46,938 nt of DNA, from assembly GCA_013334325.1 (NCBI GenBank), contig JAAXXT010000018.1, positions 1 through 46,938 on the forward strand, given 5' to 3'. The stretch comes from Erysipelotrichaceae bacterium. Lineage in GTDB: Bacteria > Bacillota_I > Bacilli_A > Erysipelotrichales > Erysipelotrichaceae. Below, in pieces: positions 1-46,938 of the stretch. Position numbers and translations under genes: made by a program. The first letter of the stretch is position 1. Each line of letters starts with the position of its first letter. The notes under the pieces are model-generated. The model saw nothing but the letters and a program-made list of their open reading frames with translations. It had not been told where the DNA came from and did not search any database.

Positions 1-273
1 GACTTCGAATGCATCGACTCAGGTTATACCGAAATGACACCCGTCGATATCGTCTTACGTCCTGAAGACATCGATATCGTTCCTGTTGAGATGGGTAAGA
101 TCAAAGGCATCGTCCAAACCAGTTTGTTTAAAGGAGTCCACTTCGAGATCGTCGTCGAGACCCCTTATCGTGAATACATCATCCATACCACCGACAATGC
201 GGCCATTGGCCAAGAAGTAGGGCTCCATTTCTTCCCTGAAGACATTCATATCATGTATAAAATGGGCTACTAG
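1..273 (+). CDS. potA: Spermidine/putrescine ABC transporter ATPase PotA, C-terminal end (5' end outside window)
   Basis: The reading frame is open from base 1 to the TAG at 271-273, so only about 90 C-terminal residues are present. They contain the segment VDIVLRPEDIDIV, typical of the TOBE domain at the end of PotA/MalK-type ATPases, which helps bind or sense substrate. The nucleotide-binding domain lies upstream of the window. Identity rests mainly on context: potB starts two bases after the stop and potC and potD follow. The protein would energise import of polyamines from the cytoplasmic face of the membrane. A short ORF could start at the internal ATG at 34, but the frame clearly continues upstream. 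Confidence 0.88.
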   Translation, partial: DFECIDSGYTEMTPVDIVLRPEDIDIVPVEMGKIKGIVQTSLFKGVHFEIVVETPYREYIIHTTDNAAIGQEVGLHFFPEDIHIMYKMGY

Positions 274-275
274 TC

Positions 276-1121
276 ATGAGAGTCTTTGGAAATCTAGTCA
301 AACCTTATATGGTTTGGATGTCCTTGTTTATCGTTATCCCGATGTTGTTGATCGTGCTGTATGCCTTTACGACCCATGGGAATAGTGTCATGGCTTTCCA
401 ATTCACCTTCGATAATTTCGGAAAATTCTTCGATCCTGTCTTTATTAAAGTCATGCTGAAATCCATTCAGGTGGCCTTGATCACGACAGGGGTCTGTATC
501 GTTATCGGTTATCCGATTGCCTATGTCATCGCCAATGTCGATGAACGTTGGCAGACCTTGCTAATGCTTCTGGTTACCATTCCTATGTGGATCAATATGT
601 TGGTTCGTACCTATGCTTGGATCTCTATCTTATCTGATTCAGGCTTGATCAATACTTTCTTAAAATCTATCAATATCGGACCTCTTAAAATGATGTATAC
701 CGATTTCGCTGTTATCTTAGGGATGGTTTATAATTTCTTACCCTTTATGATTCTTTCTATCTATACTTCCTTGGCGAAAATGGACAAAGCCGTCATCAAT
801 GCATCGTATGACTTAGGTGCCAATACACGTCAAACCTTTATGAAGATTACCTTGCCTTTATCGATGCCTGGAGTCATCTCTGGGGTCACCTTGGTCTTCT
901 TACCTGCTGTATCGACCTTCATCATTCCTAAGTTCTTAGGAGGAGGTCAATACATGTTGATCGGTAACTTGATTGAAAATCAGTTTATTACTGTAGGAGA
1001 ATGGAACTTTGGTTCAGCGATCTCATTGATTATGGCCATCATCATCATGCTATCGATGTATATGACCCGTAAGATCGATAAAGACATCGTTCAAGAAGCT
1101 CAAGGAGGCAACAAATGGTAG
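276..1121 (+). CDS. potB: Spermidine/putrescine ABC transporter permease PotB
   Basis: 281 residues, the usual length for PotB. About six hydrophobic segments are visible, starting with one near residues 13-32. The EAA-type cytoplasmic loop that contacts the ATPase is around residues 172-200 (ASYDLGANTRQTFMKITLPL followed by a proline-glycine pair). The gene begins two bases after potA ends and has no strong ribosome binding site of its own, so translational coupling is likely. It overlaps potC by 7 bases. Together with PotC it forms the membrane channel for polyamines delivered by PotD. Confidence 0.95.
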   Translation: MRVFGNLVKPYMVWMSLFIVIPMLLIVLYAFTTHGNSVMAFQFTFDNFGKFFDPVFIKVMLKSIQVALITTGVCIVIGYPIAYVIANVDERWQTLLMLLVTIPMWINMLVRTYAWISILSDSGLINTFLKSINIGPLKMMYTDFAVILGMVYNFLPFMILSIYTSLAKMDKAVINASYDLGANTRQTFMKITLPLSMPGVISGVTLVFLPAVSTFIIPKFLGGGQYMLIGNLIENQFITVGEWNFGSAISLIMAIIIMLSMYMTRKIDKDIVQEAQGGNKW

Positions 1122-1915
1122 GTTCTAAAAACCGTAAACTGACTCGTTTCTTCCTTATCGCAGGGGTTCTCTTATTCTTCTATGCCCCAATTGCGAGCTT
1201 GATGGTCTTCTCCTTCAACGATTCACGGTCATTGACCTCATGGGCTGGATTCTCTACCCAATGGTATACGGCCTTATTTGCGAATCGTGAAATGATGAGT
1301 GCGATCTATGTAACCTTATTGGTGGCGCTCTTATCAACCTTTATTTCTACAGTCGTAGGTACCTTGACTGCAATTGGGATCTCGAAGAGTCGTAAGATCA
1401 TTCGTGAACTCATCATCAACGTCAACAATTTCCCGATCTTGAATCCTGAAATCGTAACCGCGATCGGACTTATGCTTTTATTTTCTTCCTTGTCTATCGA
1501 GAAAGGTCTGATCACTATGTTGGTGGCACATATCATCTTCTCGACCCCTTATGTTATCTTAACTGTCTTGCCTAAATTGCGTGGTTTGGATCCTGATATC
1601 GCAGAAGCTGCGATGGATCTAGGCGCAACCCCAGCCCAAGCGTTATGGAAAGTCATTATCCCCTTGATTATGCCTGGGGTCATCTCTGGAGCGCTCTTGG
1701 CCTTCACGATGTCGTTTGATGACTTCGTTATCTCTTACTTCGTATCAGGCAATGGGGTGAAAAACATCTCTATCCTGGTCTATACGATGAGCAAGCGTAT
1801 CAATCCTACGATCAATGCCTTGTCGACCATCTTGGTGGTTATCATTACAGTGGTCTTATTGATTGTAAACTTGCTTCCGATTTTAAAAAAGAAAGAATTG
1901 AGAGGTGCTGAATGA
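1115..1915 (+). CDS. potC: Spermidine/putrescine ABC transporter permease PotC
   Basis: 266 residues, normal for PotC, with six predicted membrane segments. The EAA loop is near residues 167-190 (AAMDLGATPAQALWKVIIPL). The start ATG at 1115 lies inside the end of potB and is preceded by a strong AAGGAGG at 1102-1108. The stop TGA overlaps the potD ATG by four bases (ATGA), so the genes are tightly coupled. PotC pairs with PotB to form the import pore of the polyamine transporter. No missing or unusual regions are seen. Confidence 0.95.
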   Translation: MVGSKNRKLTRFFLIAGVLLFFYAPIASLMVFSFNDSRSLTSWAGFSTQWYTALFANREMMSAIYVTLLVALLSTFISTVVGTLTAIGISKSRKIIRELIINVNNFPILNPEIVTAIGLMLLFSSLSIEKGLITMLVAHIIFSTPYVILTVLPKLRGLDPDIAEAAMDLGATPAQALWKVIIPLIMPGVISGALLAFTMSFDDFVISYFVSGNGVKNISILVYTMSKRINPTINALSTILVVIITVVLLIVNLLPILKKKELRGAE

Positions 1916-2943
1916 AAAAAATAGGGTTTAGTATCCTGTTACTGAGCTTGATGCTCACCGGATGCCAAACAAGTAAGCCAACCCTGAAAGTGTTTAGTTG
2001 GGGGGCTTACATCGACAATACTGTCATCGAAAAATTTGAAAATGATTATGATTGCGTTGTAATCTACGATATGTTTGAAAGCAACGAGTCTATGTATACA
2101 AAACTACTTAGTGGAGAAAAATACGATGTCTTGGTACCATCAGATTATATGGTCCAACGTCTCATCGATGAAGATGCTCTCCAAGCTCTAGACTATACTA
2201 AACTGACCAATGCCTCTGGGATCATCAATGGTCTACTCAATCGAGAATTCGATCCTACCAATACCTACAGTATTCCTTATTTCTGGGGAAATGTGGGCCT
2301 TATATATAACACTACGATCGTAGATCAAACTGATCTAAGTCAAGGTTGGAACATCCTAAGAGATACCACCTATAAAGGTCAAGTCTATGTCTATGATTCT
2401 GAACGAGATGTCTTCATGGTTGCACTTAAAGCTTTAGGTTATTCAACCAATACCACGAATATGTCTCAGATCAACAAAGCCTATGATTGGTTAGAAGTCT
2501 TGGATAAAACGATGGATCCTGTCTATTCGACAGATGACGTCATCGACAACATGATCCAAGGCAACAAAGCCATCGCCATGGTGTACTCCGGTGATGCAAC
2601 TTATATCACTGCTGAGAATCCGGATATGGCCTATTATGTTCCTTTACAAGGCACCAACTTCTGGGTCGATAGTATGGTCATCTCTAGAGATGCGAAAGAA
2701 GTCGACTTGGCTCATGAGTGGATCAATACGATGTTGGATCCTGAAGTGGCTAAACTGAACAGTGTCTTTGTAGGATATTCTAGTCCTATCCAAACTGTCT
2801 TCGATGATTTAAAAGAAACAGATTTTTATGGATTATCAGCGTATACACCTCGCTTAGATTACCCTAACGATGAAGTCTTCAAATACAACGAAGACATCAA
2901 ACGCATCATCTCTGACCTATGGGTCAAAGTAAAAGCGAATTAA
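1912..2943 (+). CDS. potD: Polyamine-binding lipoprotein PotD (first copy)
   Basis: 343 residues. The N-terminus is a lipoprotein signal peptide with lipobox LTGC (cysteine at residue 18), so the mature protein would be anchored outside the membrane. The body is a type 1 periplasmic-binding fold, with the PotD-like opening KVFSWGAYIDNTVIEKFE and a conserved tryptophan/aspartate-rich binding region (YFWGN, NFWVDSMV). It captures spermidine or putrescine and delivers it to PotBC. The start overlaps the potC stop by four bases. A second, closely similar potD follows 34 bases downstream. Confidence 0.94.
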   Translation: MKKIGFSILLLSLMLTGCQTSKPTLKVFSWGAYIDNTVIEKFENDYDCVVIYDMFESNESMYTKLLSGEKYDVLVPSDYMVQRLIDEDALQALDYTKLTNASGIINGLLNREFDPTNTYSIPYFWGNVGLIYNTTIVDQTDLSQGWNILRDTTYKGQVYVYDSERDVFMVALKALGYSTNTTNMSQINKAYDWLEVLDKTMDPVYSTDDVIDNMIQGNKAIAMVYSGDATYITAENPDMAYYVPLQGTNFWVDSMVISRDAKEVDLAHEWINTMLDPEVAKLNSVFVGYSSPIQTVFDDLKETDFYGLSAYTPRLDYPNDEVFKYNEDIKRIISDLWVKVKAN

Positions 2944-2977
2944 TTGCAGTCCACTAAAGGAGGTAGATCTTCTATCT

Positions 2978-4018
2978 ATGAAAAAAATACTATTAATTGC
3001 CCTACTATTGGGATCCCTCACCGCTTGTACCAACGCAGCTAAGCCTACCCTCAAAGTGTTCAGTTGGGGTGCCTACATTGACGAAACTGTCATTACAGAT
3101 TTCGAAGAAGCCTACAATTGCCGTGTTATTTATGATACCTATGATTCAAATGAACTTATGTATACAAAACTTCAATCTGGAGAAAAATACGATATCTTAG
3201 TGCCTACAGATCATATGGTTGAACGTTTGATCGCTGAAAGCAAATTACAAAAAATCGATCTTACCAAGATCACCAATCTAGATGGGGTAAATCAAGACCT
3301 CTTGAATCGTCCTTTTGATCCAAACAATCAATACAGTGTTCCTTATTTCTATGGGAATATTGGGATCATCTACAACAAGAACAACGTCAGTGTTTCTGAT
3401 CTAGAAAGCCAAGGCTGGAACATCCTAAAGAATGTCGATTATAAGGAAAGAATCTATGTCTATGATTCCGCCCGTGATGTCTTTATGATGGCTTATAAGT
3501 CTTTGGGTTATTCGATCAATACGACAGATGCTGCTCAAATCGATGCGGCCTTCAATTGGTTGAAAGAAATGAATTCTACAACAAAACCTATCTATATCGA
3601 TGAGACCCTCATCGACAATATGGTCAACGGAGAAAAAGACTTAGCCGTCGATTTCTCAGGCGATGCAGCGTATGTCTTGTCTCAAAATCCAGATATGAGT
3701 TTCTATGTTCCTACAGAAGGTACCAATCTTTGGACCGACTCGATGGTCATTCCTACCTCTTCTGAAAATGTTGACTTGGCACACAAATGGATCAACTTCA
3801 TGTTGAGCGCAGATGTGGCTTTGAAGAATACTGAATATGTAGGTTATACTTCTCCTGTTGTTTCTGCATTCAATGCAGTAACCGCTGTTGGGGGCACCTA
3901 TTACAACAATCCAGCCTATGCTCCTCGTTTGGGCAATGCCTTGGATGAAGTCCATGCTTATTCTTCTGAACTGGTTTCCATCTTGTCTGACAAGTGGACC
4001 CGTGTCAAAGCTGAATAA
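2978..4018 (+). CDS. potD: Polyamine-binding lipoprotein PotD (second copy)
   Basis: 346 residues, aligned nearly end to end with the preceding PotD (shared KPTLKVFSWGAYID, SGEKYD, GNIG/GNVG and DSMV blocks), so the pair looks like a tandem duplication. It has a lipoprotein signal peptide with lipobox LTAC. An AAAGGAGGT element at 2956-2964 precedes the ATG at 2978 with a slightly long spacer. The substrate residues differ in places (YFYGN instead of YFWGN, NLWTDSMV instead of NFWVDSMV), so the two copies may prefer different polyamines; that is inference. It is the last gene of the pot operon, followed by a 12-bp hairpin. Confidence 0.93.
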   Translation: MKKILLIALLLGSLTACTNAAKPTLKVFSWGAYIDETVITDFEEAYNCRVIYDTYDSNELMYTKLQSGEKYDILVPTDHMVERLIAESKLQKIDLTKITNLDGVNQDLLNRPFDPNNQYSVPYFYGNIGIIYNKNNVSVSDLESQGWNILKNVDYKERIYVYDSARDVFMMAYKSLGYSINTTDAAQIDAAFNWLKEMNSTTKPIYIDETLIDNMVNGEKDLAVDFSGDAAYVLSQNPDMSFYVPTEGTNLWTDSMVIPTSSENVDLAHKWINFMLSADVALKNTEYVGYTSPVVSAFNAVTAVGGTYYNNPAYAPRLGNALDEVHAYSSELVSILSDKWTRVKAE

Positions 4019-4025
4019 AACCATT

Positions 4026-4067
4026 GAAAGACACGGAGAATTCCGTGTCTTTCACTTAAGGTGAAGG
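4026..4067 (+). terminator. Hairpin(s) ending the pot operon
   Basis: A perfect 12-bp stem (GAAAGACACGGA with its complement, loop GAAT) starts eight bases after the second potD stop. It is followed at once by a second small hairpin (TTCAC/GTGAA around TTAAG). There is no run of T directly after the first stem, so it may act as an mRNA 3' stabiliser or a weak terminator rather than a classic intrinsic terminator. Confidence 0.6.
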
Positions 4068-4126
4068 ATTTAAAATGCTTCATTATGAAACTAGTTTACT
4101 TTTCTTTTCAAAGTCTTTTTTTATTC

Positions 4127-4155
4127 TTGCATTTTAGAGGTCCCTTGGGTATAAT
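4127..4155 (+). promoter_or_regulatory. Promoter of the tRNA cluster
   Basis: TTGCAT at 4127-4132 and TATAAT at 4150-4155 are separated by exactly 17 bases. The -10 is perfect and the site lies 20 bases upstream of the first tRNA. It is the best sigma-A promoter match in the first 5 kb and should drive the whole tRNA array. Confidence 0.85.
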
Positions 4156-4174
4156 TAGAAGGCACCGTTTAGAC

Positions 4175-4248
4175 GGTTCCTTAGCCAAGTGGTAAGGCAA
4201 TAGACTGCAACTCTGTGACCGTCGGTTCGATTCCGACAGGAACCTCCA
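4175..4248 (+). tRNA. tRNA-Cys (anticodon GCA)
   Basis: The cloverleaf folds with acceptor GGTTCCT/AGGAACC, anticodon loop CTGCAAC and T arm GTCGG/CCGAC. The encoded CCA is included at the 3' end. It is the first gene of a ten-tRNA array. Confidence 0.95.
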
Positions 4249-4251
4249 AAA

Positions 4252-4338
4252 GGGGATGTGGCGGAATAGGCAGACGCAACGGACTTAAAATCCGTTGATG
4301 GCAACATCGTGCGGGTTCAAGTCCCGCCATCCCCACCA
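4252..4338 (+). tRNA. tRNA-Leu (anticodon TAA)
   Basis: Class II tRNA with a long variable arm, acceptor GGGGATG/CATCCCC, anticodon stem ACGGA/TCCGT around loop CTTAAAA, and an encoded CCA. It starts three bases after tRNA-Cys. Confidence 0.95.
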
Positions 4339-4375
4339 CTTTTTATTTTATTGCCGGTATCCAAGCACCACTTAT

Positions 4376-4452
4376 GCGCCCATAGCTCAATTGGATAGAG
4401 TATTTGACTACGGATCAAAGGGTTGCGGGTTCGACTCCTGCTGGGCGCGCCA
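4376..4452 (+). tRNA. tRNA-Arg (anticodon ACG)
   Basis: Acceptor GCGCCCA/TGGGCGC, anticodon stem TTTGA/TCAAA around loop CTACGGA, encoded CCA. The A at the wobble position would be edited to inosine to read CGN codons, which implies a tadA gene elsewhere. Confidence 0.95.
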
Positions 4453-4473
4453 GCTTAAATTGTATATAAAACT

Positions 4474-4550
4474 CGGGATGTAGCACAGCTTGGTAGTGCA
4501 CTTGATTTGGGATCAAGGGGTCGCAGGTTCGAATCCTGTCATCCCGACCA
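4474..4550 (+). tRNA. tRNA-Pro (anticodon TGG)
   Basis: Acceptor CGGGATG/CATCCCG, anticodon stem CTTGA/TCAAG around loop TTTGGGA, encoded CCA. Confidence 0.95.
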
Positions 4551-4565
4551 GTTTTAAAACTTTGT

Positions 4566-4642
4566 GGCGGGATAGCTCAGTTGGCTAGAGCAATCGGTTC
4601 ATACCCGGTCGGTCGTCGGTTCGAATCCGACTCCCGCTACCA
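4566..4642 (+). tRNA. tRNA with CAT anticodon (elongator Met or lysidine-modified Ile)
   Basis: Acceptor GGCGGGA/TCCCGCT, anticodon loop TTCATAC, encoded CCA. It lacks the three G-C pairs and the unpaired 1-72 position of an initiator. It differs clearly from the neighbouring Met tRNA at 4647, so it may be the tRNA-Ile2 whose C34 is converted to lysidine by TilS. That assignment is inference. Confidence 0.85.
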
Positions 4643-4646
4643 TCGT

Positions 4647-4723
<77 letters not shown>

Positions 4724-4734
4724 GTTCTTGTAAT

Positions 4735-4823
4735 GGAGGAATACCCAAGCGGTTGAAGGGACTGGTCTTGAAAACCAGCAGATGTGAAAGCATGCGTGGG
4801 TTCGAATCCCACTTCCTCCGCCA
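4735..4823 (+). tRNA. tRNA-Ser (anticodon TGA)
   Basis: Class II tRNA with long variable arm, acceptor GGAGGAA/TTCCTCC, anticodon stem CTGGT/ACCAG around loop CTTGAAA, encoded CCA. Confidence 0.95.
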
Positions 4824-4848
4824 TTCTTACTCGAAGTTCATTATTTAT

Positions 4849-4925
<77 letters not shown>

Positions 4926-4948
4926 TTTTATGTCTAATGATTAATTAT

Positions 4949-5025
<77 letters not shown>

Positions 5026-5026
5026 T

Positions 5027-5102
5027 GGTTCTGTAGCTCAGTAGGTAGAGCACTTGACTGAAAATCAAGGTGTCGCCGGTTCAATTCCGGCCGGAACCAC
5101 CA
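5027..5102 (+). tRNA. tRNA-Phe (anticodon GAA)
   Basis: Acceptor GGTTCTG/CGGAACC, anticodon stem CTTGA/TCAAG around loop CTGAAAA, encoded CCA. It starts one base after the second initiator tRNA and closes the array. Confidence 0.95.
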
Positions 5103-5114
5103 CTCGATTAAATT

Positions 5115-5139
5115 CCTGTCTTTGACAGGTTTTTATTTG
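5115..5139 (+). terminator. Intrinsic terminator of the tRNA array
   Basis: CCTGTC and GACAGG form a 6-bp stem with loop TTT, followed by TTTTTATTT. It lies 13 bases after tRNA-Phe. Confidence 0.85.
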
Positions 5140-5153
5140 TCTTCACAAACTTA

Positions 5154-5182
5154 TTTACAAGATGCCTTCTTTTAGGTACACT
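5154..5182 (+). promoter_or_regulatory. Promoter of the ywaF-like/rimO operon
   Basis: TTTACA at 5154-5159 and TACACT at 5177-5182 have a 17-base spacer. The site lies between the tRNA terminator and the ribosome binding site of the gene at 5208. Confidence 0.65.
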
Positions 5183-5207
5183 TAAAACGACAACGGAGGC
5201 AGTAACT

Positions 5208-5987
5208 ATGGATTTATCCGGATTCTTCTACGATTATAAGAATGTTCCTGCAGGCTTAGGCATCGATTATTTCTCAACTCCTCATTTGGCTTGGATAGGA
5301 TCGATTATACTGATCATTATTGTGATTGCTTTTATGTATAGAGCGATGAGACCACAAACGAGAGTTACTTTTAAAAAAGGTTTCGCTGCTTTTATCGTAG
5401 GGGCTGAAATCTTAAGACAAGTATACTACATCGCCTTAGGACGCTATTATCTAGAGTATTTGCCTTTTCATCTCTGTGGTTTAACAGAAATGACCATATT
5501 TATCTACGCCTATACCAACAATAAGTTCGCCAAAGAATCCCTTTATGCCTTAGGCATCATAGGTGCTTTAATGGCTTTAATCTTTGCGGACTGGTTGATG
5601 TTGCCTTTGTTCAACTTCCAATCGATCCATAGTTTCTTGATGCATGGCTTACTGATCGCCTTTATCGTGATGTTGGTCTTCTCAGGAGAGCTTAAACCCA
5701 ACGTCAAGAATCTTCCTAAAGTATTCTTCATCCATTTCGTGATCTGTGTGGCTTTGTTTTTCTTCAACAAAGCTTTCGATACCAACTTCTTCTTTATGAA
5801 TTATCCTTCACCAGGTAGTCCTTTGGTAATCTTTGAAGAAATGTTTGGGAATCCTGGTTATGTCTTCTTTACCATCGTCTTGGTCTTTGTGGTATGGATC
5901 GTTGAATATCTACCTTGGTTGATCTTTGGTAGAGTTAAGAAGAATTATAAATATTCCTACAAGAATGTTAAGAATCCGAAATACTAA
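5208..5987 (+). CDS. YwaF/TIGR02206-like integral membrane protein
   Basis: 259 residues with about seven hydrophobic segments spread over the whole length. The pattern YYLEYLPFHLCGLTEM followed by a second half with FFMNYPSPGSPL resembles the conserved hypothetical family TIGR02206 (Bacillus YwaF), whose members carry a HLC motif and have no firmly assigned role. The ATG at 5208 follows CGGAGG by a normal spacing. The last stop base is shared with the rimO start (TAATG), so both genes form an operon. The family assignment is from memory of the pattern; function is unknown. Confidence 0.75.
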   Translation: MDLSGFFYDYKNVPAGLGIDYFSTPHLAWIGSIILIIIVIAFMYRAMRPQTRVTFKKGFAAFIVGAEILRQVYYIALGRYYLEYLPFHLCGLTEMTIFIYAYTNNKFAKESLYALGIIGALMALIFADWLMLPLFNFQSIHSFLMHGLLIAFIVMLVFSGELKPNVKNLPKVFFIHFVICVALFFFNKAFDTNFFFMNYPSPGSPLVIFEEMFGNPGYVFFTIVLVFVVWIVEYLPWLIFGRVKKNYKYSYKNVKNPKY

Positions 5988-7282
5988 TGAAAATAGGATT
6001 CATATCACTGGGCTGTAGTAAGAATCAAGTTGATTCTGAAAGAGTCATGGGTTTACTTAAAACCAATGGTCATACTATGACCACGACTTTAGAAGATGCT
6101 CAAGCCATCTTCGTCAATACCTGTGGTTTTATCAACCCAGCCAAAGAAGAAAGCATCAACACCATCCTAGAGATGGCTGAGTATAAACAAAGAAACTTAA
6201 AGAAACTGATCGTCATCGGTTGTCTTTCTCAACGCTATAAACAAGATCTTATCTTAGAGCTTCCTGAAGTTGATCGTTTTATCGGGGTTTCAGAGTATGG
6301 AAAACTCGATGAGATCCTCTCTGATGTCTTAGAAACCAAAATCATCGGGACCTATGGGAAGATGGAAAGACTCATCTCAAAGAAATCTCATACGGCTTAT
6401 CTAAAGATCTCTGAAGGTTGTTCTAATCGATGCACCTACTGTGCGATACCTCTTATACGAGGCAATATGAAATCTTATCCTCAAGAAGAACTGATCCTAG
6501 AAGCTCAAAAGCTCGTTCTACATGGGGTAAAAGAATTGGTGCTTATCGCTCAAGATACGACCCGTTATATGGAAGACCAAGGCTCTAATCAACTAGGAAG
6601 CCTACTAAAAGCCCTCAATGATTTACCTGGTTTGAAATGGATCAGGATCTTGTATATGTATCCCAATGCGGTCTCTAAAAAGCTATTATCAGAAATGAAA
6701 GCTTGTGATAAGGTCATCCCTTATTTCGATATTCCCATCCAACACGCAGATGATGCGCTTCTTACAGCGATGAATCGTAAGGGAAGCGTTCAAGACAATA
6801 GACAAGTCATCTCAGACATCAGAGAAGTCTATCCTGATGCGATCCTAAGAACCACGCTCATTGTAGGATTTCCTGGAGAGACCTTAGCTCAATTTCAATC
6901 TCTCTTAGAATTTGTGAAAGAGATCCGTTTTGATCGTTTAGGTGCTTTCGCGTATTCATTAGAAGAAGATACCCCAGCCTATGATCTTCCTGAAAGTTTA
7001 TCTGAGACAGATAAACAAGAAAGACTGCTTCAAGTGATGGATCTTCAAGCGAAGATCTCTGAAGAAAAACAGAAGGCATTGATAGGACAAACCTTTGAAG
7101 TCTTGATCGATTCAAAAGAAAAGAATTCTGATGTCTATCATGGACGATCTATCCATAGCGCCCCTGATCAAATCGATGGGGAAGTCTTGTTTGTATCTGA
7201 GACAAGCCATAAGATCGGATCCTTCGTAAAAGTTAAGATCACTCGTAATGATGAATATGATTTGTTTGGTGAATTAGTATAA
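5987..7282 (+). CDS. rimO: Ribosomal protein S12 methylthiotransferase RimO
   Basis: 431 residues, the usual length. The N-terminal UPF0004 domain holds cysteines 10, 46 and 79 for one iron-sulfur cluster. The radical-SAM domain carries CSNRCTYC (cysteines 145, 149 and 152) for the second, and a TRAM domain closes the C-terminus. The enzyme adds a methylthio group to an aspartate of S12. The opening GFISLGCSKNQVDSE and the segment RTTLIVGFPGET fit RimO better than MiaB. It is translationally coupled to the YwaF-like gene and ends at a bidirectional terminator. Confidence 0.95.
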   Translation: MKIGFISLGCSKNQVDSERVMGLLKTNGHTMTTTLEDAQAIFVNTCGFINPAKEESINTILEMAEYKQRNLKKLIVIGCLSQRYKQDLILELPEVDRFIGVSEYGKLDEILSDVLETKIIGTYGKMERLISKKSHTAYLKISEGCSNRCTYCAIPLIRGNMKSYPQEELILEAQKLVLHGVKELVLIAQDTTRYMEDQGSNQLGSLLKALNDLPGLKWIRILYMYPNAVSKKLLSEMKACDKVIPYFDIPIQHADDALLTAMNRKGSVQDNRQVISDIREVYPDAILRTTLIVGFPGETLAQFQSLLEFVKEIRFDRLGAFAYSLEEDTPAYDLPESLSETDKQERLLQVMDLQAKISEEKQKALIGQTFEVLIDSKEKNSDVYHGRSIHSAPDQIDGEVLFVSETSHKIGSFVKVKITRNDEYDLFGELV

Positions 7283-7288
7283 ACATAA

Positions 7289-7317
7289 AAAAAAGCGAAG
7301 GATTTCGCTTTTTATTT
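7289..7317. terminator. Bidirectional terminator between rimO and pepF
   Basis: AAAAAGCGAA pairs with TTCGCTTTTT around loop GGAT, with A and T runs on both sides. It therefore serves rimO on the plus strand and pepF on the minus strand; the pepF stop codon lies inside it. Confidence 0.85.
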
Positions 7318-9111
7318 GATGAGGGCTTCGAATTCATCCAATCTTTGTTTAAACAACTTCAAGGCATCTAAAGTAGCTTGATTGCTGGACATATCGACGC
7401 CTGCGATCTTAAGTGCTTCGATTGGGGTTACACTGGATCCTGCTTTTAAGAACTTAAGATAATTATCGACTGCACTTTGCCCATCATTGATGATCTTATA
7501 AGCTAAAGCACTTGCTGCACTAAAGCCTGTCGCATATTGATAGACGTAATAGTTGTAGTAGAAATGAGGGATTCTTGCCCATTCGGTAGAGATCTCAGTG
7601 TCATAGGTCATTTCAGTCCCATAATATAAACGATTGATCTCATCGTATTTTTGACTCAACGCATCAGAAGTCAAGGCAACTCCAGAGGCATCAGCTGTAT
7701 GGATGAAGTGCTCAAATTCTGCGAATTGGGTTTGTCTATAAACGGTACCTTTTACCCCATCGAGATAATGATTGATGATGGTGGCTTGGACTTTAGGATC
7801 CTTATATGTTTTAAGTAGATAAGCCGTTAAGAGGTTTTCGTTGGTGGTAGATGCGACTTCTGCGACGAAGATCGAATAATCCCCATAGATGAAGGGTTGA
7901 TTCTTTCGTGTATAGAAGGAATGCATGGAATGACCAAGTTCATGGGCTAAGGTATAGACATTGTCTAGGTTGTCTTGCCAATTCATCAAAATGAAAGGAT
8001 TGGTATTATAACTGCCTGAGGAATAAGCTCCTGATCGTTTACCTGTGTTTTCTAAGACATCGATCCAACGATTCTCAAAGGCTTCTTTTAAATGAGATAC
8101 ATAATCCTCACCTAAGACAGATAATGCTTTTAATATGATCTCTTTGGCTTGTTCATAAGTAAATTTTAAATCTACATCTTCAACCATAGGGACATAAAGA
8201 TCATACATTCTAAGATCTTGAAGTTTTAAGACTTTCTTTCTTAAAGAGACATATTTATGAAGCAAAGGTGTTCCTTCATGAACGGCATTGACCAAGGCAT
8301 CATAGACTGATTCAGGGATATGATTAGAGAATAAAGCTGCTTCTCTGGCACTGGCGAAATTACGCACTTTGGCGTTGAAGTTATGTGCTTTTACATTGGT
8401 GGCTAATGTTGAAGCGAAAGTGTTCTTAAAGGATCCATAGGTCGCATACATCGCTTTAAAGGCATTCTCTCTTACGATTCTATCTTTAGATTCTAAGAAA
8501 AGTCCGTATCTTCCTTGAGAAAGCTGAACCATTTCTTTACCTTCACCTTCGATCATAGGCAACTTAAGATCCGCATTGTTTAAGATAGAAAAGATCTGAC
8601 CTGAGGCTCCTAAGACTTCAGAAGCTTGAGCCAATAGATTCTCTTCTTTATCACTTAAGATATGAGCTCTACGTTTAAACAAGATCTCAAACTCATGTTT
8701 ATAGAGTTTTAGATTATCTTCTTCTAGGTATCTTCTAAGAAGGGCTTCGTCGGCTTCTAGTAGCTCTGTATCATAGTAGCTTAGCTCTGAGGCCAGTCTC
8801 GCATAAAGCGAGCGTGCACGACTTTGAAAGCCCTGATAGAGCGTATTGGCTGTATCTACATCACTTTGAAGATGAGCGTAGGAATATAAGTGTTCAACCA
8901 ATTGAACCACATGGTTTCTATACTCTAGTGCTTTAAATAGATTCTTTGGGGATGAACTCAGTTTACCTTTGAATGAGGAAGCTTCTAAAAGGGCATCTTC
9001 TGCGGCTTTAAAGGATTCTTCCCAAGACTTATCGTTTTCAAAGATGGTGGTAGTATCCCAGGTTAATTCGACTGGGACTTGATTTCTAAGCAAGACTTCT
9101 TTTTGACTCAT
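7312..9111 (-). CDS. pepF: Oligoendopeptidase F (M3B family)
   Basis: 599 residues, the family's usual length. The zinc site HELGH is at residues 390-394, in TLAHELGHSMHSFY, with a downstream glutamate-containing helix (AEVASTTNE) expected to give the third ligand. It is a cytoplasmic metallopeptidase that cuts short peptides. The start ATG at 9111 is preceded on the minus strand by GAGGT. There is no signal peptide. It stands alone between two terminators. Confidence 0.95.
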   Translation of the reverse strand: MSQKEVLLRNQVPVELTWDTTTIFENDKSWEESFKAAEDALLEASSFKGKLSSSPKNLFKALEYRNHVVQLVEHLYSYAHLQSDVDTANTLYQGFQSRARSLYARLASELSYYDTELLEADEALLRRYLEEDNLKLYKHEFEILFKRRAHILSDKEENLLAQASEVLGASGQIFSILNNADLKLPMIEGEGKEMVQLSQGRYGLFLESKDRIVRENAFKAMYATYGSFKNTFASTLATNVKAHNFNAKVRNFASAREAALFSNHIPESVYDALVNAVHEGTPLLHKYVSLRKKVLKLQDLRMYDLYVPMVEDVDLKFTYEQAKEIILKALSVLGEDYVSHLKEAFENRWIDVLENTGKRSGAYSSGSYNTNPFILMNWQDNLDNVYTLAHELGHSMHSFYTRKNQPFIYGDYSIFVAEVASTTNENLLTAYLLKTYKDPKVQATIINHYLDGVKGTVYRQTQFAEFEHFIHTADASGVALTSDALSQKYDEINRLYYGTEMTYDTEISTEWARIPHFYYNYYVYQYATGFSAASALAYKIINDGQSAVDNYLKFLKAGSSVTPIEALKIAGVDMSSNQATLDALKLFKQRLDEFEALIK

Positions 9112-9181
9112 AATGGACCTCGTTTATTGTTTGAGATTATTATAACCTATAAATCTCAAGTCCTTTTTAAAATGACCCAAG

Positions 9182-9206
9182 AAAAAACCTCCCGAAGGAG
9201 GTTTTT
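9182..9206 (-). terminator. Intrinsic terminator of the uracil permease gene
   Basis: On the minus strand ACCTCC and GGAGGT pair around TTCG and are followed by six T. It starts three bases after the permease stop codon. Confidence 0.85.
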
Positions 9207-9208
9207 GT

Positions 9209-10531
9209 TTATTCTACGGTTGTGTCCGCTTTTTTAAACGACAACGCGAGATTTAAGAGTATACCTACGACAGAAGCCGTTGCGATGGCAGGAAGGTTCC
9301 AACCATTAAACGGAATCATACCGCCTGGGAAACCATAAGATCCACCTAAGCCTACGATCAAGATAACAGCGATGACAGCGAGGTTCTTAGATGAGAACAT
9401 ATCGACCTTACGTTCGATCATGATGGCGATACCTTGGGCCCCAATGATCCCAAATAGATAGATACAAGCTCCGTTGATGACCGATGAAGGAATCGAACGA
9501 ACCAAATTGGTTAAAGGTGAGAAGAAGGAAATAAACATCGTGATTACTGCAGCAGCCCCTAAGACCCATACGGAGAAGTTCTTCGTAATGGCCATCGTGG
9601 AGAGGTTTTCTCCATAATTGGTTCCAGCAGGACCACCAAACAAGGAAGATACGATGTCTCCTATCCCATCCCCAATCAAGTTGATGCCCAGTTTATCAGC
9701 GATCTTAACTTCAGGAGCGCCTTTCTTTCTGGCCAAGTCATTGACATAGATGTCTAACTGGAATAAATGAGCTGTAGATTCAGGAATCGTAGCGATCGCA
9801 ATCGGCATGATGGCGAAGACCGCATTCCAAGCTGAGAAATCAGGAAGGGTAAAATGAGGTGCTTGAAGGATATTTCCAGCAAAGATCTGGGTCAAATCGA
9901 CCATCCCTAAAGCGAAACTTACTGCATATCCAAACAAGATCCCTAATAGAATTGGTAATTGAGCCCAAACTCCTTTGAGATAAACGGAGAATAGGATGGT
10001 CGCAAACAAGGTAACCAAAGCTGCGATCCAGTTGATATTGAGGACTGGACCTCCACCATTAGATGCTGCATTGGTGATCGCAGTGGATGCCAACGAAATC
10101 CCAATGACGATCGCAATAGAGCCAGTAACAGAAGGGGGTAAGACTTTTTCGATGCTTGATAGACCAAAGCGAGATACGATAACCCCAGCCAAGATCGAAA
10201 CCAAACCAGACATGATGATCCCAAACTGTGCAGCTGAGATCAAGGCATCTGGAGCAGTGACCCCAAACTTAGCCCCAGTGATCCCTACGATCGCTGCGAT
10301 GTAGGAAAAGCTGGATCCATAATACAGAGGAATCTTTCCTTTAGTAACCAAGATGAAACATAGTGTAGCGAAACCAGAAGCAAAGATCGTAGTGGAAACA
10401 TGGAATCCAGTCAATAAGGCAACCAAGACTGTCGCCGGAAACATAACCAGAATCTGTTGTAGAGCGAAGAGGACCAACTTCCCTAAGGGAGGTCTCTCAT
10501 CAGGTAAATAACCATGCACAACGTTTTTCAT
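9209..10531 (-). CDS. uraA: Uracil permease (NCS2 family)
   Basis: 440 residues from the chosen start, with about 14 hydrophobic segments. The segment GGPAGTNYGENLSTMAITKN is the UraA-type motif, and two glutamates in the transport core are present (ATIPESTAH and NYGENLS). It imports uracil with protons for salvage. An in-frame ATG two codons upstream, at 10537, sits almost on the AAGGAG, so the ATG at 10531 with a 7-base spacing is preferred. The leader carries an apparent PyrR-controlled attenuator, supporting a pyrimidine rather than a purine substrate. Xanthine permease is the main alternative, because xpt lies nearby. Confidence 0.92.
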   Translation of the reverse strand: MKNVVHGYLPDERPPLGKLVLFALQQILVMFPATVLVALLTGFHVSTTIFASGFATLCFILVTKGKIPLYYGSSFSYIAAIVGITGAKFGVTAPDALISAAQFGIIMSGLVSILAGVIVSRFGLSSIEKVLPPSVTGSIAIVIGISLASTAITNAASNGGGPVLNINWIAALVTLFATILFSVYLKGVWAQLPILLGILFGYAVSFALGMVDLTQIFAGNILQAPHFTLPDFSAWNAVFAIMPIAIATIPESTAHLFQLDIYVNDLARKKGAPEVKIADKLGINLIGDGIGDIVSSLFGGPAGTNYGENLSTMAITKNFSVWVLGAAAVITMFISFFSPLTNLVRSIPSSVINGACIYLFGIIGAQGIAIMIERKVDMFSSKNLAVIAVILIVGLGGSYGFPGGMIPFNGWNLPAIATASVVGILLNLALSFKKADTTVE

Positions 10532-10572
10532 ACTCATTCTCCTTTTTGAGTTGTATAGTGGCCCGTTTTTTC

Positions 10573-10603
10573 AAAAAAAAGGGTCCTTTGTATAAAGGAC
10601 CCC
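10573..10603 (-). terminator. Leader terminator of the uracil permease attenuator
   Basis: On the minus strand GGGTCCTTT and AAAGGACCC form a 9-bp stem around ATAC, followed by eight T. It lies in the untranslated leader before the permease gene, not at a gene end. The same GGGTCCTTT also occurs in the upstream hairpin, allowing alternative pairing. Confidence 0.88.
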
Positions 10604-10623
10604 TAGTTTTAGGTTAAATCGTA

Positions 10624-10657
10624 CCTTATCAAGCTCTCGTCTTGATTTAAAGGACCC
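10624..10657 (-). promoter_or_regulatory. Candidate PyrR-binding hairpin (anti-antiterminator) in the uraA leader
   Basis: On the minus strand ATCAAG and CTTGAT enclose the 7-base loop ACGAGAG. The helix is continued across an asymmetric bulge by CCTT and AAGG. The GAGAG in the loop and the purine-rich GATAAGG on the 3' side match the known PyrR binding loop of pyr leaders (loop CAGAGAG, then GAGAAGG). When UMP is plentiful, PyrR should hold this hairpin and let the downstream terminator form. The alignment was done by eye against the remembered consensus. Confidence 0.75.
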
Positions 10658-10668
10658 ATACTAAAAGC

Positions 10669-10697
10669 ATTGTAGCATAGGTCATACACCTTGTATA
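10669..10697 (-). promoter_or_regulatory. Promoter of the uracil permease leader
   Basis: On the minus strand TATACA (10697-10692) and TACAAT (10674-10669) are 17 bases apart. Transcription would start just before the PyrR-type hairpin. Confidence 0.65.
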
Positions 10698-10747
10698 GGG
10701 TCTAAAGTGAAATCCTTGTGAATCAATGGTTTAGTTCTTAGGCTGTG

Positions 10748-10776
10748 TTGAGCTCTTATGTATAAAGTGGTATATT
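10748..10776 (+). promoter_or_regulatory. Promoter of the CmpB-like gene
   Basis: TTGAGC at 10748-10753 and TATATT at 10771-10776 have a 17-base spacer. It lies divergent from the uracil permease promoter and 52 bases upstream of the start at 10829. Confidence 0.6.
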
Positions 10777-10828
10777 GAAGACAGATAGAGACCCATCCTA
10801 AAAGGCTTCTGCCACAGAAAGATGAGTT

Positions 10829-11494
10829 ATGAACTCCCTAAAAAAATTCTTTACGTTTAAAATCAAAGATGCCTCTGAGCTTCTATTTGTGACAGTTTGG
10901 GTTTTTGTGATCTGTTCCGTTTTCGGCTATGTTTTTGAAGTTACGGTCAGTTATTTAACGATAGGATATTCAGAAGGCCATCAAGGTATCTTATATTTAC
11001 CTATGACTCCAATCTATGGTTTAGGTTTCCTATTGATGTTGGTCTTGTTGGATCGAATCGATGATTTTAAGCCTTTGACTCAATATCTATTTTGTAGTAT
11101 TACAGGAGGTTTATTCGAGTCGATCTGTGGTTTGGTTCAGATCTACTTCTATCATAGTCGATCATGGGATTACTCTAATCTACCTCTAAATATCTTTGGT
11201 TTAACGACGATACCATATGCCTTCATATGGGGTCTATTGGGTTTCTCGTTTATTAAGGTGTGGCCATTCTTAAGAAGACATTTGATGAAACTAAAGAATA
11301 GACAAACAATGATCTTTACGAGAGTTGTTTTAGTATTTTTATTAAGTGATGCGATACTCTCAACGGCCATATGTATACGAGCTTCAGAAAGAGCCAATGG
11401 GATAGATGCTCATCATTTCGTAGATGAATGGATGGATCAGGTTTTCGATGATGAATTGATCCATGATCAATGGCCTGGGATGAAATTTAAATAA
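10829..11494 (+). CDS. CmpB-family membrane protein (putative ABC transporter permease, PF06541-like)
   Basis: 221 residues. The first 160 show four or five hydrophobic segments and the family pattern GYVFEV, LPMTPIYGLGF, GLFESICG and SRSWDYSNLPLNIFG, then WGLLGF. This matches the poorly characterised CmpB membrane family, often labelled ABC transporter permease without proof. The charged C-terminal 60 residues, ending in DDELIHDQWPG, would be cytoplasmic. The ribosome binding site is weak (AAGATGAG). xpt follows 38 bases later. Real function is unknown. Confidence 0.75.
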   Translation: MNSLKKFFTFKIKDASELLFVTVWVFVICSVFGYVFEVTVSYLTIGYSEGHQGILYLPMTPIYGLGFLLMLVLLDRIDDFKPLTQYLFCSITGGLFESICGLVQIYFYHSRSWDYSNLPLNIFGLTTIPYAFIWGLLGFSFIKVWPFLRRHLMKLKNRQTMIFTRVVLVFLLSDAILSTAICIRASERANGIDAHHFVDEWMDQVFDDELIHDQWPGMKFK

Positions 11495-11532
11495 ACAGGA
11501 TTTATTTTGATAGAATATAGAAGTGAGGTCTT

Positions 11533-12102
11533 ATGGATAAATTAAAAGAAAAGATATTAAAAGAAGGCATCGTCTATCCTGGAAACATCATCAAAGTCGA
11601 TGGTTTCTTAAATCATCAGATCGATGTGGAGCTTTTAAATGAGATAGGGAAGGCTTTTTATGATCGCTTTAAAGACACCAAGATCGATAAGATCTTAACG
11701 ATAGAAGCCTCAGGTATCGCTATTGCGGTGATTAGTGCTCAGTACTTTAAAGTCCCTGTCGTTTTTGCGAAGAAAAGCGAGTCAAAATTAACATTAGATC
11801 AACAATGGTCCACATCTATCCATTCTTATACGAAAGACAAGACTTCTAGAGTCCAAGTCTCAAAGTCCTATTTAAGAGAAAATGAATCTATTTTGATCAT
11901 CGATGATTTTCTAGCCAACGGAGAAGCTGCTTTTGGTTTGATGGATCTTATTACTCAAGCCAAAGCCCATATCGCTGGGATAGGGATCGTCATCGAGAAA
12001 GGCTTTCAAGAAGGCGGAAAACGATTAAGAGCTGAAAACATTCATCTTGAATCCTTAGCCATCATAGAATCTATGGATGAAAAGGGGATTATTTTTAGAT
12101 AA
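11533..12102 (+). CDS. xpt: Xanthine phosphoribosyltransferase Xpt
   Basis: 189 residues, very like Bacillus Xpt throughout (VDGFLNHQID near the start, VVFAKK in the middle). The PRPP-binding motif ILIIDDFLANGEA is at about residues 120-132. The enzyme joins xanthine and PRPP to give XMP for purine salvage. The start ATG follows GAGGT at a normal distance. No purine riboswitch is visible in the short upstream gap, unlike many Firmicute xpt genes, so it may be transcribed from the gene before it or be regulated in another way. Confidence 0.95.
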   Translation: MDKLKEKILKEGIVYPGNIIKVDGFLNHQIDVELLNEIGKAFYDRFKDTKIDKILTIEASGIAIAVISAQYFKVPVVFAKKSESKLTLDQQWSTSIHSYTKDKTSRVQVSKSYLRENESILIIDDFLANGEAAFGLMDLITQAKAHIAGIGIVIEKGFQEGGKRLRAENIHLESLAIIESMDEKGIIFR

Positions 12103-12106
12103 ACAA

Positions 12107-12173
12107 GGCCCATATGGGCCAATAGTGATACATAAGGGTCTAAATGTGTTAAAGTATCATGGGCTTTCGCCCA
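12107..12173 (+). other. Two hairpins between xpt and the DEAD-box helicase
   Basis: A perfect 14-base palindrome, GGCCCATATGGGCC, starts five bases after xpt. A second stem, TGGGC/GCCCA with loop TTTC, lies at 12160-12173, about 30 bases before the helicase start. Neither is followed by a T run. They could be a weak terminator and a structured leader; the role is unknown. Confidence 0.45.
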
Positions 12174-12201
12174 GACATCATCATTGAGTCATAAGGAAAA
12201 A

Positions 12202-13506
12202 ATGCAATTTGAACAGTTAAACATCATCGCCCCCATACAAAGGGCGTTAAAAGACGAAGGATATACAGATCCTACGCCTATCCAAGAAAAGGCCATTGGA
12301 CCTTTACTTGAAGGTAGAGATCTATTGGGTACAGCTCAAACAGGCACGGGTAAGACCGCTGCTTTTGCGATACCTATTCTACAAGGACTTAGTGGAGCCT
12401 TTAAGACCCCACGTAAGATACAAGCTTTGATTTTAGCCCCTACTAGAGAATTGGCCATACAGATCCAAGATAGTTTCAAGACCTATGGGAAATATCTTAA
12501 TTCTAGAACCATCGCTATTTATGGAGGTGTATCTCAAAGACCTCAGACCGATGAGCTCGCACGAGGTGTAGACATCTTGGTTGCGACTCCTGGTCGTTTA
12601 TTGGATCTTATCAATCAGAAATTCATTCATCTAGAAAACGTAAAGTATTTCGTTTTAGATGAAGCCGATATGATGTTGGATATGGGGATGATCCACGATG
12701 TACGCAAGATCATCAGTTATTTACCTCATGTTAGACAAACGATGTTTTTCTCAGCGACAATGCCTAAAGAAATTGCGGTCTTAGCACATTCGATCTTAAA
12801 AGATCCTGTGAAGGCAGAAGTAACACCTGTAGCTTCTACTGTAGATACGATCAATCAACAACTTTATTTCGTTGATAAACCAGACAAGATCCATTTGTTG
12901 ATCCATTTATTAAAAACATTAGATATTGAATCTGTGTTGGTGTTTTCTAGAACCAAACATGGGGCAGATAAGATCGTCAAAGCTTTAGTGATCTCAGGGT
13001 TACCTGCTTTAGCGATCCATGGGAATAAATCTCAAAACGCTAGACAAGCAGCTCTAAAGTCTTTCAAAGATCGTAAGACAAAGATCTTAGTTGCGACAGA
13101 TATCGCTGCTCGTGGTCTAGACATCGATGAATTAAGTCATGTCTTGATCTATGATCTACCTGAAGTATCCGAAACTTATGTCCATCGTATTGGGCGTACG
13201 GGTCGTGCTGGTTTAGGAGGCACTGCGATCTCCTTCTGTGATGAAGAAGAAAGAGGTCTCTTAAGAGACATCGAGAAGCTCATCAATAAGACCATTCCAA
13301 TCATACATGAACATCCTTTTAGTCCACGAGGTCATCGTGTACGTCCTACAGAACCTGTATTTAGTGCTAAACCATCTAACTTCGATAAGAAGAAACATAA
13401 TGAGAAAGATCCTGCTCGATTCCATAGACAGAAACCTCATCCTGCTTCCACTTCTAAAAAAGAAGGACCTAAGCCTAATTATCAAAACGGGAAAAAAGCC
13501 AAATAA
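12202..13506 (+). CDS. DEAD-box ATP-dependent RNA helicase
   Basis: 434 residues from the chosen start. Core motifs are in order: Q motif ([10 protein letters not shown]), motif I AQTGTGKT, motif Ia PTRELA, motif II DEAD (LDEADMMLD), motif III SAT, motif [11 protein letters not shown] and motif [13 protein letters not shown] basic tail of about 65 residues follows, rich in K, R, H and P, probably for RNA binding. It resembles CshA/CshB-type helicases involved in ribosome assembly or mRNA decay. The ATG at 12202 has AAGGA just upstream; a TTG 18 bases earlier has no ribosome binding site and was not chosen. Confidence 0.95.
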
Positions 13507-13533
13507 AACGACTCTTATTAGAGTCGTTTTTTT
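13505..13533. terminator. Bidirectional terminator between the helicase and PTS IIA genes
   Basis: ACGACTCT and AGAGTCGT pair around TATT, with AAA before and TTTTTTT after. It ends the helicase transcript and, in the other direction, the convergent PTS gene. Confidence 0.88.
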
Positions 13534-13837
13534 ATGATTTAGGATGAAGTTCGATGAGTTCATCGACTAAGATCTTAATGATCTCAGCGGTGTTGATTTG
13601 ATCCTCGGCGTGGATCAATAATAAAGAGAATTCTGTCTTATTCCCACTGGCCTCATGGGAGATGATGCCCATATGGGTCTTATGGGCTTCTCTAAGAAAA
13701 GCATCGCCTTCTTTAAGCATGGCTTTAGAAGAATCGAATTGTTTCATTTTATAGGCACGTAAGCCATTGAGATAAGAAGTTTTAGCTGATCCAGCTTGAG
13801 AGATGATGTTGAAGCAAAATAGTTCCATATTTTCCAT
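13532..13837 (-). CDS. PTS lactose/cellobiose-family IIA component (orphan)
   Basis: 101 residues, the normal size for the LacF/ChbA (CelC) IIA family, an all-helical trimer. The phosphoryl-accepting histidine is in LLIHAEDQINTA, matching the family's HAQDHLMTA block. The protein normally passes phosphate to a IIB partner for sugar import, but no IIB or IIC gene is in the window, so it may serve a distant permease or be regulatory. On the minus strand GCGAGGT precedes the ATG at 13837. A TATAAT at 13856-13861 could be its -10. Confidence 0.88.
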   Translation of the reverse strand: MENMELFCFNIISQAGSAKTSYLNGLRAYKMKQFDSSKAMLKEGDAFLREAHKTHMGIISHEASGNKTEFSLLLIHAEDQINTAEIIKILVDELIELHPKS

Positions 13838-13930
13838 TGAGATACCTCGCTTTCTATTATAACTGATACCTTGATTTCTTTATGAATTACTCTTCAAAAC
13901 CTGTATAATAGATGAAGTTGTGGAGCACCT

Positions 13931-14686
13931 ATGGAACATCAAAAGTGTTTAGAAACAGCCATTTTAGCGGGAGAGATCTTGATTAGAAGTGGGGCAGAAA
14001 CTTACCGCGTTGAAGAAACGATGCGTTATATCTTATCTGCGATTCCCTCTGTGATGAGTGAGGCTTTTGCCTTACCTACGGGGGTTTTCGCCAGTATCTT
14101 AGTTGAGAATCAACCAGTGATTACCTTAGTAAAACGTATCGATAAACGAGGTATCAACCTAAGTTCCATCTCTGAAGTCAATGTGATCTCAAGAGAAGTT
14201 GTTTCTTCAGTAATATCGATGAATGAAGCGTATGATCGTTTATCTTCAATCAAACCTAAGGCGTATTCTCGCACGATACATAATCTAAGTATTGCCTTTT
14301 TAATTGCGGGTTTCGTACTTCTGCTTAACGGAAGCTTATTTGATTCATTGATCTCTTTGATCAATGGGATCTTTTTGATTCTTGTATTAGAAGGCGCAAG
14401 AAAAATAGAAAGCAATCCATTTATATCGACCTTAGTCGGTGCGACAGTGATCACCATCGGCGCCATCTTTTTAAAATCGATCTTTAAAGCCATCGATACC
14501 GATGTGATCACGATCGCATCGATGATGCCTTTGGTTCCAGGAACAGCCATCACCAATGCGATACGAGATACCCTGCAAGGGGATTATATGTCGGGTAGTG
14601 CGAGAGCTTTAGAAGCCGTTGTGATCGCGATCTCTATTGCGATAGGTGTCGCTTGTGGTCTAGGACTCCTTGGAGGTCTATTATGA
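13931..14686 (+). CDS. ThrE-type threonine/serine exporter, large subunit (PF06738-like)
   Basis: 251 residues. The N-terminal half is the ThrE cytoplasmic domain (opening ILIRSGAETYRVEETM, then RIDKRGINLSSISEVN). Four or five membrane segments follow from about residue 120, with the conserved MMPLVPGTAITNAIRDTLQGDYMSG loop. It is thought to export small amino acids together with the next gene, with which it overlaps by four bases. GGAG precedes the ATG, and a TATAAT at 13904-13909 may be the -10 of its promoter. Confidence 0.88.
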   Translation: MEHQKCLETAILAGEILIRSGAETYRVEETMRYILSAIPSVMSEAFALPTGVFASILVENQPVITLVKRIDKRGINLSSISEVNVISREVVSSVISMNEAYDRLSSIKPKAYSRTIHNLSIAFLIAGFVLLLNGSLFDSLISLINGIFLILVLEGARKIESNPFISTLVGATVITIGAIFLKSIFKAIDTDVITIASMMPLVPGTAITNAIRDTLQGDYMSGSARALEAVVIAISIAIGVACGLGLLGGLL

Positions 14687-15105
14687 TCCTTCAAGTACTA
14701 GGTGCAATATTTGGGGTGATCTGGGGATCCATCTATTTAGAAGCTCCTAAGAAACATTTACTTATGGGAGGTCTTATCGGTGGTGTCGGTTGGTTAGCGT
14801 ATCTCATCGCATTAAAATCATTTGATTTAAGTTTATCTACCTTTATCTCAGGGCTCATCATCGCTATCTTATCTCATGGCTTCGCTCGTAAAGTAAAGAC
14901 CCCAGTCACGATGTTTCTTATCCCAGGATTTCTTCCTTTGGTTCCAGGTGTATCTTTATATCACGCCGTCTATGAGTTTATGAAGGGCTCATCCTTAGGT
15001 AATGGTTATCTTCTAAGTACTTTCCAAGTGGCAGGTATGATTGCCTTAAGTATCTTCGTCGTAGATTCATTCGTAAAAATCTTAGAAAAACAAATCAAGA
15101 AATAA
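14683..15105 (+). CDS. ThrE-type threonine/serine exporter, small subunit (PF12821-like)
   Basis: 140 residues with four membrane segments and the loop IPGFLPLVPGVSLYHAVYEFM, a short counterpart of the VPGTAITNAIRD loop in the preceding protein. Split ThrE systems of this type are common in Firmicutes, and both halves are needed. The ATG at 14683 overlaps the upstream stop (ATGA) and has GGAGG at 14672-14676. A GTG at 14653 in the same frame lies inside the upstream gene and was rejected. Confidence 0.88.
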   Translation: MILQVLGAIFGVIWGSIYLEAPKKHLLMGGLIGGVGWLAYLIALKSFDLSLSTFISGLIIAILSHGFARKVKTPVTMFLIPGFLPLVPGVSLYHAVYEFMKGSSLGNGYLLSTFQVAGMIALSIFVVDSFVKILEKQIKK

Positions 15106-15106
15106 A

Positions 15107-15137
15107 AAAGGATGTCTGAGAAGACATCCTTTGTTTA
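15107..15137. terminator. Bidirectional terminator between the ThrE and heliorhodopsin genes
   Basis: AAAGGATGTCT and AGACATCCTTT form an 11-bp stem with a GAGA loop. A and T runs on both sides suit both converging transcripts. Confidence 0.88.
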
Positions 15138-15147
15138 AATTCTAAGA

Positions 15148-15927
15148 TTAAGGCTGCATGGCTCCAAATAGAACCAACCAAGCCAAGATCGATTTAGCAG
15201 CTAAGCTCAAGATGATATAAGCACGTTCTCCATAGAGATAATCTTTCCATTTACCAACGCGGAAATATTGAAGTAGCATATTGATTGGGAAAGTGTTGAA
15301 GGCTACGAAGTAGGTCCCAACGATGGCCCATACGAACCAAGGTACCATATCGAAATTACCTGTCCCAAACATATACAATAGAATGGCGATCCAAGGAGCG
15401 ATACCAGCTACTGATCCCCAAATAAATGGTCCCCAGTTGACTTTTTCCTTCGTTGAACCAGCATTCAATAGTTCCATATCTAAACCAAACAGATTCATAG
15501 CGGCATTGACTGTAAAGATCAAAACCAAAGAAGCGATATCATAGACTCCAAACAAGGTCGCGATCAACACGATCATGATGGATGAACTCAAGGCATATTC
15601 AAACCAACGATACTTATTGATGCCTTTCTTCAAATCATTGGTGTATTTATCTCCACTGAGATAAATAAGACCATGAGCTGCAGCTGAAATCAATAAGAAG
15701 GAAGCAACCAAGACCCCGAAAGGCAATTGGAAGAGTTCTCTTACGGCAGGTTCCAGACTTCTCGTTACTGGATTAAACGCCAAGTAGTATTGGACGATGG
15801 TAGGTTGGAATTGTCCTAACTTTTGAATGACAGAAGAGGCAAGAAACAACATCGTAAGACCTTGAATCAAATGAAAGAATCCCATAATTAAATTAAAACG
15901 TCTAAGCTTTTTAAAAATGATGTCCAT
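15148..15927 (-). CDS. Heliorhodopsin
   Basis: 259 residues and seven membrane segments. Family blocks are nearly intact: RWFEYALSSSIMIVLIA in TM3, FTVNAAMNLFG in TM4 and GERAYIILSLAAKSILAW in TM7. Lys245 is the expected retinal Schiff-base lysine and Glu110 the counterion; His19 and His85 match the two conserved histidines. Heliorhodopsins bind retinal, sit inverted relative to other rhodopsins, have slow photocycles and are usually not ion pumps; a sensory or photoprotective role is discussed. The ATG at 15927 has AAGGAG upstream; an open frame extends 67 codons further but overlaps the pilB-like gene and is not conserved-looking. It lies 121 bases after that gene, on the same strand. Confidence 0.95.
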   Translation of the reverse strand: MDIIFKKLRRFNLIMGFFHLIQGLTMLFLASSVIQKLGQFQPTIVQYYLAFNPVTRSLEPAVRELFQLPFGVLVASFLLISAAAHGLIYLSGDKYTNDLKKGINKYRWFEYALSSSIMIVLIATLFGVYDIASLVLIFTVNAAMNLFGLDMELLNAGSTKEKVNWGPFIWGSVAGIAPWIAILLYMFGTGNFDMVPWFVWAIVGTYFVAFNTFPINMLLQYFRVGKWKDYLYGERAYIILSLAAKSILAWLVLFGAMQP

Positions 15928-16023
15928 TTTTAGTATTCTCCTTTTTAGTAAACCTACTTTACCATTATTTTTTAAACAACCCAAACAAGATGCCCAACTA
16001 TTAAGTGACTTAAGCAAAACACA

Positions 16024-16046
16024 ACAAAAGTGCCTTATGGCACTTT
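16024..16046 (-). terminator. Hairpin between the PilB/GspE-like gene and heliorhodopsin
   Basis: On the minus strand AAAGTGCC and GGCACTTT form an 8-bp stem around ATAA, two bases after the ATPase stop codon. The following sequence is T-rich but interrupted (TGTTGTGTTTT), so termination may be partial and some readthrough into heliorhodopsin is possible. Confidence 0.65.
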
Positions 16047-16048
16047 GA

Positions 16049-17707
16049 TTAATTTTCAACGTTGTATAAGATACGTAAGGCTTCTTCGACAGTAGTGGTC
16101 CCACTTTGAACATAGGCCATGACTTCATCTCTTAACATAGGGATCTTTTTTTCTTTAGCGTAGTTTCTAAGTTCTTCTAAAGAAGCATTCTTTGAGATAA
16201 GGTCTTCTAAGGCATGATCAATCAAGATGGTCTCAAAGACCGCTAAACGGCCACTATAGCCTGTATGATGACATTTATCACAGCCTTCACCGACATAGAC
16301 TTGTTTTAGATCTGTTTTTAATAGACGAGCTTCAGTAGAAGTCATTTCTACTTTCTTCTTACAATGGATACAGACCCTTTTAACCAAACGTTGGGCAATG
16401 ATACAGACAAGAGAAGAACCTACTTTAAAAGGCTCTACACCCATATCTACTAAACGAATGACAGAGGATAAGGCATCGTTGGTATGTATCGTAGAAAGCA
16501 CCAAGTGACCTGTGATGGCTGAACGTATCGCGATCTCAGCGGTTTCAGTATCTCTTATTTCCCCAATCATGATGATGTCTGGATCTTGACGTAAGATAGA
16601 GCGTAATCCAGCTGCGAAAGTCAAACCTGCTTTTTGATTGACTTGGACCTGTGTGATGCCTTCAAACTTACGCTCAATAGGATCTTCTACGGTCTTGATG
16701 GCTTTGGTTGGGACAGCCAATCGAGCTAAGATTGAATAGAGGGTGGTTGTTTTTCCACTACCTGTAGGACCTGTCACCAAGATGATCCCATGAGGAACCA
16801 AGATGGCTTTCTCGATGGTGGATAGGGTAGAAGGAGAGATTCCTAATCCAGTTAAGGAATACTCGATGTTTTGATCAGCACCCAATAAACGCATGACGAT
16901 GTTTTCCCCATAAGGCGTAGGTAAAGTAGATACACGAATGTCTATTTTTTTGAAATCGTGATTGAATTGGAAACTACCATCTTGAGGTAAACGTTTCTCA
17001 GCGATATTGAGTCCAGACAAGATCTTGATACGGGTAGAAATCAATGAATGTTTGTCTTTATCGAAATCCACATGAGTGGTTAGATCCCCATCGACTCTAA
17101 ATCGTACGCGTGTATAATCAGCTTCAGGTTCGATATGGATATCAGACGCATTGACTTTATAGGCATCGATGATGAGATTATTGACCATTCTAACGACGGA
17201 AGAGGTTTCTACAGTGGCTTCGTTTTCTTGTTCATCGCTTTCGTTGATGAGATCTTCCCCAAATTCATTTTTCTCTGTTCTTTTAGAATATAAACGTTCA
17301 ATAGCTGAATCGATCTCAACACGAGTCGATAAAACAGTTTTGATCGATAAACCTATGATCATACTAAGATCTTCAACGGCAGAAATATTGAATGGATTGC
17401 TTGTGGCTAAAGTTAAGGTTCCTTCTGAAACTCTTAAAGGACACATTTTATATTTTAGGGCTAAGTTTTGAGGAAAAGCTCTAATGGCTTCAGGATTAGT
17501 GTTATTGGTTAAATTATCGACAAAATCCATCTTGAGACTTTTAGCCAGAACCCTTAAGACATCCTTTTCTTTAGCGAATTGATGATCTAGGATGATGTAA
17601 AAAGTCGCCTGGCCGGTTTCTTTTTGGATGAGATTTACTTCTTCGAGTTGAGCCTGAGTGATGATCTTATCATTCACAAGCATTTCTTCAAGCGATACAT
17701 GCTTCAT
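16049..17707 (-). CDS. pilB: Type IV pilus assembly/type II secretion ATPase (PilB/GspE)
   Basis: 552 residues. An N-terminal MshEN/GspE-N domain (about 1-140) precedes the hexameric ATPase core. The core has Walker A GPTGSGKT at 313-320, Walker B region DPDIIMIGEIRD at 375-386, His box TGHLVLSTIHTND and a zinc tetracysteine (C446, C449, C476, C479). It powers pilin assembly. An in-frame GTG six codons upstream (17725) would place the GGAG inside the coding sequence, so the ATG at 17707 is preferred. It is the last gene of the pilus-like operon, about 100 bases after the PilO-like gene. No PilT retraction ATPase is present. Confidence 0.94.
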   Translation of the reverse strand: MKHVSLEEMLVNDKIITQAQLEEVNLIQKETGQATFYIILDHQFAKEKDVLRVLAKSLKMDFVDNLTNNTNPEAIRAFPQNLALKYKMCPLRVSEGTLTLATSNPFNISAVEDLSMIIGLSIKTVLSTRVEIDSAIERLYSKRTEKNEFGEDLINESDEQENEATVETSSVVRMVNNLIIDAYKVNASDIHIEPEADYTRVRFRVDGDLTTHVDFDKDKHSLISTRIKILSGLNIAEKRLPQDGSFQFNHDFKKIDIRVSTLPTPYGENIVMRLLGADQNIEYSLTGLGISPSTLSTIEKAILVPHGIILVTGPTGSGKTTTLYSILARLAVPTKAIKTVEDPIERKFEGITQVQVNQKAGLTFAAGLRSILRQDPDIIMIGEIRDTETAEIAIRSAITGHLVLSTIHTNDALSSVIRLVDMGVEPFKVGSSLVCIIAQRLVKRVCIHCKKKVEMTSTEARLLKTDLKQVYVGEGCDKCHHTGYSGRLAVFETILIDHALEDLISKNASLEELRNYAKEKKIPMLRDEVMAYVQSGTTTVEEALRILYNVEN

Positions 17708-17804
17708 ATTAGACTCCTGTGTCACTGCCCAATTTGTCCCACTAATATTAGTTTACAACAACTTTATCTTAAATAGGCTTTTGATGTTCATTTACTTAAT
17801 ATGC

Positions 17805-18452
17805 TTATTCTGTGAATTTGATTTTTTCAATTGAATAGATATCAAAGACCAACTCAGCTGTTTTATCATTCATATCATAAAGTGAAGAGGATAGTAGGAT
17901 AGAGACATCCAATTGATCGATGGTCGATAAGAGCTCAGTATAGTCTTCAAATGATACTTCTATGATGTAGGTGATCTGTGTCTTCAAGAGTTGAGATTCG
18001 GTAAGCGGTAATTCATCGGTAGGCATCGTAATATGATTGTAGATGTCTACCAATTCTTTGATCTTATAGGTCAATTGTTCATTGAGCTTTAAGGTAGTTT
18101 GAGGAATAACGACGATCGCATCTGCGACTTGGAAATAAGTGATCTTTCCTTGATGTTGATTGAGTAAAGGTATCAAATAAGCCTCTGTTTGGGCAGGACT
18201 AAGGATATCAAAGAATTGATCGAACTTCTCTGCAGCCATAACTTTGGCTTCACTTTCCGTAGCGATAACGGTATCTAGTGTTGGTATCGTCTGTTGGGCA
18301 AGCAAATATTGTGTTTCTAAGAGTTGAAGTTCACTCTGTTTATTGCTTAGATTGGTACTCATAGGAATCCATATGAAGGTCCAAAAAACATAGATCCCAA
18401 TGAATAAGCCCAACCACTTAAGATACATGATGTCTTTTTTAGTGATTCTCAT
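17805..18452 (-). CDS. PilO-like pilus assembly protein
   Basis: 215 residues with a single membrane segment near residues 12-32 after a short basic cytoplasmic tail, a coiled stretch at about 35-60, and an alpha/beta C-terminal part. This is the layout of PilO/GspM. Sequence similarity is weak by eye and the call rests on layout and position: it directly follows the PilM-PilN gene, which it overlaps by 14 bases. It would form part of the alignment complex that links the cytoplasmic PilM ring to the membrane platform. GGAGAAG precedes the start. Confidence 0.72.
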   Translation of the reverse strand: MRITKKDIMYLKWLGLFIGIYVFWTFIWIPMSTNLSNKQSELQLLETQYLLAQQTIPTLDTVIATESEAKVMAAEKFDQFFDILSPAQTEAYLIPLLNQHQGKITYFQVADAIVVIPQTTLKLNEQLTYKIKELVDIYNHITMPTDELPLTESQLLKTQITYIIEVSFEDYTELLSTIDQLDVSILLSSSLYDMNDKTAELVFDIYSIEKIKFTE

Positions 18453-19914
18453 TAGAGTCTTCTCCGTTCAAAGTTAAATTAATGTCTGATGTATAGGATT
18501 TCATATTGGAATCATATTGATAACTGGTATAAGATACTTGGCTAAAGGAAGAGACATCGCTTAAAGCCAAGACATATTCATGGATTAGACTAGGATCTGA
18601 GGTAGATATCGATAAGGTTATGATGTTGTTTTCGAAACTGATACTTTCTATTTCTATGGTATTTGGTTTGATTGTTAATAGATCGATGATTTTGAGATTG
18701 GTGTAACGAGGAATACTATCGAGTACTTCTTGGATACTATCGAGTTCATTGGTAATTTCGTTTAGTGAGGCAATATTGGCTTTCAGTTGAGCGATGTTCT
18801 CCAAGGCTAACACGATATCTGGTCGAGTAAGGTAAGTATTGATCTTCTTGATGTTTGAATTCACGATGTTGGTTTGGATCGTGGCGATAATAACGGCGAA
18901 AAGAGCAGCATAACCTAAACCAAAAGCCAAGGAATTATAGATCGCATCAAAATTGATCGTATTGCTGCTTCTAGAGTAGAAAGCATTATAGGCATTGATC
19001 AGATTGATGTCTTTCTTACGTCGATGTTTTCTTGAGAATAAGGCTCCTAATCCATAAACTAAGTCTGTTTTAAACTCAAAGTGTTTTGTATTGGTCAATA
19101 AACTAGGAGCACTTAAGATACTTGTTTCTAAACTGAGTTGTTCACTGAGTTGTTCTTTCAAGCTTTCGATCTTAGTATAAGATCCAAATAGAATGATTTT
19201 ATCGATGGCTGAATTTTGACCCAGTGATAAGGAAAACTGAATCATCTTCTCTATATTATCAACACTGGTTTGAATACTGAGATTCTCATCGACATCGCTT
19301 AAAGCAGCGATCTTTGTGGTTCTATAGTAAGAGTATTTACCTCTTTCAAATAAATATTGGCGAATGCTTGATGTTCCTATATCTGCAACTAAAGTATTCT
19401 TATCTTTGTTGAGAAGTTTTGTGATGTCGATGTATTTCTGTAGACTATTTAAAGAAACATCGATGGAGAGGATCTTAAGATTAGCTTTTTCTAAGAATTC
19501 TACGATTTCATTGACGGTGCTTGCTAATACTGCAGAAACTAAGATCTTATGCATTTTCTTGTCATCTTTGATGGTATCGCCTAGGATCGCATAATCCATC
19601 AGATATTCATTGCTTAGATTAAGTGCGTTTTTTAGCTCATGTCTTATCATGGAGTCTAGATATCTTGGACTTGCTTTAGGTACGATCATATCTCGATAAA
19701 TAACACTGGAGGTATTCATACAAAGCAGTACTTTATCTTCTTGAAAAGAATGGATCGTTTGGGTTAAGGATAAAGCCTGTTCAGGATGACTGATAAAACT
19801 CTTCCAAGATTCATCAAATTCGATGATCTTAGATTCTTTTAATGTATAGGCATTGAGTCGAGATTCTGCTCGTATTAGACTAAGGGCATTGTCTCTAATT
19901 TCGATGATGAGCAT
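18439..19914 (-). CDS. Fused PilM-PilN pilus assembly protein
   Basis: 491 residues. About 1-295 look like PilM, an actin-fold ATPase (VADIGTSS at 176-183; ILFGSYTKIESLKEQLSEQL near 241-260). At 301-308 comes KDINLINA, which resembles the INLLP motif by which PilN binds PilM. It is followed by one membrane helix at about 326-347, a coiled coil at 350-400 and a ferredoxin-like C-terminal part as in PilN. Normally these are two proteins; here one polypeptide carries both. The ATG at 19914 has GAGGT upstream. It overlaps the PilO-like gene and follows pilC by 17 bases. Confidence 0.82.
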   Translation of the reverse strand: MLIIEIRDNALSLIRAESRLNAYTLKESKIIEFDESWKSFISHPEQALSLTQTIHSFQEDKVLLCMNTSSVIYRDMIVPKASPRYLDSMIRHELKNALNLSNEYLMDYAILGDTIKDDKKMHKILVSAVLASTVNEIVEFLEKANLKILSIDVSLNSLQKYIDITKLLNKDKNTLVADIGTSSIRQYLFERGKYSYYRTTKIAALSDVDENLSIQTSVDNIEKMIQFSLSLGQNSAIDKIILFGSYTKIESLKEQLSEQLSLETSILSAPSLLTNTKHFEFKTDLVYGLGALFSRKHRRKKDINLINAYNAFYSRSSNTINFDAIYNSLAFGLGYAALFAVIIATIQTNIVNSNIKKINTYLTRPDIVLALENIAQLKANIASLNEITNELDSIQEVLDSIPRYTNLKIIDLLTIKPNTIEIESISFENNIITLSISTSDPSLIHEYVLALSDVSSFSQVSYTSYQYDSNMKSYTSDINLTLNGEDSNENH

Positions 19915-19931
19915 AGTGGTTTACCTCTTTA

Positions 19932-21113
19932 TTATCCGATCTGATCATAGATTCCAAACATAGGCTGGATTACTGATACAACGATGACTCCAATGACAAC
20001 TCCCATAACCACCAACATGATTGGTTCTACAAGGGCCACCATCTTCGTTAAAGCGGTATCTGCTTCTTCATCAAAGTAATCTGCAGTTCTGATCAAGATA
20101 TCACCTAGTGCTCCTGTTTCTTCTCCAACGTTGACCATAGAACACAACATAGGGTCAAAGACTCCCATATCTTCAAGAGCTTGTGAGATGACTTCCCCAT
20201 GAGATACTCTTAAGACCACCTCATCGAAGAGACCTTCAATATAACTGTTGCCTAAGATCTGTGCAGTAGACTGGATCATAGGAATGGTTTGTATCCCACT
20301 TAAGTATAATGACGCAAAAGAACGTGCACAACGTGCAGAGTAGATGGTTTGATTAAGAGGTCCAATAACAGGCATCCTTAAGATAAACTGATCGTATTTT
20401 AAACGGACTGGAGGAAGTCTTAATAGGGCAGCTGATCCAAATACCATAATGATGAGTGCGGGAATATAGATAAACCAATAGCCCGTTAAGAAATGACTGA
20501 TCCCCATAACAAAGGAGGTCAAAGGAGGTAGTTTACCTGGATCAAACATCTGCGTTAAAGTAGGCAAGACAAAGGTCATTAAAAGGATAACGACAGCCGT
20601 TGCGATGACTGCTAAGATGATAGGGTAAGTAGAAGCCCCTTTGATTTTATTTTTTAATTTTTGTTCTTTCTCAAAATGAGTCGACATGAGTAAAAGCGAA
20701 CGTTCTAAGGTGCCACCGATCTCACCCGCAACCACCATATTGATTAGGATATCTGGGAAAGATCCGCCTTGTTTACGCATCGCTACAGATAAGGAATTTC
20801 CTTTTTGGATCTCTTGAGTAAGGTTACTATAGAGTTTCTTTACTTTAAGATCTTTTGTGCTATTTTGAATGATCGTGATACTTTTAAGAATTGAGACACC
20901 TGCGTCGATCATCGCACTCAGTTGACGCGTAAAAATAATCAATTCTTTTGTCTTGATTTTATTTCTGCCTGATTTTGCGACTTGTTTATACTCAACTAAA
21001 AACAAAGATCTTTCTTTTAAAGTCTCATAGATCTCTTCGACATTATCTGAGGCAATGATTTCTGTTTTCTTTGCCCCTGAGCTATTGATGGCGGTTACTT
21101 TATAAAATTTCAT
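19932..21113 (-). CDS. pilC: Type IV pilus/type II secretion inner membrane platform protein PilC/GspF
   Basis: 393 residues, the usual size. Two T2SSF repeats are visible (about 60-185 and 263-385), with the repeated pattern FTRQLSAMIDAGVSILKSI and CARSFASLYLSGIQTIPMI. Membrane segments lie at about 163-183, 210-230 and 363-383. The GEIGGTLE and GEETGALG motifs are in place. It is the platform on which the ATPase acts. The ATG lies two bases after the stop of the PilX-like gene, so the genes are coupled. Confidence 0.94.
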   Translation of the reverse strand: MKFYKVTAINSSGAKKTEIIASDNVEEIYETLKERSLFLVEYKQVAKSGRNKIKTKELIIFTRQLSAMIDAGVSILKSITIIQNSTKDLKVKKLYSNLTQEIQKGNSLSVAMRKQGGSFPDILINMVVAGEIGGTLERSLLLMSTHFEKEQKLKNKIKGASTYPIILAVIATAVVILLMTFVLPTLTQMFDPGKLPPLTSFVMGISHFLTGYWFIYIPALIIMVFGSAALLRLPPVRLKYDQFILRMPVIGPLNQTIYSARCARSFASLYLSGIQTIPMIQSTAQILGNSYIEGLFDEVVLRVSHGEVISQALEDMGVFDPMLCSMVNVGEETGALGDILIRTADYFDEEADTALTKMVALVEPIMLVVMGVVIGVIVVSVIQPMFGIYDQIG

Positions 21114-21115
21114 GT

Positions 21116-22600
21116 TTAGTTTTCCACGATGGGTCCTTCGATGATGTCGGTACTACCAGGTTCATAATCTGTGGTAGTTGTGGTAGGAAAGTCAATTGAG
21201 AAAGGAAAGGTTTCTTTGTCGACTTCAAGATAGGTAACCATCGTTTGAGGGTTAGCAATTTCGAAATAGTCACTGATGAGAGATCCTGATAATACCGCAT
21301 TAGAGTCGATTCTAAGGGTAGCAAAAGGTGCATAGAACAAAGCCCGTTTTATATAAGCATTGGCTGAGAAATCGACTTCATGACCACCAGTAACGATATG
21401 GCCTTTAAAGTTACTGCTTTTGACTTCTACATCGACATTTTCAGCCAACAAGGAACCATAAAACAATTGTAGATTGGAGAAGACTAACTTAGGATAATTA
21501 CCATAATCTCCTTTGGTCACATAAGGGGTCTTGAGATAAAATAGGAACTTAGTATAATCAGGATCAGCAGCTTGACAAGACCCTACAACGTCTCCACAGA
21601 CATTGAATTTAGATCCCATGGTTAAGGTACCTTTTCCATATTCAAAGACCAATAAGAGTCTACCTGTACCTATAACACGAATATTTCCTGATACATTGAT
21701 ATTCTTAACTCTCAGCATCTTTCTTGTCGCAGCGGTTCCTCTTGAACCTAGGTTAACGATTAAAGTCTGTCCTTGAGCGACGACCATGTTTTCCAAATAA
21801 GAATAACCAAAGACATTGATGGTGGCTTTACTGTTCACGAAGGTATAGCTAGGAACCATCGTTGGAGAAGCGGTAGGTATTACCGGATATTTGATGACAG
21901 GAAATATAAAAGGCATATCGACTTCGGTGATTCGATTACCAATACGACTTGAAGTCTTTACATAGGATGATTTACCAATAGGCACAAAAGCCATGGTGAT
22001 TTGTGTTTGAGTTGATTTTAGATCGATCGATGTATTGTCTAATAGATTACTTGCGATAGGGCCAACTACAGTTGAGTTCTGACTACCTATGATCATACCT
22101 CTTTGAGTAAGGATGGCTTTCCCGACAATAAGTCCAGGTCCACCTTGACTATACGCGAAACCTACTTCTTTAGATAAAGTACGTGATATCCCATTGACTG
22201 TACCTGTTGCGGTGATCTTATAAAACATATAGTCGGGGTATTCTTCTGAACCTTCTGAGGCGATGATGCTTAAAACAGCGGAATCAACATCTGTGGTTTG
22301 ATCGAAAGTAAGATCCGTTGGTAATAAGGCAATCTCATTTTCCAGTAAAGTAAAAAGATCTGCAGGATTAGGATTAGAATTCGCTAAGGTGGTAAAAAGT
22401 GAATTGACTTCAGCCATACGTTTATTCAACGAAGATTCCGCAATATAATAAGCTTTAGAATAGTCATTGGTTAATTTAGTATTGTCTGTGTTTTGAATCG
22501 ACATATACACAATCGCAGATAAAAGAATGAACAAACTTAAAAAGGTCAATAAGACAGTCATTAAAGCGATGCCTTTTTTTTGATTTAAGATTTTGTTCAT
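21116..22600 (-). CDS. Large PilX-like pilus protein, possibly beta-helical
   Basis: 494 residues. The N-terminus KKGIALMTVLLTFLSLFILLSA resembles the pilin-like helix of PilX proteins. The extracellular part is rich in beta strands, N, T, S and V. After about residue 320 there are short repeats such as GSLLAENVDVEVKSSNFKGHIVTGG and YAPFATLRIDSNAVLSGSL, with the look of a right-handed beta-helix found in PilX/DUF7305-type proteins. It contains VCGDVVGSCQAADPD with two cysteines that could form a disulfide. A TTG in the ORF precedes the ATG at 22600, which shares one base with the upstream stop and is preferred. It is probably a minor or tip component; the exact role is unknown. Confidence 0.7.
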   Translation of the reverse strand: MNKILNQKKGIALMTVLLTFLSLFILLSAIVYMSIQNTDNTKLTNDYSKAYYIAESSLNKRMAEVNSLFTTLANSNPNPADLFTLLENEIALLPTDLTFDQTTDVDSAVLSIIASEGSEEYPDYMFYKITATGTVNGISRTLSKEVGFAYSQGGPGLIVGKAILTQRGMIIGSQNSTVVGPIASNLLDNTSIDLKSTQTQITMAFVPIGKSSYVKTSSRIGNRITEVDMPFIFPVIKYPVIPTASPTMVPSYTFVNSKATINVFGYSYLENMVVAQGQTLIVNLGSRGTAATRKMLRVKNINVSGNIRVIGTGRLLLVFEYGKGTLTMGSKFNVCGDVVGSCQAADPDYTKFLFYLKTPYVTKGDYGNYPKLVFSNLQLFYGSLLAENVDVEVKSSNFKGHIVTGGHEVDFSANAYIKRALFYAPFATLRIDSNAVLSGSLISDYFEIANPQTMVTYLEVDKETFPFSIDFPTTTTTDYEPGSTDIIEGPIVEN

Positions 22601-23073
22601 CAATAGTTTCCTTCCCTTAGATAGTATGTCAGATGGATGGTGTTGGTTATACCACGTTGGTCTGGGACAGTGACGACCGTCAAGATTAATTTATTTGAAC
22701 TGAGTGTGCTGGTTATGGTTTGAATACTATCTGATATCTCTAGATTATTTCTCGTTAAACTATGTGTGCTTGTATTTAGACAATAAGTTGAATTACCAGA
22801 ACTGATCGTAAATACTAAACATCCAGATACGATGTTGACTTCAGTTGCTTTACGCGTATCTACTTCGAAGGCATCTGAGAGCTGTGTTATTCTATACTGA
22901 TTAAAAATTTGTGACTTTTCATTTGAAAAGTATTCAACACTGGTGACAAAGATCATCACAAGTACTCCACCGATAAGCGAAAAGACAGCCATCGCTATGA
23001 TCAATTCAATCAAGGTAAAACCTGATTTTGGATTTTGTTTATTCAAGGAAGCCGGTCGCATAGAGTGTCTCAT
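22600..23073 (-). CDS. Type IV prepilin-like protein (GFTLIEL class)
   Basis: The prepilin peptidase site SG/FTLIELIIAMAVFSLIGG is followed by the usual hydrophobic helix with Glu5. The remaining 110 residues are a small globular region with two cysteines. It resembles PilW/GspJ or ComGF-like minor pilins. The start is uncertain: ATGs at 23073 and 23061 lack clear ribosome binding sites, and a TTG near 23046 would give a short leader NKQNPKSG, typical of prepilins. It overlaps the upstream gene by up to 35 bases and shares its last stop base with the PilX-like start. Confidence 0.82.
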   Translation of the reverse strand: MRHSMRPASLNKQNPKSGFTLIELIIAMAVFSLIGGVLVMIFVTSVEYFSNEKSQIFNQYRITQLSDAFEVDTRKATEVNIVSGCLVFTISSGNSTYCLNTSTHSLTRNNLEISDSIQTITSTLSSNKLILTVVTVPDQRGITNTIHLTYYLREGNY

Positions 23074-23518
23074 AGAGTTTCAATGGGGAAGACAGGGATA
23101 CATCGTTGATGGTAATGGTGATCTCAATAAAATCTTCAGTTAAGATGCTATCATCTTTGGTTAAGACCAAAACTGTTTGATAAGGAGAGATCGTTTTTGT
23201 ACAAGTAACGACACTACTTGGGGTATTATAAATAATCTCTGACGTAGTGGCGTCTATGGTCCAAGAAAAACCACTACAGGTAAAAGATTCAATACTTACC
23301 AGTTGATATAAAGTATCTGGGTAATTAAGGTTTTTAGATTGATCATAGATCCATTCAATTTGAGTCTGGGCAATCTGTCGAGCTTCAGTAAATTCACGAT
23401 TGATAAGTCCTGTTTTACGTGTTGTTAAAAACACAGGAAAAACAGCACTTACCATTAAAGTAAATAGAAATAAGGCAATTAAAACTTCTAGAAAAGTCAT
23501 GCCCGATTTATTTTTCAT
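23039..23518 (-). CDS. Type IV prepilin-like protein (GMTFLEV class)
   Basis: 159 residues, starting MKNKSG/MTFLEVLIALFLFTLM. This is a short basic leader, a cleavage glycine, Glu5 and a hydrophobic helix, as in PilV/GspI-type minor pilins. The rest is small and beta-rich. It is the first gene of the seven-gene pilus-like operon. The extended -10 promoter at 23535-23543 and AGGG before the ATG support the start. No gene for a major pilin precedes it, so it may itself be a structural pilin or work with pilins coded elsewhere. Confidence 0.85.
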   Translation of the reverse strand: MKNKSGMTFLEVLIALFLFTLMVSAVFPVFLTTRKTGLINREFTEARQIAQTQIEWIYDQSKNLNYPDTLYQLVSIESFTCSGFSWTIDATTSEIIYNTPSSVVTCTKTISPYQTVLVLTKDDSILTEDFIEITITINDVSLSSPLKLYETLYATGFLE

Positions 23519-23534
23519 AAATTACCCTAAATTC

Positions 23535-23543
23535 ATTATACCA
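23535..23543 (-). promoter_or_regulatory. Extended -10 promoter of the pilus-like operon
   Basis: On the minus strand TGGTATAAT gives a perfect -10 with the TGn extension, 17 bases before the first ATG of the operon. No convincing -35 is seen, as is common for extended -10 sites. Confidence 0.7.
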
Positions 23544-23641
23544 CTGTGAAATAAACATAACTGATATTGTTCACGATAGTGTGCGAGATATATCTTATCA
23601 TCTCAAATTTAGCATAGATAGGTTTCTATATCATATAAAAA

Positions 23642-24334
23642 CTAAGGATTTAGTGTATTCAATATAAATGATCTAATGGCTTCTATCGTAAAAGCACGTT
23701 GTTCATAAGGGGTGATCGTTGCTGTTCCATCTCCCTTTTGAAGTCCATAATTCCCGAATTGAGCGTGATTTCCACCCTGAATAGAGACATAATCAAACCC
23801 TTCTAGTTTAGATGCATCTAGTACCGTGTCATTGCTACCCTTAAGAATCAAGTAAGGCAAATCTTTATGATCCAAAGGATAAGCAGCCAATAAGATAATG
23901 CCTTCATACTCCTCTGGATGAGAACTATAGTGTGAATACGCCATAGCGCCTCCTAAAGAGTGTCCAGCCATAAACCAACTGGTAATTTGAGGATTGGCTT
24001 TTCTAACACGATTGGCCGCATCGATGTCAAACACTGCTAAGTTAAATGGCATTTTAACTAAAAAAACGGAAATACCTTGTTCACTCAGTTCTAGACATAG
24101 TTTAGAATAAGCCTTGTCTTCTACTTTTCCGCCTGGATAGAAAATGATCCCAACGGTAGCTCCTTCACTTAGAAATGCGTGAATAGAGGAACTCTGTTGA
24201 GTAGATTGGGCATAAGCAGCCAGTGCTACATCTTGAGCTTTTGAATAATCTAAGGTATACACATAGAAACCAGCACCTAATAAGACGATAAGCGCTAAGA
24301 ATCCTAAACCAATTCTTTTTAGTATTTTCTTCAT
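23642..24334 (-). CDS. Membrane-anchored alpha/beta hydrolase
   Basis: 230 residues. An N-terminal hydrophobic segment at about 7-27 looks like a signal anchor, so the enzyme would face outward. The nucleophile elbow is GHSLGG, followed by LKGSNDTVLD (acid) and GGNHAQFG (histidine). This completes the catalytic triad and fits the Abhydrolase_5 family. The substrate is unknown. AGGGGA precedes the ATG at 24334. It lies upstream of the pilus operon on the same strand, but the extended -10 in the gap suggests separate transcription. Confidence 0.85.
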   Translation of the reverse strand: MKKILKRIGLGFLALIVLLGAGFYVYTLDYSKAQDVALAAYAQSTQQSSSIHAFLSEGATVGIIFYPGGKVEDKAYSKLCLELSEQGISVFLVKMPFNLAVFDIDAANRVRKANPQITSWFMAGHSLGGAMAYSHYSSHPEEYEGIILLAAYPLDHKDLPYLILKGSNDTVLDASKLEGFDYVSIQGGNHAQFGNYGLQKGDGTATITPYEQRAFTIEAIRSFILNTLNP

Positions 24335-24439
24335 TTGTTCCCCTTATAAACTTGATTTATTCTAAATAAATTGTAGTCTTAATTGATTCATAAAACCAAT
24401 AGCTTGACTGAAATTGAAAAATCTATTCGATATTTGTCT

Positions 24440-25687
24440 TTACTTTCTCAATGATCCTATTGTTTTCCCTTTATGATGGGCTAAGTGTGGACGTTTACTA
24501 GAATGGATGATTTGGGATGAATAGATCCCATGATGACCAGATGCATAATAGCTGATAAAGATCGCGATCACATAGAAAGGTAAAGCATTAATCCCAAACA
24601 ATTCTAGACCTAACACGATCGTACTAAACGGTGTATTGGCTGCACTCCCAAAAACTGCGAGTAAGCCTAATGCGGCTAATAGAGAAGGGGATATCGAAGT
24701 AAGCTGACCAATCAAACCACCTAAAGAAGATCCTATCCCAAAAAGAGGTGTAACCTCACCTCCTTGAAGTCCTGATCCTAAACTAAGAACCGTAAACATA
24801 AACTTCATGAATGGATCAAAAAGTGCTACTTTCCCATCAAAACCAGCTTGGATCAACCAAATACTTAATCCTCCAAAACGAGTCGCATCTAAACTAAACA
24901 AAAGCACCACTACTAAGCTTGTCCCAATAAAAACACGCCAAAGTGGATGTGGGAAAAGTTTAAGAAGGATCTTTTTAGTTTCATGGATGGCCATAGAAAA
25001 TAATCTTCCTACCCAACCAAAAAGAACTGAAGATAAAATAATGACCATAAGTAAGATCAAAGTCCATTGAGGCATTTCTAAAAACCTGTACTGAGTATGG
25101 GTGATGCCTAATGACAAGCATAAAGCATTGGCACTAAAGGATGCGATAAGACAAGGAATGATGGCTTCAATCGATATCTTTCCGATGAAGGCAACTTCCA
25201 TTCCAAAAAGTGCTCCTGATAAAGGTGTCCCAAAAACAGATCCAAATCCTGCACTGATTCCAGCCATTAGTAAAAGACGTGAATCGCTTTTATCGAGCTT
25301 GAAAAATTTTGAGATCTGATAAGCCAGTGTTCCACCGATTTGAACACCTGTTCCTTCACGCCCAACAGATCCACCAAAGAGATGTGTCAAAATCGTAAAT
25401 ATGAAAGTAAGAAAGGCCATTCTAAAAGGTACAGGTGCTTCATCATGTATACTTTCAAGAATTAGATTGTTTCCTTTATGAGACCCTTTCCCATATCGTT
25501 GATAGATCAAAACCGTAAATAAGCCTACAAGTGGAAGTCCTAAGAGAAGCAGTGGATAATTTTCTCGAATCACAGTGACCAGATGTAGTGAAGATAGAAA
25601 TAGTGATGAGGCTAGACCCATAAAGATCCCTACCAAAAGAGATAAGAAGGATAATTTTAGAGTTTTTTTAATTTGAATGAAGCTCAT
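24440..25687 (-). CDS. CLC-family antiporter, likely fluoride/proton type (CLC-F)
   Basis: 415 residues with ten or more hydrophobic helices. The motif HLFGGSVGREGTGVQIGG is the CLC gating-glutamate block. The filter sequence GNNLILESIH replaces the GSGIP of chloride-type CLCs, and GLQGGEVTPLFGIG follows later. This combination, with a methionine in PVPFRMAF, fits the CLC-F clade that expels fluoride. The clade call is from memory of the pattern. No fluoride riboswitch is visible upstream. The ATG at 25687 is preceded by AAGGAG. It appears monocistronic. Confidence 0.82.
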   Translation of the reverse strand: MSFIQIKKTLKLSFLSLLVGIFMGLASSLFLSSLHLVTVIRENYPLLLLGLPLVGLFTVLIYQRYGKGSHKGNNLILESIHDEAPVPFRMAFLTFIFTILTHLFGGSVGREGTGVQIGGTLAYQISKFFKLDKSDSRLLLMAGISAGFGSVFGTPLSGALFGMEVAFIGKISIEAIIPCLIASFSANALCLSLGITHTQYRFLEMPQWTLILLMVIILSSVLFGWVGRLFSMAIHETKKILLKLFPHPLWRVFIGTSLVVVLLFSLDATRFGGLSIWLIQAGFDGKVALFDPFMKFMFTVLSLGSGLQGGEVTPLFGIGSSLGGLIGQLTSISPSLLAALGLLAVFGSAANTPFSTIVLGLELFGINALPFYVIAIFISYYASGHHGIYSSQIIHSSKRPHLAHHKGKTIGSLRK

Positions 25688-25810
25688 ATCTTCTCTCCTT
25701 TGTTTATAAAACTAGTAATATTCTACACTACCAGCTAATAGACATGAGAAAATATTAAAAGAAGATTCATTTGAGTTTATCATTTCATTTCTTGATGTTG
25801 GCACTAAGTG

Positions 25811-25816
25811 TATAAT
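25811..25816 (+). promoter_or_regulatory. Candidate -10 element of the DUF1275 gene
   Basis: A perfect TATAAT stands 70 bases before the start at 25887, in an A/T-rich gap shared with the divergent CLC gene. Only a weak -35 (TTTCTT at 25788-25793) is found at 17 bases. Confidence 0.5.
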
Positions 25817-25886
25817 ATATAAGTTAATCCGCACAAAAAGACCACTTATAAAGTACGACTTTCTTAGGTCAAAGAGGAGGCATTGT

Positions 25887-26561
25887 ATGGAACTCACACG
25901 ACATCGAATATTCACCTTGATTTGGATTACCAGTCTGACTTTTCTAGGTGGCGCAACCAACATCTCAGCGATTATGCTGTATGAAACTACGATTACGCAT
26001 CACACTGGAAATATCAGTAAAGCAGCGATTGCTTTAGCGAGTGGGAACTTTGGGATGTTTGGGATCTTGATCTCTTATCTGGGTTTATTTTCTCTAGGAT
26101 CAGTTATTGCTGGTTTCTTGTTTTATCACAGAACTAAACACTTAAGAGTACTATATACATTATTGCCTATTGTCTTAGGATTAAGCATACATATTTGTTT
26201 AAAATTCTTTGCTTCTCAAGAAGTCATTCTCTTAGCCATAGCTTTTGGGATGGGTCTACAAAATGGAACCTATTTCAAAGTAAGAGGTGTCATGGTTAGA
26301 ACTACCCATATGACAGGTTATCTAACCGATGCGGCTTTTAGTTTAGGAGCATTTCTAAAAGGCAATGATCATGAACTATGGAAAGTAGGATGGTATACTG
26401 CCTCTATTCTTGTGTTCTTTATTGGTGGTATTGGTGCTACATTCATAGTGATTGCTTCTGGTGACTTCGTTTGGGAAATCATCTCAGGTTCTTATATTGC
26501 TTTAGGGCTCTTCGTTTATCTCTTTAATCCTCAACTTGATCATAATTGGTTCGTAAGATAA
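25887..26561 (+). CDS. YoaK/DUF1275-family membrane protein
   Basis: 224 residues with six hydrophobic segments. Family landmarks are TFLGGATNISAIMLYE near the start, a GNISKAAI segment and VRTTHMTGYLTDAAFSLG at about 137-155, the most conserved DUF1275 block. The function of the family is unknown; a transport role is often guessed. A strong AGGAGG at 25875-25880 precedes the ATG. It is transcribed alone and ends at a palindromic terminator shared with the gene on the other strand. Confidence 0.88.
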   Translation: MELTRHRIFTLIWITSLTFLGGATNISAIMLYETTITHHTGNISKAAIALASGNFGMFGILISYLGLFSLGSVIAGFLFYHRTKHLRVLYTLLPIVLGLSIHICLKFFASQEVILLAIAFGMGLQNGTYFKVRGVMVRTTHMTGYLTDAAFSLGAFLKGNDHELWKVGWYTASILVFFIGGIGATFIVIASGDFVWEIISGSYIALGLFVYLFNPQLDHNWFVR

Positions 26562-26562
26562 G

Positions 26563-26590
26563 AAAACCCAACTTAAGTTGGGTTTTGTTT
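26563..26590. terminator. Bidirectional palindromic terminator
   Basis: A perfect palindrome with halves AAAACCCAACTT and AAGTTGGGTTTT is followed by GTTTT. It serves both converging genes. Confidence 0.85.
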
Positions 26591-27303
26591 TATAAAGTCG
26601 CTGTTGGTAGTTCAGTAAGAATCGCTTCGATCTTATCTCTATGTTCTAATGGGATAGGAATGATAATGATCGATTCAGAAGGACCTGCCGTGGTTGCTGC
26701 GGTAACCATGAGTCTTAATAGATAGGTTTGAGGATCATATTCAGCCTCAGTCAACCATACTCCCAACATCCCAAAGGTATAATAGGAGCCCATAAAATAG
26801 ACACCTTTTACGTTGAGGATGACATTACGATCAGTGGTTTTAAATTTACGTGTACGCACATAAGTCGCCAAGAAAAATACAAAGGTAAAGAAGACAGCGA
26901 TCGCTGCACAGATCATGATCCAAAGATCCCATTGTTCAACGAAGAGAGGTCCTAAGATGGCGAATAATACACAGAATCCAACAATCGTAAGCCAGATTCT
27001 AAAATTATAACTCTTAAGGGCTTTATTGTTTTCTTCTTTAGCCAAATTGGCTTCTTCTTCACTTAATAAGAACGCTAATAAAGGAGGGGCATCCAATAGA
27101 TCATTCAATTTGTGTTGAAGATTATTATAGACAAAATAAGTAACCAATGACATGATCAGTAAGAAGATTCCAATGAAAGCTAAGCCAAAATAATTCATGT
27201 CGTAGGTTTCGCTTTCCATAAAGAATCCCACCCAGATCATTCCTAATGAAATAAGTAGCAAGACTAAAGCAAAAAGCTTCGGTTTCAGATAATGATGTTT
27301 CAT
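26590..27303 (-). CDS. Hypothetical membrane protein
   Basis: 237 residues from the chosen start. Hydrophobic segments lie near 9-27 and 38-57, and another pair near 98-117 and 124-145. Between the pairs is a charged cytoplasmic-looking stretch (SEEEANLAKEENNKAL). A C-terminal soluble part, about 150-237, is beta-rich (NVKGVYFMGSYYTFGMLGVW) and faintly PH-like. I do not recognise the family. The ATG at 27303 has AGGAG upstream on the minus strand; an in-frame ATG 16 codons earlier has none. Confidence 0.7.
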   Translation of the reverse strand: MKHHYLKPKLFALVLLLISLGMIWVGFFMESETYDMNYFGLAFIGIFLLIMSLVTYFVYNNLQHKLNDLLDAPPLLAFLLSEEEANLAKEENNKALKSYNFRIWLTIVGFCVLFAILGPLFVEQWDLWIMICAAIAVFFTFVFFLATYVRTRKFKTTDRNVILNVKGVYFMGSYYTFGMLGVWLTEAEYDPQTYLLRLMVTAATTAGPSESIIIIPIPLEHRDKIEAILTELPTATL

Positions 27304-27437
27304 AAGTGCTCCTGTTAAAAACATTATATGCCAGGCTTTATGATTTTTCAAAGGAAAAATGAAGTGCTCACTTAAGGTAATTCGCAGTGTCTATGATAAA
27401 ATAGAAAAAAGTGATTAAAAGAGATAAAGAGGAACAT

Positions 27438-27830
27438 ATGAAATTAGCGACAAGTATTCAGTTTAATGGGAATTGTGAAGAAGCATTTCATCGATACAGA
27501 GAGATCTTTGATGGAAAAGAAGTCTTATTATGGAGAATAGATGAGAAGAATTGCCCCAGTGAAAAGATGATGGGGAAGGTTATGCATGCGGAATTACAGA
27601 TCGGAGATTACTTCATCTATATGAGTGATCTCGAAAAAGAATTTGATCCTTTGGTTCAAAATCTTCATATGAATTATGAAGCAGATACTTTAGCACAGGC
27701 TCAAAAAGTATTTGATGGATTAAGTAGAAACGGAACCATCAAACGTCCTTTAGAGTTGACCTCATGGGGTTCTTATCTGGGATATGTGATTGATGAATTT
27801 GGTGTTGAGTGGGATATCGCTTTTGAATAA
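27438..27830 (+). CDS. PhnB-like VOC-family protein
   Basis: 130 residues. The pattern SIQFNGNCEEAFHRYREIF at the start, MHAELQIGDYFIYMSD in the middle and SWGSYLGYVIDEFGVEWDIAF at the end fits the PhnB/3-demethylubiquinone methyltransferase-like branch of the vicinal oxygen chelate fold. Members are small cytoplasmic dimers with mostly unknown roles. The ATG at 27438 is preceded by AGAGG; an upstream GTG at 27411 in frame is less likely. Confidence 0.85.
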   Translation: MKLATSIQFNGNCEEAFHRYREIFDGKEVLLWRIDEKNCPSEKMMGKVMHAELQIGDYFIYMSDLEKEFDPLVQNLHMNYEADTLAQAQKVFDGLSRNGTIKRPLELTSWGSYLGYVIDEFGVEWDIAFE

Positions 27831-27871
27831 ATCATAAAGCTTCTGGTTTATAATGTGTAAAAGGGGACACT

Positions 27872-28711
27872 ATGAAAAAGATAATGATTTTATTTGGTTT
27901 TGTATTCTTTCTTATAGGATCTACAAGTATGGTTCATGCAGATATGGGTCCAAAACCTGTCCTTAAGATCACGATAGACCATCAACCAGATGAAGCTTAT
28001 TATGTGGATCTCTTGGTTAGAGAATCCTATATAGGAGATATCCAAAGAGAGATCGATCAAGATCATCCTGAAATCATAGAAGGTTTAAGATCGCTAGAAA
28101 GTCAAGGTTGGTATCCAGCTTTAGTAAGTGGCACACAAGTACCTTTATTTGGGGATCTCAAAGGAGATCTGGTGAATGGGAAAATGGTCCATACCTTTGG
28201 ATATCGTATCCCAGATGAATTCAGAATCATTTTGGTGACCACATCAGGGAAAGTAGTTGTGAGTGATCTGGTGAAAACAGAATCATTCTATATGTCAGTT
28301 CATTTTGATGCGATCAGTGGGGAAGTTATATTACCTAATCTCTTAATCAGTTATGCGATGCAATTCTTTACGACCTTTATCCCTACACTTCTTTTAGAAG
28401 GCATACTATTATTTCTTTTTGGTCTAGCTTCTAAACGTAATCTAAAAGTATTCTTCGTTATGAATCTTATTACTCAAATATTTTTAACGGCGACTTTAGG
28501 GGTTGCGTTGATTACACAGGGTCTTATCAGTGCGATTTTTGTCTTGATCTTGGTTGAAGGATTCATCTGGATCTATGAGATCATCATCTGTTGGAAATTC
28601 TTCGATAAACAGAAAAAGACTGGTAGACGAATCTTATTTGCTTTGGCAGCCAATAGTGCGAGCTTTATCTTAGGGTTGTTTCTTATCTTCGTTCAGATGA
28701 GTTGGTTATGA
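27872..28711 (+). CDS. Hypothetical exported membrane protein
   Basis: 279 residues. There is a signal peptide of about 23 residues ending near VHA/DMGPKP, an extracellular beta-rich domain to about residue 160, then four hydrophobic helices in the C-terminal 120 residues and a short basic loop (DKQKKTGRR). I do not recognise a named family, though the opening ADMGPKP is seen in uncharacterised Firmicute proteins. The gene starts 41 bases after the VOC gene and ends at its own terminator. Confidence 0.72.
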   Translation: MKKIMILFGFVFFLIGSTSMVHADMGPKPVLKITIDHQPDEAYYVDLLVRESYIGDIQREIDQDHPEIIEGLRSLESQGWYPALVSGTQVPLFGDLKGDLVNGKMVHTFGYRIPDEFRIILVTTSGKVVVSDLVKTESFYMSVHFDAISGEVILPNLLISYAMQFFTTFIPTLLLEGILLFLFGLASKRNLKVFFVMNLITQIFLTATLGVALITQGLISAIFVLILVEGFIWIYEIIICWKFFDKQKKTGRRILFALAANSASFILGLFLIFVQMSWL

Positions 28712-28717
28712 GTTAGT

Positions 28718-28752
28718 GTCAATTCAAGTGGTCGCTTGAATTGACTTTTATT
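28718..28752 (+). terminator. Intrinsic terminator
   Basis: GTCAATTCAAG and CTTGAATTGAC form an 11-bp stem around TGGTCG, followed by TTTTATT. It lies six bases after the exported-protein gene. Confidence 0.88.
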
Positions 28753-28796
28753 ATAGGGATAAGTAAAGTAGGGTCATCGTTGATTTGAAAGGAACT

Positions 28797-29468
28797 ATGA
28801 AAAAACTAATCTTAGAATTAAGAGATGAATTAAAAATGGTCTTATCAGGTAAGAGCTTAGATGCGATCTTACCTCCTTTTATCTATATTTTTGTGAATGG
28901 GAAATTTGGATTATTGGCTGCGGTTAGTGTAGCTTCGTTTATCGCTTTAAGTTTTGGTGTATATAGAGTCATTAAGAAACAGAGTTGGTTCTATGCCTTA
29001 GGAGGTTTTATCGGGGTGAGTTTAGCGGGGATCTTAGCGCTTATCGCGGATAATGCGTCTAATTATTTCTTACCAGGCATCATCAGTAATGCCTTAGTTT
29101 TAGGTATCGCAATCATATCTTTAGTTCTAGATAAACCAATGGCAGCCTATGCGAGCCATTTGACTAGAGGATGGAAACTGAGCTGGTTTTGGCTAAAGTC
29201 GATCAAGCCTGCATATCGAGAAGTGACTTGGATATGGACCTTGTTTTTCTTGATGAGAACGAGCATCCAAGTACTGCTTTATACTCAAAACGATATCAAT
29301 ACCCTAGTATGGGCCAACACACTGATGGGCTTACCTATTACGATACTTATCTTGATCTTAAGTTATCTGTATGGGATCTTTCGTTTAAGGTCTCTAAAAG
29401 GTCCTGGGATCGATGAGTATCTAGAAGACAAGCTTCCTCCATTTAGAGGACAAACAAAAGGGTTTTAA
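28797..29468 (+). CDS. DUF3159-like membrane protein
   Basis: 223 residues with six or seven hydrophobic segments. LPPFIYIFVNGKFG near the start, then NYFLPGIISNAL and LDKPMAAYASHLTRGWK, resemble DUF3159 membrane proteins, best known from Actinobacteria and of unknown role. The ATG at 28797 has AAAGGA upstream; a TTG four codons earlier overlaps that site and was not chosen. It is bounded by terminators on both sides, so it is probably a single-gene unit. Confidence 0.72.
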   Translation: MKKLILELRDELKMVLSGKSLDAILPPFIYIFVNGKFGLLAAVSVASFIALSFGVYRVIKKQSWFYALGGFIGVSLAGILALIADNASNYFLPGIISNALVLGIAIISLVLDKPMAAYASHLTRGWKLSWFWLKSIKPAYREVTWIWTLFFLMRTSIQVLLYTQNDINTLVWANTLMGLPITILILILSYLYGIFRLRSLKGPGIDEYLEDKLPPFRGQTKGF

Positions 29469-29491
29469 AAAAAGGAGAGAACTCCTTTTTT
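29467..29491. terminator. Bidirectional terminator between the DUF3159 and rluF genes
   Basis: AAAAGGAG and CTCCTTTT pair around AGAA, with A and T runs on both sides. Two converging genes end at it. Confidence 0.85.
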
Positions 29492-30200
29492 ACTGTATGG
29501 CTTCGTAAAGTATTCTAGATTCTGTTTCCGTTAAAGGTCGATAGGCGCCTTTTGAGAGATCATTAAGTTCGATATGCATAATCCTTACCCGTTTAAGATA
29601 AATTACTCGATATCCTAAAGTCGCAACCATACGACGAATCTGTCGATTAAGACCTTGATTAAGCGTGATATAGAAAGATTGTTCATTGATGACTTTTACT
29701 CTACAAGGCAAAGTCACAGTCATCTCTGATTTAACAGGATTATAGATCTCAATACCTTCTTCCATAAGCTCTTTAAAGTCACCCATTAATGGTAAATTGA
29801 CTTTAACGTAGTATTCTTTGTCATGAGCGTTTTCAGCTCTTAAGATCTTATTGACGATGTCTCCGTCTGAGGTCAAAAGAATCAAACCTTCAGAGTCTTT
29901 ATCTAATCTACCAATAGGGAATATCCTAAGAGGATATTTGATGGCTTGGGTAATATTGCCTTCGACGGCTGGATCCATCGTACAAGTGATACCTTTAGGT
30001 TTATGATAAGCCAAGATCACATGAGGAGCTTTCTCACCTAAAGATTTCCCATCTAGCCTTATCTCATCATTATCAGATACTTGCATTCCTAAAACAGCGA
30101 TTTCTCCATTGACGAGAACTCGCTTTTCACTGATATAGGCATCGGCTTGTCTTCTAGAGCAAACACCGGTTCTTGAGATATATACATTGAGTCTTTCCAT
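29490..30200 (-). CDS. rluF: RluF-type 23S rRNA pseudouridine synthase
   Basis: 236 residues. An N-terminal S4 RNA-binding domain (about 3-50; SRTGVCSRRQADAYI) is followed by the RsuA/RluF catalytic domain. The catalytic aspartate is Asp100 in GRLDKDSEGLILLT. LNQGLNRQIRRM near the C-terminus is a family signature, and AHDKEYYVKV fits RluF more than RluB or RsuA. It would make a pseudouridine in 23S rRNA. It is monocistronic, lying after the terminator of the ABC operon. Confidence 0.9.
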   Translation of the reverse strand: MERLNVYISRTGVCSRRQADAYISEKRVLVNGEIAVLGMQVSDNDEIRLDGKSLGEKAPHVILAYHKPKGITCTMDPAVEGNITQAIKYPLRIFPIGRLDKDSEGLILLTSDGDIVNKILRAENAHDKEYYVKVNLPLMGDFKELMEEGIEIYNPVKSEMTVTLPCRVKVINEQSFYITLNQGLNRQIRRMVATLGYRVIYLKRVRIMHIELNDLSKGAYRPLTETESRILYEAIQ

Positions 30201-30232
30201 AATTCCCTAAAATCATAACACATCTGTCTCAT

Positions 30233-30267
30233 AAAAAAAGGATTGATTCGATATGAATCAATCCTTT
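30233..30267 (-). terminator. Intrinsic terminator of the marR-ABC operon
   Basis: On the minus strand AAAGGATTGATTC and GAATCAATCCTTT form a 13-bp stem with a five-base loop, followed by seven T. It starts a few bases after the ABC gene. Confidence 0.92.
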
Positions 30268-30271
30268 AAGT

Positions 30272-32143
30272 TTATGCGAATTCTTCTTCGCCCGCTTCAA
30301 ACTGGCTATTGTATAAGTTGGCATAGAAGCCACCTTTAGCCAAGAGTTCTTCATGGGTTCCAGATTCTACGATATCACCTAGGTTCATGACCAAGATGAG
30401 ATCCGCATTACGAATGGTGGATAGTCTATGAGCGATGATGAAGCTCGTACGACCTTCCATCAAAATGTCCATGGCTTTCTGGATGAGGATCTCTGTACGT
30501 GTATCGACAGAAGACGTCGCTTCATCAAGAATCAAGACTTTAGGATTGGCTAAGATCGCTCTTGCGATGGTCATTAACTGTTTTTGACCAGCAGAGATAT
30601 TTGAGGATTCTTCGTTGAGGATCATATCATAACCTTCAGGAAGGGTCTGAACGAAGTGATCGACTTGAGCCATTTTAGCGGCTGAGTAGACTTCTTCGTC
30701 TGTAGCGTCTAATCGACCATAACGGATATTCTCACGAATGGTGTCATTATAGAGCCAAGTATCTTGAAGGACCATCCCAAACATTTTTCTTAGATCATTA
30801 CGTTTAAACTGACGGATGTCTAGATAATCAACTAAGATGGCTCCTTCAGTAACATCATAGAAACGCATCAAGAGTTTAACCATAGTTGTCTTACCGGCTC
30901 CGGTAGGACCTACGATGGCGATCTTTTGACCTGCACCTACACTGGCCTTGAAGTCATTGATGACAGTCTTTTCAGCACTGTATCCAAACTTAACATGAGC
31001 GAAAGCCACATCGCCTTTGATGTCTTCAATCGGTAAGGCATCCACTGGATCAGGTTCTTCTTCTGCTTGTTCAAGCAAAGCGAAGATCTTTTCACTGGCA
31101 GCCAAAGTTGATTGTAAGGCATTCGATTGAGAAGCGATCTGAGCGATCGGTTGGGTAAATGAACGCATATACTGAATGAAAGACTGGATCGCACCGATAG
31201 ATAAGGTGCCTTGAGCAGCAAAGTAACCACCCATGATCGCAATGGCGACATAACCGATGTTGCCGATAAAGCTCATCAAAGGTTGCATCATACCTGAGAA
31301 GAATTGACTCTTCCAAGCGGAGTTATACAATTCATCGTTGTATTCTGAGAAGTTTTTAACTGCTTGGGCTTCTCCATTAAATGATTTTACGATGACATGA
31401 TTAGAATACATTTCTTCGACTTGGCCATTGACCATACCTAAGTATTTCTGCTGGGCTTTGAAGAACTTCTGAGAGAACTTCATGATGATCCCAATCAAAA
31501 CAGCTGAGAAAGGCAGTACCAACATCGCCACCAAGGACATTTGCCAATTGATGGAGAACATCATGATCAAGATCCCAATGATGGAGGTGACTGATGTGAT
31601 CAATTGGGTTATCCCTTGAGATAAGCTCATGTTGATGGCGTCGACGTCATTGGTGATGTGGGATAATACTTCCCCATAGTTATGACGATCGAAATAACTG
31701 AAAGGCAAGCGTTCGATCTTGGCGTTGATTTCCTTACGTAAGTTATAGGTTACGTTGTTGGAGATCTTGGTCATGATGAAGCCTTGAATATAGTTGAATA
31801 AAGCACTGATAAGATACAAAGCAATCAGTATTAGGATAATACGGCCAATCCCTGTAAAGTCGATGGTTCCGGAATTGGTGATCTTACTCATCATCCCAGT
31901 CACCAAGATCGTTGTAGCTTCCCCTAAGATCTTAGGACCTACTACTGTAAATACGGTAGAAGCAATGGCGAAGATCATAACGAAGATTAAACCTACTGTA
32001 TATGGACTAAGATACTTCAATAACTTCTTAAGTGTACCTTTAGCGTCCTTAGCCTTTTCACCACTGCCACCCATACCACCCATAGGACCGCCCATTGGGC
32101 CACCTTGGCGTTTAGGCTGTTCGAATTTTTTGTTTTGACTCAT
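30272..32143 (-). CDS. Heterodimeric ABC exporter, subunit with canonical Walker B glutamate
   Basis: 623 residues. It begins with a Gly/Met/Pro-rich tail (GGPMGGPMGGMGGSG at 14-28), then six membrane helices (about 48-330) and a nucleotide-binding domain. Walker A GPTGAGKT is at 412-419 and Walker B LILDE ends with the catalytic Glu541. The signature is NISAGQ instead of LSGGQ. With its partner (32140-34353) it forms an asymmetric exporter like TM287/288, BmrCD or LmrCD. The start overlaps the partner's stop by four bases. The substrate is unknown; MarR control suggests drugs or toxic compounds. Confidence 0.93.
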   Translation of the reverse strand: MSQNKKFEQPKRQGGPMGGPMGGMGGSGEKAKDAKGTLKKLLKYLSPYTVGLIFVMIFAIASTVFTVVGPKILGEATTILVTGMMSKITNSGTIDFTGIGRIILILIALYLISALFNYIQGFIMTKISNNVTYNLRKEINAKIERLPFSYFDRHNYGEVLSHITNDVDAINMSLSQGITQLITSVTSIIGILIMMFSINWQMSLVAMLVLPFSAVLIGIIMKFSQKFFKAQQKYLGMVNGQVEEMYSNHVIVKSFNGEAQAVKNFSEYNDELYNSAWKSQFFSGMMQPLMSFIGNIGYVAIAIMGGYFAAQGTLSIGAIQSFIQYMRSFTQPIAQIASQSNALQSTLAASEKIFALLEQAEEEPDPVDALPIEDIKGDVAFAHVKFGYSAEKTVINDFKASVGAGQKIAIVGPTGAGKTTMVKLLMRFYDVTEGAILVDYLDIRQFKRNDLRKMFGMVLQDTWLYNDTIRENIRYGRLDATDEEVYSAAKMAQVDHFVQTLPEGYDMILNEESSNISAGQKQLMTIARAILANPKVLILDEATSSVDTRTEILIQKAMDILMEGRTSFIIAHRLSTIRNADLILVMNLGDIVESGTHEELLAKGGFYANLYNSQFEAGEEEFA

Positions 32144-34353
32144 AACGCCAATTCCTCCTGTGATAACTGTGAAGAAGCGATTTCATAATAGGTAGGGCAA
32201 CTCTTCAAAAGTTCATGATGAGTTCCTGTTCCTACGACTTTACCTTCTTCTAAGACAATGATTTGATCAGCATTCATGATTGTTGAGACACGTTGAGCTA
32301 CGATCAATAAGGTCGTATTTCTAAGTTCCTTATGAAGGGCTTCTCTTAAACGTTGATCAGTTTTAAAATCTAAAGCAGAGAAACTATCATCGAAGATAAC
32401 GATTGGTGATCCTTTAACCAAAGCACGAGCGATCGATAGACGTTGCTTTTGTCCACCAGAGACATTCGCTCCAGCTTGAGCGATGTTGGTTTCAAAGCCT
32501 TCTTCTTTTTGAGTGATGAAGTCTGTCGCTTGAGCGATATCAGCTGCTTTTTTGACTTCTTCATCTGTGGCTGTTTGTTTACCATATTTCAAGTTGAAAT
32601 TGACACTACCAGATAAGAGCATACCTTTTTGAGGTACATAACTGATCGTCTCATGGAGATCATGTTGAGAGACTTCTCGGATATCGACACCATTGACTTT
32701 GATTGAACCAGCTGTGACATCATAGAATCGAGGAATCAAGTTAATCAAAGTACTCTTACCTGAACCGGTAGAACCGATAAAGGCAGTTGTTTGACCACGT
32801 TGTGCGGTAAAGCTTACATCATGAAGAACATCTTCATTGGCTTTTCCATATCGGAAAGAGACATTATTGAATTCGACCATCCCGATTTTGGAATTATCGA
32901 AGGCTTTAGGACTTTCAGGATCTACGATCTTGTTTTTAACAGCAAGAACATCGGCTATACGAGATGCGGAAACTTCAGCACGAGGCAAGATGATAAAGAC
33001 CATCGAGATCATAAGGAAGCTCATAATGACTTGCATTGCATATTGCATAAAGGCCATCATCTGTCCAATTTGTAGATTGGAGGCATCAATTTGTTTCGCC
33101 CCAAACCATACGATCAAGATAACCGTTAAGTTCATGATCAACATCATGAAAGGCATTAATACGATCATGACACGATTCACAAACAATAAGGTATCCGCTA
33201 AATTTCTATTGGCTTTGTCGAAACGTTTGGCTTCGAATTTTTGATTACCGAAAGCACGGACAACCATCAATCCACTTAGACCTTCACGGGCAACCAAGTT
33301 CAATTGGTCAACCAGTTTCTGAGTCATTTTGAATTTAGGCACCGCTACAGTAAAGATCACACTGATCATACCGATAAGTAAGGTGACCGCTAATCCAATG
33401 ATCCAAACCATAGAGGTATTGGTTTTAAAGATCATCCAAATACCACCAACAGCTAAGATAGGTGCATAGAAGAGGATCCTTATCCCCATCGTGATCAGCA
33501 TTTGGACTTGAGTCACATCATTTGTGGTACGCGTAATCAATGAAGACGCCGCAAAGTGATCGAACTCTTCATTGGAGAAGGTCTCTACTTTATTGAAGAT
33601 GTCTTTTCTTAGGTTTCTAGAAAGGGCAGCACCGATCCTAGAAGAGATAAAGACTACAGTGATCATCGCAAGAGCACCCAATAAGGTGATCAAGAGCATG
33701 ATGACTCCAGTACTAAGGATGTAATTCATTTGTTTAGCATTCATATCTACACCTAATTCAGTGTAGAAGGCTTTGGCGATGACGACTCCTGTTTGTTTAA
33801 GTAGGGTCTCACTTACTGCACCAGATGTCGCTTGAGCGCCTAATAAACCAGCAGCAGGAATCATTTTTAAAGTTGGGGTTAAAGCATAAAGCTTGGCCAC
33901 ATCGATGTCTGTCATCGACAATGAACCACTCCCAGATCCAGTTCCCATGGATTTTGCGACTGTGATCATGGTCCAAATCGATTGACCAAAGGTCTTATCA
34001 AGTTGACCACGATCTTCCGCAGTGATGTCTTCATTGAGAATATAGATTTGATTAGTTGCTGCGAATGGATATTTCTTGATGTCTGCAGCGGTAGGCGCTG
34101 TGATCAAGGTATAGGAGTTATCCAATAAGAGCTTTTGTTCATCGGTTGCTAAGGTGTGAATGAAATCATAGCCATTTAAGCTAAGAGCATCCGGTGAAGC
34201 ATGGGTGATCCCGTTTTGTTGAATGCCAATCGTAACGATGTTGGACATGTAATTAGGCAAGTTTAGATCCGCAGAAGCTTGGATAAACAAGAGCCCAATC
34301 GATAACAGGAGCATAAAGATAAACGGTTTGAAATACTTACTTAGTCTGATCAT
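32140..34353 (-). CDS. Heterodimeric ABC exporter, subunit with degenerate Walker B
   Basis: 737 residues, longer than usual because about 165 residues (45-210) lie between TM1 and TM2 and probably form an outside domain. Walker A GSTGSGKS is at 527-534 and the signature VSGGQ at 631-635. The Walker B is VIFDD, with Asp656 where glutamate is needed, so this subunit's own ATP site should be inactive. The signature it supplies to the partner is canonical, which together gives one good and one degenerate site. The gene lies 11 bases after marR. Confidence 0.93.
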   Translation of the reverse strand: MIRLSKYFKPFIFMLLLSIGLLFIQASADLNLPNYMSNIVTIGIQQNGITHASPDALSLNGYDFIHTLATDEQKLLLDNSYTLITAPTAADIKKYPFAATNQIYILNEDITAEDRGQLDKTFGQSIWTMITVAKSMGTGSGSGSLSMTDIDVAKLYALTPTLKMIPAAGLLGAQATSGAVSETLLKQTGVVIAKAFYTELGVDMNAKQMNYILSTGVIMLLITLLGALAMITVVFISSRIGAALSRNLRKDIFNKVETFSNEEFDHFAASSLITRTTNDVTQVQMLITMGIRILFYAPILAVGGIWMIFKTNTSMVWIIGLAVTLLIGMISVIFTVAVPKFKMTQKLVDQLNLVAREGLSGLMVVRAFGNQKFEAKRFDKANRNLADTLLFVNRVMIVLMPFMMLIMNLTVILIVWFGAKQIDASNLQIGQMMAFMQYAMQVIMSFLMISMVFIILPRAEVSASRIADVLAVKNKIVDPESPKAFDNSKIGMVEFNNVSFRYGKANEDVLHDVSFTAQRGQTTAFIGSTGSGKSTLINLIPRFYDVTAGSIKVNGVDIREVSQHDLHETISYVPQKGMLLSGSVNFNLKYGKQTATDEEVKKAADIAQATDFITQKEEGFETNIAQAGANVSGGQKQRLSIARALVKGSPIVIFDDSFSALDFKTDQRLREALHKELRNTTLLIVAQRVSTIMNADQIIVLEEGKVVGTGTHHELLKSCPTYYEIASSQLSQEELAL

Positions 34354-34364
34354 TGTGTTTTCCT

Positions 34365-34820
34365 TTATTTCTTTTCTTGAGACATATTCATTGTACTCAT
34401 CGTATACTCAAGCATCTTATCGATGAGCCTCATTAGGTTTTGGGTATCTTCTTCACCCAAGAAACTAAATAATCCATCCAAATAAATCGTTGTTTGCCCA
34501 AAAGCAAACCTTAAAGCTGATATTCCATTTTCTGTAAGTTTGACAAGAGTGATCCTGCGATCATTCTCATCATAACTTCTTTCGACGAAACCTTGATGCT
34601 CTAAGGTGTCTACCATTTGTGTGGTTGCTGCATTACTGATTTCAAGTTTCGAACTGATTTGTGAGATCATGACGGCTTGTCCCTGATTGATCGAATGGAT
34701 TGCGACCAAGAGCCATGCATTACATTTCTGTTTGTCTTTGGCATTACGACGCATGATGCGTTGTAAGTTCATATACTTTTCCATGAAGTCATGATAACGC
34801 TCTTGTTTTAGTTCATCCAT
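34365..34820 (-). CDS. MarR-family transcriptional regulator
   Basis: 151 residues with a winged-helix domain: the recognition helix region KLEISNAATTQMVDTLEHQGF, then the wing YDENDRRITLVKLTENG. Helices at both ends form the dimer interface. It heads an operon with the two exporter subunits and most likely represses it, releasing DNA when a ligand binds. A perfect palindrome next to the -10 is its probable operator. AAGGAG precedes the ATG at 34820. Confidence 0.92.
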   Translation of the reverse strand: MDELKQERYHDFMEKYMNLQRIMRRNAKDKQKCNAWLLVAIHSINQGQAVMISQISSKLEISNAATTQMVDTLEHQGFVERSYDENDRRITLVKLTENGISALRFAFGQTTIYLDGLFSFLGEEDTQNLMRLIDKMLEYTMSTMNMSQEKK

Positions 34821-34850
34821 AAGTCTCCTTTAGGTCGTTAAGCAGGTTAA

Positions 34851-34869
34851 TGATTAAGACACTTAATCA
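34851..34869 (-). promoter_or_regulatory. Palindromic operator for the MarR regulator
   Basis: TGATTAAG, a three-base centre ACA, then CTTAATCA: two perfect 8-base half-sites. It abuts the -10 element of the marR promoter and covers the expected transcription start, which is a typical position for autorepression. Confidence 0.82.
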
Positions 34870-34897
34870 ATATAGTCCTATTAGAAGACAATGTAAA
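34869..34897 (-). promoter_or_regulatory. Promoter of the marR-ABC operon
   Basis: On the minus strand TTTACA (34897-34892) and TATATT (34874-34869) are separated by 17 bases, and the operator follows at once. Confidence 0.78.
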
Positions 34898-35002
34898 GCA
34901 AAATAATATGGGAAATTATGTTTAATAGGATTAGAGCACTCTATGAGCATAAGATTAGTCAATTAAGATGTCACTCTTTACAATATTAATAGGAAATAAA
35001 TC

Positions 35003-35632
35003 ATGAACCTCACCTCAAAAGTATCTCTCCCTATGAACCTTCTCCCTAATCAACTCTATCCTGTGATCTATCTTTTACATGGGATGGGAAGTGATGAAGA
35101 AGATATATTCAGTTTATTCGAAGATCTAAAAGAAGAAGCCATCCTTATTGCGATCAGAGGACCTCTTCAAAGAGGACCAGGGTATGCCTATTTTGATGTC
35201 TTAAGAATAGGTTATCCTGTGATCGAATCTTTTGATTCGATCGTGAATGAAATAGAAGCATATACGAATCTAGCTCAAAAGCTTTATCCCATCGATCCAC
35301 AGAGACAATTCTTTGCGGGTTTTAGTCAAGGAGCTATTTTATCGATGAGTTTAGCGATAAAAATGGGAGATCGACTCAAAGGCATCGTCGCTCTTCATGG
35401 CTATGTTCCTCAACACGTCTCATCAGGAAAAATTGCCGATCTAGAAAATGTATTGGTCTATATCGCTCATGGCCAAAGCGATGAAATGTTTTCAATGTCT
35501 ATAGGTAAACTCAATGAAGCATTCTTTAGAGATCGTTCACCTCATGTGACCTTTAATCCAGTTCCTCATGGACATTGGATCAGCGATCAAGAGAAGAAAG
35601 ATACTTTACAGTGGTTAAGGGTTAATCTGTGA
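35003..35632 (+). CDS. Phospholipase/carboxylesterase-family hydrolase
   Basis: 209 residues, alpha/beta fold of the Abhydrolase_2 type. The oxyanion region is LLHGMGSDEED near the start, the nucleophile is in GFSQGA at about 110-115, the acid is in HGQSDEMF and the histidine is in VPHGHWIS. It is a cytoplasmic esterase with no signal peptide; the substrate is unknown. AGGAAA precedes the ATG. The divergent marR promoter region lies upstream. Confidence 0.88.
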   Translation: MNLTSKVSLPMNLLPNQLYPVIYLLHGMGSDEEDIFSLFEDLKEEAILIAIRGPLQRGPGYAYFDVLRIGYPVIESFDSIVNEIEAYTNLAQKLYPIDPQRQFFAGFSQGAILSMSLAIKMGDRLKGIVALHGYVPQHVSSGKIADLENVLVYIAHGQSDEMFSMSIGKLNEAFFRDRSPHVTFNPVPHGHWISDQEKKDTLQWLRVNL

Positions 35633-35689
35633 GTTTATAAAGAAATCTTGTATACTAGAGATAGCGTTATTCACCTAAGTGTAATCACA

Positions 35690-36262
35690 ATGAACATTAC
35701 GATAAAACCTTTAAGTCCAGATCTTGCGTTAACGTATATTGACTATCTAGAAAAGATGGATTTTCAACACGCTCCTGATTGGTCAGGCTGTTTCTGTCGA
35801 TTCTATCATTCAGCGTGTACAGATCTTCAATGGAAAGCTCGTACTCCAGAAGAGAATAAAGCAGAAGCATTCTCAGCCATACAAGAAGGATCTATGAAAG
35901 GTTTCTTAGCTTTTCATGATGATCAATGTGTAGCTTGGGTCAACGCAAACAACATCAAGGCTTATCCTAAACTACAAGAATTCCTTGACTTACCCATAAT
36001 TCTGCCGCAAACGGCTTGTATTGTATGTTTCGTTATTCATCCCCAGTTTAGAAATCAAGGGATCGCACGTCAATTGATTGATGCTTGTGTGCTTGCTTAT
36101 GAAAACGAAGGCTATGACGCTTTAATGGGCTTTCCCTTTGAGAATATAAATTCTCCTGAAAAAGCGTATCATGGGACCCCTAAGATGTATTTAGAAAAAG
36201 GTTTCGAATGTTTAGAAGAAAGAGAAGGGATCTTTATGATGAGAAAGGTTTTTAAGAAATGA
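35690..36262 (+). CDS. GNAT-family N-acetyltransferase
   Basis: 190 residues. The acetyl-CoA pocket is visible in IVCFVIHPQFRNQGIARQLIDAC (motif A, with RNQGIA). An N-terminal part has the unusual SGCFCRFYH, which recurs in one GNAT subgroup. The ATG at 35690 has only a weak ribosome binding site; an upstream TTG at 35648 sits just before a TATACT and was not chosen. It overlaps the next gene by four bases. The substrate is unknown. Confidence 0.83.
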   Translation: MNITIKPLSPDLALTYIDYLEKMDFQHAPDWSGCFCRFYHSACTDLQWKARTPEENKAEAFSAIQEGSMKGFLAFHDDQCVAWVNANNIKAYPKLQEFLDLPIILPQTACIVCFVIHPQFRNQGIARQLIDACVLAYENEGYDALMGFPFENINSPEKAYHGTPKMYLEKGFECLEEREGIFMMRKVFKK

Positions 36263-36906
36263 TCAATCGTTTAGAAATGATCTTATATAAAATATTCTTT
36301 TGGGGTATGGTCCCAACGATCTTTTTCCTCGCTGGATGGTGGTCCAGTATAGGACTACAAGACAAGCAAGAAATCTTCTCAATAGCCTTGGCGGGCTTAG
36401 GTTTTGGGATCTTGATCGACGTGTTGGTTTTAAAGCCTTGGTTAAAGTCATTAGAGACCTTATCAAATTGGATACTGATCAGTGTTTATGTCTTTTACTC
36501 CATTATGGTCTTAGGTTTCTTTATGGGAGTGCCTCTATTTAATCTTGGATTAGGAATCTTAGCTGGCCGATTTATGGCTCGCATTGGTCTATATAAAAAA
36601 CTGCCTAAAGATAAAATGGATAAGTTGATTCATTCTACAGCGAGATTCACTACGATCATACTCTTTGGGATCTGTCTAATTTCAGCTTGGATCGCACTTA
36701 AAGATCCGCTAGATACCGCAATCAATCTTCAAGGGATGTTTCAATTAGGCTTTACTGTAACCAGTATTATGGTTTTAGGCTTAGTGATCTTTGGGGGAAT
36801 ATTCTTATTGATCCTTCAATATATACTAACGCTTAGATTTGCGAAATATGAACTTAAACATATCGCTTTTGATCCTCAAGATCCTTTCTATCGTCCAGTA
36901 AGTTAA
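36259..36906 (+). CDS. Hypothetical membrane protein
   Basis: 215 residues with six hydrophobic segments spread over the length, ending in a charged tail (HIAFDPQDPFYRPVS). The start ATG overlaps the acetyltransferase stop (ATGA), so both are translated together. I do not recognise the family. Confidence 0.72.
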   Translation: MINRLEMILYKIFFWGMVPTIFFLAGWWSSIGLQDKQEIFSIALAGLGFGILIDVLVLKPWLKSLETLSNWILISVYVFYSIMVLGFFMGVPLFNLGLGILAGRFMARIGLYKKLPKDKMDKLIHSTARFTTIILFGICLISAWIALKDPLDTAINLQGMFQLGFTVTSIMVLGLVIFGGIFLLILQYILTLRFAKYELKHIAFDPQDPFYRPVS

Positions 36907-36942
36907 GCTCTTGTCTAGGATTGAACTTAATGACTTATAATA

Positions 36943-36965
36943 AAGAGGGTTAAACCTTCTTTTTA
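36943..36965 (+). terminator. Terminator-like hairpin before ybaK
   Basis: AAGAGGGT pairs with ACCTTCTT (one G-U pair) around TAA and is followed by TTTT. It ends the acetyltransferase/membrane protein unit. A TATAAT at 36936-36941 touches its left side. Confidence 0.6.
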
Positions 36966-36984
36966 TGATAAGGAGCTAAGTAGT

Positions 36985-37470
36985 ATGGATAAAACAAACG
37001 CATTAAGAATCTTAGATAAAGCTAAGATTCCTTATACTCTACATACTTATGAGTCTGATGGGATCGCTTTGGATGCGATAGAAGTGTCTCATCGAATCCA
37101 TGAGTCAATAGATAAAGTCTATAAGACCTTGATCGGTGTTGGGGCCTCAAAACGTTATATCGTTTTGGTCATCAATGGGGCAGATGAAGTCGACTTAAAA
37201 AAAGCAGCCCTCTTTCTCAATGAGAAGAATCTTGAATTGATTCCTGTCTTATCACTCTTAAGTGTTTCAGGTTATGTAAGAGGGGGTTGTAGTCCTGTTG
37301 GGATGAAGAAACAATTCACGACCGTTTTCGATGAGAAGATCTTAAATCTTGACCGTGTTATTGTTTCTGCGGGTAGGATCGGACTTCAAATGGAGCTTGA
37401 GTCTAAAACACTTATCGCTTGTGTTGATGGGAAAGTAGCTGATTTGGTTAAAACGAAGGCATTTATTTAA
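36985..37470 (+). CDS. ybaK: Cys-tRNA(Pro) deacylase YbaK
   Basis: 161 residues, the usual YbaK length. Conserved features are KTLIGVGASKRYIVLVI, the active-site lysine region DLKKAALFL and the loop GYVRGGCSPVGMKKQ. It removes cysteine wrongly attached to tRNA-Pro (the editing function missing from many prolyl-tRNA synthetases). AAGGAG precedes the ATG. It stands alone. Confidence 0.93.
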   Translation: MDKTNALRILDKAKIPYTLHTYESDGIALDAIEVSHRIHESIDKVYKTLIGVGASKRYIVLVINGADEVDLKKAALFLNEKNLELIPVLSLLSVSGYVRGGCSPVGMKKQFTTVFDEKILNLDRVIVSAGRIGLQMELESKTLIACVDGKVADLVKTKAFI

Positions 37471-37542
37471 ATAAACAATGCACCTCATGATATACTTATT
37501 TCGCTGAAACTGTGCCCAAAGTGTGGCTCAAAGGAAACAAAA

Positions 37543-37884
37543 ATGCTAAATCAATTAAAAGATACATTAGGTAAACCTGTCCTAAATCCAGACGCAAAAG
37601 ATGCCTCGATGAAAGTCTTGGTGGGTACAAGTGAAGGTTGGGATCATGTGATGCGGGTGTTTGAACTTGAAGTAGGTGGATATACTCCTAAACACGCTCA
37701 TGATTGGCCTCATATCAACTATGTGCTTGAAGGAAGTGGAGTATTATTTCTAAATGGTGTTGAGAATAAAGTAGAAGCAGGATCCTATGCCTATATCCCA
37801 AGCAATGAGCTTCATCAATTTAAAAATGTGGGAGATAAGGTCTTTAAATTTATCTGTATTGTCCCAAGTGAGAACCATAAATAA
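37543..37884 (+). CDS. Small cupin-domain protein
   Basis: 113 residues forming a single cupin barrel. Metal ligands are expected in KHAHDWPHINYVLEGSG (motif 1: histidines plus a glutamate) and ELHQFKN (motif 2 histidine). It is a cytoplasmic protein of unknown role; single-domain cupins bind small molecules or metals. AAAGGAAAC precedes the ATG, and a TATACT at 37492-37497 may be its -10. Confidence 0.85.
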   Translation: MLNQLKDTLGKPVLNPDAKDASMKVLVGTSEGWDHVMRVFELEVGGYTPKHAHDWPHINYVLEGSGVLFLNGVENKVEAGSYAYIPSNELHQFKNVGDKVFKFICIVPSENHK

Positions 37885-37910
37885 AATCAGCAATGCTGAT
37901 TTTATTTTTT
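37883..37910 (+). terminator. Terminator of the cupin gene
   Basis: AAAATCAGC and GCTGATTTT pair around AAT, followed by ATTTTTT. It lies directly at the stop codon. Confidence 0.88.
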
Positions 37911-37920
37911 ATAGAGTTTA

Positions 37921-38325
37921 TTATGTCAACTTCCCAGAAGTATGTTTAGGATGATGAGATCCTAAGAAGCGATAGATTTGTAAACTAAGGACACTTAAGA
38001 AAGCGATCAGAATAGATATACACAGTAGTAATAAGAAACCTTGGCCATTTGGATAAAGATTATGACTTAGATTGAAGTAAATGATGGTGATAAGATCAGC
38101 AATCAAACTGATCGTTAAACTGGTTCCAATGATGATCCTGAGATCTTTTTCTTTATCAAAAAGAAGGACAAATAGATTCGTCAACATAAAGGTAAAAGCT
38201 GGTATTACGATTTGAAGTATAAATATCCCGTTGATCAATAAAGGTTCTTGTTCAAGATTAAAACCAAGGTTCATGATGGGTAAGGTGATCAGGACGATGA
38301 TGAAGGAATAGATCGCTTTTTTCAT
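37921..38325 (-). CDS. Hypothetical four-helix membrane protein
   Basis: 134 residues with four hydrophobic segments (about 5-22, 30-58, 65-84 and 95-117) and a basic, His-rich tail (GSHHPKHTSGK). The family is not recognised. A weak GGAG-type site precedes the ATG at 38325. Confidence 0.65.
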   Translation of the reverse strand: MKKAIYSFIIVLITLPIMNLGFNLEQEPLLINGIFILQIVIPAFTFMLTNLFVLLFDKEKDLRIIIGTSLTISLIADLITIIYFNLSHNLYPNGQGFLLLLCISILIAFLSVLSLQIYRFLGSHHPKHTSGKLT

Positions 38326-38406
38326 AAAATCTCCTGATAACAGTATATCTATACGATTTAACTTTATCTACCTCACTTGAGTGTGAGTTTGATGAAACTT
38401 TTTAAC

Positions 38407-38868
38407 CTATAACTTTAGTTTAAAATACAAAACATTTTGAAGTGGATTATCATAATAAGGACTTACTTCAATAAACCCATTTCTTTGATACAAGGAAACA
38501 GCGCTTTTTAGACTGGATAAAGTATCAAGCACCATCTCTTCATATCCGATGATTTTGGCTTCTTGTATGATTTTTTCAACTAAGAGTTGACCACAATGAT
38601 GACCTCTATATTGAGGTCGAATGTATAAACGTTTCATCTCACAACGAGTCTTATCAAAGCGACGTAAAGCGATACATCCAGCGATTTCTTCATCTATGGT
38701 GATCATATAGAGTCTTCCATCTGGTAAGGCGTATTTACCAGGTAAGGACTTTAATTCTTCATCATAGTTTTGAAAACACAGATCGATCCCAAGACTAGTT
38801 TGATACTCGATGAAGAGTTTCCTTACATCATCTAGATGATCATAAGCCGAAATTATTTCTATATTCAT
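38407..38868 (-). CDS. GNAT-family N-acetyltransferase
   Basis: 153 residues. The core is MKRLYIRPQYRGHHCGQLLVEKII, with the acetyl-CoA loop RGHHCG, and a C-terminal YQRNGF typical of this group. The ATG at 38868 has GGAGG upstream; an in-frame ATG 21 codons earlier (38931) is far from any such site and lies near the TATAAT at 38903-38908, so it was not chosen. The substrate is unknown. Confidence 0.85.
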   Translation of the reverse strand: MNIEIISAYDHLDDVRKLFIEYQTSLGIDLCFQNYDEELKSLPGKYALPDGRLYMITIDEEIAGCIALRRFDKTRCEMKRLYIRPQYRGHHCGQLLVEKIIQEAKIIGYEEMVLDTLSSLKSAVSLYQRNGFIEVSPYYDNPLQNVLYFKLKL

Positions 38869-39043
38869 AAGGTTCCTCCAATCGATGTTTGCCTTGTGTT
38901 CTATTATACTCAAGAGTTTTATAGTTTGCATAAGTTTGTGAGAAAATGCTCATAATTGATTTTCACATACGCTACCTATTAAGAGTGTTATAATAAATCC
39001 AAGTGAATTGATTTTTGTAAACAATAAGTAAATAGGAGAACTG

Positions 39044-39919
39044 ATGAACCTCAATCCAATTGAATATCAGATAATCGTAGAATCTTCTCCCAATATGATT
39101 TGGAGAGCGGGAACAGATGCATTATGCAACTATTTTAATGCGACATGGTTGAAGTTTACAGGGAAAACTATGAATGAGGAAATTGGAAATGGTTGGGCTA
39201 CTGGAGTTCATCCTGAAGATTTTGAGCGTTGTTTAAAAATCTATTTAGATAATTTCGCAACCCAAACAGATTTTGAGATGGAATATCGATTAAAGAGACA
39301 CGATGGTATCTATCGTTGGATATATGATCGAGGAGCGGCTGTTTTCTCTGATAAAAATGTGTTTGAAGGTTATATAGGAAGTTGTGTCGACGTAACGGAT
39401 AAAATTGAAGGACAGTTGATGCGTGATTTGGCTCAAAAAGATGGACTTACAGGAATCTATAATCGTCAACATTTTGAACGTTTAGGTACCACAGAATTCT
39501 TAAGAGCGAAGCGCTTTAATACGTATCTTACTTTAGTGATGATCGATATGGATGACTTTAAAAACATCAATGATACTTATGGTCATATCGCAGGAGACTT
39601 CGTTTTAAAAGAAGTCGCGCTCTTTCTTTCTAAACAGATCCGAGATTTCGATGTCTTGGCTCGTTTTGGAGGAGATGAATTCGTGATACTTATGCCCAAT
39701 ACTAAACAAAGTGAAGCCCAAACTATGGTGGATCGAGTGGACAATACTTTAAGTGAATTGAAGATCCTTTTTGAAAAAGACCTGATCAGTATCTCTGCCA
39801 GTTTTGGGATCACTCAACTTAACGAAGAAGAAAAGTTCGAAAAAGTATTGGTCGCAGCGGATAAACGTCTTTATGAGAAAAAAAGAAATCGTTCTTTAAA
39901 ACAATCCTCAGAAATTTAA
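39044..39919 (+). CDS. PAS-GGDEF diguanylate cyclase
   Basis: 291 residues. The PAS/PAC domain (about 8-122; SSPNMIWRAG to GSCVDVTDK) is followed by a GGDEF domain with the active site RFGGDEF (209-213) and an intact inhibitory site RDFD at 200-203, five residues before it. It should make c-di-GMP and be product-inhibited. The PAS ligand is unknown. No membrane segment is present. AGGAG precedes the ATG. No EAL or PilZ protein is in the window. Confidence 0.92.
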   Translation: MNLNPIEYQIIVESSPNMIWRAGTDALCNYFNATWLKFTGKTMNEEIGNGWATGVHPEDFERCLKIYLDNFATQTDFEMEYRLKRHDGIYRWIYDRGAAVFSDKNVFEGYIGSCVDVTDKIEGQLMRDLAQKDGLTGIYNRQHFERLGTTEFLRAKRFNTYLTLVMIDMDDFKNINDTYGHIAGDFVLKEVALFLSKQIRDFDVLARFGGDEFVILMPNTKQSEAQTMVDRVDNTLSELKILFEKDLISISASFGITQLNEEEKFEKVLVAADKRLYEKKRNRSLKQSSEI

Positions 39920-39940
39920 AGCCCTTGCGGGCTTTTTAAT
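39918..39940. terminator. Terminator between the GGDEF gene and lacZ
   Basis: AAAGCCC and GGGCTTT pair around TTGC, followed by TT on the plus strand. It also lies at the end of lacZ on the minus strand, so it can serve both. Confidence 0.82.
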
Positions 39941-42900
39941 TTATAGTGAACTAACTTTAATCCTAAAACTATATTCGAATTTTTTGTTTTTCTGTAGATG
40001 ATATTCTTTTGGCCCAGCGTAGAAACCAGGTAGATCACCAGCGACACCTTTTTGGCCATAATCGATGTTGACACTTGTGAGGGTTTGTTTAGGAAGCTCA
40101 TAGATGTGTTGGGCTTCTTGAAGATCTTCTTGACTATAAGGCCAAACACTTGTCTCTAGGAAGGTTTCGGAGCTAGATTCAAAGGTGATGGTACTTGTTT
40201 TACCACTGATCTTTAAGTGTCTTACTTGAGTGTGATTTCCATTTTCTTGAGGTCTCATATAATTATGGTTGAAATCAGACATACTTCCTTGATGAAGGGC
40301 GATCTTAGATCCATGATGACGATCTCGATAGTTTTCTTGAGGCCCTTTCCCATAGAATTCTATGCCTTGAAAATCAGGTTCTAGACCTAAATTCATCCCA
40401 AATCGAATCATATCTTTCTTAGGAATAACAGAGGATTCCACATTGATCGTCCCATCGCATAAGAAGGTATAGATCGTTTGAAGATCCTTAAGAAGAGGCA
40501 TCTTATATAAGACATGAAGAGTAATCCCATTTTCGATATGGCCGACAGTAACTTTCTTTACTTTAAGTTTCGCATGAGCTTTTTCCCAAGAACGTATCGC
40601 ATTAAAATGTTTCATAAAAGGCATAAAGATCTCAATACCACAATCATTATCTAAATCAGCTCGTGTAAAGTTGAAAGTCAAAGGTTCTTTTAAAAGTTTA
40701 CCTTTCCCATATTCTAAGTGATCGATGGTTCCTGTTGTTTTATTGAAGTAAGCAGAAATGGCAGATGAACTGATGATTACTTTAGATCTATCTTGAGTAA
40801 CGATCATTTTTTCTGAGGTAGTAGAAAGAACTTGGGTTCTAGGAAGTGGATTTATCATGAACTGGGCGAAACAGATCTCATGACCTTTCTTAGCCCAAGG
40901 ACGATCTTCTTTTTCTAAAGCACTGACTTCACAGATGATCTCAAAAGATGTATCTATCGTATGAAGATGTTTTAAGAAAACTCTTTCACTTCTTTGAGCT
41001 TTGATGGGATCAACTTTTAGTAACTGTTGATCGATCATGACCCCATTGGCGAGGATGCGGGCGATAAAGACCATCGATGAGGTATCGATAAAGACGTTTT
41101 TATTGGTGATCAATACACTATGATCGTAACTGTCATAATCTGTAATGGAGATATTTGAATAGACATTCTTAACTTCAGTGATCGCAGGATGAAGTGAACG
41201 ATCAGCTGCGATCAATCCGTTTGCGCAAAAGAAGGCATCTGTTTTACCTTCACCGAAATCTCCCCCATACAACCATTGAATAGAACCATCATCTTGAGTG
41301 TTCAGAATGGCTTGATCGACGAAATCCCAAATAAAACCACCTATCCAATTGTCATACTTTTCAAAGTTATCGATGTGTTCTTTAAAGTTGCCTAATGAGT
41401 TCTCCATACTATGGGCATATTCGCAGTTCATCACTGGAAGATGCGCATACTCTTCTTTCTTAACGGGTTTACGACTTAAGAAAAGTTGAGTGACTTTCTC
41501 GATGAAACCTTGAGCTAGGATATCTTCTTTATTCCCAAATCGAGCTTCTAATTCAGGACTAGGATACATCATACTATAGACATCGCTGAGTCCTTTTTGT
41601 TTATCACCTTCATAGTGGAAAGGACGTGATGAATCCTCAGCCTTCAAGGCTTCTTTCATTCTCATAAACGTAGAGCCTTCTCCAGCTTCATTGCCTAAAG
41701 ACCACATGACGATACATGGATGATTACGATCTCTTAGAACCATTCTAAGACCTCGATCGATCATCGCAGGGACCCATAGGTCATTGTCTTTAGGAAGGAC
41801 TTCTCTTAAGCCGTGGCTTTCTAGATCAGCCTCATCGATGACGTATAGACCCAATTCATCAGCCAAGTCATATAGATGAGGATCATTGGGATAGTGTGAG
41901 GTCCTAATCGAGTTGATATTATTGGCCTTCATGATGAGAAGATCCTTTAAACGTTTTTCTTTTCTGATGCCCCAAGCCAGCTCAGGATCGAAATCATGAC
42001 GATTGACCCCTTTGAACTTGATGGATCTTCCGTTGATGAAGAATTGACAAGCTTTGATTTCGATACTTCTAAACCCAAACTTGATTTTCTTAGCTTGGAT
42101 AAGCGTATCCTCTTGAACCAAGAAGAACTTTAGGGTATAGAGAAAGGGGGTCTCTGCGGTCCATTTGGAAGGATTCTTGATAAGTTTACTTAAAGTAAAA
42201 GAAGAGGTCTCTATTCTTTCATCAAAAAGCTCAATAACTTCTGATGAGCATAATTGAACTCTTAAACGAAGACCTTTTAATAGCTCTCCTTTGATTTTGA
42301 TGTCACATTTTAATTGGGCATCTGTATAATCATTGATCAGTTCGCAAGAAGTAAAGATATCGTATAGGAAAGTCTGAGGTTCACTCAATAAGGTCACATC
42401 ACGTGTGATCCCCCCAAAAAACCACATGTCTTGATCTTCTAGATAGGTCCCATCAGAATACTTATGAACCAATACCGCCAGTTTATTGTTTGTCTCTTGA
42501 AGATAAGCAGTGATCTCAAACTCATGAGAAGTCATAGACGCTTTAGATAGACCAACTTCAAATCCATTGAGCCAACATTTAAACGCACTTTTAACAGCCC
42601 CAAATCGAATAAATACACGTTGATCAAGAAACTCGCGAGGACAATCAAAGCTCCTCACATATGCCCCACTTGGGTTATCGCTTTCACTTACGTGAGGAAG
42701 TTTTCGTTTACGCGTTTCTATTTGAGGAGGATAGGATTTCGCTAGATAGTAAGGTGTCCCATGTCCTTCAAGTTCCCAGACCCCTGGGACTTGGATGTCT
42801 TCCCAAGATGATGATTCTGTATTATCCGTTTTATAGAATTCTGAGACAGATCTCGGATTAGGATATAGTTTGAATTTCCAAGCCCCATTGAGACTTTTTT

Positions 42901-43033
42901 GAGTAGATTCACGATCATTTTCAAGATCTTCAATCGAAAGATAACTCACAACTTCTGTGTGAGCTTCTTCTTTATTTTTACCTAGAAGGGTTGGATTTTG
43001 ATAAAAAGGAAGATGATCGAATTTTTTTCTCAT
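39941..43033 (-). CDS. lacZ: Beta-galactosidase LacZ (GH2)
   Basis: 1030 residues, close to E. coli LacZ (1024), with all five domains. The acid/base is Glu449 in MWSLGNEAGEG and the nucleophile Glu538 in NCEYAHSMENS. RTSHYPNDP and FKGVNRHDFDP are also conserved. It hydrolyses lactose in the cytoplasm. There is no signal peptide. AAGGAGC precedes the ATG at 43033. It is the last gene of galM-galK-lacZ, 18 bases after galK. No lactose permease or repressor is in the window. Confidence 0.96.
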   Translation of the reverse strand: MRKKFDHLPFYQNPTLLGKNKEEAHTEVVSYLSIEDLENDRESTQKSLNGAWKFKLYPNPRSVSEFYKTDNTESSSWEDIQVPGVWELEGHGTPYYLAKSYPPQIETRKRKLPHVSESDNPSGAYVRSFDCPREFLDQRVFIRFGAVKSAFKCWLNGFEVGLSKASMTSHEFEITAYLQETNNKLAVLVHKYSDGTYLEDQDMWFFGGITRDVTLLSEPQTFLYDIFTSCELINDYTDAQLKCDIKIKGELLKGLRLRVQLCSSEVIELFDERIETSSFTLSKLIKNPSKWTAETPFLYTLKFFLVQEDTLIQAKKIKFGFRSIEIKACQFFINGRSIKFKGVNRHDFDPELAWGIRKEKRLKDLLIMKANNINSIRTSHYPNDPHLYDLADELGLYVIDEADLESHGLREVLPKDNDLWVPAMIDRGLRMVLRDRNHPCIVMWSLGNEAGEGSTFMRMKEALKAEDSSRPFHYEGDKQKGLSDVYSMMYPSPELEARFGNKEDILAQGFIEKVTQLFLSRKPVKKEEYAHLPVMNCEYAHSMENSLGNFKEHIDNFEKYDNWIGGFIWDFVDQAILNTQDDGSIQWLYGGDFGEGKTDAFFCANGLIAADRSLHPAITEVKNVYSNISITDYDSYDHSVLITNKNVFIDTSSMVFIARILANGVMIDQQLLKVDPIKAQRSERVFLKHLHTIDTSFEIICEVSALEKEDRPWAKKGHEICFAQFMINPLPRTQVLSTTSEKMIVTQDRSKVIISSSAISAYFNKTTGTIDHLEYGKGKLLKEPLTFNFTRADLDNDCGIEIFMPFMKHFNAIRSWEKAHAKLKVKKVTVGHIENGITLHVLYKMPLLKDLQTIYTFLCDGTINVESSVIPKKDMIRFGMNLGLEPDFQGIEFYGKGPQENYRDRHHGSKIALHQGSMSDFNHNYMRPQENGNHTQVRHLKISGKTSTITFESSSETFLETSVWPYSQEDLQEAQHIYELPKQTLTSVNIDYGQKGVAGDLPGFYAGPKEYHLQKNKKFEYSFRIKVSSL

Positions 43034-43051
43034 AAGAGCTCCTTTATTAAA

Positions 43052-44326
43052 TTATGAAAATTGATAAACGCCTACTTCTCTTAAACGGATCTGAACAAAG
43101 GATCCTTTCCCAAAGACAGCTTCATAGCTTTTCTTTAAAGATTGGGTATCTTGTTTAGGCACAAACAAGAGGATCGTACCCGCAAAGCCTCCCCCATGAA
43201 CTCGATAAGCACCTTTACCTTTTAGATGATCTTCAGCCATCATAAGGGCTAAAGCTAGACCTTGTTTGGTGCTGTGCTTGTTCCAAGTGTTATGAAGATA
43301 ATTCATTGAGGATAAACCTGAATCGATGATGTGTTGAAGAAAAGAAGAAAGATTGCCTTGTTTAAGGTCTTCCATGAGATATAATACACGATGGTTTTCT
43401 TTAAAGAAATGATGGGCTCTTAATATCGCACGGGTATCAAATCTAGTGTATAAGGTCTTAAGATCTTTATTGAACTGTTGTTCATTTACACGTGATAAGA
43501 CTTCTTGATTGAAGTAATGCGAGATATCTTTACAATCCGTAAAGATCTCCGCATAATCATTTGAAAGATCCGCATGAGATCCTCCACTTTGAACCAAACA
43601 AATATCCATCGAATCAAACATCCCATGACTATTGACTTTAGTCACTACAGGATTTGATTTATCATAGAAGTCTATTGCGCAAAATCCTCCATGAGCGATG
43701 ACCATTTGATCCATAAGACCACAAGGTTTATTGAAGTAATTGTTTTCAGCTTTTTGAGCGATGATCGCATAATCACTGACACTCATCAGTTGTGATCCAT
43801 AATATGAATCTAAGATCTTAGCGATCAATACTTCAACGGAAGCAGATGAGGATAGACCAGAACCAGACATGACTGAGCTTTCAACGTAGGCATCAAAACC
43901 ACCCACATTCCCATGGATTTCTTTAAACCCATGAGCCAATCCTCTGATTAATCCCATAGTTGTAAAGTATTCCTTTGGTTGAATGGATAAGTCATCACAA
44001 GAGATCGGTTCGATTTGATAATCTTTAGAGACAAAACGAATCGTGTTTTGATCGTTTTTACACGCAAAGGCGACTGTATCAAGATCGACGCTCATCGCTA
44101 AGACTCGACCCAATTGATGATCCGTATGATTTCCTCCTACTTCAATCCTACCTGAGGAAGAAAAGATCTCAAAAGTACTTACTGTAGGAAAACGATCGAT
44201 AAAACGCTGAAATATCGTTGAATACCTTTGTGTCTGAGTTTCGACTTGATTCTTCCCATATAACTTTTCAAGTTCAGCTTGAAATGAAGGGGAGCTAAGC
44301 TCTTGTTTAAATGTTTTTGTGTTCAT
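43052..44326 (-). CDS. galK: Galactokinase
   Basis: 424 residues, GHMP kinase fold. The galactose-binding signature reads GRIEVGGNHTDHQLG at 59-73, with Asn in place of the Glu found in E. coli (GEHTDYN), a variant I believe common in a Firmicute branch. The ATP loop is SGSGLSSSASVE and the C-terminal motif GGGFAGT. It phosphorylates galactose at C1. AGGAGG precedes the ATG at 44326, which lies inside the end of galM (20-base overlap). Confidence 0.92.
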   Translation of the reverse strand: MNTKTFKQELSSPSFQAELEKLYGKNQVETQTQRYSTIFQRFIDRFPTVSTFEIFSSSGRIEVGGNHTDHQLGRVLAMSVDLDTVAFACKNDQNTIRFVSKDYQIEPISCDDLSIQPKEYFTTMGLIRGLAHGFKEIHGNVGGFDAYVESSVMSGSGLSSSASVEVLIAKILDSYYGSQLMSVSDYAIIAQKAENNYFNKPCGLMDQMVIAHGGFCAIDFYDKSNPVVTKVNSHGMFDSMDICLVQSGGSHADLSNDYAEIFTDCKDISHYFNQEVLSRVNEQQFNKDLKTLYTRFDTRAILRAHHFFKENHRVLYLMEDLKQGNLSSFLQHIIDSGLSSMNYLHNTWNKHSTKQGLALALMMAEDHLKGKGAYRVHGGGFAGTILLFVPKQDTQSLKKSYEAVFGKGSFVQIRLREVGVYQFS

Positions 44327-45338
44327 AGGTTCCTCCTAAAACATAGGTATAAGTTGCAGTGTGTTGATAAGGTGTTTCTGCGATCAATATGGGTGCCTGA
44401 TCTAGATCGAAGTTGATGGAGTTAGGGACGTGTTGTGTCTCGAAACATATTCCGCCATTTTCTCTCATAAACGAAAGATCATAGCCTTTGATTGGTGAAA
44501 GATAATTTCCTGTATAGATATGGGCTCCAGGAAGATCTGATCTTACTTCTAAACGGAGATCATCAACTGATAACTCACAGAATAAGGGCTCATTTTGATT
44601 GTGCTTAAGATAGTAATGATCTATTCCTTTCGCTAAACGAACTTGAGGATGATCGAAATCCATCGCTTTTGAAATTTGTTTAGGATCAGAGAAATCAAAA
44701 CTTGTTTCTGGGGTCTTAAGGGTATGTTCTCCTGTACATCCATCTTCTTCGATCATATAGAGAAGTTTACTGTTGAGTTTAAGTGTGTGATTTAAAATAG
44801 GATTGATTTGATCCTTATTGAGATTGAAATAGGTATGTTGAGTAGGATCAAATAAAGTATCTTTATCACTGGTTCCATTAAAACTTAAGATAAGGGAGTT
44901 CTTCTCTAAATGATAAGTGATAAGTAGATTAACTTTTCCTGGATAACCTTGATCACCATCTTCTGAAATCAGTCGACAAATCAATTGATCATTGTTGATC
45001 TCACAGTCAAAGATCCTTGTGTCGTATCCATCAGGTCCCCCATGAAGATGATGAGGTCCGTTTAATGGAAGCTGATAAGGCACTTTGTTTAAAGTAAAAT
45101 GACCTTTATGGATACGATTCCCAACTCGACCAACCAAAGCACCTATATAGGCTTTTTGTTTATGATAGGCATCTAGAGTAGGTAAACCTAAAACAGTTTC
45201 TCTTTGAAGAGGTTTATAAATGATCGATTTGATGATACAACCATAATTTAAGACCTCTACTTTTAGAACTTCGTTTTCCAAGGTAAAAAGTCTGACGTCT
45301 TTGTTTTTAAACTTCGCGAAAAGCGTAGATGTGATCAT
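44307..45338 (-). CDS. galM: Aldose 1-epimerase (galactose mutarotase)
   Basis: 343 residues. The galactose-binding and catalytic residues are in GPHHLHGG, FDPTQHTYFNL (catalytic His) and GICFETQHVPNSIN (catalytic Glu). It interconverts beta- and alpha-galactose so that galactokinase can act on the product of LacZ. It is the first gene of the operon, with an extended -10 promoter upstream and AAAGGGGA before the ATG. Confidence 0.93.
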   Translation of the reverse strand: MITSTLFAKFKNKDVRLFTLENEVLKVEVLNYGCIIKSIIYKPLQRETVLGLPTLDAYHKQKAYIGALVGRVGNRIHKGHFTLNKVPYQLPLNGPHHLHGGPDGYDTRIFDCEINNDQLICRLISEDGDQGYPGKVNLLITYHLEKNSLILSFNGTSDKDTLFDPTQHTYFNLNKDQINPILNHTLKLNSKLLYMIEEDGCTGEHTLKTPETSFDFSDPKQISKAMDFDHPQVRLAKGIDHYYLKHNQNEPLFCELSVDDLRLEVRSDLPGAHIYTGNYLSPIKGYDLSFMRENGGICFETQHVPNSINFDLDQAPILIAETPYQHTATYTYVLGGTYEHKNI

Positions 45339-45367
45339 GGTTCCCCTTTAAGATATGCGTTACTCTT

Positions 45368-45376
45368 ATTATAACA
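45368..45376 (-). promoter_or_regulatory. Extended -10 promoter of galM-galK-lacZ
   Basis: On the minus strand TGTTATAAT is a perfect extended -10, about 30 bases before the galM start. No good -35 is present and no clear operator is seen. Confidence 0.7.
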
Positions 45377-45433
45377 CCCACACTACTTTTTGAGTTGTTT
45401 TGAAAAATAAGCCACACAATAAGTAATCTTTTA

Positions 45434-45462
45434 TTGACCCATAGAAAGCTAGCCAATAGTAT
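45434..45462 (+). promoter_or_regulatory. Candidate promoter of the flavoprotein gene
   Basis: TTGACC at 45434-45439 and TAGTAT at 45457-45462 have a 17-base spacer. The start codon at 45477 is so close that the transcript would have almost no leader. GATAAT at 45465-45470 is an alternative -10. Confidence 0.5.
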
Positions 45463-45476
45463 GTGATAATATCTCC

Positions 45477-46598
45477 ATGCGAATTCTTCCCACATACGAC
45501 GTCATCATTATAGGAGCAGGTCCTTCAGGGGCTCATTGCGCGAAACTTTTAGGTCAAAATAAAGACCTAAAAGTGCTTTTAGTCGATGCGAGATCGTTTA
45601 GTGAAAATGAGAAACATCATAAAGCGTGTGGAGGTTTACTTTCGTCTCACGCTCAAGAAGAACTTCATAAAGAAAATATGAGTATACCTGATTCCATTAA
45701 ACGTGATCCTCAATTGTCTTCAGTAAGTACTTTTGATTTATCAGCTCGTCTTCATCGTTTTTATCCTAGATCGTATGTGAATATCGATCGACAAGCGTTT
45801 GAACGTTGGTTGATCAGTTTGATCCCACCAAACGTGAGATGTGAGTTTGAGACACGTGTCTTAAAAATCACTAAAGAAGGATCTCTTTATGAGATAAACT
45901 TAACTCAAGCTCATGAAGAATTTTGTGTAAGTGCGAAACTATGTATAGGTGCGGATGGGGCAGATTCAATCGTTAGACGCACTTTCTTTAATGATCGACC
46001 TTTCCCAAAACGTTATGTCTCGATACAAGAACGTTATCCTTGTCTAAATAAACACTCTGCCTTTTTTGGATTCTTCGATGAATCAATCACAGACTATTAC
46101 TCATGGGCACTTCAAAAAGAGAATGAACTTTTGATTGGTTCAGCTTTAGAGATCGATGGACAAGTCCATCAGAAATTTGATCGATTAAAATCTAAAGTGA
46201 AAGAAGTCACAGATTTTGATTTAGACAAGTTGATCCTTACAGAAGGCGCGATCATCAATCGACCTGTTTCATTAAATCAGTTGAGTTTTCATAAAGGGTG
46301 TGTTGCGCTCATAGGAGAAGCATCTGGATCAATAAGTCCTACTTCCGCAGAGGGGTTTAGTTTCGCATTTAGAAGTGCTCGCTACTTATCTACTCGAATC
46401 AATCAAGATGGTCCTACTTATAAGGCATGTGAACACTATGATAAAGACTGTAATAATATACGTCTAACCATTCTACTTAAGCTTTTAAAAGCACCGGGAA
46501 TGTATTGGCCATGGTTAAGAAGAATCGTCATGATCAGTAAAATAAGTTCGATAAATCCCAATAAAAGTGGTTTAATAAAGAAAAGAAGGGCACATTGA
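45477..46598 (+). CDS. Geranylgeranyl-reductase-like FAD-dependent oxidoreductase
   Basis: 373 residues. The N-terminal dinucleotide-binding motif is YDVIIIGAGPSGAHCAKLL. Next comes KACGGLLSSHAQ (the CGG block of the geranylgeranyl reductase/FixC group), then CIGADGADSIVRR and a second FAD motif GCVALIGEASGSISPTSAEG. It is likely to reduce isoprenoid or related double bonds, but the substrate cannot be read from the sequence. No Shine-Dalgarno sequence is visible before the ATG at 45477, which suggests a leaderless or weakly translated message. A one-base overlap (TGATG) couples it to the next gene. Confidence 0.87.
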   Translation: MRILPTYDVIIIGAGPSGAHCAKLLGQNKDLKVLLVDARSFSENEKHHKACGGLLSSHAQEELHKENMSIPDSIKRDPQLSSVSTFDLSARLHRFYPRSYVNIDRQAFERWLISLIPPNVRCEFETRVLKITKEGSLYEINLTQAHEEFCVSAKLCIGADGADSIVRRTFFNDRPFPKRYVSIQERYPCLNKHSAFFGFFDESITDYYSWALQKENELLIGSALEIDGQVHQKFDRLKSKVKEVTDFDLDKLILTEGAIINRPVSLNQLSFHKGCVALIGEASGSISPTSAEGFSFAFRSARYLSTRINQDGPTYKACEHYDKDCNNIRLTILLKLLKAPGMYWPWLRRIVMISKISSINPNKSGLIKKRRAH

Positions 46599-46938
46599 TG
46601 AAACAAAAACCGATTTTCATTTTATTCATATCGCTTATCGTTGTGCTTATGAGTATAACGATTTCAAGAACCAATTTTGATCATATCGGTCAAGGAACTC
46701 TACAGTCTGTAGAAATCATGGAACCACCTTGTCCATATCAGTGTTTTAGAGCGACCATCGATTTTGTGACAACAGATCCTAAAGTAATGGAAGAATTGAA
46801 AACGATCTTCTTTGGGAAGATCTCAACCAACTTGCTTTCATATCCAGAAGAAGATGGGATCTTTACAGTCATCTTTACTTTTGAGAATGAAACCATTACC
46901 TTTAACTTAAAAATAGATCGACTTAGTTCAAATGGGAT
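46598..46938 (+). CDS. Exported or membrane-anchored protein of unknown function (3' end outside window)
   Basis: The ATG at 46598 shares one base with the upstream stop and has AGAAGG nearby. The frame stays open to the window end (at least 113 residues). The opening KQKPIFILFISLIVVLMSITIS is a signal peptide or anchor, followed by a soluble part with two cysteines (PPCPYQC) that could form a disulfide or bind a metal. I do not recognise it. It is probably functionally linked to the flavoprotein because of the overlap. Confidence 0.75.
   Translation, partial: MKQKPIFILFISLIVVLMSITISRTNFDHIGQGTLQSVEIMEPPCPYQCFRATIDFVTTDPKVMEELKTIFFGKISTNLLSYPEEDGIFTVIFTFENETITFNLKIDRLSSNG

Follow-up and report, generated by a model that had tools for sequence, protein, structure and literature searches.

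The heliorhodopsin locus

The window, by which we mean the whole stretch of 46,938 nucleotides that was analysed, is contig 33 of a 1.95 Mb Erysipelotrichaceae genome (G000) that is 98.8% complete, and its reverse strand carries a heliorhodopsin (HeR) gene lying between a type IV pilus operon and a convergent pair of exporter genes. Relatives used throughout are the near twin G001 (Loclat lake MAG CAIXIN01), the Erysipelotrichaceae MAGs G002, G003 and G005, and the La Plata MAG G006. The features that matter here are these:

13931..15105, forward strand: ThrE-type amino-acid exporter pair (PF06738, PF12821), the convergent neighbour of HeR
15107..15132, reverse strand: intrinsic terminator 3′ of HeR, common to the convergent ThrE gene, with an 11-bp stem (z -4.5)
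15148..15927, reverse strand: HeR gene, 259 aa, with H19, H85, E110 and S241xxxK245 (profile matches, PDB match, alignments)
15938..15943, reverse strand: Shine-Dalgarno sequence AAGGAG of the HeR gene, read directly and conserved in G001, G002 and G006
15946..15964, reverse strand: imperfect inverted repeat TGGTAAAGTAGGTTTACTA immediately 5′ of the Shine-Dalgarno sequence, shared by G000, G001 and G002, with a partial copy in G006
16027..16046, reverse strand: strong intrinsic terminator between pilB and HeR, 8-bp stem AAAGTGCC/GGCACTTT, tail TGTTGTGTTT
16049..17725, reverse strand: PilB/GspE pilus/secretion ATPase with an MshEN domain (PF00437, PF05157), a neighbour outside the HeR unit
16049-23518, reverse strand: type IV pilus operon with pilB as its last gene (neighbours PilM_2, T2SSF, T2SSM, N_methyl)

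Elsewhere in the window, ten tRNA genes are clustered at 4175-5102, four of them with a CAT anticodon.

The HeR gene starts at the ATG at 15927, downstream of its clear Shine-Dalgarno sequence AAGGAG; a longer reading of 326 aa in the same frame is unneeded, as it overlaps pilB and the ATG at 15927 is well served. The product matches Pfam PF18761 over its full length (315 bits, E 3.3e-94, cut-off 26.7) and the NCBIfam heliorhodopsin model NF038020 with 289 bits (cut-off 100), and a sequence search of solved HeR structures returns 6is6 (E 5.6e-58), full-length homology to which suggests seven helices with the N terminus inside. Among 82 aligned HeRs, gathered with patterns that do not contain the residues in question, K245, E110 and H85 are invariant and H19 is too, except for one gap; the SxxxK motif is S241-K245. 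The window HeR is under strong purifying selection: where it could be computed, within-genus dN/dS is 0.02-0.09, so the gene is maintained by selection. The original prediction of an intact heliorhodopsin therefore holds, both in the full-length family match and in the retention of the Schiff-base lysine on which it had staked its case.

It had also implied that such a protein is out of place in a fermentative low-GC bacterium, which is not borne out, since HeR occurs in 66 of the 395 class genomes sampled, spread over 10 families; its presence here is thus ordinary, and the window HeR itself is an ordinary, intact new representative of a family already known, in a lineage that commonly has it. 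A degenerate copy with internal stops and its middle part missing is found in G004 (L021 12958-13541, G004:C78), at a position syntenic with the intact HeR genes that G003 and G005 carry.

Because terminators flank the gene, and because a terminator stands between pilB and HeR in G006 as well, HeR is most likely monocistronic; G006 has the same pilB-HeR order and an equally clear terminator at the same place with a different hairpin. This bears on the suggestion that the position of the gene, right after a pilus ATPase, is a lead to its function, for instance through light control of pilus assembly via PilB. The arrangement that invites it, with pilB directly upstream on the same strand, is seen only in G000, its near twin G001 and their congener G006. 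Of the 80 named HeR loci just two, both congeneric (the records of G001 and G006), have a homologue of pilB close to HeR, and none of the other 78 does, G003 and G005 included; the comparison of neighbourhoods that the original prediction had called for thus finds the adjacency not conserved. HeR lies between other genes in G003 and G005 and in yet another setting in G014, and its neighbours vary widely even inside the genus. A published survey of HeR neighbours names no pilus gene in its list (PMC11109279). With terminators dividing the two genes in both species checked, a functional tie between HeR and the type IV pilus is very unlikely, and the hint is removed as a functional lead.

The inverted repeat at 15946..15964 is a possible extended -10 or operator. 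Repeats of this type were not found in G003, G005 or G014, nor before the photolyase or crt genes; a search for an operator common to HeR, photolyase and crt genes found none, the repeat being confined to HeR in three to four congeners.

Retinal supply and carotenoid-type genes

No retinal genes are seen within the window, as the original prediction had stated, and the lack extends to the genome. An RPE65-type carotenoid cleavage oxygenase was found neither in G000 nor in any of 54 HeR genomes (the 9 carriers of the family and 45 further HeR carriers), with positive controls detected. The lycopene cyclase search covered the CrtYcd (PF18916) and CrtY (PF05834) types: CrtYcd is absent from G000, again with positive controls detected, and no full CrtY was found there, the one match being 36 residues of Rossmann motif below the cut-off. 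Nothing in G000 or the 54 HeR genomes exceeds the cut-off for Blh/Brp (PF15461), which is a weaker negative because no control genome matched that model either. The 45 further carriers thus lack both an oxygenase and a Blh over cut-off; one of them, G089, has a CrtYcd cyclase and several have weak PF05834 matches. A weak PF15461 match in a Trichococcus genome (L105) was inspected and proved to be a MalF-like permease.

The genome does carry crtB-like and crtI-like genes on another contig (contig 34), and these are an acyclic-type carotenoid pair. They lie in a carotenoid-type cluster (L013, G000:C34, 3092-8455) with two VTE5/DUF92-like genes, DUF1722 and a tocopherol-cyclase-like gene of family PF14249; a matching cluster is present in G001 (L022, G001:C247, 29-5321), where the PF14249 gene is whole, its counterpart in G000 being broken by undetermined bases. 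Among the nine HeR carriers of the family, only G000 and G001 have a crtB-like synthase. In two other Erysipelotrichaceae loci, L071 (2638-15635) and L078 (2592-15567), HeR itself lies inside a carotenoid region, flanked by a crtI/crtB/VTE5/DUF92 block homologous to that of G000 and by further CrtI-type genes, the region holding a UbiB/ABC1-type kinase and three CrtI-type desaturases.

The puzzle of where this cell obtains retinal therefore stands in one part and softens in another. The genome-wide search for blh/brp, crtY, crtI and crtB that had been proposed recovered crtB-like and crtI-like genes but neither a full crtY nor a Blh, and in nearly all of the 54 HeR genomes, as in G000, neither a lycopene cyclase nor a Blh nor a cleavage oxygenase was detected. 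Since nearly all related carriers share the lack, this species is no special case, missing retinal genes being what is usual, and the retinal question is answered at the level of the genome: no known route was found. It has been published that the HeRs of such organisms take up external retinal, which HeR binds quickly (PMC9296517), so scavenging is not a new idea.

Two other answers may be considered. Many HeR-bearing Bacilli might form retinal or a different chromophore along a pathway not yet recognised, with the PF14249 protein, whose predicted fold is that of polyene cyclases and hydratases, acting on the products of the crtB/crtI-like genes, which we consider improbable. It is also very unlikely that the protein works without retinal or binds a different ligand; the absence from the G000 genome of any detected known retinal-forming gene would be in keeping with this, but the 82 HeRs retain K245, E110 and both histidines, K245 in every one although their carriers lack known retinal genes, which would be unexpected if no Schiff base were made, and the rapid binding of external retinal argues against it too.

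Photolyase and a possible role of the class's heliorhodopsins

The strongest new lead, which goes beyond operons already reported, is a link across the class between HeR and photolyase, an enzyme that repairs DNA with the help of light. In the sample of 395 genomes, 48 have both, 18 HeR only, 17 photolyase only and 312 neither (odds ratio 49), so that photolyase is found in 48 of 66 HeR genomes and 17 of 329 without HeR. Counted by genus, the figures are 27, 13, 6 and 151 in the same order, or 27 of 40 genera with HeR and 6 of 157 without it. The corresponding p-values, 3e-32 for genomes and 7e-18 for genera, are descriptive only because phylogeny was ignored. Within the family and order, a photolyase match occurs in 7 of 9 HeR genomes and in none of 51 genomes lacking HeR; the two HeR genomes without a match are G006, which is 79% complete, and G004, whose HeR is degenerate and whose genome yielded no match to photolyase or to PF14249 when searched for both.

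The association is also physical in places. In the HeR tree, the genes that have photolyase next door fall on separate branches (Trichococcus, Acholeplasmataceae, Anaerolineaceae, L027 and L096), and in nine genomes of the class sample the two genes lie within 350 bp of each other; the HeR-adjacent photolyase of Anaerolineaceae is only 23% identical to that of G000. In G000 itself the genes are not adjacent, HeR being on contig C33 and photolyase on C18. The G000 photolyase appears to be of class II type, its nearest model being TIGR00591 phr2 at 440 bits, below the model cut-off of 550, and it is 35% identical, over its full length, to the photolyase of T. flocculiformis. Its gene lies downstream of genes for a B12-dependent ribonucleotide reductase and a cobalamin adenosyltransferase (L120 4473-8852).

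A further gene keeps company with HeR. PF14249 is found in 33 of 43 HeR genomes and 3 of 27 without HeR, and adjoins HeR in Acholeplasmataceae and crtI in G000; four Acholeplasmataceae loci (L087, L088, L100, L102) have a conserved trio in the order photolyase, HeR, PF14249 protein. The predicted structure of the Acholeplasmataceae protein (pLDDT 85.7) retrieves the pericyclases CghA, Fsa2 and Phm7, AttH and kievitone hydratase in a fold search (Z 19-24), while searching the PDB by sequence with a PF14249-type protein turned up nothing notable. An enzyme that cyclises or hydrates hydrophobic substrates would be a reasonable guess from this pericyclase/AttH/hydratase fold, a shared fold being no demonstration of function. 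No paper naming heliorhodopsin and tocopherol together was found in the literature searched. For HeR biology, the tocopherol-cyclase-like gene offers a new and concrete candidate. DUF1722, in E. coli a neighbour of phr, lies four genes from HeR in L026, L035 and L036.

The link with photolyase points to UV and light protection as the business of the HeRs of the class. Our preferred reading, to which we give a probability of roughly one half, is that the window encodes a working HeR, transcribed by itself, which senses light with scavenged retinal and most likely has photolyase as its partner in a dispersed photoprotection set. The protein would take up all-trans-retinal that other microbes produce (the genome search having found no complete pathway to retinal), is predicted to absorb green light, and would pass the light signal by protein contact to a cytoplasmic partner. 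By analogy with TfHeR of Trichococcus flocculiformis, that partner is most likely to be the putative class II-type CPD photolyase of the same cell, whose gene is on the other contig, and the set may further comprise the carotenoid genes, the tocopherol-cyclase-like enzyme and DUF1722. A freshwater habitat that is at least partly lit would fit: Loclat is part of a dataset on oxygen-stratified freshwater lakes and ponds (PMC8121793).

The main competitor agrees on the retinal-scavenging light sensor and differs on the partner, which would be a transporter, a metabolic enzyme or an unknown protein, the correlation with photolyase reflecting a shared sunlit habitat only. We regard it as a real possibility at somewhat under even odds. 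Published HeR partners vary by lineage, glutamine synthetase, an ABC transporter and photolyase among them (PMC9529153, PMC11109279); even inside the genus HeR has very different neighbours; and as HeR is monocistronic here, its position names no partner. Photolyase as the partner is further weakened by the 18 of 66 HeR genomes without a photolyase match, by the lack of one in the HeR carrier G006 (79% complete), by the separate contigs in G000 and by differences at the three TfHeR residues tested for photolyase binding. HeR-lacking relatives may be mostly dark-living, and a sunlit habitat alone may yield the co-occurrence and is a serious rival to a coupling of HeR with photolyase, but it leaves unexplained the repeated direct adjacency of the two genes in unrelated branches. 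Photoprotection with a photolyase partner is favoured, the odds against a looser association driven by habitat being about even. That HeR is a light-driven ion transporter or channel can hardly be credited: the viral V2HeR3 transports protons (PMC9448325), but no ion pumping had been demonstrated for HeRs as of 2021 (PMC8612252).

Comparison with known heliorhodopsins

The closest characterised system is TfHeR, which binds a class 2 photolyase in vitro and raises repair about 3-fold (PMC9769723). The window HeR is 76% identical to it, with the same Schiff-base lysine, counterion and histidines, and each genome has a photolyase, apparently of class II type in G000, while in neither were known retinal genes found. 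TfHeR, however, adjoins its photolyase and DUF2238, whereas the photolyase of G000 is on another contig, and the photolyase-binding residues E97, R162 and K227 of TfHeR correspond to D93, S158 and R223 in the window HeR. R162 was considered as a diagnostic residue and rejected, since it is not conserved even in Trichococcus, where the position is H in most members. The idea of HeR as a photolyase helper can now be put to the test in another, independent lineage, where natural losses like that in G004 allow comparison.

TaHeR (PDB 6is6) and 48C12 (6su3) are full-length homologues with the same conserved residues, but their identity to the window HeR is much lower (47% for TaHeR) and their hosts differ. 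The Znf-HeRs of Thermoplasmatales (PMC8612252) have a zinc-ribbon fusion that the window HeR lacks, and the photoprotection genes of the window's genome are scattered, whereas theirs are neighbours; with carotenoid genes and photolyase at their side, the Znf-HeRs have a photoprotection neighbourhood like that of the Erysipelotrichaceae loci L071 and L078.
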